From Chloroflexota bacterium (GTDB lineage Bacteria > Chloroflexota > Anaerolineae > Promineifilales > Promineifilaceae), in contig JABFFZ010000005.1 in the NCBI GenBank assembly GCA_013112725.1, forward strand, positions 1-64,000: a stretch of DNA of 64,000 nt. Direction: 5' to 3'. How positions within the stretch are numbered: the stretch's first letter is position 1; the number at the start of each line of letters is the position of its first letter. The notes under the pieces are model-generated. The model did not search any database. It was given only the letters and a program-made list of their open reading frames with translations, and was not told the DNA's origin. Shown here one piece after another: positions 1 through 64,000 of the stretch. The position numbers and the translations under genes were made by a program.

Positions 1-1
1 G

Positions 2-2296
2 TTTGCTCTGGTGCGGCGCTGCTTCCGGGCGCAGGCACAGCAGCGACCCTTGCTGCTGGTGCTGGAGGGGCTGCATTGGGCCGACCAGGCCAGCCTGGCG
101 CTGCTGGATGACCTGACCATGCACATAGAAAACGCCCCCATTTTCCTGGTGATCACCTTCCGCGCCGATGCCCATTTGACGTTGTCCACGCTGGCACGGC
201 CGTGTTGTACTCCGGTGGCGCTATCTGAATTGACGCCGCTGCCGGCGCGGCAGTTGTTGGCGCAGTTGGTGGGGGTAACAGAACTGCCGGCGACGGTGGA
301 ACAACATTTGGGGTTAAGGGACAGGGACGGCCGTGATAGCCCCGTCAATCCCCTGTTCCTGGAAGAAGCGGTGCGCATGTTGCAAGGCATTGGCGTGTTG
401 CGGCAGGATGGGCAGGTGCGGGTGAACGAGGCGCTGCTGGCCCAGGTGCAGGTGCCGGATACCATTCACGGCCTGCTGCTGGCGCGGTTGGACCGGCTGC
501 CGGTGGCGGAGCGCGACCTGCTGCAAGTGGCCTCGGTGATTGGCCGCCAGTTTGCCGCTGAGCCGCTGACGGTGCTGTCGGCGGAACCATCGCCGCAGGT
601 AGTAGTGGAAATGCTGGCGAACCTATCCACAGCAGAGATGACGCGGTTGGTAGAGGCGGACCCGGCCTGGATTTACCTGTTCCAGCACGCCATGACCCAT
701 GAGGTGGCGTATGAAAGCCTGCCTTTTGGCCGCCGCCAGATGTTACACGCCCTGGTTGCCGACTGGTTGATTGAGGCCCACGCCGATAATTTGCCGCCCA
801 TCTACCCGGCACTGGCTTACCACTACGGCCGTGCCGCCAACGACGAGAAGGGGTTGCAATATGCCCTGAAAGCGGCCCACGCCGCCCGCGACATCTTCGC
901 CAACCAGGAGGCCGTAGACCTGTACACCCAGGCGGAACGCCATTTGCAGGCATTGGGTGAGGCGGGGTGGTGGCGTACGGCCGTAGACCTCTACCTCTCA
1001 CGAGCCAATGTGTTGATTCTCCTTAGTGATTTTAATGGCGCTTTTGAGGACGCGGCTAAAGTGCTGGCTCTGGCTGAAGCCTATGATGTGCCGATTCCTC
1101 TGGCTACCGCTCATAATCTGATGGCAGAAATTGCCTATCGCCAGGGTGATTTTGATAAAGTTCAGTCGCTTTCAAACAAGGTCATAACCCTACTGGAAGG
1201 AAAACAAACGGCCGTTGGGCAATTGGCGCGCGCTTATGTCCTGGCCGGATGGGCTGCCAGTTCTCAACTCAGGTACGATGAGGCATTGGCGCATTTGCAC
1301 AAGGCACAAGAAATTTGCATAGAACACGATGATAGTTTCCGTTTAGCCACAACGCTAGAGGCAATGGCGTTTGCCTATTACGGACAAAGGCGTCTTGATC
1401 AGGCTTTAGCCTCCATGCAAGAAAGCGTGCGGCTTTCTCGAAATTTCAGCACGCCGGTTAATATCGGCTTTGCCTTGAACAACATTGCGTTTGTGGCCTT
1501 TGAGGCCGGAATGCCTTTACAGGCGTTAGAGGTATTTGCCGAGGCAGTCACTTTGGGGCGCGATACAAGCCGGAACTTATTGGCGATTGCTTTGTATAAT
1601 CGGGCAGCCGTTCATGCGTATATTGGCAACTTTTCAGAAGCATTGGCAGATTTTCAGGAGGCCGCCAGTTTGCTTGAACCTGAACAACATATGCGCCAAC
1701 TATTGGAGATGAACCTGTATTGGGGCATAGATTATTGTATTGCCCTCGGTTTGTGGCAGGAGGCGCGTGACCATCTCGATCAGGTCGAGAAGTTGATATC
1801 CATGCGTCCTGAGAGTTTCTATGAAGAACAAGCGCGTTTACACATTGGCCTGGGCCAAATTGCTCTACATACAGGCGATTTTGAGTTAGCACAAATCCAT
1901 TTTGAACGGGCAAACGAGCTGATTGAGTTAAAGGCTTTAGTGTGGTGGCAACCAGCTATTCACTATTTTATTGGTCTTGTGGCTGTTCAGAAAAATGATC
2001 CGGCTCAAGCTGTTGTCCAATTTCAGGCAGGTCTGGCAGCGATAGAGGCCGGCGGGACACCTGATTACAAATCTCTCTTGTTGCTAGAGTGGGCGCAGAT
2101 GGAATCATCAATTGAGAAGACGTGGCAATTACTAAAAGAAAGTTTGCATTTTGCCGAGCAGCGTGCGCGTTTTGTAGACCGGCTTCATTGTTTCCGCGTT
2201 GCCTGCCAATTACTGGTGGATGCCTATGACGGAGAGTTACAAGAATTAGCCCGGTACTGCCAGCGAAAACTGGCAGAGATGGAGCCAGGGACATAA
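2..2296 (+). CDS. AAA-type ATPase with TPR repeats (3' part, cut by window edge)
   Basis: This is the C-terminal 765 codons of a large cytosolic ATPase of the AAA_16/LuxR-MalT type; the frame is open to the window edge, so the true start and the Walker A motif lie outside. The first visible block carries a Walker B-like segment, LLLVLEGLHWADQASL. A winged-helix-like region follows, with the GLLLARLDRLP and LLQVASVIGR signatures usual in these proteins. From about residue 270 the protein is a run of helical pairs with TPR character (for example YALKAAHAARDIFANQEAVDLYTQAE). Family knowledge suggests a signal-responsive regulator or an adenylate-cyclase-linked ATPase, with the effector domain at the missing N-terminus. 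The second half has a lower G+C feel than the first and lacks the ACGGCCGT octamer. The effector cannot be stated from this fragment. Confidence 0.8.
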   Translation, partial: FALVRRCFRAQAQQRPLLLVLEGLHWADQASLALLDDLTMHIENAPIFLVITFRADAHLTLSTLARPCCTPVALSELTPLPARQLLAQLVGVTELPATVEQHLGLRDRDGRDSPVNPLFLEEAVRMLQGIGVLRQDGQVRVNEALLAQVQVPDTIHGLLLARLDRLPVAERDLLQVASVIGRQFAAEPLTVLSAEPSPQVVVEMLANLSTAEMTRLVEADPAWIYLFQHAMTHEVAYESLPFGRRQMLHALVADWLIEAHADNLPPIYPALAYHYGRAANDEKGLQYALKAAHAARDIFANQEAVDLYTQAERHLQALGEAGWWRTAVDLYLSRANVLILLSDFNGAFEDAAKVLALAEAYDVPIPLATAHNLMAEIAYRQGDFDKVQSLSNKVITLLEGKQTAVGQLARAYVLAGWAASSQLRYDEALAHLHKAQEICIEHDDSFRLATTLEAMAFAYYGQRRLDQALASMQESVRLSRNFSTPVNIGFALNNIAFVAFEAGMPLQALEVFAEAVTLGRDTSRNLLAIALYNRAAVHAYIGNFSEALADFQEAASLLEPEQHMRQLLEMNLYWGIDYCIALGLWQEARDHLDQVEKLISMRPESFYEEQARLHIGLGQIALHTGDFELAQIHFERANELIELKALVWWQPAIHYFIGLVAVQKNDPAQAVVQFQAGLAAIEAGGTPDYKSLLLLEWAQMESSIEKTWQLLKESLHFAEQRARFVDRLHCFRVACQLLVDAYDGELQELARYCQRKLAEMEPGT

Positions 2297-2329
2297 AAAA
2301 ATAAAGCCTGAGTTGTTCGCCCAGGCTTT
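2295..2329 (-). terminator. Rho-independent terminator of the RiPP-like gene
   Basis: Arms AAAGCCTG (2303-2310) and CAGGCTTT (2322-2329) form a hairpin. Read on the minus strand it is followed by a T-run (2295-2300). It sits about 40 bases past the stop of the minus-strand gene at 2368 and also separates that gene from the convergent ATPase gene. Confidence 0.75.
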
Positions 2330-2367
2330 GCGCAAATTCTCTATAAAAAGTTTTGTTCCTACAATCT

Positions 2368-2583
2368 TTAACCAGTACCAGGCCACATGCCTTTGGTGGT
2401 GCGGGCGCCCAGGCTGCCGGCGAATTCGTCGAAGGTGGCGTCGGTGAGGTTGGCTAGCATCTGGCGCTCTTCGCCGGTGACGGCGTATCCTTTCAGGGCT
2501 TCGTCGGGATTGTTTAATAAGAGTTGGCGATAGGTGGCGTCCTTGACGGCGCGGTCTACAACTTGTTCTAGTGCTTCAGACAT
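2368..2583 (-). CDS. Os1348/Franean1_4349-like RiPP precursor peptide
   Basis: A 71-residue peptide with a strong ribosome binding site (GGAGG, 5-6 bases before ATG). Its first 60 residues have the look of the Nif11/NHLP-clan leader families annotated Os1348 or Franean1_4349: an acidic, helical start (MSEALEQVVDRAVKD), then LLLNNPDEALKGY, then a second helix (TGEERQMLANLT). The tail after residue 60, ARTTKGMWPGTG, is Gly/Thr-rich with one Trp and has no Cys; it is the candidate core. No modifying enzyme, leader peptidase or exporter lies in the window, so it is either an orphan precursor served from elsewhere or a small protein of the same fold with another role. Family assignment is by pattern recognition; processing is inference. 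Confidence 0.65.
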   Translation of the reverse strand: MSEALEQVVDRAVKDATYRQLLLNNPDEALKGYAVTGEERQMLANLTDATFDEFAGSLGARTTKGMWPGTG

Positions 2584-2879
2584 AACATCCTCCTACAAGA
2601 AATTATGAATTATGAGGGATGAATTATGAAGATCATCCTTCATGGGGAGCGGCGCTCTCAGTTGAGCGGGTGCTCTTGTAAACTTCTTAAAAATGGGTTT
2701 GGGGAGGCTGGTACTGCTTGCCTGCCACAAGTATGGAAGCTTCACTCTGGTTTGTCAACACGCTGGTTATACGCGGTGGCACGGCCGTGAGTTGCAATGT
2801 ACCTGGCTCTTTGAGAATTCAGAGGGTTGACATGCTCTGATACGTGATGCGTGACCAGAGAGATCTCACGCATCATGTA
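2584..2879. repeat. Intergenic spacer with 7-bp repeats and a 16-bp-arm hairpin
   Basis: Just upstream of the RiPP-like gene the motif ATTATGA recurs with 7-bp spacing (about 2600-2640). At 2839-2881 the arms GATACGTGATGCGTGA and TCACGCATCATGTATC pair with one mismatch around an 11-base loop. The hairpin touches the stop region of the broken gene at 2880. One ACGGCCGT octamer lies near 2781. No open reading frame with coding character was seen. Confidence 0.6.
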
Positions 2880-3331
2880 TCACGCCAGCCCCACGAAATC
2901 CTGTTGAGCCAATAGACGATCCCGTATCCGCACCACACGGCCGTTTCGCCCCAATTCGTTGTACCATTCCCAAATGGTCACGGCCGTGTCCCCAACCTGT
3001 ATGGAACCTGTATTGTCAATGTGGCCCGGCTCTCGTCTGGCAGGGGCGCCCGCTCTGGCGTTCGCTGCTGCCACGCTTCCAGTTCAACCAGCAGGCGCGC
3101 CAGGGCGCGGATGTTGCCGGCGGGGATTGTACCGCGTGTGACCGTCGCCTCTGGGTCGCCGCGCTCCTGGCGGCGGTATTCATACTGCCCGTCACCCGAT
3201 ATACGTAACCACACGCCGCCCCACAGCCCGTGAATATCATCATACTGCACGGAGAAGTCAGTGGACGGCCGTTGACTCAGGGCCATCTCGCACGAAACCG
3301 CCTCTATCTTGTTTGGGTTCATTTGTAACAA
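2880..3331 (-). pseudogene. Unknown gene broken by an 11-bp tandem duplication
   Basis: Two overlapping minus-strand frames make one protein of about 140 residues. The N-terminal frame (3331 to 2978) reads through HGLWGGVWLRISGDGQYEYR and LARLLVELEAWQQRTPER to RATLTIQ. It then runs into VPYRLGTRP and a stop. The second frame resumes with IQVGDTAVTIWEWYNELGR and ends at 2880. At the junction the 9-mer AACCTGTAT occurs twice, at 2994-3002 and 3005-3013, an 11-base period. Removing one 11-base unit joins the frames as LTIQVGDTAVTIWEW, so a tandem duplication probably caused the frameshift. The product is not recognised; nothing suggests a membrane segment or signal peptide. Confidence 0.65.
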
Positions 3332-3379
3332 ACCTTACGCTTGCCAGCCGTTTTGTAAAGGTTTAGTTAAACTCTTCCA

Positions 3380-3982
3380 TTACGAGTTGTCATCACCTAT
3401 CCAACTGTCATAGCCGTCTTCAAGCATATGGTAACGGCCGTGCGCCCAATCATAAAAACCCTGCCAGGTAGTCAGAACCGTCTCCGTTCCTTCAATTTTC
3501 ACCTTAACACCCGCTTCCACAAGACGACGTATCTCCCGCAGGTTACTGACCAGCGTCCCCCAGCGGGTAGGCCGCTGTCCGAGGGCGCCCATATCTTCCC
3601 TTTCCTCATACAGCGCATCCAATTCCTGGAGCCGTTCAACCGTAAGGGTGTATTCTTCAATGGGAATCAGAATGTTGATGCCGCTTTCATGGAGCGCCAG
3701 TGAAAAGGTCTCCTTACTTTCGAATAATTTAGCCATAAATGCTTTCTCGAACCCAAACCAGGGCGTCGGCCAGCCATGAGACTTAGCCCAGCCTTTTAAC
3801 TGCTTAAGGTCGGGCAGTTGAATCTGCGTTTTGCCGTCACGATGCATCTGGCGCACGTCGAAAAAATCATGAACATCGGGGGACAAGCTTTGCCGTGCCC
3901 AGGCCGGGATATCAGGTATCATTTCAATTATCTCCACCTCATCAAACTCTCTACTAAACTTGTCAAAACGCTTGACCAACAC
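3380..3982 (-). CDS. Hypothetical protein, 200 aa
   Basis: An uninterrupted minus-strand frame from a GTG codon, of normal codon style. The protein is soluble and rich in Trp, Glu and Asp, with no signal peptide or membrane segment. Visible features are an N-terminal basic/acidic stretch (VKRFDKFSREFDEVEIIE) and a WAKSHGWPTPWFGFEKAF block in the middle. A charged helix (LQELDALYEEREDMG) follows, and the end is acidic (DSWIGDDNS). I do not recognise the family. It lies between the broken gene and the restriction-modification island and runs in the same direction as the island, from which it is separated by a 176-base spacer with hairpins. It carries an octamer copy close to its end (near 3430), unlike the island, so it is more likely part of the host chromosome than cargo. 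Confidence 0.6.
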   Translation of the reverse strand: MLVKRFDKFSREFDEVEIIEMIPDIPAWARQSLSPDVHDFFDVRQMHRDGKTQIQLPDLKQLKGWAKSHGWPTPWFGFEKAFMAKLFESKETFSLALHESGINILIPIEEYTLTVERLQELDALYEEREDMGALGQRPTRWGTLVSNLREIRRLVEAGVKVKIEGTETVLTTWQGFYDWAHGRYHMLEDGYDSWIGDDNS

Positions 3983-4020
3983 CTTGGCCGACTTGCCTGA
4001 GTGAAGCTGTTAATGCTTTG

Positions 4021-4139
4021 CGCCGCAGCGGACGATGGGGCTGGCTGCGGCGCTGCCAATTTCAGTGGTCGTGTTCTTTCACTTTAGGATTGACTAATGC
4101 CGACTTCAGCGGCGGGCCACGCAGCGGACCGTCCGCTGC
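4021..4139 (-). terminator. Two hairpins downstream of the restriction-modification operon
   Basis: CGCCGCAGC (4021-4029) pairs with GCTGCGGCG (4044-4052). GCAGCGGAC (4121-4129) pairs with GTCCGCTGC (4131-4139) with a one-base gap. The second lies about 20 bases beyond the helicase stop on the minus strand. Neither has a clear T-run, so this is a processing or terminator-like structure rather than a canonical terminator. Confidence 0.4.
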
Positions 4140-4158
4140 TGGCTCGTATGCCTGCCCG

Positions 4159-6688
<2,530 letters not shown>

Positions 6689-6705
<17 letters not shown>

Positions 6706-8287
6706 CTCCGCTTAAATCCATCGGACGAATAACCGCTTCGATGTATTCAATCTCATCCGATGTAAGCCCATATTTCTTGTAGAGCGCCTCGTCCGTCCAC
6801 TGCCGATCCCATGTTTGAACGGGAACCCACGAATAGGTTGAACGGAATGCGTTTTGGGTGATTTTTCTAAGTGAAACCAAGAACCGGAAAAAGCGCGTTG
6901 TGAAGTATGACTGTAGGCTGATGGCTTCTGCTTCGGAACTTACGTAGAAGAACATGAACGACCCCGTGCAAACAGATGGAGGAGGCGCTATCCAAGGTTT
7001 GCCCAAGATTTGGTGTGGAACAGTTTCTCCTGCTCCATAGCCACGAACAACCAATACTTTCCACGAATCGATCAGGTTATTGTTCTTAGTGATCTGAGAG
7101 CGAGGCGTGAAACCAATTGTTCGTTTGCGATTTGCAATTAAGTAGATCGGAATGTCGTCTGCCTGTTTATTCTTATGCCAACCCTTGAAATTTGACTCAT
7201 ACTTAAACGGCTCAGTGTTGGTTAGGATATCAGCAACAGACGGTTCTCCTTTAGAAAGGACTTTCTCCAAAATCACAACCGCTCGTGGGTCACGAACAAA
7301 GACATCAAACTGACCAAGCTCGCGCATTGCTGTAATGCTTTCACCGTCCCGCATTGTCGTCACTTCACAGAGGCCGTTGTAAGCGCTGTCCCAAAGAAAA
7401 TAACAGACACCTCCCTTGATCTCGACACCCGGAAAGGCCTCACGTGCATTGCTGTAATCAACCAGCTTACAAAGGTGGCCGTCTGTCAACATTCGTTCAC
7501 GGAAGCCATCGAAATCGCCAACACCGCGAGTCGCGCCTGCCATCCAACGCGATGGAATCACCATTGATACATACCTTGGGTCTAGTCGTTTGGCTTGGTC
7601 AACAAATAGGTGGTAGATTGATGAATCAACGCCTCCGCCAGCAGCGTCGGTCATCTGGTACGGCGGATTGCCGATAATTACGTCGAATTGCATATCGCCT
7701 CCAAACATCTCGGCAAGCCGAGTCTTAATGTCGTCCGTGTGAATAAACGCATAGGCATGGGTTTCAAGGCCTTCTTCACGGTCTAATATCGCTTTTGGTG
7801 CGCCGCAAAACTCACATTTGGTATTGCGCCACGTATGCTCCAGCCGCTCAAACCAGATATTGCCCGCCTCACTGGCGAAGCCTCTGGCAATGGAATGCTT
7901 GCCGTTGGCCTGCTTGGAGCAATAAACACTGCGCCGCGCCAGCAAGCTGGTCAGGTGGGTAATGGCAATGCCATACACCTGCCGCGTCAGGATATGGTTG
8001 ACCCGCTCCGCCAGGTCGGGTATCTCGTCCGCCAGTCCGGCCGTCAGGCGGCTGGTAATCTGGCGCAAAAAGACACCCGACTTGGCGCAAGGGTCGAGGA
8101 AGCGTACCGTCTTGTCCGCCCAGATATTCGCGCCGTCATGGTCGGCCGCCCACGCCTCGGCCAGCATGTCCAACATGCGGTTAGCCAGCTCCGGCGGCGT
8201 AAACACCTCGTCATTGGAGAGGTTGGCAATACAGGAGAGGACGTCAGGGTTGCGGCCGTGTAGGGTGAATTGCGCTTGTTTGTTCAT
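6689..8287 (-). CDS. Eco57I-type N6-adenine DNA methylase/restriction subunit
   Basis: A 532-residue class I SAM-dependent DNA methylase. The N-terminus has the common lead-in DEVFTPPELANRMLDML, then a SAM-binding motif I that is divergent (FLDPCAKSGVFLRQI; the usual Gly-rich loop is changed to CAKSG). The catalytic motif IV is intact as FDVIIGNPPYQMTD at about residues 208-221. A CEFCG pair lies between them. The C-terminal 300 residues (MVIPSRWMAGATRG, then PFKYESNFKGWHKNK, and WIAPPPSVCTGSFMFF) resemble target-recognition regions of Eco57I-like enzymes. It is the upstream partner of the helicase gene, overlapping it by 17 bases, and has no octamer copies. Family knowledge suggests adenine methylation for self-protection; whether this protein or the smaller methylase upstream does the modification is open. 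Confidence 0.85.
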
Positions 8288-8289
8288 GT

Positions 8290-8411
8290 TTTTTTAATCG
8301 CTAATGGAACCGCTCGCTAATGGAACCGCTAATGGACGCTAATAAGAAATTTTTATTCGCGTTCATTCGCGTTCATTCGCGGTTCTCAAAAACAACAACC
8401 CCCATTCCCGT
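8290..8411. repeat. 10-bp tandem repeats between island genes
   Basis: The spacer upstream of the Eco57I-like gene contains GCTAATGGAACC repeats (about 8300-8340), then the 10-bp unit ATTCGCGTTC in tandem and ATTCGCGGTTCTC (8356-8390). The same units recur at 8409-8436 and 8898-9010. Confidence 0.75.
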
Positions 8412-8837
8412 TCATTCCTGTTCATTCGCGGTTCTCAATGGCCGGGTCAAAACCATGCGCTTCCATTCCAACTTGGGAGAGCCAAAGTTAAGCAGAAGGC
8501 CAACACGTTTCCTCGTCGCTTTCAAGTAATTAAGCAACTGCGCCTGTTCAATCGTCGTCAACGCCTTGATCGCCTTGATCTCGACAATGACCTGATCATA
8601 ACAAATAAAATCAGGGACATATTCTTTGGCAAGGATATGCCCTTTATAAGAAATTCTAACGGTTGGCTGAGCGACAAAAGGAATAGCGCGGCTTCTCAAT
8701 TCAATCCCCAACGCTTCCTGATAAACTGCTTCCAGAAAACCAGCCCCCAACACATTCGACACCTCCATCGCCGCCCCCACAACCCCAAAAACCTCATCCT
8801 TAAAAATCAATTCATGCTCATTCCCGATCATTTGCAC
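8412..8837 (-). CDS. GxxExxY protein (PDDEXK-like)
   Basis: A 141-residue protein of the GxxExxY family, named for the motif seen here as GAGFLEAVYQEAL. The rest fits the family: VPDFICYDQVIVEIKAIKAL contains the D...E-x-K pattern of a PD-(D/E)XK nuclease fold, and LLNYLKATRKRVGLLLNFG is the conserved end. Biochemical function is not established for the family; a DNA-directed nuclease role is inferred from the fold. Here it sits inside the restriction-modification island between two methylase genes, with repeat arrays on both sides, so it may be a later insertion carried by those repeats. Its last residues (RTANEQE) and stop codon are encoded by the repeat array itself. The gene has no ACGGCCGT octamer. 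Confidence 0.85.
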   Translation of the reverse strand: MQMIGNEHELIFKDEVFGVVGAAMEVSNVLGAGFLEAVYQEALGIELRSRAIPFVAQPTVRISYKGHILAKEYVPDFICYDQVIVEIKAIKALTTIEQAQLLNYLKATRKRVGLLLNFGSPKLEWKRMVLTRPLRTANEQE

Positions 8838-9010
8838 TCAACTCCTTTACCCAAAATCAATTCACACCCATTCTCACCCATTCTCACCCATCCCCACCTA
8901 TTCGCGTTCATTTGCGTCCATTCGCGTTCATTTGCACTCAACTCCTTTACCCAAAATCAATTCACACCCATTCCCACCTATTCGCGTTCATTCGCGTTCA
9001 TTCGCGGTTC
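8838..9010. repeat. Direct repeats (45 bp, 100 bp apart) plus 10-bp units
   Basis: A block of about 45 bases beginning CATTTGCACTCAACTCC occurs at 8829-8873 and again, apparently unchanged, at 8929-8973. Between and after the copies are runs of ATTCGCGTTC-type 10-mers and CATTCTCACCC-type units. The array overlaps the start of the GxxExxY gene and supplies the last codons of the upstream methylase (ending at 8988). Confidence 0.8.
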
Positions 9011-9653
9011 CCTCCCTCATCGCCGCCAATTCACCCACCGTCAGCGGCGGGTAAGTTGCGGCCGGCCGGAAAATCTCGTGCATACCCAGATGGGCAAAGA
9101 GCGACCCTTGCTGGCTAAAAGTTGACGACAGGGTAAGCGTATCATAGCGGAAATCGCGCCGCTGGAATTTGCCCTTGCCCAGGTAGCCCCATTCGGCAAA
9201 AGTGATGGGCTGGCCGTCGTGGGTACGCATCGTCAGCGCGTCGCCGTGCACAAGATTCAGCGACAGCACATAGAACGCGGCGCGATAGAGGTCGTCTGAT
9301 TCAGCCAGATTCAGGTAGTCGGCAAAGATTTCCAGCAAATTCGCGCGGCACTCGGCGATGTTGTCCGCCAGCAGTTCGATGCCATAAATGCACATCAGCG
9401 CCAGCAGGGCATAGTGCTGCCGTTCAAACGGCGACTTGCCGTACTTCATCTCTACGGCGGCCAGCTTGCGCTGCAAAATCGCCACGAGGAAGTTGCCGCT
9501 GCCGCACGCTGGCTCCAGGAAGCGGGAGTCAATGCGTTCCGTTTCGTCTTTCACCAGGTCGAGCATAGCCTCGACGAGCCACGCCGGGGTGAAGACCTCG
9601 CCGTGGTCGGCGACGCGTTGTTTGGACTTGATGTGGTTTTGAGGTTGACTCAT
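8988..9653 (-). CDS. Small N6-DNA methyltransferase (motif I only)
   Basis: A 221-residue SAM-dependent DNA methyltransferase domain and the first gene of the minus-strand island. It has the lead-in DHGEVFTPAWLVEAMLDLV and a textbook motif I (FLEPACGSGNFLVAIL), then YGIELLADNIAECRANLLEIF and LNLVHGDALTM. No NPPY catalytic motif is present. It therefore mirrors the Eco57I-type protein downstream, which has NPPY but a degraded motif I. Either the two proteins work as a split enzyme, or this gene is a truncated methylase: its C-terminal tail (REGTANERE) is read from the repeat array, which would fit truncation by repeat insertion. There are no octamer copies. Confidence 0.8.
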   Translation of the reverse strand: MSQPQNHIKSKQRVADHGEVFTPAWLVEAMLDLVKDETERIDSRFLEPACGSGNFLVAILQRKLAAVEMKYGKSPFERQHYALLALMCIYGIELLADNIAECRANLLEIFADYLNLAESDDLYRAAFYVLSLNLVHGDALTMRTHDGQPITFAEWGYLGKGKFQRRDFRYDTLTLSSTFSQQGSLFAHLGMHEIFRPAATYPPLTVGELAAMREGTANERE

Positions 9654-9842
9654 TTTTGTTTGTGGTGGTTATCTTTGATGCCTCCTAGTATAAAAGGCAA
9701 CCGGTCAACCTACAACCTATAACTGGTCAATGTTCAATGACAACGACATTCCCCCCAATCCCCTACAAAACGACCTGCACCGTTGATAAACGTCACTTGC
9801 CCGCCCCGGCGAACTGGCTCACCCCTGGTTTCTAACGAGGAA
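9654..9842. other. Spacer upstream of the restriction-modification island
   Basis: No gene was seen. The stretch holds the presumed promoter of the minus-strand island (AT-rich near 9655-9730) and then sequence next to the permease remnant. Confidence 0.4.
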
Positions 9843-10062
9843 TTACACCCGGCCGGCCAATGCCTCAAAATAACGCCTCATGCTGAACGTCTGCCCGGAG
9901 AGAATAAACCGGGCATGGAAGAGGCGGGCCACCAGCACCACTAGCAAGACGGCCGTGCCCAATTGCAGCCCGGCCGATAGCATCGCCTGCCACATCGGTA
10001 CATCCGTGGCCGACATCCGGCCAATCATCCCCACCGGAGCGGTGAACGGGAAAAAGCTGAAT
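9843..10062 (-). pseudogene. C-terminal remnant of an ABC-2 type permease
   Basis: Read on the minus strand, the frame shows FSFFPFTAPVGMIGRMSATD, then a hydrophobic helix (LQLGTAVLLVVLVARLF) and the ending FILSGQTFSMRRYFEAL. This matches the last membrane segment and tail of NatB/ABC-2 family permeases. Homology appears to stop near 10062, where the next gene's leader begins, so at least 300 N-terminal residues are missing. No ABC ATPase gene is adjacent. It is probably the end of a transporter gene cut off when the neighbouring sorbosone-dehydrogenase-like gene or the island moved in. Confidence 0.65.
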
Positions 10063-10088
10063 TGGATTTTTGAGGTAAACTTGATGGT

Positions 10089-11258
10089 ATGAAACGACGC
10101 CGCTTGATCTGGATTTTGATGATTGTGATGTTAATTTGTCTGGCCGGGGGTTTGGCAGTTTATGTGACCATTGGCCGGCAGGTGAATCTGGTGGGTATGT
10201 GGGGCGGTGGCAGCGAGACGACGCTGCAAGCACCACCCGGTTTTGAAGTGGAACTGTTTGCCAGTGGGCTGCGTGGGCCGCGTTTTATTGCCTTTGGGCC
10301 AGATGGGGTGCTGTATGTGGCCGACCGGGGCAATAACCGCATCGCCATGCTGCCGGATGCGGACGGCGACGGCCGTGCCGATGACATCCTCTCCTTTGCC
10401 GATAATGTGCCCAGTCCACACAGCCTGGTTTACCACGAAGGCGCATGGTATGTGGGTGTGCCCAGCGGGGTGGTGCGCCTGGAAGATACGGACGGCGACG
10501 GCCGTGCCGATGTGCAGACGACCCTGATTGACACCTTCACCCCGCCCGGCCAACACAGCACCCGCACGGTTATCTTTTTGACGGACGGCCGTATGGCCCT
10601 CGCCGCCGGTTCCACCTGTAACGTCTGCAACGAAACCGACCCGCGCCGGGCGGCCATCACCGTCTATGATAGCCCGGTGGGGCAGGCTACGGCCACCGGT
10701 GAGCGCGTCTTTGCTACCGGCCTGCGTAACGCGGTGGGGTTGGCGATTCATCCAGAGACGGGTGAATTGTGGGCCAGCAACAACGGCCGTGACCTGATGG
10801 GCGACGATTTGCCCCCAGAAACGATCTACATTGTGCGCGACGGGTTGCACTACGGCTGGCCCACCTGCCACAGCGGGGATGTGATTGACCCGGATATGGG
10901 CAGCGCCGATAGCTGCGTGGGCGTGGAACCGCCAATTGCCGAAATGCAGGCGCATATGGCCCCGTTGGGCATGGCCTTTTACACGGGCGGCGCCTTCCCG
11001 GCCGAATACCAGGGCGACCTGTTTATTGCCATGCACGGTTCCTGGAACCGGCGCGTCCCGGTGGGGTACAAGATCATGCGCCTGCCGCTAGATGGCAGCA
11101 CCCCTACCGGCCCGGCCGAAGATTTTGTGACGGGATGGTTGAAGGAAGATGGCACGGCGGACGGCCGTCCCGTTGGTCTGGCCGTGGGGCCAGATGGTGC
11201 GCTGTATATCAGCGACGATAAAGCGGGCTTGATTTATCGGGTAGTAGCCAGACCCTAA
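10089..11258 (+). CDS. Sorbosone dehydrogenase family protein (secreted beta-propeller)
   Basis: A 389-residue protein with an N-terminal signal or anchor segment (LIWILMIVMLICLAGGLAVY) followed by a PQQ-dependent sugar dehydrogenase-type beta-propeller. Typical elements are PPGFEVELFASGLRGPR, GPDGVLYVADRGNNRI, FATGLRNAVGLAIHPETGEL, LHYGWPTCHSGDV, MHGSWNRR and GPDGALYISDD. The ADGDGRADD and TDGDGRADV segments are calcium-binding-like loops. Family members oxidise sugars or aldehydes in the periplasm or outside the cell with PQQ; the exact substrate cannot be read here. The start is ATG 10089 with a weak GAGGT upstream. The stop codon lies inside the left arm of a strong hairpin. Six octamers within the gene mark it as long resident. 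Confidence 0.85.
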   Translation: MKRRRLIWILMIVMLICLAGGLAVYVTIGRQVNLVGMWGGGSETTLQAPPGFEVELFASGLRGPRFIAFGPDGVLYVADRGNNRIAMLPDADGDGRADDILSFADNVPSPHSLVYHEGAWYVGVPSGVVRLEDTDGDGRADVQTTLIDTFTPPGQHSTRTVIFLTDGRMALAAGSTCNVCNETDPRRAAITVYDSPVGQATATGERVFATGLRNAVGLAIHPETGELWASNNGRDLMGDDLPPETIYIVRDGLHYGWPTCHSGDVIDPDMGSADSCVGVEPPIAEMQAHMAPLGMAFYTGGAFPAEYQGDLFIAMHGSWNRRVPVGYKIMRLPLDGSTPTGPAEDFVTGWLKEDGTADGRPVGLAVGPDGALYISDDKAGLIYRVVARP

Positions 11259-11331
11259 GGGTTTTCGGAAACCCTTAGGGTCTTATGGTAGGGAGGCAGA
11301 CCTGACAGGTTTCAGAAAACCTGTCAGGTCT
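11251..11331. terminator. Twin long hairpins between convergent genes
   Basis: First hairpin: GACCCTAAGGGTTT (11251-11264) and its exact complement 11269-11282, loop TCGG; the stop codon of the upstream gene is inside the arm. Second: arms 11298-11312 (AGACCTGACAGGTTT) and 11317-11331, loop of four bases. The first has a close relative at 24816-24848. They lie between convergent genes and could end transcription from both sides, although the T-runs are short. Confidence 0.7.
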
Positions 11332-11334
11332 TAA

Positions 11335-14300
11335 CTATTCAAAGTCAAACTGCCACGAGGCATCGAAGTCATCTTCGACCATGTTGTACGTCAACACCGT
11401 TTGCGCCCCAGCCGACCAGCACCATTTGTCATTCCACCAGCGGGTAGACCAGGAAGTCCACGTCTCTGGTTCGCAGGAGCCAATGCCACCGGCTACCCAC
11501 GCTTCCGCCGAAAGCTGTTCCACCACCGGCGTGCGTTCATAGGTGAAGGTGATGTCGCCGCGGGCGCTGACCACCTTAAGGTAGTTGGTATGCACAAACG
11601 CCCCGGCCAACCCGCCGTAATACTGCCCACCGGCCTGGTCTGACCAGTACCAGCCGCCAAAACGCATCCCACCGTTAATGGTCATCACTTTGGCTACCTT
11701 TTGGCCGTTGACGGTTGTGTCGCCGTAGAGGCGCACATACGCTCCTTTGAGCAGGGTAGTGGCGTTGCTCTCGCCGGGCGCAGCCGGTACCAGGTGCAGA
11801 TGATCCAGCACGTCGGGGAAGTGGTTCTGCAAGACGGGGCTGTTAGGGTCAATCGTTCCCGCCAACACCTGCCCGCCAAACGCACCGGCTTTAAAGGGCA
11901 CGAAGTTCCAGGCCGCTTCCAGGTTCAGGCCGATGTAACGCAGCACCATGTTGTTGTCTTCGTCGCCACCCAGACCGATGGCCCCGGTTGCTTCTTCCAG
12001 GCTAATGTTCCACATTTCAAATTTATGCACCAGGTTCACATCTTTGTGTAGACCCAGACCGGCTTCAATGGCTTGCGTGCCGGGGTTGTAGAGGCCGGTG
12101 ATGTCCAGTGCAACCTGATTGCTCACCAGGCTGCATTGCACATTGACCCCTTCCAGGATGTAATCTCCATAGCGGCTGATCATAAAGCTGACCATTTCGG
12201 CATAGAAGATGGGCTGCGGTTCGTTGTTCTGCTGGATGATCAGTTCCATCGCTACCTGGAATGCTTCTAGCTGCATTCCCAGCCCAATGCCATCCACTTC
12301 CACCTGGCCGCGCATTTTGTTGAAGCGCGCGCCTTGTGCGGCTACCGCGCCCATTGCCCCGCCGCCAAAGTTGGCGGGCAGCGATTGCCCCGGCTGGCTC
12401 TCATACTCGTTGAGGACCTGGGTGGTAATACGGAAGCTGGGATTGGCGAATGTGCCATAGGTAGACCAGACATTGGTGGCTAATGTTTTGTAGCCATCGC
12501 GTTTGGCGTTGCTCATGCCCAGTTGGGCCGCCCAATTGTTCATGGTGGGGTTGGTGGGAACGGGTGGGTTTGCCCCGTTGACCGCTTCGGCCATGGCGCG
12601 GAAAACGGCCGTGCCCGCACTCTGCCCCAGGAAGAATTGAACGTCGCCCGGTTCCATAATCACGCTGGCATCCATGTGCATGATTTGGGCGCTGATGGGC
12701 AGGCCGTAGATATTAATGGCGATAGGGGGGATAAACCCATACTCGCGGAAGCCGAGCAGTAGACCGTGATTTTCCAGGGCACTGGAAGCGTAGACCAGGT
12801 TGGCAAACTCATGGACGACCTGTACCATGGGCAAATCTACCCAGACGCGCGCCCCTTTTAGCTGCTCGTCAAAACCGACGTAGTTGTCGTGCAACTGCAT
12901 CCGCATGTCCGGGTAGTCGCCGGGTGCGCCGGATTCGCGCACCAGCAGGCCAAAGTAGGGGGCGGCAATCGCGCCTTGCACTTCCACAAAACCGATTTGT
13001 GACCAGTCGGTGATGGGAGGGGTGGCGGCGGTGGCATTGGCGTCCCATACGGCCGTTTCACCCAACGCACTCAGCCGCAGCCCGGTCAACAGCAGCGGGA
13101 AGCCGTCGAATTCAAAGTTGGGCCGGTTGGGGGCCACCAGGATGTCATCATGCGGATTGCCATCCGGCCGGAAGCCGACGCCAACGCCCACCAATGTGGG
13201 TGCAGGCTGCCCCGGCAGCGACAGATGGGGCAGTTCCAATGCGCCAATGGTGCGCAGCACCCGATCCCAATGGGGGTAGCCGGGCAAAACAGGCAGCGCC
13301 CCTTCGTCGGCGAAAACGGCGTGGTTGAAGTTGACGTTGGTGTTCCAGTAAGCCAGATTTTCGTAGCCATTGAGCAGTTCGCCGCCGCCAATGCAGCCAT
13401 CCAGCCCAAACCACATGGAGATGAAGCGCAGGTCAAGGTCGGCCGGAAAGGGCAGATCAACATCGCCGGTGATGTGGCTGTCGTAGACCAGGTTGTCCAA
13501 AAAGGAGAGGTCGAAGTTGTCAATGTCGGCCTGATAGCCGTGAATGTTGGTAGTGAGCGGCGTGCTGATCTGGGCCTGGAAACGTTCGCTGATGCCGCCG
13601 TGCCGGATGTAGCTGTCTACAATGGCGGGCAGGGAAGCGATCTGGCCAGAGGGGCACGCTTTCCAGAAGAGGCCGTGATCGGTGCGGCGCACGTTGAGGC
13701 CCGGTTCTAGCTCGGCCGGGTTTTCCAGCCCCAGGTCTACCGTGTCGCCGGGGCGGGTGGCCCACAGCGCGGAGGTAGCCAGGCCGCTGATGGTCTGGCC
13801 AGGGCGTTGGCTGGTGGTTACCTGGCCCAGATAGAGTTCGCTGTTGAGCAGGCCGGCGACAAAGCCGTTGGGCAGCATCCATTCGGTAGCGGTGGTATTG
13901 GGGGTCACGGCCGTGTACAGCCCACCCCGATCATCCACCGTCAGTTGGTTGAATTGGACGGTGACGACGGCCTGGGTGTCTTCGTTGACGGTCTGGTGGT
14001 GGCTGAACGTGGCTACGCCATTGCCCAAAGACCCGGTGACGATCTGGCTGCCGGCCAGGGTGAGGTTTTTGTTGCCGGGAAGATTCAGGCTAAAGCCATA
14101 GGGGTAGCTGGCCAGGTAGCTCATGGGCACGGCGCTGTCAAACACGCCACCCAGACCGGCAGGGGTGAGGTGGAGGCTGTTGGCTACGGCCGTGTAACGG
14201 CCGCGCAAGAAACCATCGTTGGCGTCGCCGGCGTTCAGATTGCCGGGGCCGGGGCGTTGGTAGCCGTTGGCGGCCGCCGGGTTGTAACGTTCGCGGTAAT

Positions 14301-17300
14301 CCATGCAGCCGCCGGCCATCTCGATACCGGCAGGGGTGACGGTGAATTGGCCGGTGGGGACGACGGTGGTGGGTAGCGTCTCCAGGTTGAAGCCCAGAAT
14401 GGGGTCATCACCGGCAGCGCAGCCGTGGGTGGCAATGTTGCTGATGTTGGTCTGGAAGATGAAATCCAGGTTAGCATGGAGCCTTAAATCTGTCCCGGCC
14501 AGATTCAGGGTGTCTAGCTCGGCGCCATTGGCGTCAATGGTGCGGATGTTGGAGGGCATGATGACGCGCACTTTGCCGGAGCCGTAATTGATGTTGGCGA
14601 AGAATGGCCGGGCAATAATCTCCGCCACCTGGTAAGACTGCCCGGTTTCCGATGTCACCAGCAGGGGTGACCCGGTGTTGGCGATGACGTTTACATTGAT
14701 GAAGCCGGTGCAAACGTGGTTTTGCGCGTCAGCGACGGTGATATTTTGGAACTGCATGGGGATGAAAACGGGCGCGCCGTTCTGGATGACGCGCAAGTCG
14801 CCCCAGCCGGAGATGTTGTTGCCGACCATGGCCGTGATGATCAGGTTATGCACTTCAAAACCATCGCCAAAGAGCAGCGGCTGGGTAAAGTCGTTGCCGT
14901 TGGGCAAAATGGGGGTGCAGTTGGGGATGACAATGGGCTGGTTGGGGGTGTACAGGGTGCTTTGCACCAGCCCTTGCCCGATGGGGACGGGGATGTAACC
15001 GCCGGCCTGGGGTTCGGCGTTGGTATCGAACTGCATGGGGATGGTGTAGCCGACCGGTTCGCCGGTGCGCACGTCAAACTCCATGATGCTGTAGAAGTAA
15101 CGGCCGTGTTGGGCGCTGGCGTCTATGTAATTGCCAATGCACATGGATGAAGGGAAGATGGGGGTGATCTGGTTATAGCCTTCGTCCGGGCTGACGCTGC
15201 GGAAGACGGCGTACAGGCGCATCCCACCAATGGGGCTGCCATCTTCGCAGGAGTTCCAGCCGAGCATGGTCCCGGCGTTGGCGTTCCAATCGAGTTGGGT
15301 CAGTTCAAACAGCACCAGGGGGCGACGGCCGTCGCTGAGGGCGCGGTAGAAGCGCGGTTCAGAGGAAAGCTCACCCAGGCCAAATTTGAGTACGGCCGTG
15401 ACCGTATAGCTGTACAGTTCGCCGGCCCGCACATCTGCGTCGTTGTAGGTACGGACGCTGGGGCCAATGTTGTTGATGACGGTGGGATCGTTGTTGCCGC
15501 CAGAGATGGTTTCCCGGTTCAGGCGAAAGCCGCCAACCAGGGGCGAGTTGGTCATTTCCCACTCGACGCGCGCGGTGGCGTTGCCCCATTCATCCAGGGC
15601 GACGGTGGTGATGTTGGTCAGGATGGGGTTGGGTAAGTTGGGCGGTTGTTCGCTCACCCATTCGTCAATCACCGCCGGGCTAGATGGCTCGGAGATGTTG
15701 CCAAATTCATCTACCGCCCGCACGGTGCAGGGCACGTCGTCCAGGGTGAAGGGCGGCTGGTACAGGTCAGTAATGACAAAGGCGGGCATATCGCCGTTGA
15801 CGGCCGTTTGTTCCAACAAGAAAATTTCTTCACCGTCCGGCCAGAAGGTGCAGCCCACCAGGTAGCGGGTTACATTGGCATCCCCGTCGGCAATCAGGCA
15901 GTAGTCGGGCGTGGGGTCGCTGGGGGTGGGCGAGCAGTAGAACGCGCTCAGCACGGGGCGGCCCGGCGGGGTGATGTCGTGCAGGGTGGCGTGGACGGGC
16001 ATGGTGTATTGGCTGCGGTTGCCAGATTCGTCTACCGCTTGCAGGCGATACCAGCGCGCCTCATCCAACTGCGGGTCGTTGTCCACCCATTGGAAGGTAT
16101 TGGCGTTCACGGTGGCTACTTGCAGCCAGCAGTCGGCGTCGTTAACACATTCGGCGGCGGGCGTGCTGCTGTTGAAAGCGCGGGTGCGCTCGACGCGGAA
16201 GCCGGCCAGGTCGGCGGGCGGGTCGGGCATTTCCCAGGAGAGTGTGACCTGGGTATGGCCGGCGTTGACGGTCGCCCGCGCATTTTGCGGTGGCAGCGGC
16301 GGCAGGAAGTCATAGGTGGTGACGGGTACGGCCGTGCTGAATTGGGCGCTGTGGGCCGGCCACTGCCGAATTTGCCCCAGGGCGTCGCGGGGGGCCACGC
16401 GGTAGACGTAGTCGCCATGTGCCGGGGTGGGGTCGGCATAGAAATGTTCGATCATCTGGTAATCTTGCCTGACGGCGCCTTCCAGAATGACGCCCGAAGC
16501 CACAATGTCTGGCGGGGCAGCGGCGATGGGCTGCACGGAAATTTCGCCATTAACCTGGGCCAGGGCGTTGGGGGTGGTGCGCGGCGCGCGGTAGATGTCG
16601 TAGCCAATCGTCCAGGCGGCGGGGAAGGCTGTGCCTGCCGGTTCACCCACATCCCAGCGCAGATAGGCGTTTTGGTGGAAGCGGCGGTCGGCCTGCACCT
16701 GGCCCCAATCGGTGGCTTTGGCGTGGGTCAGTTCGCTGGTTTCAGGGTCAAGCTGCACAGCCTGGACGTTTTGCGGCGCGGGCAGAGGGGTAAGCTGCCC
16801 GGCGATGAGCGTGACTTCCCCCATCAGTTCATCATCGGCGGCGCGCACCACGCGGTAGCTGTAGCTGGTTCCAGGTGTAAAGTCGGTGTCCAGATAGCCC
16901 CAGCCGTTGATGAGGGCGATGGGGTAATACTCGTTGCTCAGTTTTTGGGCGACGAGCATGTTTTCATCCAGCATGGCGTACAGGGCCGGGATGTTGTTGA
17001 TATTTTGGTCGGCGTATTCGGCGCGCAAGTCGTCATAGAGGGTGGGCCAACGGCCGTCGGTACTGTTGAGTGTGGCGATGGCGGCGGCGGCGTTTGCTTC
17101 CCGGCCGACGGTATCCAGCAGTTGGTACGCGCCGCCGGCGGCGCGGCGATACACCTCGAATTGGGTGTTGCAGTTGGCCGTGCAGAACCAGCGGATGAGG
17201 GTGCGGTCTGTGCCCGTGGCGTAGCCGATGGTGGGCGCTTCCGGTTCTTCGGGGATGGTAATGATGGGCAGGAAGGTCTGGTATTCCCCACCGGCGCGCA

Positions 17301-17406
17301 CAGCCGCCTGTGACCGCGAGGCGAAGCTGATGGCCAGGATGAATAGAAGCAAGAGCAGCCCTTTGAGGGGAGTCAAGTTTCTGGGTGAGAATGATTGTTG
17401 GTGCAT
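11335..17406 (-). CDS. Giant secreted protein with fibronectin-III-like domains
   Basis: About 2023 residues from ATG 17406, chosen because AAGGA lies 8 bases upstream and a signal peptide follows directly (LKGLLLLLFILAISFASRSQA). After it comes QTFLPIITIPE, similar to the C-terminal tails of other secreted proteins here, then a series of Fn3-like modules. Module strands seen include TLIRWFCTANCNTQFEVYRR, QVTLSWEMPDPPADLAGFRV and ARVEWEMTNSPLVGGFRLNR, over roughly residues 35-750. The remaining 1250 residues are beta-rich, Asn/Gly-rich and without a recognised catalytic motif. The C-terminus (DASWQFDFE) has no sorting tail or membrane helix. It is likely a cell-surface or released structural or adhesive protein. 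It is monocistronic, facing the globin gene's transcription direction, and carries about ten octamers. Confidence 0.75.
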   Translation of the reverse strand: MHQQSFSPRNLTPLKGLLLLLFILAISFASRSQAAVRAGGEYQTFLPIITIPEEPEAPTIGYATGTDRTLIRWFCTANCNTQFEVYRRAAGGAYQLLDTVGREANAAAAIATLNSTDGRWPTLYDDLRAEYADQNINNIPALYAMLDENMLVAQKLSNEYYPIALINGWGYLDTDFTPGTSYSYRVVRAADDELMGEVTLIAGQLTPLPAPQNVQAVQLDPETSELTHAKATDWGQVQADRRFHQNAYLRWDVGEPAGTAFPAAWTIGYDIYRAPRTTPNALAQVNGEISVQPIAAAPPDIVASGVILEGAVRQDYQMIEHFYADPTPAHGDYVYRVAPRDALGQIRQWPAHSAQFSTAVPVTTYDFLPPLPPQNARATVNAGHTQVTLSWEMPDPPADLAGFRVERTRAFNSSTPAAECVNDADCWLQVATVNANTFQWVDNDPQLDEARWYRLQAVDESGNRSQYTMPVHATLHDITPPGRPVLSAFYCSPTPSDPTPDYCLIADGDANVTRYLVGCTFWPDGEEIFLLEQTAVNGDMPAFVITDLYQPPFTLDDVPCTVRAVDEFGNISEPSSPAVIDEWVSEQPPNLPNPILTNITTVALDEWGNATARVEWEMTNSPLVGGFRLNRETISGGNNDPTVINNIGPSVRTYNDADVRAGELYSYTVTAVLKFGLGELSSEPRFYRALSDGRRPLVLFELTQLDWNANAGTMLGWNSCEDGSPIGGMRLYAVFRSVSPDEGYNQITPIFPSSMCIGNYIDASAQHGRYFYSIMEFDVRTGEPVGYTIPMQFDTNAEPQAGGYIPVPIGQGLVQSTLYTPNQPIVIPNCTPILPNGNDFTQPLLFGDGFEVHNLIITAMVGNNISGWGDLRVIQNGAPVFIPMQFQNITVADAQNHVCTGFINVNVIANTGSPLLVTSETGQSYQVAEIIARPFFANINYGSGKVRVIMPSNIRTIDANGAELDTLNLAGTDLRLHANLDFIFQTNISNIATHGCAAGDDPILGFNLETLPTTVVPTGQFTVTPAGIEMAGGCMDYRERYNPAAANGYQRPGPGNLNAGDANDGFLRGRYTAVANSLHLTPAGLGGVFDSAVPMSYLASYPYGFSLNLPGNKNLTLAGSQIVTGSLGNGVATFSHHQTVNEDTQAVVTVQFNQLTVDDRGGLYTAVTPNTTATEWMLPNGFVAGLLNSELYLGQVTTSQRPGQTISGLATSALWATRPGDTVDLGLENPAELEPGLNVRRTDHGLFWKACPSGQIASLPAIVDSYIRHGGISERFQAQISTPLTTNIHGYQADIDNFDLSFLDNLVYDSHITGDVDLPFPADLDLRFISMWFGLDGCIGGGELLNGYENLAYWNTNVNFNHAVFADEGALPVLPGYPHWDRVLRTIGALELPHLSLPGQPAPTLVGVGVGFRPDGNPHDDILVAPNRPNFEFDGFPLLLTGLRLSALGETAVWDANATAATPPITDWSQIGFVEVQGAIAAPYFGLLVRESGAPGDYPDMRMQLHDNYVGFDEQLKGARVWVDLPMVQVVHEFANLVYASSALENHGLLLGFREYGFIPPIAINIYGLPISAQIMHMDASVIMEPGDVQFFLGQSAGTAVFRAMAEAVNGANPPVPTNPTMNNWAAQLGMSNAKRDGYKTLATNVWSTYGTFANPSFRITTQVLNEYESQPGQSLPANFGGGAMGAVAAQGARFNKMRGQVEVDGIGLGMQLEAFQVAMELIIQQNNEPQPIFYAEMVSFMISRYGDYILEGVNVQCSLVSNQVALDITGLYNPGTQAIEAGLGLHKDVNLVHKFEMWNISLEEATGAIGLGGDEDNNMVLRYIGLNLEAAWNFVPFKAGAFGGQVLAGTIDPNSPVLQNHFPDVLDHLHLVPAAPGESNATTLLKGAYVRLYGDTTVNGQKVAKVMTINGGMRFGGWYWSDQAGGQYYGGLAGAFVHTNYLKVVSARGDITFTYERTPVVEQLSAEAWVAGGIGSCEPETWTSWSTRWWNDKWCWSAGAQTVLTYNMVEDDFDASWQFDFE

Positions 17407-17505
17407 TTCGTTTTCCTTATGTGTGTGTATGGCTGATAAAAGTGAGGCGTTCCCACGCTTCTCACCGTCCACTTTCCCCTGTTCTCTTTTTTTTCTCTTC
17501 CAGTT

Positions 17506-17925
17506 TCAGGCAACGGCCGTTTCCCGTGCGGCTTCTTGCATGGTGGAGGCCAGGATGGTGTAAACGGCCGTCCATGCTTCCTCCACTTCGGCCGTAAAAT
17601 GCGCCCCCAACCCCTGGCCCAGCGTCCATAACAACGCCGCGCCTACGGTCTGGTAGTGCTGTTCCTGAACGCCGTAACCAATGTGCCGGATCCCAAGCTG
17701 GCGCACCGCTGGTAAGATTCTTTCCGGTTTATTGAGTCCACCGACGGCAAAGGCCAGCGTGGTGATCAGGTGGTGTTTTTGTTCGCTCATGTCCGCTTTG
17801 AAGAGGCGGCGCAGGCTGGGGTCTAGCTCAAAAAGGCGGTCGTAAAACAGATTGGCCGCAATATCGGCTATCGGTTTGACCCTCTCAAAACTTTCCTGCA
17901 CTAATTGAATTTGCCTCTGGTTCAT
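17506..17925 (-). CDS. Single-domain globin (Vitreoscilla haemoglobin/flavohaemoglobin type)
   Basis: A 139-residue haem globin. It opens with QLVQESFERVKPIADIAANL and LFYDRLFELDPSLRRLF, the A-C helix region of bacterial globins. A Gln/His-rich E-helix follows (EQKHHLITTLAFAVGGL). The F-helix has the proximal His in LGIRHIGYGV, followed by HYQTVGAALLWTL. No reductase domain is attached. Family knowledge points to oxygen binding or nitric-oxide detoxification in the cytoplasm. The gene is transcribed away from the SARP regulator across a 148-base region with a perfect 15-bp inverted repeat, so the regulator may control it; that link is inference. Confidence 0.9.
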   Translation of the reverse strand: MNQRQIQLVQESFERVKPIADIAANLFYDRLFELDPSLRRLFKADMSEQKHHLITTLAFAVGGLNKPERILPAVRQLGIRHIGYGVQEQHYQTVGAALLWTLGQGLGAHFTAEVEEAWTAVYTILASTMQEAARETAVA

Positions 17926-17953
17926 TCGGTGTCAATCTCCTTGTATCAAAATG

Positions 17954-17986
17954 AGATTGGTTCAATCTCCCAGATTGAACCAATCT
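17954..17986. promoter_or_regulatory. Perfect 15-bp inverted repeat in a divergent promoter region
   Basis: AGATTGGTTCAATCT (17954-17968) and AGATTGAACCAATCT (17972-17986) are exact reverse complements separated by CCC. The site lies between the divergent globin (start 17925) and SARP regulator (start 18074) genes. It could be an operator, or one more of the AGATTGG-type intergenic repeats common in this genome. Confidence 0.5.
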
Positions 17987-18073
17987 GCAATTCGTATTCA
18001 TCAGAGGCACTATAGGCAGCTATCGTCACAAGAACGTGACAAGAACGTGAGCTTTTTGGTTAGAATAGGGGGG

Positions 18074-21000
18074 ATGATGCAACTCTCGTTGACCTTATTT
18101 GGCGGCTTCACGGCCGTGACCGCCATCGGCCCCTCTCTCCATTTCCCCACCGACAAGGCGCGGGCCTTACTGGCCTACCTGGCCTTGACGCCGGATAGTC
18201 CGCTGCGGCGCGAGGCATTGGCCGGGCTTTTCTGGCCGGAGCAGCCCGAAGAACTGGCGCGGCAAAATCTGCGCCAGACGCTCTCGCGCCTGCGCAAAAG
18301 CCTGGATCAGGCGCAGCCCGGTTTGGGCGCGCAACTGCTGACGGTGACGCGGCAAACGGTGGAACTGCACGGGCCGTTTAACACAGCGGACGTGACCAGT
18401 TTTTGGGAGCAGGTGACGGCCGTCGCCAGCCACCCCCATACCAGCCTGCCGGCCTGTTCGGTTTGCCTGGTGCGGTTGGAAACGGCCGTCGCCCTTTACC
18501 GGCGCGGCGATTTCCTGGCGGGATTGTCTCTGCCCGATGCGGCTGGTTTTGAAGAGTGGCTGCTGTTACAGCGCGAGCGGTTGTACCAGAGCCAGTTAGC
18601 CGCGCTAGGCCAGTTAGCCGCTGCTTATGAGCAGCAGGGAGCTTTTGACGCGGCGCATCGTTATGCTTTGTGGCAAATAGAGTTGGAACCCTGGCGCGAA
18701 GAGGCGCACCGCCAGGTGATGCGCCTGCTGGTACGGAACGGGGAACGCGGCCAGGCATTGGCGCAGTATGAAACCTGCCGCCAACTCTTGCAGACGGAAC
18801 TGGGCATTGAACCGGCGGCGGAGACGGTGCAATTATGGCAGCAAATTAAAGGGGGGGTGTACCAGCCGGCGGGAATGCGCCGGACGCACATTCACCATTT
18901 TCCCAACGACCTGACCCCTTTTGTGGGGCGGGAACGGGAACTGGCGGAGATTCTGGCGCTGCTGCGCGAAAAGCAGTGCCGGGTGCTGACGCTGCTGGGG
19001 CCTGGAGGCATGGGAAAGACCCGTCTGGCGGTGCAGGTGTGCCGGGTGCTGGCAGACGGCGGCGCGACGACCGATGAAGGTGGGGTCTATGGCGATGGGG
19101 CCTATTTTGTGCCACTGACGGCCGTCACAGACGCGGAAATGCTGGTGACGGCCGTTGCCCAGGCTGTCGGGTTGCCGTTGGCCGAGCATCTCCCGCCACG
19201 CCAACAATTGCTCACTTATTTGCGGGACAAACAAATGCTGCTGGTTGGCGACAATTTTGAACAGGTAGCCGCGGGGGCAGAGTTGGTGGCCGCTGCTGCC
19301 GCCGCCGCGCCGCAGGTGCAATGGCTGCTCACCAGCCAGCAGCCGCTCAATGTGCATGCCGAGCGCCGTTTTGTGGTGGGGGGATTGGATTATGCGGCGG
19401 CAGAAACCGCGGATGCGGTGCAATTATTCCTTAGCAGCGCGCGGCGGGTGCGGCCTGACTTTCGCCTGACCGCTGCCGACCTGCCGGCCTTATGGGAACT
19501 ATGCCGCTTGTTGGATGGGATGCCGCTGGCTTTGGAAATTGCCGCCGGTTGGGTGCGCTTGATGGATTGCCCGGCCATTTTGCGGGAGACGCAAAAGAGC
19601 CTGGATTTTCTGGCGGCGCCCTGGGGTGATTTACCGGCGCAGCGGCAAAGCGTGCGGGCGGTGTTGGCGCATTCCTGGCAGCAGTTACCGCCCCACTTGC
19701 AGGGGGCGCTGCGGCGGATGGTGCTGTTTACCGGTGGTTTTACGCTGGAGGCGGCGCTGGTAGTGCTGCCGGATGTGACTATGACGGATATGGCGGCGCT
19801 GCTGGACAAATCGTTGGTGACGTGGCGGGCCGACGGCCGTTACCACATGCACCAATTGTTGCGTACCTTTGTGCAGCAGCAGTCGCCAGGGTTGCCCGAA
19901 GAGGAGGCCCTCTTCCGCACCGAGTACTGCCGCTATTACCTGCATTTTTTGGCCGACCAGGCGGCAAAACTAAATGGGCAAAACCCGCAGCAGGCGATTG
20001 CCGCCATACAACATGATCTGGACAATGTGCGCCAGGCGTGGCAGTGGGCGTTGGCAGACCACCTGGCAGAACATATGGCAGAGCATACACTGGCGGAGCT
20101 TGGCCAGGTGGTGAGTGGCCTGGGGCGGTTTTACCATGTGGTGGGCTTGTTTGAGGAGGGTGAAAGGCAGTTTTTAGCGGCGTTGGCAATGGCGGTGGGC
20201 TGGCCAGCGTCGGCAGAAACGGCCGTGTTGCAGGCGCAGTTCCATTTGCAAGCCTCTCACTTTTTGGGGCAAACCGGCCAGTATCAGGTGGCGATTGAGC
20301 AGGCACAGCAGGCGCAAAAATTGGCAGCGGCGTTGGATGATGTAGATTTGCGGGCGCAGGCATTTGGGCTGGAGGGTGAGTGGCAGCGGCATCTGGGGCA
20401 GTTTGCCCAGGCGCGGCATTGTCTGGACACGGCCGTGTCCCTTTTCCCCACACCCAACCGCAACCGGGGCTACGCCCGCACCCTCCACCAGATCGGCCAG
20501 ATGTACCAAATTCAGAGCCGGTATGAGGCGGCGTTGGCGGCCTTTGGCCAGGCCCGGCAGGTATACGAAGCAGTGGGCGACCAGACGGAGATGTCTACGT
20601 TGTTGGGCAATATGGCCGAAGTTTATCGGCTGAAGGCGGACTATCCCCAGGCGTTGGCGTGCAGCCAGCAAGCCCTGGCGCTGGCTGAAGCGATTGGCTA
20701 CAAACAGGCCATTGTCCAGAATTCCATAGTTTTGGCGGCGATTCAGCAAGATCAGGGGGAGGTGGCGCTGGCACAGTTCACCTGCCAGCAGGCGCTGGCG
20801 GTGGCCAAAGGATTGGGTTATGTGCGTGGCATTATCAACAGCCATATCAGCCTGGGGGTCATGTGCCTGGCCCAAAGCAAATTGGCGGAGGCGGCGCAGT
20901 GGCTGCACCTGGCGCGGGCGCAGGCGGAGGAGGTGGGGCTGCCCGATCTGGTGGCCAGAGCCGCCGGGAAACAGGGGGTTGTGCATGCCCATCGCGGTGA

Positions 21001-21937
21001 GCATGAAACGGCCGTGACCGCTTATGAAGAAGCGATTCAGTTGTGGCGTTTGTTGAACAACCAGGCAGAACTGAGCGTGAATCTGGGTAATCTGGGCACT
21101 ATCTATTTACGGTTGGGGCAATATGAGCGGGCGCTGGACTATTACGAGCAGGCGTTGACGGCCGTGCAGACCGTAGGAGCGCGGCAGGTGGCGGCTAACA
21201 TGATGCTGCGGCTGGGCAACGTCTATAAACGCATTGGCAATTTTGAACGGGCTATTGCCTGTTTTGAACATGCTCTGCAAACATACCAGGCATTGCAACA
21301 TAAAGGCGGTATGGCAAGCAGCCTGGGTTGGCTGGGCGTGATGCATAGTGAAATGGGGGCATATGCAGCGGCGCAGGTGCGCTATGAGCAGGCGATGGCG
21401 CTGTCTCAGGAGATAGGCGACCACATTACCTCATCTATCTGGCTGATGAACCGGGCAGAGACGGCCATGCTCTTGGGGCAGCGTGAGCTGGCCGAAAATT
21501 GGGCGCAGCAGGCGGTGGATTTGTGCCGGACATTGGGCAATACGCGCTTTTTGCCAGGCGCACTGGTGCATCAGGCTGATATTTATTTTGCGCATAGCAA
21601 GTATGAGCAATGCCATCTAGTCTTGGCAGAGGCGCTGCCGTTGAGCGGTTCGTCGGGGGACCAGAAATTGGCGTATGACGGCCGTTTGCTGCAAGCGCGT
21701 CTGGTTGCTCAGTTTGGCGAACGGGAAACGGCCGTGACCTATCTGCGTGCCATGATTGCCGAATTTACCAATGCCGATTACCAGGCGGAGCTGCATTTTT
21801 ATTGGTGGCAGATGACAGGGGATGAGGCGGTGCGGCAAACGGCCGTGCAACTGTATGAGGTGTTGCTGCCGCGAATGCCCAATTACAAATTGCAGCAGCA
21901 GCTAAAAGAGCTGCGGGTGGTTGGGAGTGGCGCCTGA
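18074..21937 (+). CDS. SARP/BTAD transcriptional regulator with NB-ARC ATPase and TPRs
   Basis: A 1287-residue regulator from ATG 18074 (AGGGGGG directly upstream). Residues 1-95 form a SARP winged helix (LTLFGGFTAV to RQNLRQTLSRLRKSL). Residues about 110-265 form a bacterial transcriptional activation domain (LETAVALYRRGDFLAGL, ending in LLQTELGIEP). The NB-ARC ATPase follows with Walker A GPGGMGKTRLAVQV near residue 309, Walker B LLVGDNFEQV, and LDGMPLALEIAAGWVRLM as the GLPL-like motif. From about residue 640 on are at least a dozen TPRs (for example ALDYYEQALTAVQTVGARQV). By family knowledge this is a STAND-class switch: ligand or partner sensing by the TPRs, ATP-driven assembly, DNA binding by the N-terminus. 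It is followed after 54 bases by the DUF3592 gene, perhaps in one operon. Many octamers give its repeated ETAV segments. Confidence 0.9.
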   Translation: MMQLSLTLFGGFTAVTAIGPSLHFPTDKARALLAYLALTPDSPLRREALAGLFWPEQPEELARQNLRQTLSRLRKSLDQAQPGLGAQLLTVTRQTVELHGPFNTADVTSFWEQVTAVASHPHTSLPACSVCLVRLETAVALYRRGDFLAGLSLPDAAGFEEWLLLQRERLYQSQLAALGQLAAAYEQQGAFDAAHRYALWQIELEPWREEAHRQVMRLLVRNGERGQALAQYETCRQLLQTELGIEPAAETVQLWQQIKGGVYQPAGMRRTHIHHFPNDLTPFVGRERELAEILALLREKQCRVLTLLGPGGMGKTRLAVQVCRVLADGGATTDEGGVYGDGAYFVPLTAVTDAEMLVTAVAQAVGLPLAEHLPPRQQLLTYLRDKQMLLVGDNFEQVAAGAELVAAAAAAAPQVQWLLTSQQPLNVHAERRFVVGGLDYAAAETADAVQLFLSSARRVRPDFRLTAADLPALWELCRLLDGMPLALEIAAGWVRLMDCPAILRETQKSLDFLAAPWGDLPAQRQSVRAVLAHSWQQLPPHLQGALRRMVLFTGGFTLEAALVVLPDVTMTDMAALLDKSLVTWRADGRYHMHQLLRTFVQQQSPGLPEEEALFRTEYCRYYLHFLADQAAKLNGQNPQQAIAAIQHDLDNVRQAWQWALADHLAEHMAEHTLAELGQVVSGLGRFYHVVGLFEEGERQFLAALAMAVGWPASAETAVLQAQFHLQASHFLGQTGQYQVAIEQAQQAQKLAAALDDVDLRAQAFGLEGEWQRHLGQFAQARHCLDTAVSLFPTPNRNRGYARTLHQIGQMYQIQSRYEAALAAFGQARQVYEAVGDQTEMSTLLGNMAEVYRLKADYPQALACSQQALALAEAIGYKQAIVQNSIVLAAIQQDQGEVALAQFTCQQALAVAKGLGYVRGIINSHISLGVMCLAQSKLAEAAQWLHLARAQAEEVGLPDLVARAAGKQGVVHAHRGEHETAVTAYEEAIQLWRLLNNQAELSVNLGNLGTIYLRLGQYERALDYYEQALTAVQTVGARQVAANMMLRLGNVYKRIGNFERAIACFEHALQTYQALQHKGGMASSLGWLGVMHSEMGAYAAAQVRYEQAMALSQEIGDHITSSIWLMNRAETAMLLGQRELAENWAQQAVDLCRTLGNTRFLPGALVHQADIYFAHSKYEQCHLVLAEALPLSGSSGDQKLAYDGRLLQARLVAQFGERETAVTYLRAMIAEFTNADYQAELHFYWWQMTGDEAVRQTAVQLYEVLLPRMPNYKLQQQLKELRVVGSGA

Positions 21938-21991
21938 CAGGAGAGTTATACCATTTGCCATGAACGAATTTGGCATTACCATTAGGCCACT

Positions 21992-22591
21992 ATGATTGCA
22001 CTACTCATTCAACTCCTCATGATCCTTACCCCGGCGGTGAGCGCGGTGACGCTTGGTTTGAAATATGACGAATTAAAACGGGCCGGGGCCAGCAAGGAAT
22101 GGCCGGCGGTGAAAGCGGCTGTGACCAACAATACCATTGTGGACACCGGCAAAAAAGTGAAAGGCCAAAATGTGTACCAGCCGGAGATCAGCCTGAGTTA
22201 CAGCGTGGAAGGCAAAAATTACGCGGTGAAACAACGGCCGTCCGATGCCAACGGCCAGCGCGAGGGCACTAAACAGTGGGCGCGGGAGGTGGCGCTGCAA
22301 TACAAACCGGATACGGCCGTGCGCCTATACTACAATCCACAGCGCCCACAGCAGGCCACCGTTGTGCCCGGCCAGAGCAGTGTGAACAAAAACCAATGGC
22401 TGGTGATCGGCAGTGTGATGCTGCTGTTTAGCTTCATTTTGTGTGTGTTGGGCACAGTGGCTATCACGCAGCGCGTTTTAACGGTGAGTACGGCCGTCAG
22501 CTTCATCCTGGGCATCGTCGCTTTTGGCATGATGCTCATGTTGGGTTTCCTCCTCTATTTGCTGTCCCAAGAGTTACGGCTGAAAAAATAG
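21992..22591 (+). CDS. DUF3592 membrane protein
   Basis: A 199-residue integral membrane protein. An N-terminal hydrophobic segment (ALLIQLLMILTPAVSAV) is followed by the DUF3592 domain, recognisable from KEWPAVKAAVTNNTIVDTG, the YQPEISLSYSVEGKNY strand pair and VRLYYNPQRPQQATV. Two C-terminal helices follow (WLVIGSVMLLFSFILCVLG and FILGIVAFGMMLMLGFLLY). The family has no defined biochemical role. The gene starts 54 bases after the SARP regulator on the same strand and could be co-transcribed. Its end overlaps convergently with a tiny minus-strand frame. Confidence 0.85.
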   Translation: MIALLIQLLMILTPAVSAVTLGLKYDELKRAGASKEWPAVKAAVTNNTIVDTGKKVKGQNVYQPEISLSYSVEGKNYAVKQRPSDANGQREGTKQWAREVALQYKPDTAVRLYYNPQRPQQATVVPGQSSVNKNQWLVIGSVMLLFSFILCVLGTVAITQRVLTVSTAVSFILGIVAFGMMLMLGFLLYLLSQELRLKK

Positions 22592-22705
22592 AGATCTTGC
22601 TGTGGGATGGGCAGGCCGATATTGGCTCCTGTGAAAATAGTGCCCGGTTGACTTGTACCGGCCACCAGCTACTATTTTCATACGTGTGGGTGGGCTGTCG
22701 CCCAT
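22574..22705 (-). CDS. Possible 43-aa small protein
   Basis: A short minus-strand frame (MGDSPPTRMKIVAGGRYKST then GHYFHRSQYRPAHPTARS) with a strong ribosome binding site (GAAGGAG, 6 bases before ATG 22705). Within it the 10-mers TGAAAATAGT (22632-22641) and ACTATTTTCA (22671-22680) are exact reverse complements, so the mRNA would fold into a hairpin. The protein is basic, with a GRYKSTGHYF segment that recalls small zinc-ribbon proteins but without the cysteines. It may be a decayed relative. It is the only candidate in this 196-base spacer. Confidence 0.35.
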   Translation of the reverse strand: MGDSPPTRMKIVAGGRYKSTGHYFHRSQYRPAHPTARSLFFQP

Positions 22706-22787
22706 AATGTCTCCTTCGTAAATGTAGCGCGTTTGGCAAATCGCGTGATATCCAAACTCAATTACCATATCACTCAATTATTTTTTT

Positions 22788-23399
22788 ATGGAAGAAACAA
22801 CAAATACCCCTCATGACCCCGAAGCTAACAAATCGCGCATCCTGGATGCGGCGCTGGATGTGTTTGCCAGCAAGGGGTATCACGATGCCCGGTTGGACGA
22901 AATTGTGGCGGAAGCGCATACCTCCAAAGGGGCCATTTATTTCCATTTTCCCAATAAAGAGCGGCTTTTTCTGGCGCTAGTGGATCAGTTTGCCGACCTG
23001 TTGGAGCGGCGCGTAACTGAGGCGATTGCTCACGAGCCGGCGGGCATGGCGCGGGTGCGGGTGGCGTTGGCGACCTGCCTGGATACGTTCGGCCGTTATC
23101 GTCGCCCGGCCAAGCTGTTATTGGTGCAGGCAGTTGGCCTGGGTGCGGCCTTTGAGAACAAGCGCAATGAAATCAACGACCGCTTTGCCCGGCTGATTGA
23201 AACGCAGTTGCAGGAGGCCATTGCCTTCGGCCATATAGCCCCGGTGGATACAGAAGTGGTGGCTTATGCCTGGATGGGAGCGATGTACGGCGTTATTATT
23301 CGCTGGGTCTATACCGGCGAGCCGGAACCGGCGCGTATTATGGATACGCTGCTGCCGGTGCTGCTGCGCAGCGTGGGGTTTGAAGAAGATGGAGAGTAG
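22788..23399 (+). CDS. TetR/AcrR family transcriptional regulator
   Basis: A 203-residue regulator. Residues 12-60 are the TetR helix-turn-helix domain (ANKSRILDAALDVFASKGYH, DEIVAEAHTSKGAIYFHFPN, KERLFLALVDQFADLLE). The C-terminal ligand-binding domain is helical with a final hydrophobic helix (YAWMGAMYGVIIRWVYTGEP). It precedes the isochorismate synthase gene, whose chosen start lies inside its last codons (11-base overlap), so the two are likely co-transcribed. The ligand is unknown; regulation of the downstream pathway gene is plausible inference. Confidence 0.9.
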   Translation: MEETTNTPHDPEANKSRILDAALDVFASKGYHDARLDEIVAEAHTSKGAIYFHFPNKERLFLALVDQFADLLERRVTEAIAHEPAGMARVRVALATCLDTFGRYRRPAKLLLVQAVGLGAAFENKRNEINDRFARLIETQLQEAIAFGHIAPVDTEVVAYAWMGAMYGVIIRWVYTGEPEPARIMDTLLPVLLRSVGFEEDGE

Positions 23400-24807
23400 A
23401 GAATTGGAGATTGGAGATTGGAGATTGGGAGATTGGGGGATTGAGAGAGTAGAGAATGAATCACCAATCTCTGATCGCCAATTGCAGCTTATCAGTGTCG
23501 CCATAGAAGCGCCGGGGGTCACGGCCGTGACCTTTCTGCATCATGCACGTGGGCGAGAACGCTTCTTCTGGCAGGCGGCGCATGAGGCGGTGGCGTTGGC
23601 CGGTTTTGGCGTGGCGGCTGATTGGCGCGCCTGGGGAGCCGAACGTTTTCAATCTATCGAGCAGCAGGCCAGAACGCTATTTGACGGCGCGATTTTTGAA
23701 GACGGTGGGCAGCCATTGGCCGCGCCCCGGTTGTTTGGTGGGTTTTCTTTTGCTGACGACTTTGTGCCCGATAATACCTGGGCGTTTTTTCATCCCGCGC
23801 ACTTCATTTTGCCCCATTACCAACTGGCCCAGGTGGGGGAGGAAAGTTGGTTGACGATCAATGCGGTAGTCACACTTGAAGAGGATGTGGCGGAGACACA
23901 ATCGTCGCTGCGGGAGGCGCTGTTGGCGCGGCTGGCTCTGCTGCAAAGCGAATTATTGCTGATGCTGCCGCACGCCACACTTGTGCAGATGGATTACCCC
24001 ATGCCGTATGCGGTCTGGCAGGAGATGATTGAGCGGGCAACGGCCGTGATGCGCACCGGCGACTTCAACAAAGTCGTGTTGTCACGGGTGTGTGAACTGT
24101 GGTTTGATGGGCCGGTGGATGTGACCGGGGCGCTGGCGTACCTGAACCAGACGTACCCGGATTGTTATCGTTTCCTCTTTGAACCGCGACCGCACCATGC
24201 TTTTTATGGGGCGACGCCGGAGTTGTTGGTGCAGGTAGACGGCCGTGACCTGCACACCATGGCCCTGGCCGGTTCTATTCGCCGCGGCCAGACCGCCGCC
24301 GAAGATGAGTCGTTGGCCCAGGAACTACTTGCCAGCCAGAAAGATGCCTATGAACACGCGGTGGTGGCCGATTCCATCCGGCGGCGGCTGACGTCGTTGG
24401 TGGCTGAATTGGAAGTACCTGAACAACCGACCGTGCTGCGGTTGGGGTATATCCAACATTTGTATACGCCGGTGTACGGCCGTTTGCCCAAACCAACCGG
24501 CATCCTACCGCTGGTAGAAATCTTGCACCCCACCCCTGCACTCGGCGGCGCCCCCCGCCACCTGGCGCTGCCCTACATCACCCAGGCCGAGCCGGTACCG
24601 CGTGGCTGGTACGCCGCTCCCGTGGGTACTATTGACCATCACCTGGATGGCGCATTCGCGGTGGGCATCCGCTCCGCCATTGCCCAAGACCGGCGCGTCT
24701 GGTTACATGCCGGCGCCGGCATCGTCGCCGATTCACAACCACAAAAAGAGTGGGACGAAACGGCATTGAAGTTTCGCCCCATGCTCAATGCGTTGGGCAT
24801 TGCCTGA
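23389..24807 (+). CDS. menF: Isochorismate synthase
   Basis: A chorismate-utilising enzyme of about 472 residues that would convert chorismate to isochorismate for menaquinone (or siderophore) synthesis. The conserved half is clear: FNKVVLSRVCEL, YRFLFEPRPHHAFYGATPE, LAGSIRRGQTAAEDE, HAVVADSIRRRL, HPTPALGGAPRHLAL, PVGTIDHHLDGAFAVGIRSA and VWLHAGAGIVADSQPQKEWDE. The start is uncertain. ATG 23389 overlaps the TetR stop, but the first 25 residues it adds (SRELEIGDWRLGDWGIERVE) are a translation of a 7-bp intergenic repeat (GATTGGA). The true start may be a non-ATG codon near 23480, or the repeat may have become coding. No other men genes are in the window. Confidence 0.85.
   Translation: MESRELEIGDWRLGDWGIERVENESPISDRQLQLISVAIEAPGVTAVTFLHHARGRERFFWQAAHEAVALAGFGVAADWRAWGAERFQSIEQQARTLFDGAIFEDGGQPLAAPRLFGGFSFADDFVPDNTWAFFHPAHFILPHYQLAQVGEESWLTINAVVTLEEDVAETQSSLREALLARLALLQSELLLMLPHATLVQMDYPMPYAVWQEMIERATAVMRTGDFNKVVLSRVCELWFDGPVDVTGALAYLNQTYPDCYRFLFEPRPHHAFYGATPELLVQVDGRDLHTMALAGSIRRGQTAAEDESLAQELLASQKDAYEHAVVADSIRRRLTSLVAELEVPEQPTVLRLGYIQHLYTPVYGRLPKPTGILPLVEILHPTPALGGAPRHLALPYITQAEPVPRGWYAAPVGTIDHHLDGAFAVGIRSAIAQDRRVWLHAGAGIVADSQPQKEWDETALKFRPMLNALGIA
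23400..23460. repeat. 7-bp tandem repeat (GATTGGA) at the menF start
   Basis: The unit GATTGGA repeats about five times with slight decay between the TetR stop and the conserved part of menF. It lies in the same frame as menF without a stop. Confidence 0.7.
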
Positions 24808-24815
24808 TGTTTTCA

Positions 24816-24848
24816 AGACCCTAAGGGTTTCTGACACCCTTAGGGTCT
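24816..24848. terminator. Long hairpin after menF
   Basis: Arms AGACCCTAAGGGT (24816-24828) and ACCCTTAGGGTCT (24836-24848) are perfect complements with a 7-base loop. The same arm sequence occurs at 11251-11282, so this is a dispersed hairpin used at gene ends. Confidence 0.7.
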
Positions 24849-24870
24849 ATATCAGCTAAAGGAGAAAATT

Positions 24871-25161
24871 ATGTGCTGTTTAGCCACAATTTTGCTGTTT
24901 TTAGGCCCCCGTTTTGCCCTTGTTGCCTGGTATTTTATGGACCCTGCCCGCTTTGATAACGCCATCAACTCGTTGTTGTTATCCTGCTGCGGCTTCTTCT
25001 TCCTGCCCTGGACAATGCTGGCTTATCTGGCGGTCTGGTCGGCGGAAATGGGCGTCACCGGCTTTGGCTGGGTCATTGTCGCCTTTGGCTTCTTCATAGA
25101 CATCAGCGCCTACTCCGGCAGCAGCTATGGCAACCGCAAACAGGTCGAACGTTACTTATGA
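24871..25161 (+). CDS. Small membrane protein, 96 aa
   Basis: A 96-residue hydrophobic protein with a good ribosome binding site (AAAGGAGA, 6-7 bases before ATG). Three membrane-spanning stretches can be seen: CCLATILLFLGPRFALVAWY, NSLLLSCCGFFFLPWTMLAY and GFGWVIVAFGFFIDISAY. The C-terminus (GNRKQVERYL) is polar and basic and should be cytosolic. I do not recognise a defined function; proteins of this kind occur as uncharacterised conserved membrane proteins. It is set apart from menF by a hairpin and converges on the acyl-CoA dehydrogenase gene, which ends 21 bases away. Confidence 0.75.
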   Translation: MCCLATILLFLGPRFALVAWYFMDPARFDNAINSLLLSCCGFFFLPWTMLAYLAVWSAEMGVTGFGWVIVAFGFFIDISAYSGSSYGNRKQVERYL

Positions 25162-25181
25162 GGTTTGGCTCCTACCAACCC

Positions 25182-26372
25182 TCATAAGTAACGCTGCAAA
25201 ATGCGGCGGGCGGCCGACCATTTGTGGACTTCATCTGGCCCGTCGTAAATGCGGGCGGCGCGTTCATGGCGATACCACCAGGCAATGGGCGTATCGTCTG
25301 TCATACCCAGGCCGCCATGCACTTGCAGGGCGCGGTCTAACACCTGTTGCAGCACCCCGGCCACGTGGAACTTAATTAACGAAATATCATCACGGGCAGC
25401 ATATTGGCCGTGTTTGTCAATTTTTAGCGCCGTGTCCATAACCATGAGCGTGGCCGCGTTGAGCGCGGCGCGGCTTTCGGCAATCCAGCCCTGAATCGTG
25501 CCCTGGTCGGCCAGGGTTTTGCCGGGGGCAATCTGGCGACGGAGGGAATACGTACACATCAGGTCAAAGGCGCGTTCGGCAATGCCCAACCAGCGCATAC
25601 AGTGGTGAATACGGCCCGGCCCCAGTCGCTCCTGGGCAATGGCAAAACCGGCCCCTTCCGCGCCCAACAGATTGCCCAGCGGCACGCGCACTTCGTGGTA
25701 GCGCACTTCGGCATGGCTGGCCCACCCGCTGCCCGCCTCGCCCATGATAGAGATGTTGCGCACCAGTTCAAAACCGGGAGTGTCCAATGGCACGATGATC
25801 TGGCTGGCGCGCAGGTGTTTGTTTTCGGCGTGGGGGTTGGTGATGGCCATGACGACGGCAAACGCTGCACCATCGGCGGAGGAGGTGAACCATTTATGGC
25901 CGTCAATGATGTAGCTGTCGCCTTCGCGCACGGCCGTTGTGCCCATCATCACCGGGTTGGAGCCAGCAAATTCCGGCTCTGTCATGGAAAAGCAGCTGCG
26001 AATTTCGCCGCGCAGCAGGGGCATGAGGAAACGTTCTTTTTGTTCGGCCGTACCATGTTCGATCAGGATTTCCATGTTACCCGCGTCGGGGGCCTGGCAG
26101 TTGAAGGTGTAATGGCCGATGGGGGTGCGCCCCAACTCCCGGCTGACCAGCCCGTGTTCAAACAGCGTCAGCCCCAGGCCGCCGTACTCCTTCGGAATTT
26201 GCGGCAGCCACAGCCCCAACTTTTTTACTTGCTGCCGTTTTTCCGCCAGCACCGGCTCCAGGGTGGTAAACTCCTTGCCCAGAAAATCGGCTTCCAGGGG
26301 GATTAGTTCCTCATCCACAAAGCGGCGCATAGTGTCTAATGTTTTTTGCATTTCAGGGGAAACTTCAAACAT
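25182..26372 (-). CDS. Acyl-CoA dehydrogenase
   Basis: A 396-residue FAD-dependent acyl-CoA dehydrogenase. Landmarks in order are FVDEELIPLEADFLGKEF, PKEYGGLGLTLFEHGLVSRE, CFSMTEPEFAGSNP (flavin and substrate loop), DGHKWFTSSADGA, PLGNLLGAEGAGFAIAQERLG, GRIHHCMRWLGIAERAFDLM and the C-terminal QVHGGLGMTDDTPIAWWYR, RIYDGPDEVHKWSAARRIL. The usual E or D catalytic base region reads YDGPDEVHK. Length is normal. It is the last gene of a minus-strand series (quinate-dehydrogenase-like, nucleotidyltransferase, this gene) but is separated from the nucleotidyltransferase by a 69-base repeat hairpin. The specific acyl substrate is not evident. Confidence 0.9.
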   Translation of the reverse strand: MFEVSPEMQKTLDTMRRFVDEELIPLEADFLGKEFTTLEPVLAEKRQQVKKLGLWLPQIPKEYGGLGLTLFEHGLVSRELGRTPIGHYTFNCQAPDAGNMEILIEHGTAEQKERFLMPLLRGEIRSCFSMTEPEFAGSNPVMMGTTAVREGDSYIIDGHKWFTSSADGAAFAVVMAITNPHAENKHLRASQIIVPLDTPGFELVRNISIMGEAGSGWASHAEVRYHEVRVPLGNLLGAEGAGFAIAQERLGPGRIHHCMRWLGIAERAFDLMCTYSLRRQIAPGKTLADQGTIQGWIAESRAALNAATLMVMDTALKIDKHGQYAARDDISLIKFHVAGVLQQVLDRALQVHGGLGMTDDTPIAWWYRHERAARIYDGPDEVHKWSAARRILQRYL

Positions 26373-26395
26373 GGGTAAACTCCATAAGGGAGGAG

Positions 26396-26458
26396 ATGAA
26401 GAGATTGAGAGATGAGGAGATTGCCCAATCTCTCAATCTCCTCATCTCTCAATCTCCA
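26396..26458. repeat. Hairpin built from 7-bp repeats
   Basis: GAGATTGAGAGATGAGGAG is followed immediately by its complementary series CAATCTCTCAATCTCCTCAT. The array overlaps the last codons and stop of the nucleotidyltransferase gene. Confidence 0.7.
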
Positions 26459-27218
26459 TCTTCTTTAACTCATCTCGCATCAAGTCCACCTGGTGTGGTT
26501 TGTCCACATCCATGCCGGCTTCGGCGTGGGGGTTGAGCAGTATCTTGACCGGGAAGCCGGTCAGCCGTTGCGCGGTGGCCTCGATGTCGGTTAGCGTCAC
26601 CCGGCGGAACAGCAGCTTGAGTAACATGCGCAGCCCCACAATGCGGGCAATTTTCCAGGCGTGTTTGCGGGCGCTGGCTAACATTTCTAGCAGTTCTTGC
26701 TCCCGGCCCAGTTGTGTGGTCAGGATGGCCACATCACCGCCGGCCACTTCCAGCCCTTTGAGTTTGACATAGGTGCGGCTGGAGTGGGGGAATCGCTTCT
26801 CCATCGTTTCCCTGGTGACGAAGTTGTAATAAACGCCATAGTCAAAAGGGCGGCAGGTGTCTATCAGGTCGTCAATGATGGCGCCGCTCAGCAGGGGCAC
26901 ATCGCCCGAAGCGCCCAAGACGTGGGTGGTTTGTGGTTTGTTTTGGATGATCCAATCGAGGCCGGCCGTACCATTTTTAACCAGACTGCCATGATCGGGC
27001 AGGTGGATGACGGGGCGTTTGAAGCGCATGCCCATGTCACTGCCCAGACCAACGATGATGACATCTTCGATGTATTTGGATTCCTGTACGGCATCTACTA
27101 CGCGCTCCAAAAGGGTACGGCCGTGCATGTCCAACAAGGCTTTGGGCTTTCCCTGGGTATACACATAAATGGGGTCGTCTGGCCCCGGCAGCCCCCCGGC
27201 GATAATAACGCAGTCCAT
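26442..27218 (-). CDS. MobA/GlmU-like nucleotidyltransferase
   Basis: A 258-residue protein with the N-terminal fold of NTP transferases: MDCVIIAGGLPGPDDPIYVY, then QGKPKALLDMHGRTLLERVV (the lysine and acceptor loop) and IEDVIIVGLGSDM. A GASGDVPLLSGAIIDDLID segment corresponds to the metal- and product-binding region. The first loop departs from the usual L-A-G-G-x-G-x-R-L form, having LPGPDDP instead, so the nucleotide and acceptor are uncertain; sugar-phosphate or molybdenum cofactor chemistry are both possible. The last residues (KKMEIER) are encoded by the neighbouring 7-bp repeat array. It lies 73 bases downstream of the quinate-dehydrogenase-like gene, with which it may share a transcript. 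Confidence 0.75.
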   Translation of the reverse strand: MDCVIIAGGLPGPDDPIYVYTQGKPKALLDMHGRTLLERVVDAVQESKYIEDVIIVGLGSDMGMRFKRPVIHLPDHGSLVKNGTAGLDWIIQNKPQTTHVLGASGDVPLLSGAIIDDLIDTCRPFDYGVYYNFVTRETMEKRFPHSSRTYVKLKGLEVAGGDVAILTTQLGREQELLEMLASARKHAWKIARIVGLRMLLKLLFRRVTLTDIEATAQRLTGFPVKILLNPHAEAGMDVDKPHQVDLMRDELKKMEIER

Positions 27219-27225
27219 AATTCCT

Positions 27226-27296
27226 CGGTAATCGGTAATCGGTAATCGGTAATCGGTAATCGGTGATCAGTAACCGATTACCGATTACCGATTACA
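27226..27296. repeat. 7-bp repeat array with inverted copies (GGTAATC)
   Basis: GGTAATC is repeated five times in tandem from 27226, then GTGATCAGTAACC as a turn, then GATTACC copies in the opposite sense to 27296. The result is a long hairpin between two minus-strand genes, and it supplies the stop codon of the gene ending at 27292. Confidence 0.8.
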
Positions 27297-28188
27297 GTTT
27301 GTGGATAGTCGGTTTCATATCCAATTCGGCGATCATTTCGCTCAGTTCGGCGCGGGTGAGGGGGCGGCCTTTGGCGGCGACGGCCGTCAATGCCGCTTCC
27401 ATCATATTGGTGCCAAAGGAACGGCCGTCTAGCATTGGCGTAGACGTAACCACATGGCTGACGCCCCGCTGCCGGAATAGTTCCATATCCTTGCCCGTTG
27501 TCGTGTTGGTGACAATGACTTTGCCCTGCAAATTGTCCGGCATGTGCCGCCGGATATAGTGGCAGTCGCCGGCGATCACGTCTGCCCACTGATACCATTT
27601 GCTGAATTTCGGCACAATCTGGTCTTGTTTTTCACCGGTGGGGTACAGGACGCTGATCGGCAGCTTGGTGATGATGGGCGCTAACAGACGTCCCAGGATA
27701 TTGAGCGATTTCAGGTTGTGAACGGCAATGGGAATGCCTACCGCAAACATCAGGTCGCCATAGGTCGCCTGGTAGCCATGATCGGCAAAACTGAGCGTCA
27801 TGCCATACCGGTCTACGCCCACGGTGATGAACACCTTGCCCTGGCTGTACTGCGGCCCAAGCCCGGCAATGAGGGTATCCACCACCTGGCGCTCCAACGT
27901 GTTTTTCAGCCCACTGCCATCTACTACCGGCGTTTTTTTGACGTTTTGGATGAGCTTGTGGGCGGCGGAGATGTTGTAACGGCGTTCGCCCATGTCCACC
28001 CACAGGTCAATGCCGCCCACGCCCAGGCAGTCTACCTGCCCATCCAATTCGGTGAAGAGGGCGGTGGCGCGGGCGATGTCGCCATCGGTGCCGCGCCGTT
28101 CGATGCTAACTTTGTCCCCGAACAATTCAATTTCAACGGCTTTGTCCCGGTCTGATGCGCCGAGGCTGATGCTAATTGCTCGTTTCAT
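27292..28188 (-). CDS. Conserved protein annotated as quinate 5-dehydrogenase-like
   Basis: A 298-residue soluble protein with a conserved opening (MKRAISISLGASDRDKAVEI, then FGDKVSIERRGTDGDIARA and VDCLGVGGIDLWVDMGERRY). The Rossmann-like middle (GKVFITVGVDRYGMTLSFAD) and the GRSFGTNMMEAALTAVAAKG end follow. Relatives in Chloroflexota and Firmicutes are usually labelled quinate 5-dehydrogenase, but I do not see shikimate dehydrogenase catalytic motifs, so the name may not describe the real reaction. It heads the minus-strand series with the nucleotidyltransferase and acyl-CoA dehydrogenase genes. The N-terminal ISISLG and GTDGD segments look like phosphate- or metal-binding loops. Its stop codon lies inside the GGTAATC repeat hairpin. 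Confidence 0.7.
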   Translation of the reverse strand: MKRAISISLGASDRDKAVEIELFGDKVSIERRGTDGDIARATALFTELDGQVDCLGVGGIDLWVDMGERRYNISAAHKLIQNVKKTPVVDGSGLKNTLERQVVDTLIAGLGPQYSQGKVFITVGVDRYGMTLSFADHGYQATYGDLMFAVGIPIAVHNLKSLNILGRLLAPIITKLPISVLYPTGEKQDQIVPKFSKWYQWADVIAGDCHYIRRHMPDNLQGKVIVTNTTTGKDMELFRQRGVSHVVTSTPMLDGRSFGTNMMEAALTAVAAKGRPLTRAELSEMIAELDMKPTIHKL

Positions 28189-28203
28189 GGTGTGTGCGTG
28201 TTC

Positions 28204-28250
28204 GTAGTAGGTGATTTATCGCCGTCAAAAGGCGATAAATCGCCTACTAC
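28204..28250. terminator. 20-bp-arm hairpin between same-strand genes
   Basis: GTAGTAGGTGATTTATCGCC (28204-28223) pairs with 28231-28250 with one mismatch; the loop is 7 bases. It lies past the stop of the minus-strand protease gene (28260) and ahead of the gene starting at 28188, so it probably ends protease transcription. Confidence 0.65.
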
Positions 28251-28259
28251 AAACGGGGG

Positions 28260-30944
28260 TTATGGCTTCAGGATAATGGGCAGGTAGATTTTGAATGGGA
28301 TGCCGACAAAGGTGATAACGGGTGGGCCGGTGACAACGGCCGTGACCTCATTACTGCGTACCCCATAATCGGCATTTTCGATCACACCAACGGTCGTGCT
28401 GATGTCGGTGCTGACCACCAACTCCACCTGCCAGACTCCACCGGCGGCCAACGACGGTGTGTGCCAGTAGATGATGTCGCCATCTATCGTGAAGGGCAGG
28501 GTGGCGGTAATGAATGTTGTGTTGGCTGGCAGTACATCGGTGAGGACGACGTTTGTGGTAGACAGCGCCGGGTGTTCGTGGGTGACGGTGAGGGTATAGG
28601 TGAGCGTGTCGCCGGCGTTGATTACAGTGGCGGAAGCCGCTTTATGCAATGCCAGGGCATGGGCCAACGGGGTAATGGTGGTTTGCACTGGGGGGCCGGA
28701 CACGGCCGTGACCTCATCACTGCGCACACTATATTCCGCATTTTCCACCAGATCAGCCGTTGTCGTTAGCGGTGCGGCCACTACCAGCATCACCTCCCAG
28801 GAGGCGTCAGCCGCCAGTTCTGGATTGCCCCATTGCACGGTTGTGCCATCAAAGGAATGCGGCAGGGTGGCGGTGATGAATTGGGTATTGGCCGGGACCA
28901 CATCGGTGAGAACAACATTGTGCGTGGCAGCCACACTGTTCAAATTTTGCACGGTAATGGTATAGGTCAGCCAGTCGCCAGGCATGATCTCTGTGGCCGC
29001 GGCCGTTTTATTCAGACCCAAATCGAAGGGAACAATGTTGGTTTGCACCGGTGGCCCGGTCACAAACGGCGCTTCGTCACTTTGGCTGCCATACTGGTTG
29101 TTTTCGATCATCGTGGCGGTGGTGTCCACATCTATCGCCACCGTGAGCGTCACCGTTACCACTTCTGTGGCCGCCAGCGAAGCAAAATCCCATTGCACGG
29201 TTGTGCCGTTAAAGGTATGGGGCATGGAGGCCGCGACAAAGGTCGTATCAGCCGGAATGACATCGGTGAGGATGACGTTGTTGGTGACGCTGATAGCATG
29301 GAGATTTTGCAGCGTGAGGGTGTAGGTGATCCACTCGCCGGGTACGGCCGTAGCCGGGCCGGTTTTGCCGAGGCCCAATGTCACCACGTTAATATAATCT
29401 TCAATGTGGTTATAGGCATTCAGGGCATCAATACGGCCGTACCCGTACACATTATTAGGCACATCGCCCGGTTGGTCGTTGCCGCAAAGTTGGGCGCTGG
29501 TCAGGGGGACGGCCGTTTCATTGATCAGGGTTTCGAGAATGTCTACATTGCCCGCCAGCAGCGGCTGCGCTGAAACCAGCAAACCCACCAGCCCGGCTAC
29601 ATGCGGCGCGGCCATGCTGGTGCCAGATAATGAGCCGTAATTGCCAAAACGGGTGGTGGAACGAATACCTACCCCAGGCGCAGAGATGTCCGGTTTCAGC
29701 CCATTGGTAAAGGTAGATGGCCCCCGGCTGCTAAACGAAGCGATCACATCGCTGTTGTTTGTCGCGCCGACGCTGTACGATTCATCATAAAAACCAGAAG
29801 GGGTATTCACGGTGCCACAGCCAGAGCCACTGTTGCCGGCCGAATGCACGGTGATAATACCGGCGGCAACCACATTTTGCGTCACGGCCAGCAGTTCGTT
29901 GCCCACCGTGCAGCCTTCGCTGGCGGGGCAGCCCCAGGAGTTGTTGATGACATGAGGCGCCATGGTGGGGTCGCCATCGGTCTGCGGATCGCCGCCAATG
30001 GGATAGGGGGCGATAAACCATTCATAACATTCGGAGTAGGTGGCAGGGGTGCCATCGCCCACGTTCATGTTGCGGCAGCCAATCCATTTGGCGCCAGGGG
30101 CCATGCCCACGGCGTTGGTCGCGCCCGCGGGCCAGTTGGGATTCGATGGATCCATATCATTGCCGACCATGGTGCCCATGGTGTGCGTGCCATGCCCTTG
30201 ATCATCGCAGGGTTCAGGGGAATTGGCGCCGCAGACGCCGCCGCCGCTGTGGATGGCATCGTGCCAGTTGTAATTGTGGTCGGCGCTGCTGCCATTCCAG
30301 CCGCGATATTGGTTGATGAGGCCAGGATGATCCCAATCGTAACCGGTGTCTTGCCCGCCGATGACGGCGCCGGCGCCGGTGACGCCCTGCGCCCAGACGG
30401 CAGGCGCATTAACCAGGGTGATATTGGGTTCAATGGCTTCCAGGGCGCGCTGCATTTGTTCCGGGGTGGTGGGGATAAGCTGCAAAGGAACGGTGGGGTT
30501 GGCAATGAGGCGGGCTACATCGTCGCGTTGGGCCATTTGTTGCACGACGTTCATGTTGCCCCGCACCCAGATCATGTTGACAATCCAGAATTTCTGGTAG
30601 GGAACGCCCAGGGTTTCCAGGTGGGCGACGATGGCGGGTTGGGTGCGTTTGGCTACGGCCGTCAAGGTCTCATACACATAGGCCCCTTTTTGCTCTTTGG
30701 TGGGCAGGTTGGCGGCGGCGCTGACGTCGCCTTGTTCGGCCAGGTAGACCAGGAATTCGGTTTCGGGTAACACGCCATCAGGCCCCGCCAGGGCGGGGTC
30801 AGCCGTTTGCAGCACCCAGGGGTCTACTTTGGCCTGCCAGCCGAGGTCGCTGCCGGGGGTGGGGGGCTGCGCCTGTACGGCCGTGTACAGCACGGCCGTG
30901 AACAAGGATAAAATGCCAATCAATAAAACTATTTTTCTGATCAT
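28260..30944 (-). CDS. Secreted subtilisin-family (S8) protease with DUF11 repeats
   Basis: An 894-residue protein from ATG 30944 (GGAGG upstream; signal peptide IVLLIGILSLFTAVLYTAVQA). A propeptide-like region (residues 30-180) precedes the S8 catalytic domain, with Asp in VIGGQDTGYDWDHPGL (about 199), His in GHGTHTMGTMVGNDM (about 252), oxyanion Asn in HVINNSWGCP, and Ser in SLSGTSMAAPHVAGL (about 442). Three DUF11-type repeats follow (LGLGKTGPATAVPGEWITYT, LGLNKTAAATEIMPGDWLTY, LALHKAASATVINAGDTLTY), each about 115 residues. The C-terminus is FKIYLPIILKP, an aliphatic tail also seen on the DUF4397 protein. It is likely an extracellular, surface-held protease. It is divergent from the sigma factor gene. 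Confidence 0.92.
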   Translation of the reverse strand: MIRKIVLLIGILSLFTAVLYTAVQAQPPTPGSDLGWQAKVDPWVLQTADPALAGPDGVLPETEFLVYLAEQGDVSAAANLPTKEQKGAYVYETLTAVAKRTQPAIVAHLETLGVPYQKFWIVNMIWVRGNMNVVQQMAQRDDVARLIANPTVPLQLIPTTPEQMQRALEAIEPNITLVNAPAVWAQGVTGAGAVIGGQDTGYDWDHPGLINQYRGWNGSSADHNYNWHDAIHSGGGVCGANSPEPCDDQGHGTHTMGTMVGNDMDPSNPNWPAGATNAVGMAPGAKWIGCRNMNVGDGTPATYSECYEWFIAPYPIGGDPQTDGDPTMAPHVINNSWGCPASEGCTVGNELLAVTQNVVAAGIITVHSAGNSGSGCGTVNTPSGFYDESYSVGATNNSDVIASFSSRGPSTFTNGLKPDISAPGVGIRSTTRFGNYGSLSGTSMAAPHVAGLVGLLVSAQPLLAGNVDILETLINETAVPLTSAQLCGNDQPGDVPNNVYGYGRIDALNAYNHIEDYINVVTLGLGKTGPATAVPGEWITYTLTLQNLHAISVTNNVILTDVIPADTTFVAASMPHTFNGTTVQWDFASLAATEVVTVTLTVAIDVDTTATMIENNQYGSQSDEAPFVTGPPVQTNIVPFDLGLNKTAAATEIMPGDWLTYTITVQNLNSVAATHNVVLTDVVPANTQFITATLPHSFDGTTVQWGNPELAADASWEVMLVVAAPLTTTADLVENAEYSVRSDEVTAVSGPPVQTTITPLAHALALHKAASATVINAGDTLTYTLTVTHEHPALSTTNVVLTDVLPANTTFITATLPFTIDGDIIYWHTPSLAAGGVWQVELVVSTDISTTVGVIENADYGVRSNEVTAVVTGPPVITFVGIPFKIYLPIILKP

Positions 30945-31271
30945 GTTGCCTCCAGGGTTATGGTGGAATTGGGTGATGGGGTAATTACGTAATTGGGTAA
31001 TTGCGTCGTAACCCGGCTGCCCAAAAACTTCTTTGTACCGGCGCATATTATACCGGAGACGGCCGTAAGTCACAGTTTGTGCATTTGCCGCCAGCCATTA
31101 GCCCCCACTCTAAAATTGCCCAACTTTCGCCGATGTTTTACACTTGGGGTACGTACAGCCAACTGCCTGTTTCGTATATCTTCATAAAGGGCGATATTCG
31201 TTCGGCTGTATGGCATCCAGGCATGAGAATTCTGGCAGAGCCAGGACAAAAGCAGTGATGTGTTACTGTGT
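30945..31271. other. Divergent promoter region (protease / sigma factor)
   Basis: 327 bases without a gene. Next to the protease start there is a GTAATTACG/GTAATTGGG repeat run (about 30975-31010), then one octamer near 31060, then unique sequence with AT-rich stretches up to the sigma factor start at 31272. Promoters for both genes must lie here; I cannot fix -35/-10 boxes with confidence. Confidence 0.4.
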
Positions 31272-31856
31272 ATGAACGAATGGAGCGATGAGCAACTGCT
31301 GGCCCACGTGGCCAATGGCGAGGTGACAGCCTTCAAAATGCTGTTTGATCGCTACGGTGGGCGTGTTACCGGCTTCTGCGTCAAGCTGCTGCGCGACCAG
31401 GCATTGGCCGAAGATGCCTGCCAGGAGACTTTCTGGCGCATCTGGAATGGGGCGCACACATTTGACGGGCAGCGGGGCAATTTTCAAAGCTGGTTGTTTG
31501 GTATTGCTCGCAACCTGGCTATTGATACCATTCGCCGCCAGAAAAACGTGTTGGTGGAATCATTGCCAGACGGCCGTACCGCTCACACGGAACGGGCTGC
31601 CGGGGTAGACGCCGAACCAGATGTGGCCGAGGTTGCCTGGGTTTCCATCCAGCAGCAGCAAGTGCAGCAGGCATTGGCCGAACTGCCGCCCGATCAACGA
31701 GACGTAATCGAGTGGATTTATTTCCAGGGGATGACCCGGCGCGAAATTGCCCAGGAGAAAAACATCCCCTTTGGTACCATCAACACCAGAGCGCAGTTGG
31801 CGCTGGAAAAGTTGGGGCGGGCGCTGCGGGCCAATGGCTATGGCCTCGAGGAATGA
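31272..31856 (+). CDS. ECF RNA polymerase sigma factor
   Basis: A 194-residue sigma-70 family factor of the extracytoplasmic-function type. Region 2 is clear (AFKMLFDRYGGRVTGFCVKL, LAEDACQETFWRIWNGAHTF, GNFQSWLFGIARNLAIDTIR). Region 4 follows after a linker (LAELPPDQRDVIEWIYFQGM, TRREIAQEKNIPFGTINTRA). There is no region 3. ATG 31272 was preferred to the upstream ATG because the protein then starts like its relatives. The anti-sigma gene begins one base after its stop codon, a coupled arrangement typical of an ECF sigma factor held by a membrane partner. Targets are unknown; the DUF4397 protein gene downstream is a candidate. Confidence 0.93.
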   Translation: MNEWSDEQLLAHVANGEVTAFKMLFDRYGGRVTGFCVKLLRDQALAEDACQETFWRIWNGAHTFDGQRGNFQSWLFGIARNLAIDTIRRQKNVLVESLPDGRTAHTERAAGVDAEPDVAEVAWVSIQQQQVQQALAELPPDQRDVIEWIYFQGMTRREIAQEKNIPFGTINTRAQLALEKLGRALRANGYGLEE

Positions 31857-31857
31857 A

Positions 31858-32943
31858 ATGGACGAGCAAATGCAGGGGCTGCTGGCGCTTTATGCATTGG
31901 GCGGCCTGACCGAAGATGAACAACAAGAGGTGGAAGCTTATCTGGCGCGCCACCCGGAGGCAGAGGCTGAATTGCGGGAAATGCAGCAGGCAGTGGCGGC
32001 GCTGGCGCACACGGCCGTGCCCGTCCCTCCTTCACCCCAGCTGGAGGAGGCGCTCATGGCGCGGATTATGGCCGACGCTCAGACCCGCCTGGCGCCGGTT
32101 AGCCAGCCGGCCAAACCGGGCAAAGTACCGCCGCGCCCGCTCAGTTGGCAGGAACAGCTACGGGCTTTTCTGACGCCGCCAGTGTGGGGCACGGCCGTGG
32201 GCGTAGCCCTGATCACCCTCATCTTCACCACGTTTCTCTGGCAAAACCGCGCTGCCCGCTATGAGCAGCAGATGGTGGAGCAGGTATCCCGCATTCAGGC
32301 GTTGCAGGCCGAAAATAATGTGTTGCAGCAGGCAAACCAGGAATTGGCAACGGCCGTGAGCCAGGCTGACAGTGAAAATAGCCGGCTGCAATCCCAGTTA
32401 GAAACGCTGCGGCAAGAACGCGACAGCGCCCAGATGCAGGTTTCCTTATTGGCCGATGAAAAGGCAGAGTGGGCGGCGCAAACGGCCGTGTTGCTGAACC
32501 AGAATACCGCCTTATCTGACCAACTGGTGGCGTTGACCACCCTGGCCGAAACCTTGCAAAGTGACCTGGATGCCGCCAATGAGGTGCTGGCGCTGTTTGC
32601 CTCGCCAGATGTAGACCTGGTGGTTTTGCCGGGCACAGAGACCCAACCCCAGGCAATGGGCCAGCTTTTGTTTGATCCTAACGCGAATCTAGCACTACTC
32701 CTGGTAGATGGCATGGCCGATCTGGCCCCCGGCCAGGTGTACCAGGTATTGCTCATTCGGGACGATGGGCACGATACGGCGGAGACGTTTGCCGTAGATG
32801 TGCAGGGGCAGCGGGCGCTCATTGTCCATTCACTGACGCCCATGCATACGTTTACGGCCGTTGGCGTTTCCATTGAACCAGAAGGCGGCAGTCCCCAACG
32901 CACCGGTGACATCATTTTGTTGGGTGAGTTAACGGGGTCCTGA
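31858..32943 (+). CDS. Membrane anti-sigma factor (RskA-like) with coiled coil
   Basis: A 361-residue protein starting one base after the sigma factor stop. Residues 1-60 form the sigma-binding zinc-less anti-sigma domain (LLALYALGGLTEDEQQEVEA, YLARHPEAEAELREMQQAVA). One membrane helix follows at about residue 105 (VWGTAVGVALITLIFTTFLW). Then comes a long coiled coil of about 100 residues (QVSRIQALQAENNVLQQANQ onward), and an RskA-type C-terminal domain outside (LPGTETQPQAMGQLLFDPNA to SIEPEGGSPQRTGDIILLGE). The long coiled-coil stalk between membrane and sensor is a notable feature. By family knowledge, proteolysis of this protein would release the sigma factor. Confidence 0.9.
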   Translation: MDEQMQGLLALYALGGLTEDEQQEVEAYLARHPEAEAELREMQQAVAALAHTAVPVPPSPQLEEALMARIMADAQTRLAPVSQPAKPGKVPPRPLSWQEQLRAFLTPPVWGTAVGVALITLIFTTFLWQNRAARYEQQMVEQVSRIQALQAENNVLQQANQELATAVSQADSENSRLQSQLETLRQERDSAQMQVSLLADEKAEWAAQTAVLLNQNTALSDQLVALTTLAETLQSDLDAANEVLALFASPDVDLVVLPGTETQPQAMGQLLFDPNANLALLLVDGMADLAPGQVYQVLLIRDDGHDTAETFAVDVQGQRALIVHSLTPMHTFTAVGVSIEPEGGSPQRTGDIILLGELTGS

Positions 32944-32968
32944 AACCCACCCATCTGGCCCACAAACA

Positions 32969-33006
32969 AAGCCCCGGCTGCTACCAGCCGGGGCTTTTTA
33001 TATTTT
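32969..33006 (+). terminator. Strong rho-independent terminator of the sigma/anti-sigma operon
   Basis: AAGCCCCGGCTG (32969-32980) and CAGCCGGGGCTT (32985-32996) with loop CTAC, followed by TTTATATTTTTT. Confidence 0.92.
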
Positions 33007-33208
33007 TTACAGGTATTGTAAATGAATTTTAGAATTTGATACGTACAAAACCCATACAGCCTACGTATACCTGATTGGATACAAAATGTGTGGATGGCTT
33101 GCAGGCACGTGCGCGAAACAGATCTGACCTTTGGCAAGCTCCACAACCGGCGCCAACAGCGCCAATTCACTCAATAATAGAAAGGTTCTAGTTCTATAGG
33201 AGGCAAAC

Positions 33209-35851
33209 ATGCAAGAAAAAGTTTTCCGCTCAGGTTTATTGTTTATGGTGATATTGGGTTTGCTCATGGCGATCCCATCCGTACTGGCATGGGCCAGCGA
33301 TTCTGACCGGGCCGCGTCTGTTGGCGGCGCCGATCCATTGGTTTCGGTGGCCCATTTCGCGCCCTTCGCCGATACGGCACTAGGCACTTCCGTTACCGTG
33401 CGAGTGAATGGTGGTGACGCCATCACTGATTTTGAATTTGGCGATATTGTCAGCACCTCGTTACCGGCCGGCAGTTATCTAATTGAAATTCTGCCCACCG
33501 GCAGCAGCACGGTGGCCATCAGCGGCACCGTTATGCTGATGGATGACACCAGCTATACGCTGGCAGCCATTGGGGATGGCGTAAACCAGCCGTTGGCGCT
33601 GCGGGCCCTGGTGGATGACACGGCCGTTGTCCCCAGCGAAGCCAAGTTACGCCTGGCTCATTACGCCCCCTTTGCCAGCAGCGGCACCGAAGTGGATATT
33701 TGTACGGATAGCGGCACGGTCGTGCTCACCAACTTCGCCTACGATGATGTCACTGACCCCTATGTGCAGCTCCCCCCCGGCGACTATGACCTGCTGGTGG
33801 CCGTGGCCGGCACCAACTGCGCTGTTGTCGCCCTGGACTTGCCTTCTTTGCGGTTGGAAGCGGGTCAGATTTATGACGCCTTTGCCATTGGCGGCGCTAA
33901 TAGCTGGCCTATCAGCGTCACCAGCATCACCGGTCTGACGCTGACCCCGGCTGTAGTCAACGTGGCCCATTACGCCCCCTTTGCTGATACCCCAGCGGGC
34001 ACATCTGTTACAGTGCGCTTGAATGGGGGCGATGCCCTGTCCAACTTTGAATTTGGCGATATTGCCGCCGGTGTGGAACTGTCTCCTGGCGATTACCTGG
34101 TGGAAATCATACCAACCGGCAGCAGCACTGTTGCCATCAGTGGCACCTTTGCCCTGGAAGGCGGCATGCAATATACGGTAGCGGCCATTGGTGATGGTGG
34201 CAACCAGCCGTTGGAACTGCTTCCCTTGGTAGATGACACGGTTGCTAACCCCGCTGCCGCTAAATTACGTGTGGGCCATCTGGCGCCATTTGCCAGCAGT
34301 GGCACAGAAGTGGACATCTGCACCGACGACGGTGTTGTCGTTATCCCCAATTTTGCCTACAAAGATGTGACCGACCCTTATGTGGAATTGCCCGCGGGTG
34401 ACTACGACCTGCAAATCACGTTAGCGGGCACCGGCTGCGCGGCTGTTGCTCTCGATCTGCCCTCGGTACGGCTGGCGGATGGGGACATTGCTGACGTGTT
34501 TGCTATTGGCGGCGCCAATGATTGGCCGCTGAACATCAGCACCATCACCGGGCTGACGCTGACCCCGGCCACCGTGGACGTGGCTCACTTTGCCCCATTT
34601 GCCAATACGGCCTCCGGCACATCTGTCACTGTGCGCCTGAATGGTGGGGACGCCCTGACTAACTTTGAATTTGGCGATATTGCCGCCGGTGTGGAACTGC
34701 CAGCGGGTGAATACCTGGTGGAAATTCTGCCGACCGGCAGCAGCACGGTCGCCATCAGCGGTACGGCCACCTTAGATGTGGCCGGCGATTACGTGATTGC
34801 GGCCATTGGTGATGGTGTCAACCAGCCATTGGAACTGCTGATCATTGACCAGAATATGGCGCCGGCGCGCCAGGTTGCCGGTGGCGGCGATGCCTCCGTA
34901 TTTGTGGCCCATCTGGCTCCCTTTGCCAGCAGCGGTACGGAAGTGGATATTTGCACAGATGCGGGCACGGCCGTTGTCACCGACTTTGCCTACAAGGACA
35001 TGGCTACCCTCAATCTGCCCGCCGGTGATTATGACCTGCTCATTGCTCTGGCCGGTACCAATTGTGAGACAGTGGCGCTGGATTTGCCCTCCGTCCGTCT
35101 GGGCAGCGATGAGATGATTGACCTGTATGCCATTGGCGGCGCCAATGAGTGGCCGCTAAATGTGACCAGTATCACCGGTTTTAATCTGACGCCTACCCAG
35201 GCCACTGTTAATGTCGGTCACTTTGCTCCCTTTGCTGCCGGGCTGGAAAACACCTCCGTGACTGTGCGTGTGAATGGGGCCGATGCCATCACCGATTTTG
35301 TCTTTGGGCAATTGGTGACAGGTGTGGCGTTAGATGCCGGTGATTATCTGATTGAGATCATCCCCACCGGTACGGTGACGCCGGCTATCACCGGCACGTT
35401 TAGCCTGATGGCCGGTATGGATTACACTCTATCGGCGATTGGCGATGGCGTGAACCAGCCGCTGGAACTGGATGCCCTGGTGGATGATAACAGCGCCCCG
35501 GCTGCCGGTAATGCGCGCGCCCGGATTGTGCATTATGCACCTTTTGCCAGCAGTGGTACGGAGGTAGACGTTTGCACGGAAGGGGGCACGGCCGTTCTGA
35601 CCAATGTGCCTTACAAAGCATTCACCGACCCCTATCTGGAACTGCCCGCCGGTCTGTATGATCTAAAGGTGACAGCTGCCGGGACAAACTGCGGCACGCT
35701 GCTCTTCGACATTCCGCTCATCCGCCTGGCCGATGGTGCGGTGGCAACCATCTTCGCCGTCGGTGGCGCGAACGAATTTGCGCCTACCGTCGTTACCACC
35801 CCCGACCTGACGCCGCTGCGCATCTTCATGCCAATTGTACTGAAGAATTAG
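33209..35851 (+). CDS. Secreted protein with eight DUF4397 modules
   Basis: An 880-residue exported protein with an excellent ribosome binding site (AGGAGG) and signal peptide (SGLLFMVILGLLMAIPSVLA). The mature part is four tandem copies of a composite repeat of about 210 residues. Each has an A module (VAHYAPFADTPAGTSVTVRL, LPTGSSTVAISGT, AAIGDGVNQPLEL) and a B module (LAHYAPFASSGTEVDICTD, LPAGDYDL, FAIGGANEWPLNVTSITG). Modules begin with the x-V/A-H-x-APFA signature of DUF4397. B modules carry two conserved Cys (DICTD and TNC) that could form a disulfide. The C-terminus is LRIFMPIVLKN, the aliphatic tail also seen on the S8 protease. It is likely a cell-surface structural or binding protein. 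It follows the ECF operon but has its own 265-base leader. Confidence 0.9.
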   Translation: MQEKVFRSGLLFMVILGLLMAIPSVLAWASDSDRAASVGGADPLVSVAHFAPFADTALGTSVTVRVNGGDAITDFEFGDIVSTSLPAGSYLIEILPTGSSTVAISGTVMLMDDTSYTLAAIGDGVNQPLALRALVDDTAVVPSEAKLRLAHYAPFASSGTEVDICTDSGTVVLTNFAYDDVTDPYVQLPPGDYDLLVAVAGTNCAVVALDLPSLRLEAGQIYDAFAIGGANSWPISVTSITGLTLTPAVVNVAHYAPFADTPAGTSVTVRLNGGDALSNFEFGDIAAGVELSPGDYLVEIIPTGSSTVAISGTFALEGGMQYTVAAIGDGGNQPLELLPLVDDTVANPAAAKLRVGHLAPFASSGTEVDICTDDGVVVIPNFAYKDVTDPYVELPAGDYDLQITLAGTGCAAVALDLPSVRLADGDIADVFAIGGANDWPLNISTITGLTLTPATVDVAHFAPFANTASGTSVTVRLNGGDALTNFEFGDIAAGVELPAGEYLVEILPTGSSTVAISGTATLDVAGDYVIAAIGDGVNQPLELLIIDQNMAPARQVAGGGDASVFVAHLAPFASSGTEVDICTDAGTAVVTDFAYKDMATLNLPAGDYDLLIALAGTNCETVALDLPSVRLGSDEMIDLYAIGGANEWPLNVTSITGFNLTPTQATVNVGHFAPFAAGLENTSVTVRVNGADAITDFVFGQLVTGVALDAGDYLIEIIPTGTVTPAITGTFSLMAGMDYTLSAIGDGVNQPLELDALVDDNSAPAAGNARARIVHYAPFASSGTEVDVCTEGGTAVLTNVPYKAFTDPYLELPAGLYDLKVTAAGTNCGTLLFDIPLIRLADGAVATIFAVGGANEFAPTVVTTPDLTPLRIFMPIVLKN

Positions 35852-35880
35852 GCACGGAATGAGATTGAGCGGCAGCCATG

Positions 35881-35907
35881 CATCCGATTTCTCAAAGAAA
35901 TCGGATG
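35881..35907 (+). terminator. Hairpin after the DUF4397 gene
   Basis: CATCCGATTTCT (35881-35892) and AGAAATCGGATG (35896-35907) with loop CAA. A related imperfect hairpin (ATGCGATTTTTT / AAAAATCGGATG) is at 36450-36482. Confidence 0.65.
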
Positions 35908-35944
35908 TCTGACACGAACGAGTGGAAATATCATTTCCATAGAG

Positions 35945-36006
35945 AGATCAGGAGATTAGGAGGTTGATGGATAGATTCAATCAATCTCCCAGCCTCCTAA
36001 TCTCTC
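35945..36006. repeat. Repeat hairpin ending the DUF1579-like gene
   Basis: AGAGATCAGGAGATTAGGAGG is followed by CAATCTCCCAGCCTCCTAAT, forming an imperfect hairpin. The minus-strand gene ending at 35997 takes its last codons (KERD) from it. Confidence 0.6.
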
Positions 36007-36434
36007 TCTTTTTTTTGTCGTTGGTAATGAATGTGCCACAACGTTTGCCAGGATTGCCCGGCGTCTTCTGATAGCTGCCAATACCAATCCAGGCTGTCTG
36101 GTTGAATGTTTGTCCACACCATGCGCTGCTGCGCCGGTTTGCCCTCCACCATCGTCTGGCGCGAGAGGATCATGTCGCCATCCTGAACGCCGCCGACAAA
36201 ATCCAGGTAGTTGCCCTGATTGTCCACCCAGGTTTGTTTCCACTGGTTGGCGGCCTGGTTATACACCGATACGCTCATGCCCTGAAAGGGGGCGGTGTGA
36301 TCGTCGTGCAGGCTGGTGAACTTTTCGCGGATGATTTTGTCACCCAGAATCTTGGTGACGCTGTTGTGCCCACGGCCGTGGTCGGCCCAGGTTAGCTCCC
36401 ATTCCCCTAGCCAGAAGTCAAATTGGTCGTTCAT
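35997..36434 (-). CDS. DUF1579-like small protein
   Basis: A 145-residue soluble protein with the start FDFWLGEWELTWADHGRG, typical of DUF1579-type lipocalin-like proteins. The following strands also fit: ILGDKIIREKFTS, GMSVSVYNQAANQWKQTWVD, YLDFVGGVQDGDMIL, MVWTNIQPDSLDWYWQLSED. No signal peptide or membrane segment is present. The family has no firm function; a small beta-barrel that binds a hydrophobic ligand or haem has been proposed for relatives. The last residues (QKKERD) are read from an intergenic repeat. It stands alone between hairpins on both sides. Confidence 0.7.
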   Translation of the reverse strand: MNDQFDFWLGEWELTWADHGRGHNSVTKILGDKIIREKFTSLHDDHTAPFQGMSVSVYNQAANQWKQTWVDNQGNYLDFVGGVQDGDMILSRQTMVEGKPAQQRMVWTNIQPDSLDWYWQLSEDAGQSWQTLWHIHYQRQKKERD

Positions 36435-36449
36435 GGTTACATCCTACCA

Positions 36450-36482
36450 GACATGCGATTTTTTAGAAAAATCGGATGTCTA
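36450..36482. terminator. Hairpin between DUF1579-like and PhzF genes
   Basis: AGACATGCGATTTTT and AAAAATCGGATGTCT pair with one mismatch around a short loop. It lies just past the PhzF stop on the minus strand, which suits a terminator, and resembles the hairpin at 35881-35907. Confidence 0.55.
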
Positions 36483-36488
36483 ACTACC

Positions 36489-37376
36489 CTATATTTCTAA
36501 CTCGCCCCGAATCACCGTCACGGCCGTACCCCCCACTTTCACCGTTTCTATCTCCTTTCGTGGCCCCACCACTTCCACCCATGCCTGGCCTGGCCGGTTC
36601 AGCCAGTGGCCTTGCTCGGCCACAAAGGTAGGGCGGTCTAGCAGGCCATAATGCCACAAATAAGCGGCCATACCACCGGTAGCGGAGCCGGTAAACGGGT
36701 CTTCCATTGTGTCCGGCGGCACACCAAAGTGGCGGGCAAAGGTGCACCCTGCCGGTGTTACCCCTGCCAGGCAAAAGAGATGCGGGCTAAAAAAGTCAGC
36801 GTGGGCGCGCAGGTCGCTGTAGGCGGCGGCATCCAGGCGGCAGCGACGCAGCGCCTCCAGACTGCGCAGCGGGATCATCAGTTGTGGTGTGCCGGTGCTA
36901 ACGGTCTGGATGGGCGCATCCGGCAGCAGGTCGGCGGGTGACAGGCTAAAAGCAGGCAGCACCCGCGCCGGGTCGTATAAGGCCAGGAATTGCGGCTTTT
37001 TCTGGCTCATGGTGATGCGGGGCAACTGTCCGTCCCCCTCAATCTCCACCGTAATCACCCCGGCGGGCAGTTCCAGGGCCACGGCCGTGACCCCCGCGCC
37101 TAACACAATATCCCCCCGCTCAACCAGGGCGTGCATGGTAGCAATGGTGGGATGTCCGGCAAGAGGTATCTCCTCGGCCGGGGTGAAATACCGCGCCCCC
37201 ACATGGGCAACTGACGACCGCAGCACAAAGGCGGTCTCGGACAGATTCATCTCTCTGGCGATGGCTAACATCTGGTCGGACGTCAGGCCATCGGCGTTAA
37301 ACACAATGGCGCAGGGATTTCCGGCTAACGGCCGTGTGGTGAAAGCGTCTACTTGCATAAAGGGGTAAGTTGGCAT
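36489..37376 (-). CDS. PhzF family isomerase-like protein
   Basis: A protein of 295 residues from ATG 37376 in the PhzF/diaminopimelate-epimerase fold. The family opening is MQVDAFTTRPLAGNPCAIVF. The conserved acid region is LAIAREMNLSETAFVL, with the Glu that acts as general acid/base in PhzF. Other motifs are RYFTPAEEIPLAGHPTIATM, CRLDAAAYSDLRAH and the late FTGSATGGMAAYLWHYGL. Members catalyse proton-shift isomerisations; most, like this one, lie outside phenazine clusters and have unknown substrates. No phenazine genes are nearby. It is preceded by a long 7-bp repeat array. Confidence 0.88.
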   Translation of the reverse strand: MPTYPFMQVDAFTTRPLAGNPCAIVFNADGLTSDQMLAIAREMNLSETAFVLRSSVAHVGARYFTPAEEIPLAGHPTIATMHALVERGDIVLGAGVTAVALELPAGVITVEIEGDGQLPRITMSQKKPQFLALYDPARVLPAFSLSPADLLPDAPIQTVSTGTPQLMIPLRSLEALRRCRLDAAAYSDLRAHADFFSPHLFCLAGVTPAGCTFARHFGVPPDTMEDPFTGSATGGMAAYLWHYGLLDRPTFVAEQGHWLNRPGQAWVEVVGPRKEIETVKVGGTAVTVIRGELEI

Positions 37377-37379
37377 TGA

Positions 37380-37511
37380 GTCCTCACTCGTCACTCATCA
37401 CTTGTCACTCGTCACTCATCACTTGTCACTCGTCACTCATCACTTGTCACTCGTCACTCGTCACTCGTCATCCGTAATCCGACCGGATACGGATTACGAT
37501 TTACGGATTAC
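37380..37511. repeat. Long 7-bp repeat array (TCACTCG/TCACTTG) and hairpin
   Basis: From 37381 to about 37468 the 7-mers TCACTCG, TCACTCA and TCACTTG alternate about twelve times. Then a second family (CGTAATC, GGATTACG) forms an inverted pair (about 37470-37510). It fills the spacer between the cupin and PhzF genes, both on the minus strand. Confidence 0.85.
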
Positions 37512-37514
37512 GCT

Positions 37515-37835
37515 TTACTGACTTTCGGCCGGGGCAAAAAAGACCAGCACATGCAGTTCTTCGCTGATGGTGTGGAAGTGGTGGGGAACCTGTTTGCCCA
37601 CAAAGACGAGGCTGCCCGGCTGTACCGGGCGGTCTTCACCGGCTATGTTTATGAGGGCACGGCCGTGCAGGATATAATATACTTCGTCTTCGGCGTGGGG
37701 TTGCTGCGGGTCTATGCCGCCTACCGGCAGTACATACAGGCCCAAACTCATAGAAGGCTGGCGCAAGAATTCCAGATACAATTCGCCCCCAGCCATGTGC
37801 TGCTGATGTAATTGTTCAATTTCAAAGGCAATCAT
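37515..37835 (-). CDS. Cupin-domain protein
   Basis: A 106-residue single-domain cupin. The two cupin motifs are visible: QQPHAEDEVYYILHGRALIN, with metal-ligand His and Glu of motif 1, and PGSLVFVGKQVPHHFHTISE of motif 2 with its His. The end (LHVLVFFAPAESQ) closes the barrel. Such proteins bind a metal and act as small dioxygenases, isomerases or sensors; the substrate cannot be told. A GAGGGCAA ribosome binding site lies before the start. Confidence 0.88.
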   Translation of the reverse strand: MIAFEIEQLHQQHMAGGELYLEFLRQPSMSLGLYVLPVGGIDPQQPHAEDEVYYILHGRALINIAGEDRPVQPGSLVFVGKQVPHHFHTISEELHVLVFFAPAESQ

Positions 37836-37929
37836 TTGCCCTCCTTTGTCAATCGGGCATCCTTGCCCGATGAGCGCCCGGACAGGGATGCACGGGCTAC
37901 GATTTTCATTGTGATAAGGAAACTTGATA

Positions 37930-38484
37930 ATGCACTATACCACACTCAACCCCTTACGACTTATTGACAAATCAATCTGGTTATTGCTGGCAGTGGCGTT
38001 GGTGGCCTGTACCCAGACAACCGGGCACACAGAGCCAACGGCCGTACCAGAAGAAGTGTCAACCAACCCGCTAGCAACAGCGACGGCCGTGCCCAGACCA
38101 ACGTATACGGCCGTGCCCTTACCCACCTCCGCGCCGGCTGCCAGTCTGAATGAATCGTTTGCCCTGGCCGCGGGTGCGGAAACGGCCGTTGGCAACGATG
38201 GCCTGGTATTGCATTTTGAAAGTGTGCTGGAAGATTCCCGCTGTCCCACCCAGGTAAATTGCTTTTGGAGCGGGCAGGCGCGCATCCTGATCGTGGCATC
38301 GCAGGCAGGGCAAGAACCGGTGAAACTGGAATTCAACACCAATCCGGCGCCAGATCAAACAGTAGATTTATTGCCAGCGTATAATTACACCGTGCAGCTT
38401 ATTCAACTGGACCCCTACCCCCAATACACCGACCCTATCCCGTTCGCCGATTACCGGGCGCAGTTGGTGGTGACACGGCCGTAG
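37930..38484 (+). CDS. Putative lipoprotein, 184 aa
   Basis: Starts at ATG 37930 with AAGGA 10 bases upstream. A lipoprotein signal (SIWLLLAVALVAC) places a lipidated Cys at about residue 27. A Thr/Pro/Ala-rich linker of about 45 residues follows (with repeated TAV steps, produced by four ACGGCCGT octamers), then a compact domain (FALAAGAETAVGNDGLVLHF, ESVLEDSRCPTQVNCFWSGQ, ARILIVASQAG). The two Cys in SRCPTQVNCFW probably form a disulfide. I recognise the C-terminal domain only as a frequently seen small exported domain of unknown role. No operon partner is evident. Confidence 0.75.
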   Translation: MHYTTLNPLRLIDKSIWLLLAVALVACTQTTGHTEPTAVPEEVSTNPLATATAVPRPTYTAVPLPTSAPAASLNESFALAAGAETAVGNDGLVLHFESVLEDSRCPTQVNCFWSGQARILIVASQAGQEPVKLEFNTNPAPDQTVDLLPAYNYTVQLIQLDPYPQYTDPIPFADYRAQLVVTRP

Positions 38485-38511
38485 CCTGTGATGGGTAATG
38501 CATTACCATAT

Positions 38512-38562
38512 TTCACGCATCACGCATCACGCATCACGCATCACGCATCATGCATCACGCAG
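38512..38562. repeat. 7-bp repeats (CACGCAT)
   Basis: CACGCAT is repeated six to seven times in tandem. The minus-strand gene ending at 38548 takes its stop codon from this array. Confidence 0.8.
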
Positions 38563-39273
38563 TCGCACCACATCCCCCACCTGAATCCATCCGGTGCTTT
38601 GCGGCGTGCAGCCCATACCCGCACAATTGTCGCGGGTTTGGGCCACCAGTTTGAGGGTGGCGGAGGTGCGCACGGCCGTGTCCGGGTCTACATTGATCAT
38701 CTGGCAGCGTTCAATGCGCTGGTTGAGCCATACCTGCACCTCGCCTATGGCCAGCGCGCTGCCTACCCAGGACTCCTCGGCAAACGGCCGTCCGTCAAAC
38801 GTCTCGATGATGATATTCTGGCGAAAACGACGGCCGTCTAGGGCAAAATCCAACCGTTCATCCAGCGTCGCCAATGTGGCCGTACTCATTAACGAGAGTG
38901 GCAGGGAATCAAAGACCCCCCGTTTGATGCGGATGAGGGAGAGGGGACGGCCGTACAGCCCCGCCAGTTCTGCCTGCAATTCCGCATCGTCCAATGCCAA
39001 ATGCCGCTCGTCTGGCGTTTCCACCAGCAGCGGCGAATGGCGCACATCGTCCGGGTCACGGTAAAACGGGCGGTAACGTACCAGTTCTGGTACCTGCCGC
39101 GCCGTCAGCCAGGGGAAACCCGAATGGTCATCACCGCGCACAAAAGCGGCCCGCCGGTCGCCATCCAACCCATGCCAGGAGACACGCGCCTCCTCCAATG
39201 ACTCCCCGGCCATAGATTTCACCGGGTAACGCCAGATTTCCCGTACTCGCCCTATTTCCATAAATTCCTTCAT
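38548..39273 (-). CDS. MOSC-domain protein
   Basis: A 241-residue protein from ATG 39273 (the alternative ATG 39261 is close by). The N-terminal beta-barrel of MOSC proteins is clear in VREIWRYPVKSMAGESLEEA, RVSWHGLDGDRRAAFVRGDD and the SGFPWLTARQVPELVRYRP segment. The MOSC domain proper includes RRFRQNIIIETFDGRPFAEE, the RIERCQMINVDPDTAVR segment and RDNCAGMGCTPQSTGWIQVG, whose Cys would bind the pyranopterin molybdenum cofactor or sulfur. By family knowledge it carries out molybdenum-dependent reduction or sulfur transfer. The molybdenum hydroxylase subunit at 61437 is 22 kb away and no link is shown. Confidence 0.88.
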   Translation of the reverse strand: MKEFMEIGRVREIWRYPVKSMAGESLEEARVSWHGLDGDRRAAFVRGDDHSGFPWLTARQVPELVRYRPFYRDPDDVRHSPLLVETPDERHLALDDAELQAELAGLYGRPLSLIRIKRGVFDSLPLSLMSTATLATLDERLDFALDGRRFRQNIIIETFDGRPFAEESWVGSALAIGEVQVWLNQRIERCQMINVDPDTAVRTSATLKLVAQTRDNCAGMGCTPQSTGWIQVGDVVRLRDA

Positions 39274-39304
39274 AACTTTTGCGCTTCTTCGCGCCCTTTG
39301 CGGA

Positions 39305-40570
39305 TCATTTTTCCAAAAATTGCTGCCAGCGGGTTTCCAGTTCTTCGGCAGGCACACGGCCGTCTACCATCGTTTGCAGCCAGCCCTCATATGAATCGGT
39401 CTGCCCTGCCGCCAGTGGTTGTAAAAGAACCTGTGGCGGCACCCGTGCCTCTTGCAGCAAAAAGGCGATGAGGGCATAAGCCAGCGGCGCCATCTCATCG
39501 GGTAAGCCGGAAAGCGCTGCGCCGCCAGCCAATGTGATGTTGTCGGCGACCAGTCTGACGCGGTCAGCAGCGGTGAGTGGATACGGCCGTAATCCCAACC
39601 GCGCTAAATGCCAATCCAACCATGCCTGGGCAAACACCCCATTTTCACCAGGTACAATCCCGGCCAACTGCCGCATAACAGGCAGCACAATTTGAGTCGC
39701 ATATCCCCGCGCCATTGTCTGATACCCGGCCTCATCTTGGGGAATACCCGCTAAGGTGGGCGTTGGCAGCCGGAAAAGCCGCCCCCCTTCCACAAAAACC
39801 GCCGTGGCAAAATCAGCCGTTAGTGTGGCCGGGTCGGGGGAAAATTCCACCTGCACGTGCAGCCCATCCGGGCAGGTAAAGGCGGGATTGGCGCACAAGG
39901 CCGCTAATGCCGAATCCATATCCAGCGCCAGCCGCTGCGCCAGCGCTTCATCCCGTTCCGGGTATCGCAGCGTCAGGTAAAACCCCTGCTTGGTTTTGGT
40001 CTCGCCCCAAAAATTGGCGTCGGGCGGGGCCAACAACCAGCGGTCGGGGCCAGATCGGTACACGGCCGTTTGTCGCAGCCGCATCGTTTCCGTCAGCCCA
40101 TTGCCGATGGGATAGGCATAAACCTGCTCCGTTACGACTTCCGCTTCGTTGAATTGGGGGTTGAGGGTGGCGCTGATCACGGCTGTAGCCGGGTCGGATG
40201 GCAGCCAGGTGAGGCCAAACGATGCGCGGCTCTGGTAATCTCCCGCGCTGACCGTCCTTTCTATGGCTTCGCTCCACGCCCGATTGCGCCCCGATAAAAA
40301 GGTGGCTACCAGTTCCGCATCCTTATTGGCGGCAGCGGTGGCGATGAGTCGATGGCTGGCCAATACATCGCCGGTAACATCCGTTGTGGCCGTTTCCACC
40401 CGTTCTTGCAGCAGCCAGAAAACGCCGACTGCGCCCCCCACCAACAGCAGTAACAGCAGCAATAATCCCCAACGCCACCGGCGGCGTTTTGGCGGCGGTT
40501 CCGGTTTTGGTTCGCCTTGTGGACGCGCGCTCCAGTGAACGGTTTCTTCGGTCTGCCAATCAAAAGACAT
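39305..40570 (-). CDS. Membrane-anchored protein of unknown function, 421 aa
   Basis: A cytosolic Pro/basic N-terminus (EPKPEPPPKRRRWRWG) is followed by one membrane helix (LLLLLLLLVGGAVGVFWLLQ at about 36-55) and a 360-residue extracellular domain. The domain has an NTF2-like start (HRLIATAAANKDAELVATFL), a strand-rich middle (YQSRASFGLTWLPSDPATAV, then FNEAEVVTEQVYAYP) and a helical C-terminal part (ALAQRLALDMDSALAALCAN and LPVMRQLAGIVPGENGVFAQ). The C-terminal half recalls the M1-like peptidase-scaffold proteins common in Chloroflexota, but I see no HExxH, so activity is unlikely or unknown. It is followed by the MOSC gene on the same strand, 32 bases apart. Confidence 0.7.
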   Translation of the reverse strand: MSFDWQTEETVHWSARPQGEPKPEPPPKRRRWRWGLLLLLLLLVGGAVGVFWLLQERVETATTDVTGDVLASHRLIATAAANKDAELVATFLSGRNRAWSEAIERTVSAGDYQSRASFGLTWLPSDPATAVISATLNPQFNEAEVVTEQVYAYPIGNGLTETMRLRQTAVYRSGPDRWLLAPPDANFWGETKTKQGFYLTLRYPERDEALAQRLALDMDSALAALCANPAFTCPDGLHVQVEFSPDPATLTADFATAVFVEGGRLFRLPTPTLAGIPQDEAGYQTMARGYATQIVLPVMRQLAGIVPGENGVFAQAWLDWHLARLGLRPYPLTAADRVRLVADNITLAGGAALSGLPDEMAPLAYALIAFLLQEARVPPQVLLQPLAAGQTDSYEGWLQTMVDGRVPAEELETRWQQFLEK

Positions 40571-40618
40571 CGTGCCGAAATATACCCCAAGAGCATATGG
40601 TCACAAATTTTTGGCAGT

Positions 40619-40654
40619 GGGAGATTGGCAAATTTAATAATTTGCCAATCTCCC
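40619..40654. terminator. Perfect 15-bp hairpin after the C25-like gene
   Basis: GGGAGATTGGCAAAT (40619-40633) and ATTTGCCAATCTCCC (40640-40654) pair exactly with loop TTAATA. It lies just past the stop of the giant protease gene, on the minus strand. Confidence 0.7.
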
Positions 40655-40666
40655 CATCTCCTGCGG

Positions 40667-43600
40667 CTAAGGTTGGGTGGAATCGTATAACGGGCCGCCG
40701 TCAATTGCGTCTATCCCCCCGCCTAAATCATGGGAGACGGCCACGCCAGTGACACCCTGGCAGCTATTACCGATGGTGTCAACGGCCGTGAAGTAAATAT
40801 GGTAGACACGGCCGTCACCACTTCCATTGCGCTCGGCGCGCACTTTGGCTTTCCCGTTTGCCAATATGATACCGTCCGGGGCATGGGGCGGGCTGCCTAC
40901 CGGTTCATCCTGGCGAATAGCTGTTACCGAAAGTGCGGCGGGAGCGCCATCTGCGCCTGCCACCCCAGAAACAGTAATGGTGACAAACTTGTTGTTGGGA
41001 GGCCAGATTTTGGAAGTAGAAGGCACGGCCGTGCTGCAATCTAACGTTTCTGGTTCTTCTTCCAGTTGTAATAGCAGCGTACCGCTGGCCATGGACGGAT
41101 TATAACGCGCATCATTCAGTATCAATGTCTCGCCCGTATGGAGGGGGATGCTGCCGCTGAAATAAACATGAACAGTATAGGCGCCTACCGGCAGCGGCAG
41201 TTGGCCGATGCTGGCCCGCCCGGCATAGTCGGTGATGGCCGTCTGGCTAAACGCACCGCCATCACCGCTGATGACAAAGACAATGGATTTTTCGCCCAGG
41301 CGACGGCCGTCGGCGGCCATGAGTGTGGCCGTTAACAAAATATCTTCATCAGGCGCGCCAGTCGCCGGCTGCGCCAACGCCAATAGTGTATTCTGTTTGC
41401 TGATGGTAAAAGAGGTAGACGCGTAAGAGGGGGCAAATGCCTGCGCGCCGGCAAAAGAGACCTGCAGCGGGTATTGGCCGGGTAGCCCCAAGAGCGTCAG
41501 CGTTACTGTTGCCTGACCGTTGGCGTCAGTAATGCCCTGGCGGGACTGTGGCCCCAGGCTAAAGGTAAGCCGCTGTTCGGCCAACGGCGTACCATTATCG
41601 GTTAACTGGGCCGTTACCTGAATTTGGGAATTATAAACGCCGCTGGTGGGTGGATTGAGCAGGGTTACGGCCGTGGGCGCGGTGGCGGTGGGTGGCGCGC
41701 CTGGTACATACAGATCACCCAGATTGGCCGCCAGACTGACCAGCCCGACACCGTTCACCGCCTGGACCAGATAGCGCATATGTGCCGGGTCTGTGCCGTT
41801 GAGCGGCAAGACGCCTTGCCAACGGGTGGAGAGGGATGGATGTTGGCTGAGATCGAGCGGCTGCCATTGGCCGGCGTAAGGGCCGGTGACGGCCGTGTAC
41901 ACCACCCACACCGCTTGTACGCCCGCCGCTGGATTACCCAACACATCCACACTAAAGTGAATGTCGTCACCTTGCGGTTGGGCCACCACCTGCTGGATGG
42001 TTGGCGGTGCTGCCAGCGCCGGGGTGCTGTTGCCGCCATATGTGCCGGTGTTGTGGTTATAAAACAGGCGGAAATGAAGCTGGTCATAGCGACGCATGGT
42101 GCCCGTCGGCGCGCCGGGCGCATCAGACATGAATTGGGCCGGGGTAACGGCCAGCAATGTCATGCCATTGCCCGGATTGGCCAGCAAATCAAAGTAATTG
42201 ACCTGCCAGAACTGAATCGGGTAGAAGGTGTCTGTCTGGAAGGGGGCATGGGCGCCACGAATTTCAGTGGTCGGCGCGCCGGTAAAGGGCAGGATATTGC
42301 CTAAATCGGTGTAGCTGCCGCCACGGAATCCAACGCCGCGTAAATGGGTATTCGGCGCGGTCACATTTACCATGTGTAGCGGCAATGTGGGTTCGGCGGG
42401 GTTGGTCAGAACGCCATCTGGCCCAACCAGGTAAAAGGCATTCACCGTTGTGTCATCTTGCACATTTTTCATCGGCACTGTCTCACTGCCGAAAGCAGGC
42501 GTCAGGGTCAGGTCAGCTATGGCCAGGCCCAGTGTGCTGCCGGGATTGCTGCCCACCGGAGTAACGCTGGTAATGGCCGATGGTTGGTTAGCCGCTGGCA
42601 GGCGGCTGCCGGGCATGTCTACGCTCAACTGCGGCAGGCCAAAGATGGTGGCCTGGATAAGCGATTTTTCATGGATGCCACGCATTTGTGGTGTTTCCGC
42701 CAGATAGGTCTGTTTCGCGGCAACCCACGCCTGGCCTACCGAAACCGGCCCGCCGCCGCGCCGCAGTTCCCGGCTAAATTCCAGATAGAGCCGTTCTGAG
42801 TATTCAATGAAATCGGTGTCGCCGTATTGGTAGCCGGTACCGGCGATGAGCAGCGCGCCTTTGCTGGCGAAAGCCTGGGCCCAATCTGGCTCTTCGGTGA
42901 TGAAGGGGACACCATCGGCGTCTACGATGTTGTAACCGGAATGGCAGCCGGCGCTGAAGATGATGGCGTTTTGCAGATTCACCGGGGCGCTGAGCAGTTC
43001 GGCGGCCCGCATCCGGGTGGTGTAGTCGGCGGCCAGGGCGCCGCTGGCGCTGAAGTGGCCGGCCAGGAAGGTGATGTCGTGGCGGCTACCCAAGAGGATG
43101 GCGCGTAGATCATCCGCCGTCCAGGAGGCGGGGTCGGTGGGGGCCAGGTTGTTGGCGGCGATGAGTGTATGAGCTGTCTGGTTGAGTCCGGCTTCTAATT
43201 CGGACTGCACGGCGAGAGCGGCATCTTCCAGGAAGTCATAACCGATGACCAATGGCGGCGCGCTGAGGCTGATGACGCCGTTGCTGGTGGTCAGGTAAGC
43301 ATCGAGGACGGCCGTAGCCTGCGCCGCCGTTTCCACCAATCGCCCCACAGCTAAATCGGGGATGGGGATGGCCGAATTTTTGAAGGAGACGGCCGTGCTG
43401 GAACCATACTCATCTTGCCCCAACACGTAACCCAGGCGCAGGCTGGCTTGCGAAGCGGTGTTATCCCGTACCGGCGGCACGTAATTGCTTTCATTGGCTA
43501 AGAGGGCGTTGTCCGGATAGCGATAGAAGGGGATAACGGCGTCGTTACCGACGATGACGACGTAGGCCAGCGGATTGAGCGCCCGGTAGCCATCAACAAT

Positions 43601-46576
43601 TTCTTTGATCGTAGCCGCCACCAGGTTCCTGGCGTAGGGGCAGGCCAGGTGGGCATCGGCCTGGGCGTTAGCGGCGGCCACACGGGCATCCGCGCCCACA
43701 TCTACGATGATACCTGCAACCTCTGGCCGGGCGGCGTAGGTTGCCAGGCGGGTGGTGAGGGTGGCTTTTTCCACCGCCGTGCCGGCCATGCGCGCCATAT
43801 CGGTGAGGATGATGGTCTGGTAATTGCCGGCGGTGGGGGTGGTGGTGCCGGGTTGGCTCACGGCCGTGACTTCACCACAGGCGCCAGATTGCGTTTCGAC
43901 ACTGACCTGGAAGGGCGCCTGCACATTAAACGCGCCGTTGGCGCCGCGCACCCGCACATAAAAGTAGCCGGTATTGTTCCAGGTATTGATAATCAGCCCC
44001 TCATTGGCCGTGCCGCGAAAGGCGGAGACGCCTAACAAACTGCGCAGTTGCGCACCGGAGAAGGCTTCGGGGCTAAAGGCTTCGGGGCTAAAGGCCTCTG
44101 GGCTGAATGCTTCGGGGCTAAAGGCTTCGGGGCTGAACGCTTCGGGGCTGAAGGCTTCGGGGCTGAAGGCTTCGGGGCTGAAGGCTTCGGGGCTGAAGGC
44201 CTCTGGGCTAAATGCTTCAGGACTGAAGGCTTCGGGGCTAAATGCTTCGGGACTGAAGGCTTCGGGACTGAAGGCTTCGGGGCTGAACGCTTCGGGGCTG
44301 AACGCTTCGGGGCTAAAGGCTTCGGGGCTGAACGCTTCCGGGGCAAATTCGGCGTCGAAGCGGGGCAAATCCTGGGGCGACAACAGTTGGCTGTATGCCT
44401 GGGCAATGTCTTTGAAGATGGTCAGGTCGTAGTTGTCCGGCAGGCTGGTGAGGGTGACGATCACTTTGCTGCCGGGCTGCACAGGGAATTTGTACCAGCG
44501 GGATTGGCCGGGTTGGTCCAGGTATTGGCTGACGGCCGTTGGCCCCAGATCGGGCAGCACGTCTAGCGGCATGGCCGTGACCCAGGAGGTATTACCGGGG
44601 CTGACGGCGATGCAGTCAGACAGTTCCGAGGTATTGCCATTGGGGTCGGTGGCGGTGGATGTGACAAAATAGCCCAGGGGCACGGCCGTTAAGCCGGAGG
44701 CTGTGAAATAGACATCACCAAAGGCATCCGTTGTCACCTGGGTAGCGCCCAGGAAGGTCTGGCTGCCGCCGCTGAGGAGGCAGGCGGGCGCGGCGAAAAA
44801 TTCCAGGGTGAAGGTGATGCCGGGGATGCTATCCAGACGGCCGTCAATCCGCAGACCGTCAGTCTGGGGCACGGCCGTGAGCAGATTGGGGTAGTTTTGC
44901 AGGTAATTGGCGCCGTCGTCGGGGTCGTCGGTGTCGTTGAGGGTACGGCCGTCGCCGCCCAGGTCAATGGGCAGGCCGCCGTTATCGTGCATGTTGTTTC
45001 CGGTTAGCTGGTTGCCTATTCCTGCCAGAATCCGCATGCCATCACCACCATTGTAGGCAATCTCGTTCCCTTCCATGACGTTGTTGCCATTTTGGGCGAG
45101 CAGCAGGCCATGGCTGCTGAAGTTGATAATGCGCAGCCCGCGCACAGTTGACCCACCGGCGGTAATCTCTAGGCCAACGGCCGTGCCTGCCTGCGAACCA
45201 TCCAATACCACCAGGCCACCGGTCTGCGTGAAACCGTCAATTAAAACCGGATCAGCAATAACCGGTAATGGCGATAGCGGATAGATGACCGGGGGCAGGC
45301 TGCCGGGAATGTTGAAATGGATCTGATTGCTAACGCTAGAAGCGTTGGTGAGCAGAATGGCTTCGCGCAGTGAGCAATGGGCATAATCACACACCCCATC
45401 ATCCCCATCATCGGCTGTATTGACCACCAGCGCCGGGCCGGTCTGTGTTGGATTTTCTAACTCGTAAGCGCCGATGTCACAGAAAAGGCCGCGTGGCCGG
45501 CTAATGCCGCGCTGGTCGGTAGCCGGGCAGCTATCTGGTGCGCCGGCTTCTACTGCCGGGCTGTCAGGCAATAGCCCATGATTCAGCGTACTGCCGCCAT
45601 TAAAGGCCAGCGGCGCCAGCAGTGGGTTAACGCCAATGAGATTCCCCGTTGTATTGCCCGTGATGGTGCAGTCGGATGCATTTTGGATGAGATTGTACCC
45701 TTGTGAAACAACGGCGCCTTTACAGCTATTACCCACCAGGGTGTGGTTGATCTGGAGTGTACCACCGCTGGTGTAAATACCAGTACCGGCGGAGGCGCTA
45801 TTGTTGGCAATGGTGACAAAATTAAGGGTAGTCGTGCCTTTATTGTAAAGGCCACCCCCGTAACCGTTGGTAGAGTTGCCGCTGATGGTGCTGTTGGTAA
45901 ACACGGCTGTGCCTTTGTATACCTTCACGCCGCCAGCGCCGTTGTTGGCGCTGTTATCAATAATGCTTACCTTTTCGGCATTAAGTGTCCCATCGTTAAA
46001 GATGCCCCCACCGACGCTGCTGGCAAAGTTGTTGCTGATGGTGACATTGGTCAGAGTCAGGTTGCCATTATTGTATATGGCGCCGCCATGCCCATACACC
46101 TGACCATTTCTTAGCGTTACCCCTGTCACGGTTACATTACCGGAAATCACCTGGATCAGGCGATCGTTCAAGCTGTTGCCATCAATAATGGTCAAATTGG
46201 GGCCATCGCCCACAATTTGAACATGACCGTTGATGTCCAGGTCCCCTTTTTGGGCGTAATTTTCATTTTTCCCCACACGAGTAAGGGCATAAGTAGCCGC
46301 AGGCAGCAGGATAACGTCCGCGCCACTACCAGCCGCACATTCACCAGCCACTGCTCCAGAAGAGGTGTCACTGTTGGCTGCTATGATGGCTTCCCGAAGT
46401 GAACAAAGCCCATCCGTGGCGATTTTCACATCAAGAGTGGTGTTGACGGTGATAATAGTAGATGCCCGGCTGACTTGGGAAGGGGACGCAAGGAAGGTGA
46501 GTATAAGTAAAAAGAGCAGAAGTAGAAAAGACCTGGCGGGAACTACTGGCCATTTGGGTGAAAGCTGCTGAACCAT
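40667..46576 (-). CDS. Giant secreted protein: CSLREA, beta-helix, EAFSP repeats, C25-like protease
   Basis: A 1969-residue exported protein. The signal peptide is SFLLLLFLLILTFLASPSQV. It is followed by a CSLREA domain (DGLCSLREAIIAANSD) and a right-handed beta-helix region (TIDGNSLNDRLIQVISGNVT, GGAIYNNGNLTLTNVTISNN). A second CSLREA copy is present (CDYAHCSLREAILLTNASSV). Nineteen EAFSP pentapeptides span residues about 745-840. Then comes a C25/gingipain-like caspase-fold domain: VVIVGNDAVIPFYRYPDN, His in DITFLAGHFSAS (about 1173), Cys in IIFSAGCHSGYNIVD (about 1210), ALLIAGTGYQYGD, and the AWVAAKQTYL and FGLPQL end. The remaining 600 residues hold Ig-like beta domains (GITDANGQATVTLTLLGLPG). 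It is probably a surface-bound or released protease. The positions of His and Cys fit the C25 dyad; activity is inference. Confidence 0.85.
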   Translation of the reverse strand: MVQQLSPKWPVVPARSFLLLLFLLILTFLASPSQVSRASTIITVNTTLDVKIATDGLCSLREAIIAANSDTSSGAVAGECAAGSGADVILLPAATYALTRVGKNENYAQKGDLDINGHVQIVGDGPNLTIIDGNSLNDRLIQVISGNVTVTGVTLRNGQVYGHGGAIYNNGNLTLTNVTISNNFASSVGGGIFNDGTLNAEKVSIIDNSANNGAGGVKVYKGTAVFTNSTISGNSTNGYGGGLYNKGTTTLNFVTIANNSASAGTGIYTSGGTLQINHTLVGNSCKGAVVSQGYNLIQNASDCTITGNTTGNLIGVNPLLAPLAFNGGSTLNHGLLPDSPAVEAGAPDSCPATDQRGISRPRGLFCDIGAYELENPTQTGPALVVNTADDGDDGVCDYAHCSLREAILLTNASSVSNQIHFNIPGSLPPVIYPLSPLPVIADPVLIDGFTQTGGLVVLDGSQAGTAVGLEITAGGSTVRGLRIINFSSHGLLLAQNGNNVMEGNEIAYNGGDGMRILAGIGNQLTGNNMHDNGGLPIDLGGDGRTLNDTDDPDDGANYLQNYPNLLTAVPQTDGLRIDGRLDSIPGITFTLEFFAAPACLLSGGSQTFLGATQVTTDAFGDVYFTASGLTAVPLGYFVTSTATDPNGNTSELSDCIAVSPGNTSWVTAMPLDVLPDLGPTAVSQYLDQPGQSRWYKFPVQPGSKVIVTLTSLPDNYDLTIFKDIAQAYSQLLSPQDLPRFDAEFAPEAFSPEAFSPEAFSPEAFSPEAFSPEAFSPEAFSPEAFSPEAFSPEAFSPEAFSPEAFSPEAFSPEAFSPEAFSPEAFSPEAFSPEAFSPEAFSGAQLRSLLGVSAFRGTANEGLIINTWNNTGYFYVRVRGANGAFNVQAPFQVSVETQSGACGEVTAVSQPGTTTPTAGNYQTIILTDMARMAGTAVEKATLTTRLATYAARPEVAGIIVDVGADARVAAANAQADAHLACPYARNLVAATIKEIVDGYRALNPLAYVVIVGNDAVIPFYRYPDNALLANESNYVPPVRDNTASQASLRLGYVLGQDEYGSSTAVSFKNSAIPIPDLAVGRLVETAAQATAVLDAYLTTSNGVISLSAPPLVIGYDFLEDAALAVQSELEAGLNQTAHTLIAANNLAPTDPASWTADDLRAILLGSRHDITFLAGHFSASGALAADYTTRMRAAELLSAPVNLQNAIIFSAGCHSGYNIVDADGVPFITEEPDWAQAFASKGALLIAGTGYQYGDTDFIEYSERLYLEFSRELRRGGGPVSVGQAWVAAKQTYLAETPQMRGIHEKSLIQATIFGLPQLSVDMPGSRLPAANQPSAITSVTPVGSNPGSTLGLAIADLTLTPAFGSETVPMKNVQDDTTVNAFYLVGPDGVLTNPAEPTLPLHMVNVTAPNTHLRGVGFRGGSYTDLGNILPFTGAPTTEIRGAHAPFQTDTFYPIQFWQVNYFDLLANPGNGMTLLAVTPAQFMSDAPGAPTGTMRRYDQLHFRLFYNHNTGTYGGNSTPALAAPPTIQQVVAQPQGDDIHFSVDVLGNPAAGVQAVWVVYTAVTGPYAGQWQPLDLSQHPSLSTRWQGVLPLNGTDPAHMRYLVQAVNGVGLVSLAANLGDLYVPGAPPTATAPTAVTLLNPPTSGVYNSQIQVTAQLTDNGTPLAEQRLTFSLGPQSRQGITDANGQATVTLTLLGLPGQYPLQVSFAGAQAFAPSYASTSFTISKQNTLLALAQPATGAPDEDILLTATLMAADGRRLGEKSIVFVISGDGGAFSQTAITDYAGRASIGQLPLPVGAYTVHVYFSGSIPLHTGETLILNDARYNPSMASGTLLLQLEEEPETLDCSTAVPSTSKIWPPNNKFVTITVSGVAGADGAPAALSVTAIRQDEPVGSPPHAPDGIILANGKAKVRAERNGSGDGRVYHIYFTAVDTIGNSCQGVTGVAVSHDLGGGIDAIDGGPLYDSTQP
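44059..44340 (-). repeat. 15-bp minisatellite coding for 19 EAFSP repeats
   Basis: Nineteen 15-bp units (read on the plus strand as GGCTTCGGGGCTGAA with variants such as CGCTTCGGGGCTAAA and TGCTTCAGGACTGAA) lie in perfect 15-base register from 44063 to 44333. Nearly all changes are at third codon positions, so the peptide stays EAFSP while DNA units diverge. The array links the beta-helix part of the protein to the protease part. Confidence 0.95.
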
Positions 46577-46822
46577 GAGTGCACCTTTTGCTGAATCCTT
46601 GCACAGCCCAGGTGGCTCCCCGTTGGAACCTACGCATGACAGGACACTATTGGGTTGTTACTGCTTACTTCCATAAAAAAAACATCTCATTGAGGATTGT
46701 ATGGGGGCAGTTTACATGATTCCTTACGGATAACCAGTAAAGGATATGTGAAAGAGACCCAACCGACCAAACGCTAATTCGCTTTGCCTGACATTGGGGA
46801 CGAGGCTATAGTTGTCATCATT
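46577..46822. other. Divergent spacer upstream of C25-like gene and phosphatase
   Basis: About 246 bases without a gene. AT-rich stretches near 46665-46745 may contain promoters for both directions. No repeat array or octamer was seen here. Confidence 0.35.
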
Positions 46823-47365
46823 ATGAGCATGAACCCATTTCATACGGCTTTCGACAAACTCTATCCGGCAATTCGCTATACCTACGAGGAGATTATGGGG
46901 CATGTCTGGTTTACGCAGATTACGCCGCATGAGGAGATTACGACCGAATTATGGCTCGGTGGTGCGCCGACATACGAACGGGATTATGACTTCATCCGGC
47001 ATCAAAACATTGGCGCGGTGGTGAACATCCGGGCGGAGCGAGAAGATGACCTGGCTTTTTATGAGGAGCATGATATCCAACATATTCAGCTCAAGGTGCT
47101 GGATATTACGGTGCCGCCGCCGGAGATATTGACGGAAGGGGTGGATTGGATGGCAGAACAGGCAAAACAAGGGCGTTCGATCCTGGTGCATTGTGCCAAG
47201 GGGCGGGGGCGTTCGGCGACGCTGTTGGCCGCTTATCTGATGCGGGAAGAGGGGCTGACGTATGAGCAGGCGCATTTGTTAATGAAGGGGCGACGGCCGT
47301 TGACCAAATTGGAACAGCGTCACCAAAAACAGTTAGAAAGCTGGCTGGCTCAACAAAAGGGGTGA
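46823..47365 (+). CDS. Dual-specificity protein phosphatase
   Basis: A 180-residue cysteine-dependent phosphatase of the PTPMT1/dual-specificity type. The P-loop HCxxGxxR is seen in [20 protein letters not shown] (Cys and Arg intact). The general acid region lies in the loop [16 protein letters not shown]. Upstream strands [20 protein letters not shown] and [13 protein letters not shown] fit the fold. ATG 46823 or 46829 is the likely start (the longer open frame adds a non-homologous stretch). Substrates could be phosphotyrosine or phospholipid. It converges on the histidine kinase gene and shares no operon. Confidence 0.9.
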
Positions 47366-47419
47366 GTGGTAGGTGGCAAGTGGCAGGTTGCCAGTAAAGT
47401 GCAACCTGTTACCTGTTCT

Positions 47420-49888
47420 TTACTGCTTGATCCTGACCGGCTGGGCGCGGGGGAGGACAATGTGGAAGTGGCTGCCGGGGCAGTTCTTTTCGTCGTGACC
47501 GGCGCTTTCGGCCCAGAGACGGCCGTGATGGGCTTCAATGATCCCCCGGGCAATGGCTAATCCCAAACCGGGGCCGCCTCCTTTGAATTTGGTTTTGCCG
47601 GAGGAGTGCAGAGCTACATCTCCTGTCTGGTAGAATTTGGTGAAGATAAGTTCCTGCGCTTCTGGGGCAATGCCAATGCCGCTGTCGCTGATAGTAATGG
47701 CGATAGAGTCGGTGGGCAAATCGGGCTGTGGCGGTGTGTCCCAGGCACGGCCGTGAATGCGAATCTCGCCGCCATCTGGTGTGTACTTAATGGCATTCAC
47801 AATAATGTTGGCGAACACCACTTTCAGCGCATCTTCATCGCCGGTAATAGAGGGCAAAGCCACCAGTGAATCATCTACAATCACCCGCTGCTTACGGCTG
47901 GCAATATCTTCAGCCAACCCCTTGATAATTTGCCCAATCAACTCGACCATGTTGAGCGGCTCTGGAAAAACCTCCAGCGCCTTACTATCAATTTTCACCA
48001 TCCATAACATGGTGGTCACAATCTCATGGAGCCGATTGACCCCGGAAACAATACCGGCTACCAGATTATCATTGTCATTGTCGCTAGCTTCACCCCCCTT
48101 CTTTTGCAGCAGTTGGCTGTAGGCTTTCATTACAGTGATGGGTGTGCGTAGTTCATGGGCGGTGACGGCGATGAAGTCGGCTTTGGCTTTGTCTAGCCGT
48201 TCCAACTGCTCGTAGGCATCTTGCAAAGCCTGGGTGCGCTGGCGTACTTCGTATTCCAGTTGTTCATTAAAACGGCGTGTGCGGTTAAATAAGCGGGCAT
48301 TTTCCAGGGCGACAACGGCCGTAGCGCCAAATGTTGTCGCCAGGGCAATGGCTTCCTCATTATAGGGCGCGTTCGCCTCACGCACCAACGACAGCATCCC
48401 CCGCACCTCATCGCGGTGAATGAGGGGAATGCCCAACCAGGCCCCTGGCACTTTCAAATTGGAAACCTGCTGCCACCCTTCATAATCAGCCAGATCCACC
48501 AGCGCCAACGGCCGTCGGGAATGATAAATCCGCATAAACACATCCGGCGACTCTGGGTCTTCATCGAGGGGCACGTGCTGGTGCAAATAACCTTCGCCCT
48601 CAGGAAAACCGCGCATGGCCATAAATTCCAGTTCATTGCCGCGGCGCACCAGCAGCGAAGCGCGATCATATGGTACCAACAGCGCCAATTGAGCCAGAAT
48701 CGTATCCAATACATCTTTGAGTTCGATGGAGCCGGTTAAGGCTGCCCCCACGCGCTGCATCGTTTCGGCCAGCGCCCGCCGCGCCTGTTCTTCCTGATAG
48801 AGCGAGGCGTACAACTCGGCTTCCTTTTGCGCCGCCTGGGTGCGCTGCAAAATTTCCAGATTCTTCAGCTTTTCATTAACTTCTTCGCTTTGCACCGTTT
48901 CTTTAATGGCGTGAAACTGCTCAAAATGGGTTAACGCTTCGGCATATAAGCCGAGATTTCTATAAATTTCCACCAACAACCGGTGGCAGGCAAATATCCA
49001 CCTTTTGTGGTGCGAGTGTTCGGCTAACGCTAAAGCCTGCTGAACGGAGGGGAGCGCCTGGGCAGTTTTACCCTGCTTAAAATAGACTTCGCCGCTTAAT
49101 TTCAGGCTCTCAATGGCCATATCGGCGTCATCCCCTTTGTTGGCAATGGTCACGGCCGTTTCCAGATATTCCAGCGCCTTTTCCGGTTCATTCAGGTGCA
49201 GGTAGATTTCGGCCATTGAATTGCAGATGACCCCTTCCAGCCGTTGGTTTGCATGTAACCTGGCGAAAGCCAGACCTCGCTCACCCCAAGACAACGCCTT
49301 GGCATAATCTCCTTGCTGGAAATAGTTATAACAAATGTTGTTCAGCAGCAAGGCCACCCAGTAGGTTTTTCCGCTTAATTTCTGGAACACTGTCAGGCTT
49401 TGTTCATTGTAGGATTGGGCGCTGGCATAATCATTCATCTCACCATACAGATTGCCCAGACCTAACAAAGCCATGGCATACCCTTCCTCATCGCCCACAC
49501 GCTCACACACTTCAAGCTGTCGCATGTAATAATCCAGGCTAACCGAGAGATTGCCCAGCAACATGTAATTAGTGGCAACGGTGTATAACACGGCGCTCAT
49601 CAATTCCGGCAGATCCTCATCTTCCAGAATGGATAGCGCTTCTAGCGCCTGAGAGAGGGAGTATTCATAATTGCCACTGTAAACCGTGATGCGACTGAGG
49701 TTGCGTAAACTTTCGGCCAGACCGCGTTTATAGGGGTTTTGGGCAAAGAGGCCGGTAGTGGCCAGGTCAGCAGCTTCATGGCTGAGGAGACGGGCACGTT
49801 CCCGGTCATCGGTAAGGATAGACCATGCTTCCGCATTTAGTTGATCAATGCGGGCGATCAACACGGCCTTGTCGTCCATCGTTGTCAT
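47420..49888 (-). CDS. Cytosolic TPR-GAF sensor histidine kinase
   Basis: About 822 residues; the start is uncertain (ATG at 49888, 49879 or 49906). Residues 1-330 are TPRs (EKALEYLETAVTIANKGDDA, AQALPSVQQALALAEHSHHK). A coiled coil comes next (EEVNEKLKNLEILQRTQAAQ), then a GAF domain (LDTILAQLALLVPYDRASLL through AWLGIPLIHRDEVRGMLSLV), a second short coiled coil and the kinase core. The phospho-accepting His is in FIAVTAHELRTPITVMKAYS (about 578), the N box is FANIIVNAIKYTPDGGEIRI, then ISDSGIGIAPEAQELIFTKF and FKGGGPGLGLAIARGIIEAH. There is no membrane segment. No response regulator gene is adjacent, so the kinase is an orphan. The TPR part probably recognises a protein partner. Confidence 0.92.
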   Translation of the reverse strand: MTTMDDKAVLIARIDQLNAEAWSILTDDRERARLLSHEAADLATTGLFAQNPYKRGLAESLRNLSRITVYSGNYEYSLSQALEALSILEDEDLPELMSAVLYTVATNYMLLGNLSVSLDYYMRQLEVCERVGDEEGYAMALLGLGNLYGEMNDYASAQSYNEQSLTVFQKLSGKTYWVALLLNNICYNYFQQGDYAKALSWGERGLAFARLHANQRLEGVICNSMAEIYLHLNEPEKALEYLETAVTIANKGDDADMAIESLKLSGEVYFKQGKTAQALPSVQQALALAEHSHHKRWIFACHRLLVEIYRNLGLYAEALTHFEQFHAIKETVQSEEVNEKLKNLEILQRTQAAQKEAELYASLYQEEQARRALAETMQRVGAALTGSIELKDVLDTILAQLALLVPYDRASLLVRRGNELEFMAMRGFPEGEGYLHQHVPLDEDPESPDVFMRIYHSRRPLALVDLADYEGWQQVSNLKVPGAWLGIPLIHRDEVRGMLSLVREANAPYNEEAIALATTFGATAVVALENARLFNRTRRFNEQLEYEVRQRTQALQDAYEQLERLDKAKADFIAVTAHELRTPITVMKAYSQLLQKKGGEASDNDNDNLVAGIVSGVNRLHEIVTTMLWMVKIDSKALEVFPEPLNMVELIGQIIKGLAEDIASRKQRVIVDDSLVALPSITGDEDALKVVFANIIVNAIKYTPDGGEIRIHGRAWDTPPQPDLPTDSIAITISDSGIGIAPEAQELIFTKFYQTGDVALHSSGKTKFKGGGPGLGLAIARGIIEAHHGRLWAESAGHDEKNCPGSHFHIVLPRAQPVRIKQ

Positions 49889-50164
49889 CGTTGCCGAGTT
49901 TATCATAACACGCCTAACCGCCACATAGCGTACCTGAACCCAAAAAACTTTTCAACATGACCACTGTGTAGAAGCAGTGAAAGTCTACCTTTGCGGGTTG
50001 ACCCAAACAAAACTAAAATCCGTAACCCGTGATCGGATCATGTTACCAAGGGAGTTCAACATGGGTGCAGCACACCACAGCCTGCACTGAACACAGTGAA
50101 GTGATGAATGAAAATTCATAATTCATCCTTCATAATTCATAATTTTCAGAGGAGTTTTACGACC
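49889..50164. other. Divergent spacer upstream of mutS and the histidine kinase
   Basis: No gene seen. The stretch includes unique sequence (49930-50095), then ATTCATA-type 7-bp repeats (about 50105-50150) that end just before the mutS ribosome binding site GAGGAG. Confidence 0.4.
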
Positions 50165-52774
<2,610 letters not shown>

Positions 52775-52859
52775 GTGTTTAGAAAATCCGCGAACGGGAC
52801 GAAGAAACGCAAAGATTTGCCTGAGAAAAGCCCGACTCTTCCGGTGAAGGCGGCAGAAA

Positions 52860-53273
52860 CTACGTCCAGGTTGTTAGCTGTACGCCTTGAAAATTGACGT
52901 AATCTGCGGTATTGAGTGTTACCAATTGGAGATGATTGACGGCGGCTACAGCGGCAATCTGCCCATCGGCAAAAGGTGGTGGTTTGCCTTGTGTAGTGAG
53001 TTGGGCGCGTTCAGCAGCGTGCCAGTGGGCGGCCCGTTCATCGTAAGCCAGCAAAGGAATGGAACTGACGACATTTTGCAGATAGGTTTCTACGGCCGTG
53101 CGTCTCCGCGACGGCGGCAGCCGCAAACAGCCAAACCACAATTCATGCCAGACAACCGAAGCAATAGCGATTTCCTGCTGATGCGTCTGTAGGTTTGCCA
53201 GAATGGTCGGATTGGGTTGCGGACGTAATGGCTCAGAGACGATATTTGTGTCCAGGAGGTATTTCAGGCGCAT
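52860..53273 (-). CDS. vapC: VapC-type PIN-domain toxin
   Basis: A 137-residue PIN-domain ribonuclease. The acidic metal-binding residues are in place: Asp in KYLLDTNIVSEPLRP (D8), Glu in VVWHELWFGCLRL, Asp in PPPFADGQIAAVAA and the last one in LVTLNTADYVNFQG. It overlaps the end of the antitoxin gene by 10 bases, the usual coupling in type II toxin-antitoxin operons. By family knowledge it cleaves RNA (tRNA or rRNA) unless bound by the antitoxin. The exact target is not readable. Confidence 0.93.
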   Translation of the reverse strand: MRLKYLLDTNIVSEPLRPQPNPTILANLQTHQQEIAIASVVWHELWFGCLRLPPSRRRTAVETYLQNVVSSIPLLAYDERAAHWHAAERAQLTTQGKPPPFADGQIAAVAAVNHLQLVTLNTADYVNFQGVQLTTWT

Positions 53274-53545
53274 AAGGTTACATCGCGCCCGGTAGTACGA
53301 TCCCGCGCTTCAGAAAAAATCGCAGGGTCAATTTTCAATTCACCCAGGTCGAACTGTTCCCGAAAGTCAAGATAACTGTCCCAAAAGGGGCGCTCGTTCC
53401 CCTGCAAACGGTCAAATTCAGATATAGAGAGAAGAACCGCAACGGGCTTACCGCGCCGGGTCAGTTGTACGCCTGTATTTTCCTCCACTTCTCGCACCAA
53501 TTCCGTAAAGTGATCCCGCGCTTCTACAATCGAAACTTGTTTCAT
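53264..53545 (-). CDS. Phd/YefM-family antitoxin
   Basis: A 93-residue antitoxin from ATG 53545 (four residues inside the longest frame). The N-terminal Phd/YefM fold is clear: KQVSIVEARDHFTELVREVE, then VQLTRRGKPVAVLLSISEFD. The C-terminal third (WDSYLDFREQFDLGELKIDP) is the flexible acidic region that would neutralise the toxin. It precedes and overlaps the VapC gene and is preceded by a short palindrome suited to autoregulation. The combination Phd/YefM plus PIN is common. Confidence 0.92.
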   Translation of the reverse strand: MKQVSIVEARDHFTELVREVEENTGVQLTRRGKPVAVLLSISEFDRLQGNERPFWDSYLDFREQFDLGELKIDPAIFSEARDRTTGRDVTLCA

Positions 53546-53567
53546 ATTTACCCCCACTCAAGAACAG

Positions 53568-53587
53568 ATGGTCATTTAGGTGACCAT
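53568..53587. promoter_or_regulatory. Candidate operator of the toxin-antitoxin operon
   Basis: ATGGTCA (53568-53574) and TGACCAT (53581-53587) form a 7-bp inverted repeat with a 6-base spacer, about 23 bases upstream of the antitoxin start. Antitoxin autoregulation through such a site is established for the family; binding here is inference. Confidence 0.5.
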
Positions 53588-53691
53588 TTTACCGCCATTA
53601 TTTCTCCCGTCAATCACAAGCAGTGCCAGGCAAGGGGCAAAACCATTTTGGCTGACCAAAACCTATCTGCCCCATGCCGGGCACTATGCGT

Positions 53692-55293
53692 TTAAGCGAT
53701 GCTGCGGAAGGTGAGTTCGGGGTATTTTTCCTGGTAGTAGTTTAGTTCATGGGGGGAGTTACAGAGGGCGACGACACGGCCGTCAAAATCCCGCGTCTTC
53801 ATCATGCCATAGCGCCAGGGTAGCTTTTCGATGCTCTCTTCCGGCCCTTCCACCCAGCGGGAGAGGCGGTGCGGCAGCGGCTCTAACTTTGTTTTCACGC
53901 CATATTCCTCTTCCAGCCGCGCCTGCACCACTTCAAATTGTAGCATTCCCACCACTGCCAGAATCGGATCGCGCCGCGCCCCGTCCACCTCGTAGAGAAT
54001 TTGCATGGCCCCTTCGGTTTCCAGTTGAGCAATACCTTTTTGGAACTGCTTTTGTTTGCTCACGTCCAGATTCACCAGCCGGGCGAAATGCTCCGCCGGG
54101 AAACGAGGAATGGGCGCGAAGTTAAAGGCCACCCCGGCGCTGATGGTGTCGCCGATGTTAAACTCCCGGTTGCCCGGCAGGCCAATGATGTCCCCGGCAA
54201 AGGCTTCATCCACCACCTCGCGGTCATCGGCAAAAAAGGTGTAGGTGCGGGACAACTTGAGCATCTTACCCGTGCGGGGATGTTTCACCTGGGTATTGCG
54301 CTCAAAACGGCCGCTGCACACCCGCAAAAAGGCCACGCTGTCCCGGTGGCGCGGGTCCATGTTTGCCTGAATCTTAAACACAAAACCGCTAAACTCTGGC
54401 TGGTAAGGGTCAATTGGCCCGGCATCGCTGGGGTAGGTATTCGGCGCGGGTGCGTATTTCACAAAGTCATCCAGGAATAGTTGCACGCCAAAGTTGGTCA
54501 GGGCGCTGCCAAAGTAGACCATCGTCTGTTCACCGCGCCGGAATGTGTCAAAGTCAAAGGTCGCCATTTCGTCCAGCAAGGCGATGTTGGTGTGCAGGTC
54601 TTCAAACTGGTGGCTGCTGAGGGTGGCTTCAATGCGCGGGTCGTCCAACCCGGTAATGTATTCCGGCGAAATGGTCTGGTTGTGGGCGGTGCGGTCATAC
54701 AGATGCACCGCCCCCGTCAGCCGGTCATACACCCCCAGGAAGGTGTCGCCATCGCCGATGGGCCAGTTCATCGGTACTGGCTGCATCCCCAGCACCGTTT
54801 CCACCTCGTCCAGCAGCGCCAGTGCATCCAACGCCGGCCGATCCATTTTGTTGATGAAGGTGAAAACGGGGATTCCGCGACGGCGGCACACTTCAAATAG
54901 TTTGACGGTTTGCTCCTCCACCCCTTTGGCGGCATCCAGCACCATCACGGCGCAATCGGCGGCGGTGAGCGTGCGGTAGGTATCCTCGGAGAAATCCTGA
55001 TGGCCGGGTGTATCCAGCAGGTTGATGATGTGCCCCTGGTAGGGGAATTGCAGCACGGTGGAGGTGATGGAGATGCCCCGCTCCTGCTCCATCTTCATCC
55101 AGTCAGAAGTGGCAGCACGCTGGTTTTTGCGGGCGCGCACGCTGCCCGCCAGGTGAATGGCGTTGCCATACAACAAGAGCTTTTCCGTCAGCGTCGTTTT
55201 GCCCGCGTCAGGGTGCGAGATGATGGCGAAGGTGCGCCGTTTTTGAATTTCGGCCGCTAATTGGCCGTCGGTGATTGTTGTTTGTTCGTTCAT
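53692..55293 (-). CDS. prfC: Peptide chain release factor 3
   Basis: A 533-residue translational GTPase. G1 is AIISHPDAGKTTLTEKLLLY (residues 24-43), the switch I region is RGISITSTVLQF, G3 is LLDTPGHQDFSEDTYRTLTA, G4 is FTFINKMDRPALD. The RF3-specific N-terminal insertion is YGNAIHLAGSVRARKNQRAA. The C-terminal domains include SGVFVFKI-like QPEFSGFVFKIQANMDPRHR, ERNTQVKHPRTGKMLKLSRT and VGMLQFEVVQARLEEEYGVK. RF3 removes RF1 and RF2 from the ribosome after termination. The gene is monocistronic, with hairpins upstream at 55313-55408. Confidence 0.97.
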   Translation of the reverse strand: MNEQTTITDGQLAAEIQKRRTFAIISHPDAGKTTLTEKLLLYGNAIHLAGSVRARKNQRAATSDWMKMEQERGISITSTVLQFPYQGHIINLLDTPGHQDFSEDTYRTLTAADCAVMVLDAAKGVEEQTVKLFEVCRRRGIPVFTFINKMDRPALDALALLDEVETVLGMQPVPMNWPIGDGDTFLGVYDRLTGAVHLYDRTAHNQTISPEYITGLDDPRIEATLSSHQFEDLHTNIALLDEMATFDFDTFRRGEQTMVYFGSALTNFGVQLFLDDFVKYAPAPNTYPSDAGPIDPYQPEFSGFVFKIQANMDPRHRDSVAFLRVCSGRFERNTQVKHPRTGKMLKLSRTYTFFADDREVVDEAFAGDIIGLPGNREFNIGDTISAGVAFNFAPIPRFPAEHFARLVNLDVSKQKQFQKGIAQLETEGAMQILYEVDGARRDPILAVVGMLQFEVVQARLEEEYGVKTKLEPLPHRLSRWVEGPEESIEKLPWRYGMMKTRDFDGRVVALCNSPHELNYYQEKYPELTFRSIA

Positions 55294-55312
55294 AGCTTTT
55301 CAGGCGTAAAAA

Positions 55313-55408
55313 GCGGCCACAATGTGGGCATTGTGACCGCCTGGTTGAATGTTGTTGGTTTGTAGTAACCACCGTAGCGATCCAACGACTAAAGTCGTTA
55401 CTACAAAC
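55313..55408. repeat. Two inverted repeats upstream of prfC
   Basis: GCGGCCACAATG (55313-55324) pairs with CATTGTGACCGC with one mismatch. A second, nested pair is TTTGTAGTAAC (about 55360-55370) with GTTACTACAAA (about 55397-55407), and AACGACT with AGTCGTT inside it. They belong to the genome's hairpin-forming spacer repeats. Confidence 0.6.
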
Positions 55409-55474
55409 GAGCCTATAGCATAACACCAAATAACCTGATTGCACATCTATGAGAGATGATTGACAATTTGTCGG

Positions 55475-55491
55475 GCGATTTGGCAAATCGC
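55475..55491. promoter_or_regulatory. Short palindrome upstream of the thioesterase gene
   Basis: GCGATTT (55475-55481) and AAATCGC (55485-55491) with a 3-base gap, about 18 bases before the start at 55510. Could be an operator; also similar to TTTGGCAAATCGCG near 22730. Confidence 0.3.
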
Positions 55492-55509
55492 GTGACAGGA
55501 GTATGGAAA

Positions 55510-55974
55510 ATGGCAGCGATGACAGATGCACAAATTTTAGAGTTGATTAAAGGGTTGTACGCCCAACACATTCCTTTTCATCAGTTGATTGGTATGGAGG
55601 TATTGGCGCTGACGGCCGAGAGCGTGGAACTGCGGGTGCGGATGAAAGAGGATCTGGTGGGCAATCCGTTTTACCAGATTTTGCATGGTGGGGTGACAGC
55701 TTCGCTGCTGGATGCAGCCGGGGGGATGGTGGCTATGGCTAACCTGGTGGTGGAACTGCTCGACCTGTCACCGGAGGAGATGCAGCGGCGGCTGCAAAAG
55801 CTGGGCACGATTGATATTCGCATTGATTATCTGCGACCGGGACGGGGCAACGCTTTCACCGCCACGGCGCGGGTGATCCGCAAAGGCAACAAGGTGGCGG
55901 TGACGCGCATGGAATTGCACAATGAGGAGGGGGTGGAGATTGCGTTGGGCACGGCCACGTATCTGGTGGGGTGA
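55510..55974 (+). CDS. PaaI/YigI-like hotdog-fold thioesterase
   Basis: A 154-residue hotdog-fold thioesterase from ATG 55510 (CAGGAG 8 bases upstream). The catalytic region is LVGNPFYQILHGGVTASLLD, with the HGG motif and downstream Asp/Ala AAGGMVAMANLV typical of PaaI-like enzymes. The core helix and strands continue with IDIRIDYLRPGRGNAFTATA and VIRKGNKVAVTRMELHNEEG. Members cleave acyl-CoA; the substrate is not evident. It may be co-transcribed with the PNPOx-like gene, though an 80-base repeat hairpin lies between. Confidence 0.88.
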   Translation: MAAMTDAQILELIKGLYAQHIPFHQLIGMEVLALTAESVELRVRMKEDLVGNPFYQILHGGVTASLLDAAGGMVAMANLVVELLDLSPEEMQRRLQKLGTIDIRIDYLRPGRGNAFTATARVIRKGNKVAVTRMELHNEEGVEIALGTATYLVG

Positions 55975-55975
55975 T

Positions 55976-56046
55976 GCGTGACGAGTGATGCGTGACGAGT
56001 GATGCGTGACAACAGTTTCACGCATCACTCGTCACGCATCACGAAT
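55976..56046. repeat. 7-bp/14-bp repeat hairpin (GATGCGT/GACGAGT)
   Basis: GTGATGCGTGACGAGTGATGC repeats twice, then ACAACAGTTTC as a turn, then ACGCATCACTCGTCACGCAT in the opposite sense: a hairpin with about 28-bp arms between two same-strand genes. Confidence 0.85.
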
Positions 56047-56053
56047 GACGAAT

Positions 56054-56488
56054 ATGTTAGAGACGATTATCGAAAAGTTTGCAGCGAGTGAATGTAGTTG
56101 GCTGGGGACGGTACGGCCGTCCGGCAAACCACACACCGCACCCATCTGGCATGTCTGGTATGGGGGTCGGGTGTATGTGGTGGCGCAGATGACGGCCGTG
56201 AAAACGCGCAACATCCAGGCCAACCCCTTCGTCACCATCACCTATCCTGACCCGACGGATGTGATCATCATTGAGGGAGAAGCGCGATTGGTGGCGGGCA
56301 TGACGGCCGTGTTGCAACCCCATTTTCAGCAGAAGTATCATTGGGATATTGCCAGTGATGGGGAATATACGGCCGTGATCGAAATCACCCCCACCAAACT
56401 CATGGCCTGGAATGCGGACGCCGCGCAGCGGCAAACGTGGACGGGAGAGGAACTTTCCCAAACAGATAAAAACAGGACGCCCGGTTAA
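56054..56488 (+). CDS. Pyridoxamine 5'-phosphate oxidase-family FMN-binding protein
   Basis: A 144-residue split-barrel flavin protein from ATG 56054. Fold signatures are CSWLGTVRPSGKPHTAPIWH, VWYGGRVYVVAQMTAVKTRN, IQANPFVTITYPDPTDVIII, EGEARLVAGMTAVLQPHFQ and AVIEITPTKLMAWN. It is shorter than true PdxH and fits the F420/FMN-dependent or haem-linked branch, so it need not act on pyridoxamine phosphate. Spacing to the thioesterase gene is filled by a repeat hairpin. Confidence 0.85.
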   Translation: MLETIIEKFAASECSWLGTVRPSGKPHTAPIWHVWYGGRVYVVAQMTAVKTRNIQANPFVTITYPDPTDVIIIEGEARLVAGMTAVLQPHFQQKYHWDIASDGEYTAVIEITPTKLMAWNADAAQRQTWTGEELSQTDKNRTPG

Positions 56489-56543
56489 CTATTTCAGTAA
56501 CGCCATCTGTGCCCTATTTACCAGGGGGCAAACCAAGAAGCCA

Positions 56544-57503
56544 TCAGTGTGCAGGTTGAAGGGGAGCAGCAGGATGGGAAGCAAAAAATTCCCAAATCAG
56601 AGATGAAGCGGAAATGGAAGTGACTGGCTGGTCTGCCCCAGGCCATCCTGGCCGGCCCCCTGGCCAGGCATGTCCGCCGCCGTTGATTGTGTATAGCTCA
56701 ACGGCCGTTGCTGCTGCACAGCCTGTCCATACTTCATGTTTGAACTGGTCTGTGGTTTTGGTTTGCGCTGCCGGGTTACACCCGTTAGCCGAGACCCAAA
56801 AATCAACCGAATCTTGGACCGAAACGAAATCTACATCTACCAGCGATTCAGGCCCTTTGCCACCCTCATACGGAACGTGCTGGTCGTTTGTGCCATGAAA
56901 CGCCACGATGGAGACGGGTTGAGACGGGTGGCAGTCCGGAAAGTTAAGTGTACCGGCCACGGGGGCGGCCGCCGCAAATAGATCGGCCGCTTCGCAGGCC
57001 AGCCGGTAAGATAACATCGCCCCATTGGACATGCCGGTGGCATAGATGCGCTCTCTATCAATGTTGGCCTGCGCTTGCAGATCGGCAACGATGCTGCGCA
57101 CGAAACCAACGTCATCTACATTTTCCGCCTGGGCATAGGCACAGCAATTACCGGCATTCCAGGTCAGCAATTTATCATCAGCCAGGCGGCCCGTCCCCTT
57201 GGGGTAAACCACCACAAACCCGTTCTGATCAGCCACATCATTGAACCCACTCATCAGAATGGCGCTTTGAGCATTGCCTGTGCCGCCATGAAACACAAAG
57301 ACCACAGCCACAGGCTGATTCCAATTCACGGAAGCAGGCACGTACAAAATATAACTGCGTTCACGGCCGTCGTGAGACAGGGTATGGCTGTGCTGCCCCG
57401 CCGGTAAAACGGCCGATGCGGTTGGGGTGAGGCCGGGGCTGCTGGCGCGGGCGCAGGCCAGCGCAGCCATGAATAAAATGGCTAAGAACCACAACAATTT
57501 CAT
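56544..57503 (-). CDS. Lipoprotein esterase, PHB-depolymerase (LpqC) type
   Basis: A 319-residue alpha/beta hydrolase from ATG 57503. The signal LWFLAILFMAALAC gives a lipobox Cys at about residue 18. The hydrolase core follows: RSYILYVPASVNWNQPVAVV, VFHGGTGNAQ (oxyanion), Ser in ERIYATGMSNGAMLSYRLAC, Asp in VAFHGTNDQHVPYEGG, and His in LYTINGGGHAWPGGRPG. It should be anchored on the outer face of the membrane and hydrolyse esters such as polyhydroxybutyrate, feruloyl or acetyl esters; the substrate is uncertain. It lies 60 bases downstream of the galactokinase gene on the same strand. Confidence 0.9.
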   Translation of the reverse strand: MKLLWFLAILFMAALACARASSPGLTPTASAVLPAGQHSHTLSHDGRERSYILYVPASVNWNQPVAVVFVFHGGTGNAQSAILMSGFNDVADQNGFVVVYPKGTGRLADDKLLTWNAGNCCAYAQAENVDDVGFVRSIVADLQAQANIDRERIYATGMSNGAMLSYRLACEAADLFAAAAPVAGTLNFPDCHPSQPVSIVAFHGTNDQHVPYEGGKGPESLVDVDFVSVQDSVDFWVSANGCNPAAQTKTTDQFKHEVWTGCAAATAVELYTINGGGHAWPGGRPGWPGADQPVTSISASSLIWEFFASHPAAPLQPAH

Positions 57504-57563
57504 TCGCTGCAACTGTCCTGACACTTGCGTAGCTTCCACCGATTACCGTGCACTGATTACCAC

Positions 57564-58724
57564 TTAAGAATTACGAATTACCGACGCCCCCGCCGCCGGT
57601 TGGCAAACGTAAATGGCGGGTGTGAGGCCGGTGGCCTGCTCGTAAGCAGTGGCGATGAATTGGGTAAAGGTGCTGCTTGTCTCCGCTGCCACCAGCGCCA
57701 CGGCACAACCGCCAAACCCTGCTCCCGTCATACGCGCTCCGAAGCAGCCGGGCTGCGCCTGCGCCAGTTCCACCATCACGTTCAACTCGTAGCTGGAAAC
57801 TTCAAAATCGTCACGCAGGCTGAGGTGGCTTTGGTTCATCAGCGTACCCAGCATTTCGGCGTCGCCGTTCAACATAGCGGTGACGGCGTTGAGGACGCGG
57901 ATGTTTTCCGTGACCACATGGCGGGCGCGTTGGCGGATGAGCGGCGCTAACTGATCTTCGCTGGACAGAAAGTCGGTGATGGAGACATCGCGCAAATAGG
58001 GGACGCCAAAAAAACGGGATGCCTCATCACACTGGGCGCGGCGTTCGTTGTAGGCGGAATCTACCAGGCCGCGCCGGGTGTTGGTGTCCAGAACGACAAC
58101 GGCCGTGCCCATCGGCAGCGGCACCGCTTTTGTTTCGAGGGTACGGCAGTCAATCAGCAGGGCATGACCTGCCTGCCCGGCAGCCGAGATCATCTGATCC
58201 ATAATGCCGCAGTTGACGCCCACCCACTGGTTTTCCGCTTTCTGGCACAACAGGGCCATCGCCACCGGGTCCCAAAGCTGGTTGGTCACGGCCGTGAATG
58301 TCCGCGCCGTTGCCAGTTCCAAAGCGGCCGAGGAGGACAACCCGGCACCTTTGGGAATGTCCCCGGCCATCACCCCTTCCCAACCGGCCAGTGTGTAACC
58401 GTCTTCTTGTAAAGCCCAGGCTACCCCTTTCAGGTATTCCAGCCAGTGGTTGGCCCTACGGGTGGTTTCTTTGAAAAGCGAATCAAGGTGGAAGACGGCC
58501 GTTTCGTCAAAATCGAGCGAATGGATATGCACCTCGCGGTCGGGGCGGGGGCGCAGGGCAATCCAGATGGCCCGGTCAATGGCCAGCGGCAGCACAAAAC
58601 CATCATTGTAATCGGTATGTTCGCCGATGAGGTTCACCCGCCCCGGCGCACGGACGACAAAAGCAGCGTTTTCACCAAAACGGTTCTGAAAGTCTTGATT
58701 TACTTTAAGCATTAACGCTTTCAT
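57564..58724 (-). CDS. galK: Galactokinase
   Basis: A 386-residue GHMP kinase. Motif 1 is APGRVNLIGEHTDYNDGFV (residues about 27-45, the galactokinase signature). Motif 2 is IPKGAGLSSSAALELATA (about 130-147). Motif 3 is GARMTGAGFGGCAVALVA near the C-terminus. The catalytic-base region is NCGIMDQMISAAGQAGHALL. It phosphorylates galactose at C1 with ATP, the first step of the Leloir pathway. No galT, galE or transporter is adjacent. The neighbouring esterase is probably unrelated in function. Confidence 0.96.
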   Translation of the reverse strand: MKALMLKVNQDFQNRFGENAAFVVRAPGRVNLIGEHTDYNDGFVLPLAIDRAIWIALRPRPDREVHIHSLDFDETAVFHLDSLFKETTRRANHWLEYLKGVAWALQEDGYTLAGWEGVMAGDIPKGAGLSSSAALELATARTFTAVTNQLWDPVAMALLCQKAENQWVGVNCGIMDQMISAAGQAGHALLIDCRTLETKAVPLPMGTAVVVLDTNTRRGLVDSAYNERRAQCDEASRFFGVPYLRDVSITDFLSSEDQLAPLIRQRARHVVTENIRVLNAVTAMLNGDAEMLGTLMNQSHLSLRDDFEVSSYELNVMVELAQAQPGCFGARMTGAGFGGCAVALVAAETSSTFTQFIATAYEQATGLTPAIYVCQPAAGASVIRNS

Positions 58725-58788
58725 AATGCGGCTTTTTGGATAATTCCTAACGCGATTTGTGAAAACCTTACCGAATACGCAATTGACT

Positions 58789-60033
58789 TTATTGTGATTC
58801 GCACTCTACCGGCAGATTTTGCGGATTGTTGACTTGTACATTATTCTGGTCAGTCCATCTGGCAGGCAATCCTTCATAGCCGGTGTCTACTACTACAGCA
58901 GGCGTTTCCGAGACGCGAAGTAGTTGAATATAAGGGCTTCTGGGATTAGTGGCAAAAACCAGTATTTTCCCATCTGGACTCCATCGCGGATTCCAGCCAT
59001 TTGAAACGGTTTGACTTTCACCAGTGGTAAGGTTCAGGACCAGTAGTTGATTGGGCACAGCAGGCGGTTCTACCTGCATGTTAAAGGTCTCAATTGCTAC
59101 CCACTCATTATTAGGAGACCATTGGAAAGGTTGGGGAGGAATATCGCCGACAGTCAACGCACCTTGATAAACAAACTCCATCCACAAGTCCCCAGTAGAC
59201 ATTTCCGAAACGCCAATTTGGGAACCGTTATGAGCGATATATTGATTATCTGGCGAGATAGCGCCAAAATAAAATTGTTGGTCAAAAGGTGAAGTTTGGG
59301 CGAGGTCTTCGTCAATAAGTAAGAGTTCGGTTGCGGTTGAAATAATAGCAAACTTTCCATCTGTACTCAGTAGGGGTACGCCAATGATTGAATCATCTAC
59401 CAACAGTTGGTACTCAGAGCCGTCCAGTTTTAATAGAGAGATTGGCCCCGGAGATTGAAACTGATTTTGGATCTCCCCAGAAGATAGCTTTATTAGCAGC
59501 CATTCCCCTAAAAAACCATATATTAGCTGCTCATCTACATCGGGAGTTTCCATCAACGGCCACGTTTGACCGGTAGTCTTGTTTCTAACCCAAACATCAG
59601 ATTGCTGTATAAAGTAGATGTTGTCATTGAGATGGGGCAGAAATTCGTCACCCATAAACGTTGCTGATTGATTGACGGGATTTCCTGATTCATCCACCAC
59701 AAAAAATTCTCCCTGGCGATTGCAGATGATCAATCCGGTCAGAGCATCCAATTCTTCTGGCAGTATTTGAGCGGTGGGCTGTGTTGATGGAGTTTCAGAG
59801 GGAACAGCCATGGGAGTGTTGGTAAAAACTATTGTCGGGGTGCTGGTTGGCAATGCAGGGGGATTGGTGGCTGTTTGGGTAACAACAGGTGCAGTAATAG
59901 TTGGTAGCTCCTCACTCATTGCAGTATTTGTGGGAGCCGCAGATTCGGACGACATGGCTTCCGAATAATTACAACCTATAATTAGCAGAAGGATAGGTGC
60001 AAGAAAAACAATCTTTTGGAATTGATAACACAT
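58789..60033 (-). CDS. Lipoprotein with WD40/TolB-like propeller
   Basis: A 414-residue lipoprotein. The signal is IVFLAPILLLIIGC with the lipidated Cys at about residue 21. A Thr/Pro-rich linker follows (TITAPVVTQTATNPPALPTS). A beta-propeller comes next, with TolB-like blades: LISPDNQYIAHNGS-type units seen as AISPDNQYIAHNGSQIGVSE, QPFQWSPNNEWVAIETFNMQ, NPRWSPDGKILVFATNPRSP. No enzymatic motif is present. The sequence is more AT-rich than its neighbours and has no octamer copies, so it may be a late arrival. The IS element ends only 30 bases before its start codon, so the native promoter is probably lost or moved. Confidence 0.8.
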   Translation of the reverse strand: MCYQFQKIVFLAPILLLIIGCNYSEAMSSESAAPTNTAMSEELPTITAPVVTQTATNPPALPTSTPTIVFTNTPMAVPSETPSTQPTAQILPEELDALTGLIICNRQGEFFVVDESGNPVNQSATFMGDEFLPHLNDNIYFIQQSDVWVRNKTTGQTWPLMETPDVDEQLIYGFLGEWLLIKLSSGEIQNQFQSPGPISLLKLDGSEYQLLVDDSIIGVPLLSTDGKFAIISTATELLLIDEDLAQTSPFDQQFYFGAISPDNQYIAHNGSQIGVSEMSTGDLWMEFVYQGALTVGDIPPQPFQWSPNNEWVAIETFNMQVEPPAVPNQLLVLNLTTGESQTVSNGWNPRWSPDGKILVFATNPRSPYIQLLRVSETPAVVVDTGYEGLPARWTDQNNVQVNNPQNLPVECESQ

Positions 60034-60127
60034 AGTATTAGTTTCAGGGAAGCGGTTCTAAGGTGGCCTAACTTGTCAAGACAGATTTTGGAGCAACGTT
60101 AAGGTAGGTTTACTCCTTTTGAAATCT

Positions 60128-61009
60128 TTAACAATCCAATAAAGTGGCATTCCGGTCGGCCGGCGGTGTGGCCGTCTGGTAGACCTGTGCCGGGGTACGG
60201 GAATCGAGCGACTGGTGCAGCCGCTTCTGATTATAGAAGGTCAGGTAGGCGGCCAGCCCTTGCCGGGCCTGGCGGGGTGTCTCGTAATCGTGCAGGTACA
60301 CCTGCTCGTATTTCACACTGCGCCACAACCGTTCGGTAAAGATGTTGTCCATCGCCCGGCCACGGCCGTCCATGCTAATGCGCACCTGGGCATCGAGCAG
60401 GCGACGGGTATACTGCGGGCTGGTAAAGTGGCTGCCCTGGTCGCTGTTGCAGATGGCCGGTGTGGCCTGGGCTAGTGCCTGGTCAACAGCAGCCAAGGCA
60501 AAAGGCATTTCCAGGGTGTCGTCTAGTTGCCAACTGACCACATAGCGGGCGTACCAATCCAGGACAGCCACCAGATAGAGCCAGCCACCGCGCAGCCGGA
60601 TGTAGGTGATGTCTATGCCCCAGACGTGATTGGGGTAGCTGGCGGTGATGTTCTTTAACAAGTAGGGATACACCTTGTCTTCCAGCCGCCGCTGGCTCAG
60701 GTTGGGCTGGGGGTAAATGGCCTGCAAACCCATCTCCCGCATAGAGCGACATACCGTTTCCCGACAGGTGTCATACCCCTCCTGGCGCAGTTGCGCCGCT
60801 ATCTTGCGCGAACCGTAGAAGGGGGTGGCCGTGTAAATCTCGTCAATCCGATGTTTCAAGGCCACCTCAGCGGCCGATGGCGGGCGGGGTTGATAATACA
60901 GACCGCTGCGATGCAGACCCAACAGCCGGGCCTGCCTGCTCAGGGGAAACTCCTCCCCCTCCCACTCTACCAAACCCCGTCGCTCGCTCACGCTCAGCCC
61001 TGTGACCAC
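60128..61009 (-). CDS. IS3-family transposase OrfB (DDE)
   Basis: A 293-residue rve-superfamily transposase. The N-terminal HTH_21-like region (SRQARLLGLHRSGLYYQPRP) is followed by YGSRKIAAQLRQEGYDTCRE. The catalytic core has Asp in NHVWGIDITYIRLRGGWLYL, Asp in AICNSDQGSHFTSPQYTRRL and Glu in RAMDNIFTERLWRSVKYEQV, the DDE triad with the expected IS3 spacing. The end is FYNQKRLHQSLDSRTPAQVY. In IS3 elements this frame is normally expressed by -1 frameshifting from OrfA. Here it lies in the +1 frame relative to OrfA, consistent with loss of one A at the slip site. It also has its own start (ATG/GTG near 61009). All key residues are intact. Confidence 0.93.
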   Translation of the reverse strand: MVTGLSVSERRGLVEWEGEEFPLSRQARLLGLHRSGLYYQPRPPSAAEVALKHRIDEIYTATPFYGSRKIAAQLRQEGYDTCRETVCRSMREMGLQAIYPQPNLSQRRLEDKVYPYLLKNITASYPNHVWGIDITYIRLRGGWLYLVAVLDWYARYVVSWQLDDTLEMPFALAAVDQALAQATPAICNSDQGSHFTSPQYTRRLLDAQVRISMDGRGRAMDNIFTERLWRSVKYEQVYLHDYETPRQARQGLAAYLTFYNQKRLHQSLDSRTPAQVYQTATPPADRNATLLDC

Positions 61010-61280
61010 TTTTTTGTAACCAGCTCAATTCCGCGCTCAGGCGGCCGATTTGCCCATAGAGGTTTTCGATGAGTTCGTCACGCTGTTTGACCTCCGCCTG
61101 GCTGACTTGTTGCTCCCGGCTAAACAAGGTCGGCAAATCGTCTACGGCCCGCTGCCGCCATTGGCGCAACTGATTGACATGGATACCATAGTGGGCAGCC
61201 GCTTCCTGAAGCGTCTTTTCTTCTTTTAACAGTTCAAGCACAATTTTGGCTTTGACGGTAGGTGGATATTGTTTTCTCAT
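60867..61280 (-). CDS. IS3-family OrfA, extended by an A-tract deletion
   Basis: The first 90 residues are a normal IS3 OrfA: HTH KAKIVLELLKEEKTLQEAAA, HYGIHVNQLRQWRQRAVDDL, then a leucine-zipper-like helix (DELIENLYGQIGRLSAELSW). The frame then meets a run of six A (61010-61015, T on the plus strand). With seven, the frame would read the canonical A-AAA-AAG slip site and stop at TGA four codons later, as usual for IS3. With six it runs on in the wrong frame for 48 residues (SGHRAERERATGFG...) over the OrfB start. So this copy probably has a one-base deletion (or a homopolymer sequencing error). Confidence 0.85.
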   Translation of the reverse strand: MRKQYPPTVKAKIVLELLKEEKTLQEAAAHYGIHVNQLRQWRQRAVDDLPTLFSREQQVSQAEVKQRDELIENLYGQIGRLSAELSWLQKSGHRAERERATGFGRVGGGGVSPEQAGPAVGSASQRSVLSTPPAIGR

Positions 61281-61334
61281 GTTTTCCAGTCTACCTTAAA
61301 GTCGCTCTTTTTTCTGTCCTAATTTTCTAGGCCA

Positions 61335-61436
61335 TTATACCAATCTGCAACTTCAAAAACCCGGCTATTATCAAAATACTGCCAATAAGAAGCCTGGTTA
61401 TAAAAATGATGATATCGAGCAACGACATGTTAGTTT
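61335..61436. other. Short spacer between IS and molybdenum hydroxylase gene
   Basis: 102 AT-rich bases with no gene or hairpin seen. It may be the remains of sequence cut by the IS. Confidence 0.3.
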
Positions 61437-63707
61437 TTATCCCATCAGAGCAGCGAGCACCCGCGGGGCGGTCATGGGCAGTTGGGTGACACGGCCGTCC
61501 GTGGCGGCAGCAATGGCGTTGGCGACGGCGGCGGCGGTGGCGATGATGGGCGGTTCGCCGGCCCCTTTGGCCCCAAAGGGGCCGTGGGGCGCAGGCACTT
61601 CCACAAAAACCATCTCAAAATCGGGCACAGCGTGGGTGAAGTGGGGCACGGTGTAATCTACCCAGGAGCCGGTGAGGGGCGTACCGTATTCGTCAAAAGC
61701 CATGCCTTCATACAACGCCCAGCCGAGACCCTGCATCACGCCGCCCTGCATTTGCCCTTCCAGCGTCAGCGGGTTAATCACCTGGCCCACATCCTGAATG
61801 GCGACCAGACGATGCACGGTCACTTCGCCCGTTTCCCGATCCACTTCCACTTCGGCGATTTGGGCGCAAAAGCCGGGCGCGCCTTCGGTGTTGGCATGAC
61901 GGCCGTTGCCCACCACCGGCGCATATTTGGCCCCAAAATCCATCGTCTTTTTGGCCAGTTCACCCAGGCCGAGGGCTTTGTCGGGCACACCTTTGACCTG
62001 GACACGGCCGTCGACAATCTCCATGTCCGCCGGGTCCGCCTCCATCTCCTCGGCGGCAATCGCCAACACCTGCTGCCGGGCGTCTTCACATGCTTTGATG
62101 ATGGACGGGCCGACCATGTAGGTGATCTTGCTGCCCCCCGTAGCCCCGGCGTAGGGCATATTGGACGTATCGCCATACACAATGCGCACTTTGTCCGGCG
62201 AAACGCCAAATGTCTCGGCGGCAATAAGGGTGAAACCGGCGGGCGTGCCCGTTAAATCCACCGAGCCAATGTGGACGTGCAGGGTGCCATCGCGGTGCAG
62301 TTGCGCCTGGGCGGAAGTGGGTTCGGTGCCGCCGGGCCAGCCGCCTATGGCAACGCCCACACCGCGCCCTTTGGCCTGGGCTTCGGCGCGATGTTGGTAC
62401 AGGGGGTGCGATTGGGCGGCTTGCAGCACTTCGGTCATGCCCATGACGGGCCACAGTTTGCCGTCGGCCAATGGGTCGCCCGGTTTGCTGGCGTTTTTGA
62501 GGCGCAGTTCCACCGGGCCAATGCCCAACTGCTGCGCCATTTCGTCTACGACTGATTCCAGGGCGAAGGTGGCCTGGGGCGCGCCAGGGGCACGGTAGGC
62601 GGCAGGAGAGACTTTGTGGGTGAAGACTTCGGTATAGCGGGATTCCAGGTTGGGGGTCTGGTAATAGCTGCCCAGCAGCCAACCGGCGACGCCATGATAG
62701 CTGGGAAAGCAGCCGGTATCTACTTTGATATCCCCTTGCAGGGCTACAAATGTGCCGTCCCGTTTAGCGCCCAGTTTGACATGCATTTCGGCGGCGGGGG
62801 CGGGATTGGTGGCCAGCATTTCTTCGCTGCGGGTGAGGGAAAGGCTGACGGGGCGGCCAACAGCCCGTGCCGCCAATGCCACGAAGGATTCATAAAGGAA
62901 AAATTTGCCGCCAAAGGCACCGCCGGGCAGGGTGGGGATGATGCGCACAGCCGTTTCCGGCACACCCAGCACATCCGCCACCTGTTCGCGGGCGTAAAAG
63001 GGGGCCTGGGTGCTGGCGTAGATGGTGATGCCCTCGCCGTAGGCGTCGGGCACGGCCACATGGGTCATCGGTTCCAGGTAGCTTTGATGCACCATCGAAG
63101 TGGTGAAGGTGCGTTCCACGATCACATCGGCCTCGGCAAAACCGGCGGCGATGTCCCCCCGTTTCATCACAAAGCCGTTGGCGATGTTGGGGCCGGAAAC
63201 GCGGTCTTCGCCCTCTTCGTCATCGTCGCCAACGTCGGCGCCGTGTGCGCCGGCTTCGCCGGATGCGCCCGGTTTGCCACCGGGCCAGACGAGGGGCGCG
63301 CCGGGGGCTAAGGCTTCGGCAATGGTGATGACGGCCGGTTGGGGTTCATATTCCACCCATACCTGTTCCGCGCCATCCTGGGCGGCGGCGGCGGTTTCGG
63401 CCAACACCAGGGCCACCGGCTGCCCGGCAAAGATGACACGGCCTCGCGCCAGAAAGAGTTTGTTACGTGATTTGGGCGGGATGTCGGGCAAGTCGGCGGC
63501 GGTGAGGACGCGCACGACACCGGGCAGGGCCAGAGCGGCGGCGGCATTGATGCTGGTGATGGTGGCGTGGGCGTGGGGGCTGGTGACGAGACGGCCGTGC
63601 AACATGCCGGGTATTTTGATGTCGGTGGCGTATTGCACCTGGCCGGTGATTTTGTCACGGCCGTCTAATACCGGTGTGGGTGTGCCAATGGCTTTATACT
63701 CTGACAT
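61437..63707 (-). CDS. Xanthine dehydrogenase family molybdopterin-binding subunit
   Basis: A 756-residue large subunit of a molybdenum hydroxylase, from ATG 63707 (GGAGA upstream). The small domain opens with RDKITGQVQYATDIKIPGML and the hammerhead region VVRVLTAADLPDIPPKSRNK. The molybdenum domain has LPGGAFGGKFFLYESF, VSPAAYRAPGAPQATFALES, IGPVELRLKNASKPGDPLAD, SVDLTGTPAGFTLIAAETFG, VAIQDVGQVINPLTLEGQMQ and HGPFGAKGAGEPPIIATAAA. The latter includes the catalytic Glu of the GAGEPP motif. An acidic insertion (about residues 147-178, GADVGDDDEEGEDRVSG) is unusual. No FAD (CoxM-like) or 2Fe-2S (CoxS-like) subunit gene lies upstream in the window or downstream, where the IS sits, so the subunit is alone here. 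The substrate is unknown; XDH type is favoured over CO dehydrogenase because the CoxL active-site loop is absent. Confidence 0.9.
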   Translation of the reverse strand: MSEYKAIGTPTPVLDGRDKITGQVQYATDIKIPGMLHGRLVTSPHAHATITSINAAAALALPGVVRVLTAADLPDIPPKSRNKLFLARGRVIFAGQPVALVLAETAAAAQDGAEQVWVEYEPQPAVITIAEALAPGAPLVWPGGKPGASGEAGAHGADVGDDDEEGEDRVSGPNIANGFVMKRGDIAAGFAEADVIVERTFTTSMVHQSYLEPMTHVAVPDAYGEGITIYASTQAPFYAREQVADVLGVPETAVRIIPTLPGGAFGGKFFLYESFVALAARAVGRPVSLSLTRSEEMLATNPAPAAEMHVKLGAKRDGTFVALQGDIKVDTGCFPSYHGVAGWLLGSYYQTPNLESRYTEVFTHKVSPAAYRAPGAPQATFALESVVDEMAQQLGIGPVELRLKNASKPGDPLADGKLWPVMGMTEVLQAAQSHPLYQHRAEAQAKGRGVGVAIGGWPGGTEPTSAQAQLHRDGTLHVHIGSVDLTGTPAGFTLIAAETFGVSPDKVRIVYGDTSNMPYAGATGGSKITYMVGPSIIKACEDARQQVLAIAAEEMEADPADMEIVDGRVQVKGVPDKALGLGELAKKTMDFGAKYAPVVGNGRHANTEGAPGFCAQIAEVEVDRETGEVTVHRLVAIQDVGQVINPLTLEGQMQGGVMQGLGWALYEGMAFDEYGTPLTGSWVDYTVPHFTHAVPDFEMVFVEVPAPHGPFGAKGAGEPPIIATAAAVANAIAAATDGRVTQLPMTAPRVLAALMG

Positions 63708-64000
63708 GGTTTTCTCCATTGTGTGTAGGGAATGAAGCACGGATATGACGGTGAGACGGATTTTCACGGATGGAATTGAGGGAAATCAGTGCAAATCCGT
63801 TGCAAGTCTGTTTTCCATGCTTCTTGTAGTATACCAAGCTATGGAAAATTGGGTCAGATACTCGTGCTGTAATGTCTTCACCCTCTTTCCTAACCTCATC
63901 TCCCTCGCCAGAATTCAGAATCGTGTTACTCTTTTAGCCGGAGATCAAGATGATGGCGATGGCATCCCTGGCGCCCGATTTGGCGCAGCAGATTTTGGCC
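63708..64000. other. Upstream spacer with a possible gene start at 63950 (+)
   Basis: 293 bases with the promoter region of the molybdenum hydroxylase gene and no complete gene. At 63950 an ATG with GGAG nearby opens a plus-strand frame (MMAMASLAPDLAQQILA) that runs to the window end; it could be a new gene but is too short to judge. No hairpin or octamer was seen. Confidence 0.3.

Follow-up and report, generated by a model that had tools for sequence, protein, structure and literature searches.

The predicted secreted protein P0001, encoded in the 64,000-nucleotide stretch of DNA from an uncultured Chloroflexota bacterium analysed here (the window), carries an array of nineteen pentapeptide units ahead of a putative cysteine protease domain. 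The new element is an evolutionary pattern, in which the number of units is held and their sequence is replaced. In several lineages the array DNA evolves faster than its surroundings, while the peptide and the count are unchanged, and evolution appears to count the repeats rather than expand them. A tentative generalisation, which we would put at clearly less than an even chance, is that in a secreted Chloroflexota family of C25-like proteases the jelly-roll array is counted and interchangeable in sequence, number or length rather than sequence being the conserved functional property. The usual view of short protein repeats is that their number varies and their unit is conserved. In this widespread protease family one site shows the reverse: number or length is held, and both unit and codons are replaced. 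If true, the 78 interchangeable units would form a natural series for probing the contribution of a low-complexity loop to an enzyme, and the family would offer a case in which selection on repeat count can be tested.

Architecture of P0001 and position of the array

The gene of P0001 (1,969 amino acids) occupies positions 40667..46576 of the minus strand, according to the list of open reading frames and its translation. The N-terminal segment, read by eye, is hydrophobic and resembles a signal peptide, and the protein was predicted to be secreted. This apparent signal peptide is followed by a beta-helix region, a jelly roll interrupted by the array, the C25-like protease domain, Ig-like domains and a C-terminal domain. 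The beta-helix region, which lies N-terminal to the array and which the first-pass annotation had called a stalk, was recovered by a match to the choice-of-anchor Q domain (NCBIfam NF041518, E 1e-23; residues 317-373, 45458..45628, minus strand) and by a Pfam Beta_helix match (PF13229, residues 468-539). A bacterial Ig-like domain (Pfam PF16640, E 6.9e-9) is located at residues 1642-1725 (41402..41653, minus strand). The adjoining genes (47420-49924 and 50108-52774) code for a TPR-GAF histidine kinase and for MutS, with no evident link to the protease.

The domain C-terminal to the array (42605..43849, minus strand) is a C25-like, clan-CD putative cysteine protease domain. The Peptidase_C25 profile (PF01364) matched 12 of 27 family members (best 1.8e-13), though not P0001 alone, and the C25-like label given at first reading is therefore right for the family. 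Foldseek matches of the protease-domain model to separase (4e-5), TPR-CHAT (1e-4), PorU (2e-4) and caspase-6 (2e-3) point to the caspase-haemoglobinase fold of clan CD. The candidate catalytic residues, His1174 (codon 43055..43057, minus strand) and Cys1211 (codon 42944..42946, minus strand), were checked in the translation; both are invariant in an alignment of 27 relatives and follow the clan-CD order of His then Cys. No credible solved relative was found by sequence.

The array spans residues 747-841 (44054..44338, minus strand) and, as had been counted at first reading, consists of nineteen 15-bp units, 18 encoding EAFSP and the final one EAFSG. Tandem Repeats Finder reported a period of 15, 18.9 copies and a score of 414, the top score in the window. 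Across the 18 EAFSP units there are 21 differences from the consensus unit and all 21 are synonymous (chance under random substitution about 2e-15), in agreement with the earlier suggestion of synonymous drift under selection on the peptide, that is, purifying selection. Elsewhere in the window, arrays of short 7-bp (or 14-bp) units, mostly intergenic, occur at 27225-27295, 37384-37470, 38513-38561, 50113-50144, 51343-51385 and 55971-56010 and recall cyanobacterial heptamer repeats. Tandem repeats of 10 bp and 16 bp (ATTCGCGTTC with its variants) cluster around short ORFs at 8298-9006.

Just before the array, the PPC profile PF04151 matches P0001 over profile positions 1-33 of 70 (E 0.0044; 18.3 bits against a cut-off of 25.9), which places the insertion point at position 34 of 70; the same N-terminal-half match was obtained for one relative with E 0.0006. 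The N-terminal half of this PPC-type jelly roll (residues 691-723; 44408..44506, minus strand) was delimited by the profile and by strands in two AF2 models. The C-terminal half (about residues 845-896; 43889..44044, minus strand), which by itself had no Pfam match, was placed by AF2 strands and by Foldseek alignments covering both halves. Both models build strands on either side of the array, and in Foldseek the two halves jointly aligned with jelly-roll domains, among them PPC, collagen-binding and GOLD domains (target-based TM 0.5-0.7, E-values above 0.01). The array itself was modelled with a pLDDT of 33-43 in two jobs using different alignments, neither of which resolved it into a confident fold. 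Relatives that have no array, represented by L112, to which L182 and L183 lie close, possess an uninterrupted PPC domain in this region (E 1.3e-16). In all likelihood the array is inserted in a turn within a single PPC-type jelly roll and is not an inter-domain linker, so the description of it as joining a stalk to the catalytic domain probably does not hold. If both of its ends are fixed in one jelly roll, the reach of the protease would not depend on array length, contrary to the role previously proposed for repeat number.

Unit number and codon turnover among relatives

Exactly 19 units were found in 13 of the 14 genomes with [DE][AM]F[ST]P arrays, which represent five genera and two families. 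The 19-unit set comprises 12 [DE]AFSP genomes (five from the genus of the window, one and three from two other genera of the same family, and three from one genus of another family) and one DMFTP genome, and flank identity among these proteins falls to about 55-57%. The only [DE]AFSP array with another count, that of G017 (locus L011), has 9 units built from a repeated 30-bp dimer, reflecting either a real loss or an assembly collapse. The nearest other unit types, DSFSP and DTFSP, have 17 and 16 units, respectively; several other clades vary more in unit number, and a constant count is thus not universal. The records of the named relatives are metagenome-assembled genomes. Mis-assembly of arrays can occur, and N gaps were seen inside the array of two relatives (L018 and L020). 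The first-pass view that the copies expand is not supported by these counts, and a recent minisatellite expansion was rejected on the fixed count together with near-random codon diversity. Of the two signs against itself that the first-pass annotation had named, a fixed copy number and a non-repeated sequence at this place in relatives, the fixed copy number was thus found.

The turnover of array DNA was compared with that of the flanks at third positions of Ala, Phe and Pro codons. Between G000 and G003, 81% of these positions are shared in the flanks and 37% in array units at the same place (Fisher p 9e-8), and units at other places share 39%, equal to same-place units. The same excess of array turnover was observed for G002-G004 (p 1e-4); it was weak for G026-G028 (p 0.008) and absent from the fourth independent pair, G622-G654 (p 0.86). 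In nearly all species pairs, synonymous codons gave no sign that individual units are orthologous, although unit order is not wholly lost, since a DAFSP at unit 13 (D13) persists in four species. Among units with identical peptides, diversity at third positions has a median of 0.90 of the expectation from the codon usage of the same gene (100 arrays). Identical DNA units exceed the shuffled expectation (339 against 195 in 45 arrays), indicating that segments are copied within arrays; such copying is visible as an alternating 30-bp dimer in G027, where the units still total 19. Protein repeats normally diverge once duplicated (PMC5120217), and the uniformity of the array units is for this reason unusual. 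There is a precedent for codon choice that counters unstable repeats (PMC1378130). Selection for codon differences between neighbouring units is not claimed here: the trend was weak (29 arrays lay below the shuffled mean and 15 above it) and identical units were in excess.

A protease-domain query detected relatives in 44 of 400 genomes from a phylum-wide sample and in 95 of 396 from a class-wide sample. A short tandem array stands just before the C25-like domain in 125 of the 135 loci read, and removal of duplicates left 114 arrays. Counted without regard to rotation, these contain 78 different units, most of them 5 or 6 residues long. The protease-domain tree assigns these arrays to clades. 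In first-clade relatives the strand-to-strand insert is mostly 108-140 residues long. In the sister (second) clade, five hexapeptides precede a conserved break unit, G[DE]L.DL, in 20 of 28 arrays (counted by eye), usually with about five units after it; the hexapeptide differs between species and changes in concert. This clade includes a paralogue from the same genome, L141 (G000:C2:115438-118038), in which GQMSNI hexapeptides are laid out as five, two break units and three. Among the relatives as a whole, L097 has an array of the Trp-rich decapeptide MWTWEMWTFP at the same site. Matches of hexapeptide arrays to collagen and MafB were judged to be driven by composition, and a search of the literature on these peptides and on C25-like proteins of Chloroflexota returned nothing relevant. 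We infer that selection acts on how many units there are (or on their summed length) and on their being alike, and not on the exact unit.

Possible roles of the array

The explanation we prefer, to which we give slightly less than even credence, is that the array may be a peptide of calibrated length, inserted in a loop of the PPC-type jelly roll directly before the C25-like protease domain, and that stabilising selection would remove arrays of the wrong length. In RgpB, a loop of the prodomain enters the active site and inhibits the enzyme (PMC4357240). By analogy, and with less certainty, the jelly roll might play the part of the gingipain prodomain, in which case the array would be an enlarged, length-tuned version of its inhibitory or processing loop. 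It could reach the protease domain and gate access or activation, or position something there. Against this stand the lack of a residue common to all units that might act as a shared pseudo-substrate, and the low-confidence AF2 model of the array, which gives no sign of contact with the protease domain. Randomised codons with D13 in place could also stem from gene conversion that preserves length, for which selection on number is not required.

The main rival to the length-calibrated loop is a folded ladder, which we regard as unlikely but worth weighing. Each unit would form a rung of a beta-solenoid or of an out-and-back ladder, so that the fold fixes the count and identical units stack. Such a structure would account for constant counts, for exactly six units in several arrays of one clade and for the central break unit of the sister clade, and hexapeptide arrays such as IAQLSD and IGRLSN fit the left-handed beta-helix hexapeptide pattern. 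However, no Pfam hexapeptide or pentapeptide repeat family was matched, and EAFSP puts Glu where the pentapeptide-repeat coil requires a small inward residue, the array register being [DE]-A-F-S-P and not small-[DN]-[LF]-[ST]-x. In addition, perfect repeats are a case in which AF2 predicts beta-solenoids too readily (PMC11795689), and it built none for EAFSP in two jobs, at low confidence. A multivalent binding surface, in which aromatic or hydrophobic units serve as stickers for polysaccharide, matrix or self-association, is less probable again: it would suit the hydrophobic or aromatic residue present in most units and a predicted secreted protein with a beta-helix region, but avidity explains neither an exact count nor whole-unit replacement at constant length. 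Glycosylation of Ser, raised at first reading, does not serve as a general role, since many equivalent arrays (PLQNI, GNLNAI, APQAF) contain no Ser or Thr.

The flexible or elastic spacer of the first-pass annotation, setting the reach of the protease, seems to us improbable. Short units rich in Pro or Gly and the low AF2 confidence would suit a flexible chain; with both array ends in one jelly roll, though, the distance from stalk to protease would be independent of length, and a floppy chain needs no exact count. Even less credence is due to a neutral minisatellite tolerated in the loop. In its favour, the unit motif differs among lineages and copied DNA segments exist, for example the dimer of G027, but the entirely synonymous variation, the constant number and the near-random third-position diversity all speak against it. 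Hardly any weight can likewise be given to the counts being an artefact of short-read assembly, for which the N gaps in L018 and L020 and the 9 units of G017 might be cited, because collapse would scatter the counts, and 19 units were found in 13 separate assemblies with different codons.

Relation to known systems

The closest analogy to the proposed calibrated loop is the zymogen of gingipain R (RgpB, family C25), which shares a clan-CD domain, the His/Cys pair and an N-terminal domain ahead of the protease. The inhibitory loop of RgpB is not a repeat array (PMC4357240), whereas the preceding domain here is of the PPC type and is likened to the RgpB prodomain by analogy, and P0001 itself has no PF01364 match. 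The jelly roll, its strand order and its motifs resemble the PPC domain (PF04151; the bacterial pre-peptidase C-terminal domain, including the collagen-binding domains of clostridial collagenase), but it is split near the middle by roughly 75-140 residues including a perfect repeat array, and it precedes the protease domain instead of trailing it. Uniform arrays of five- or six-residue units are also known from pentapeptide-repeat proteins (PF00805) and left-handed beta-helix hexapeptide repeats (PF00132), from which the present arrays are set apart by the absence of a Pfam match, the misfit of the EAFSP register and the lack of an AF2 coil for EAFSP. Finally, surface proteins encoded by minisatellites of varying copy number have in common with P0001 a 15-bp unit and secretion (predicted here); in the present family, by contrast, the number is fixed between species, the codons are near random and the unit is replaced as a whole.
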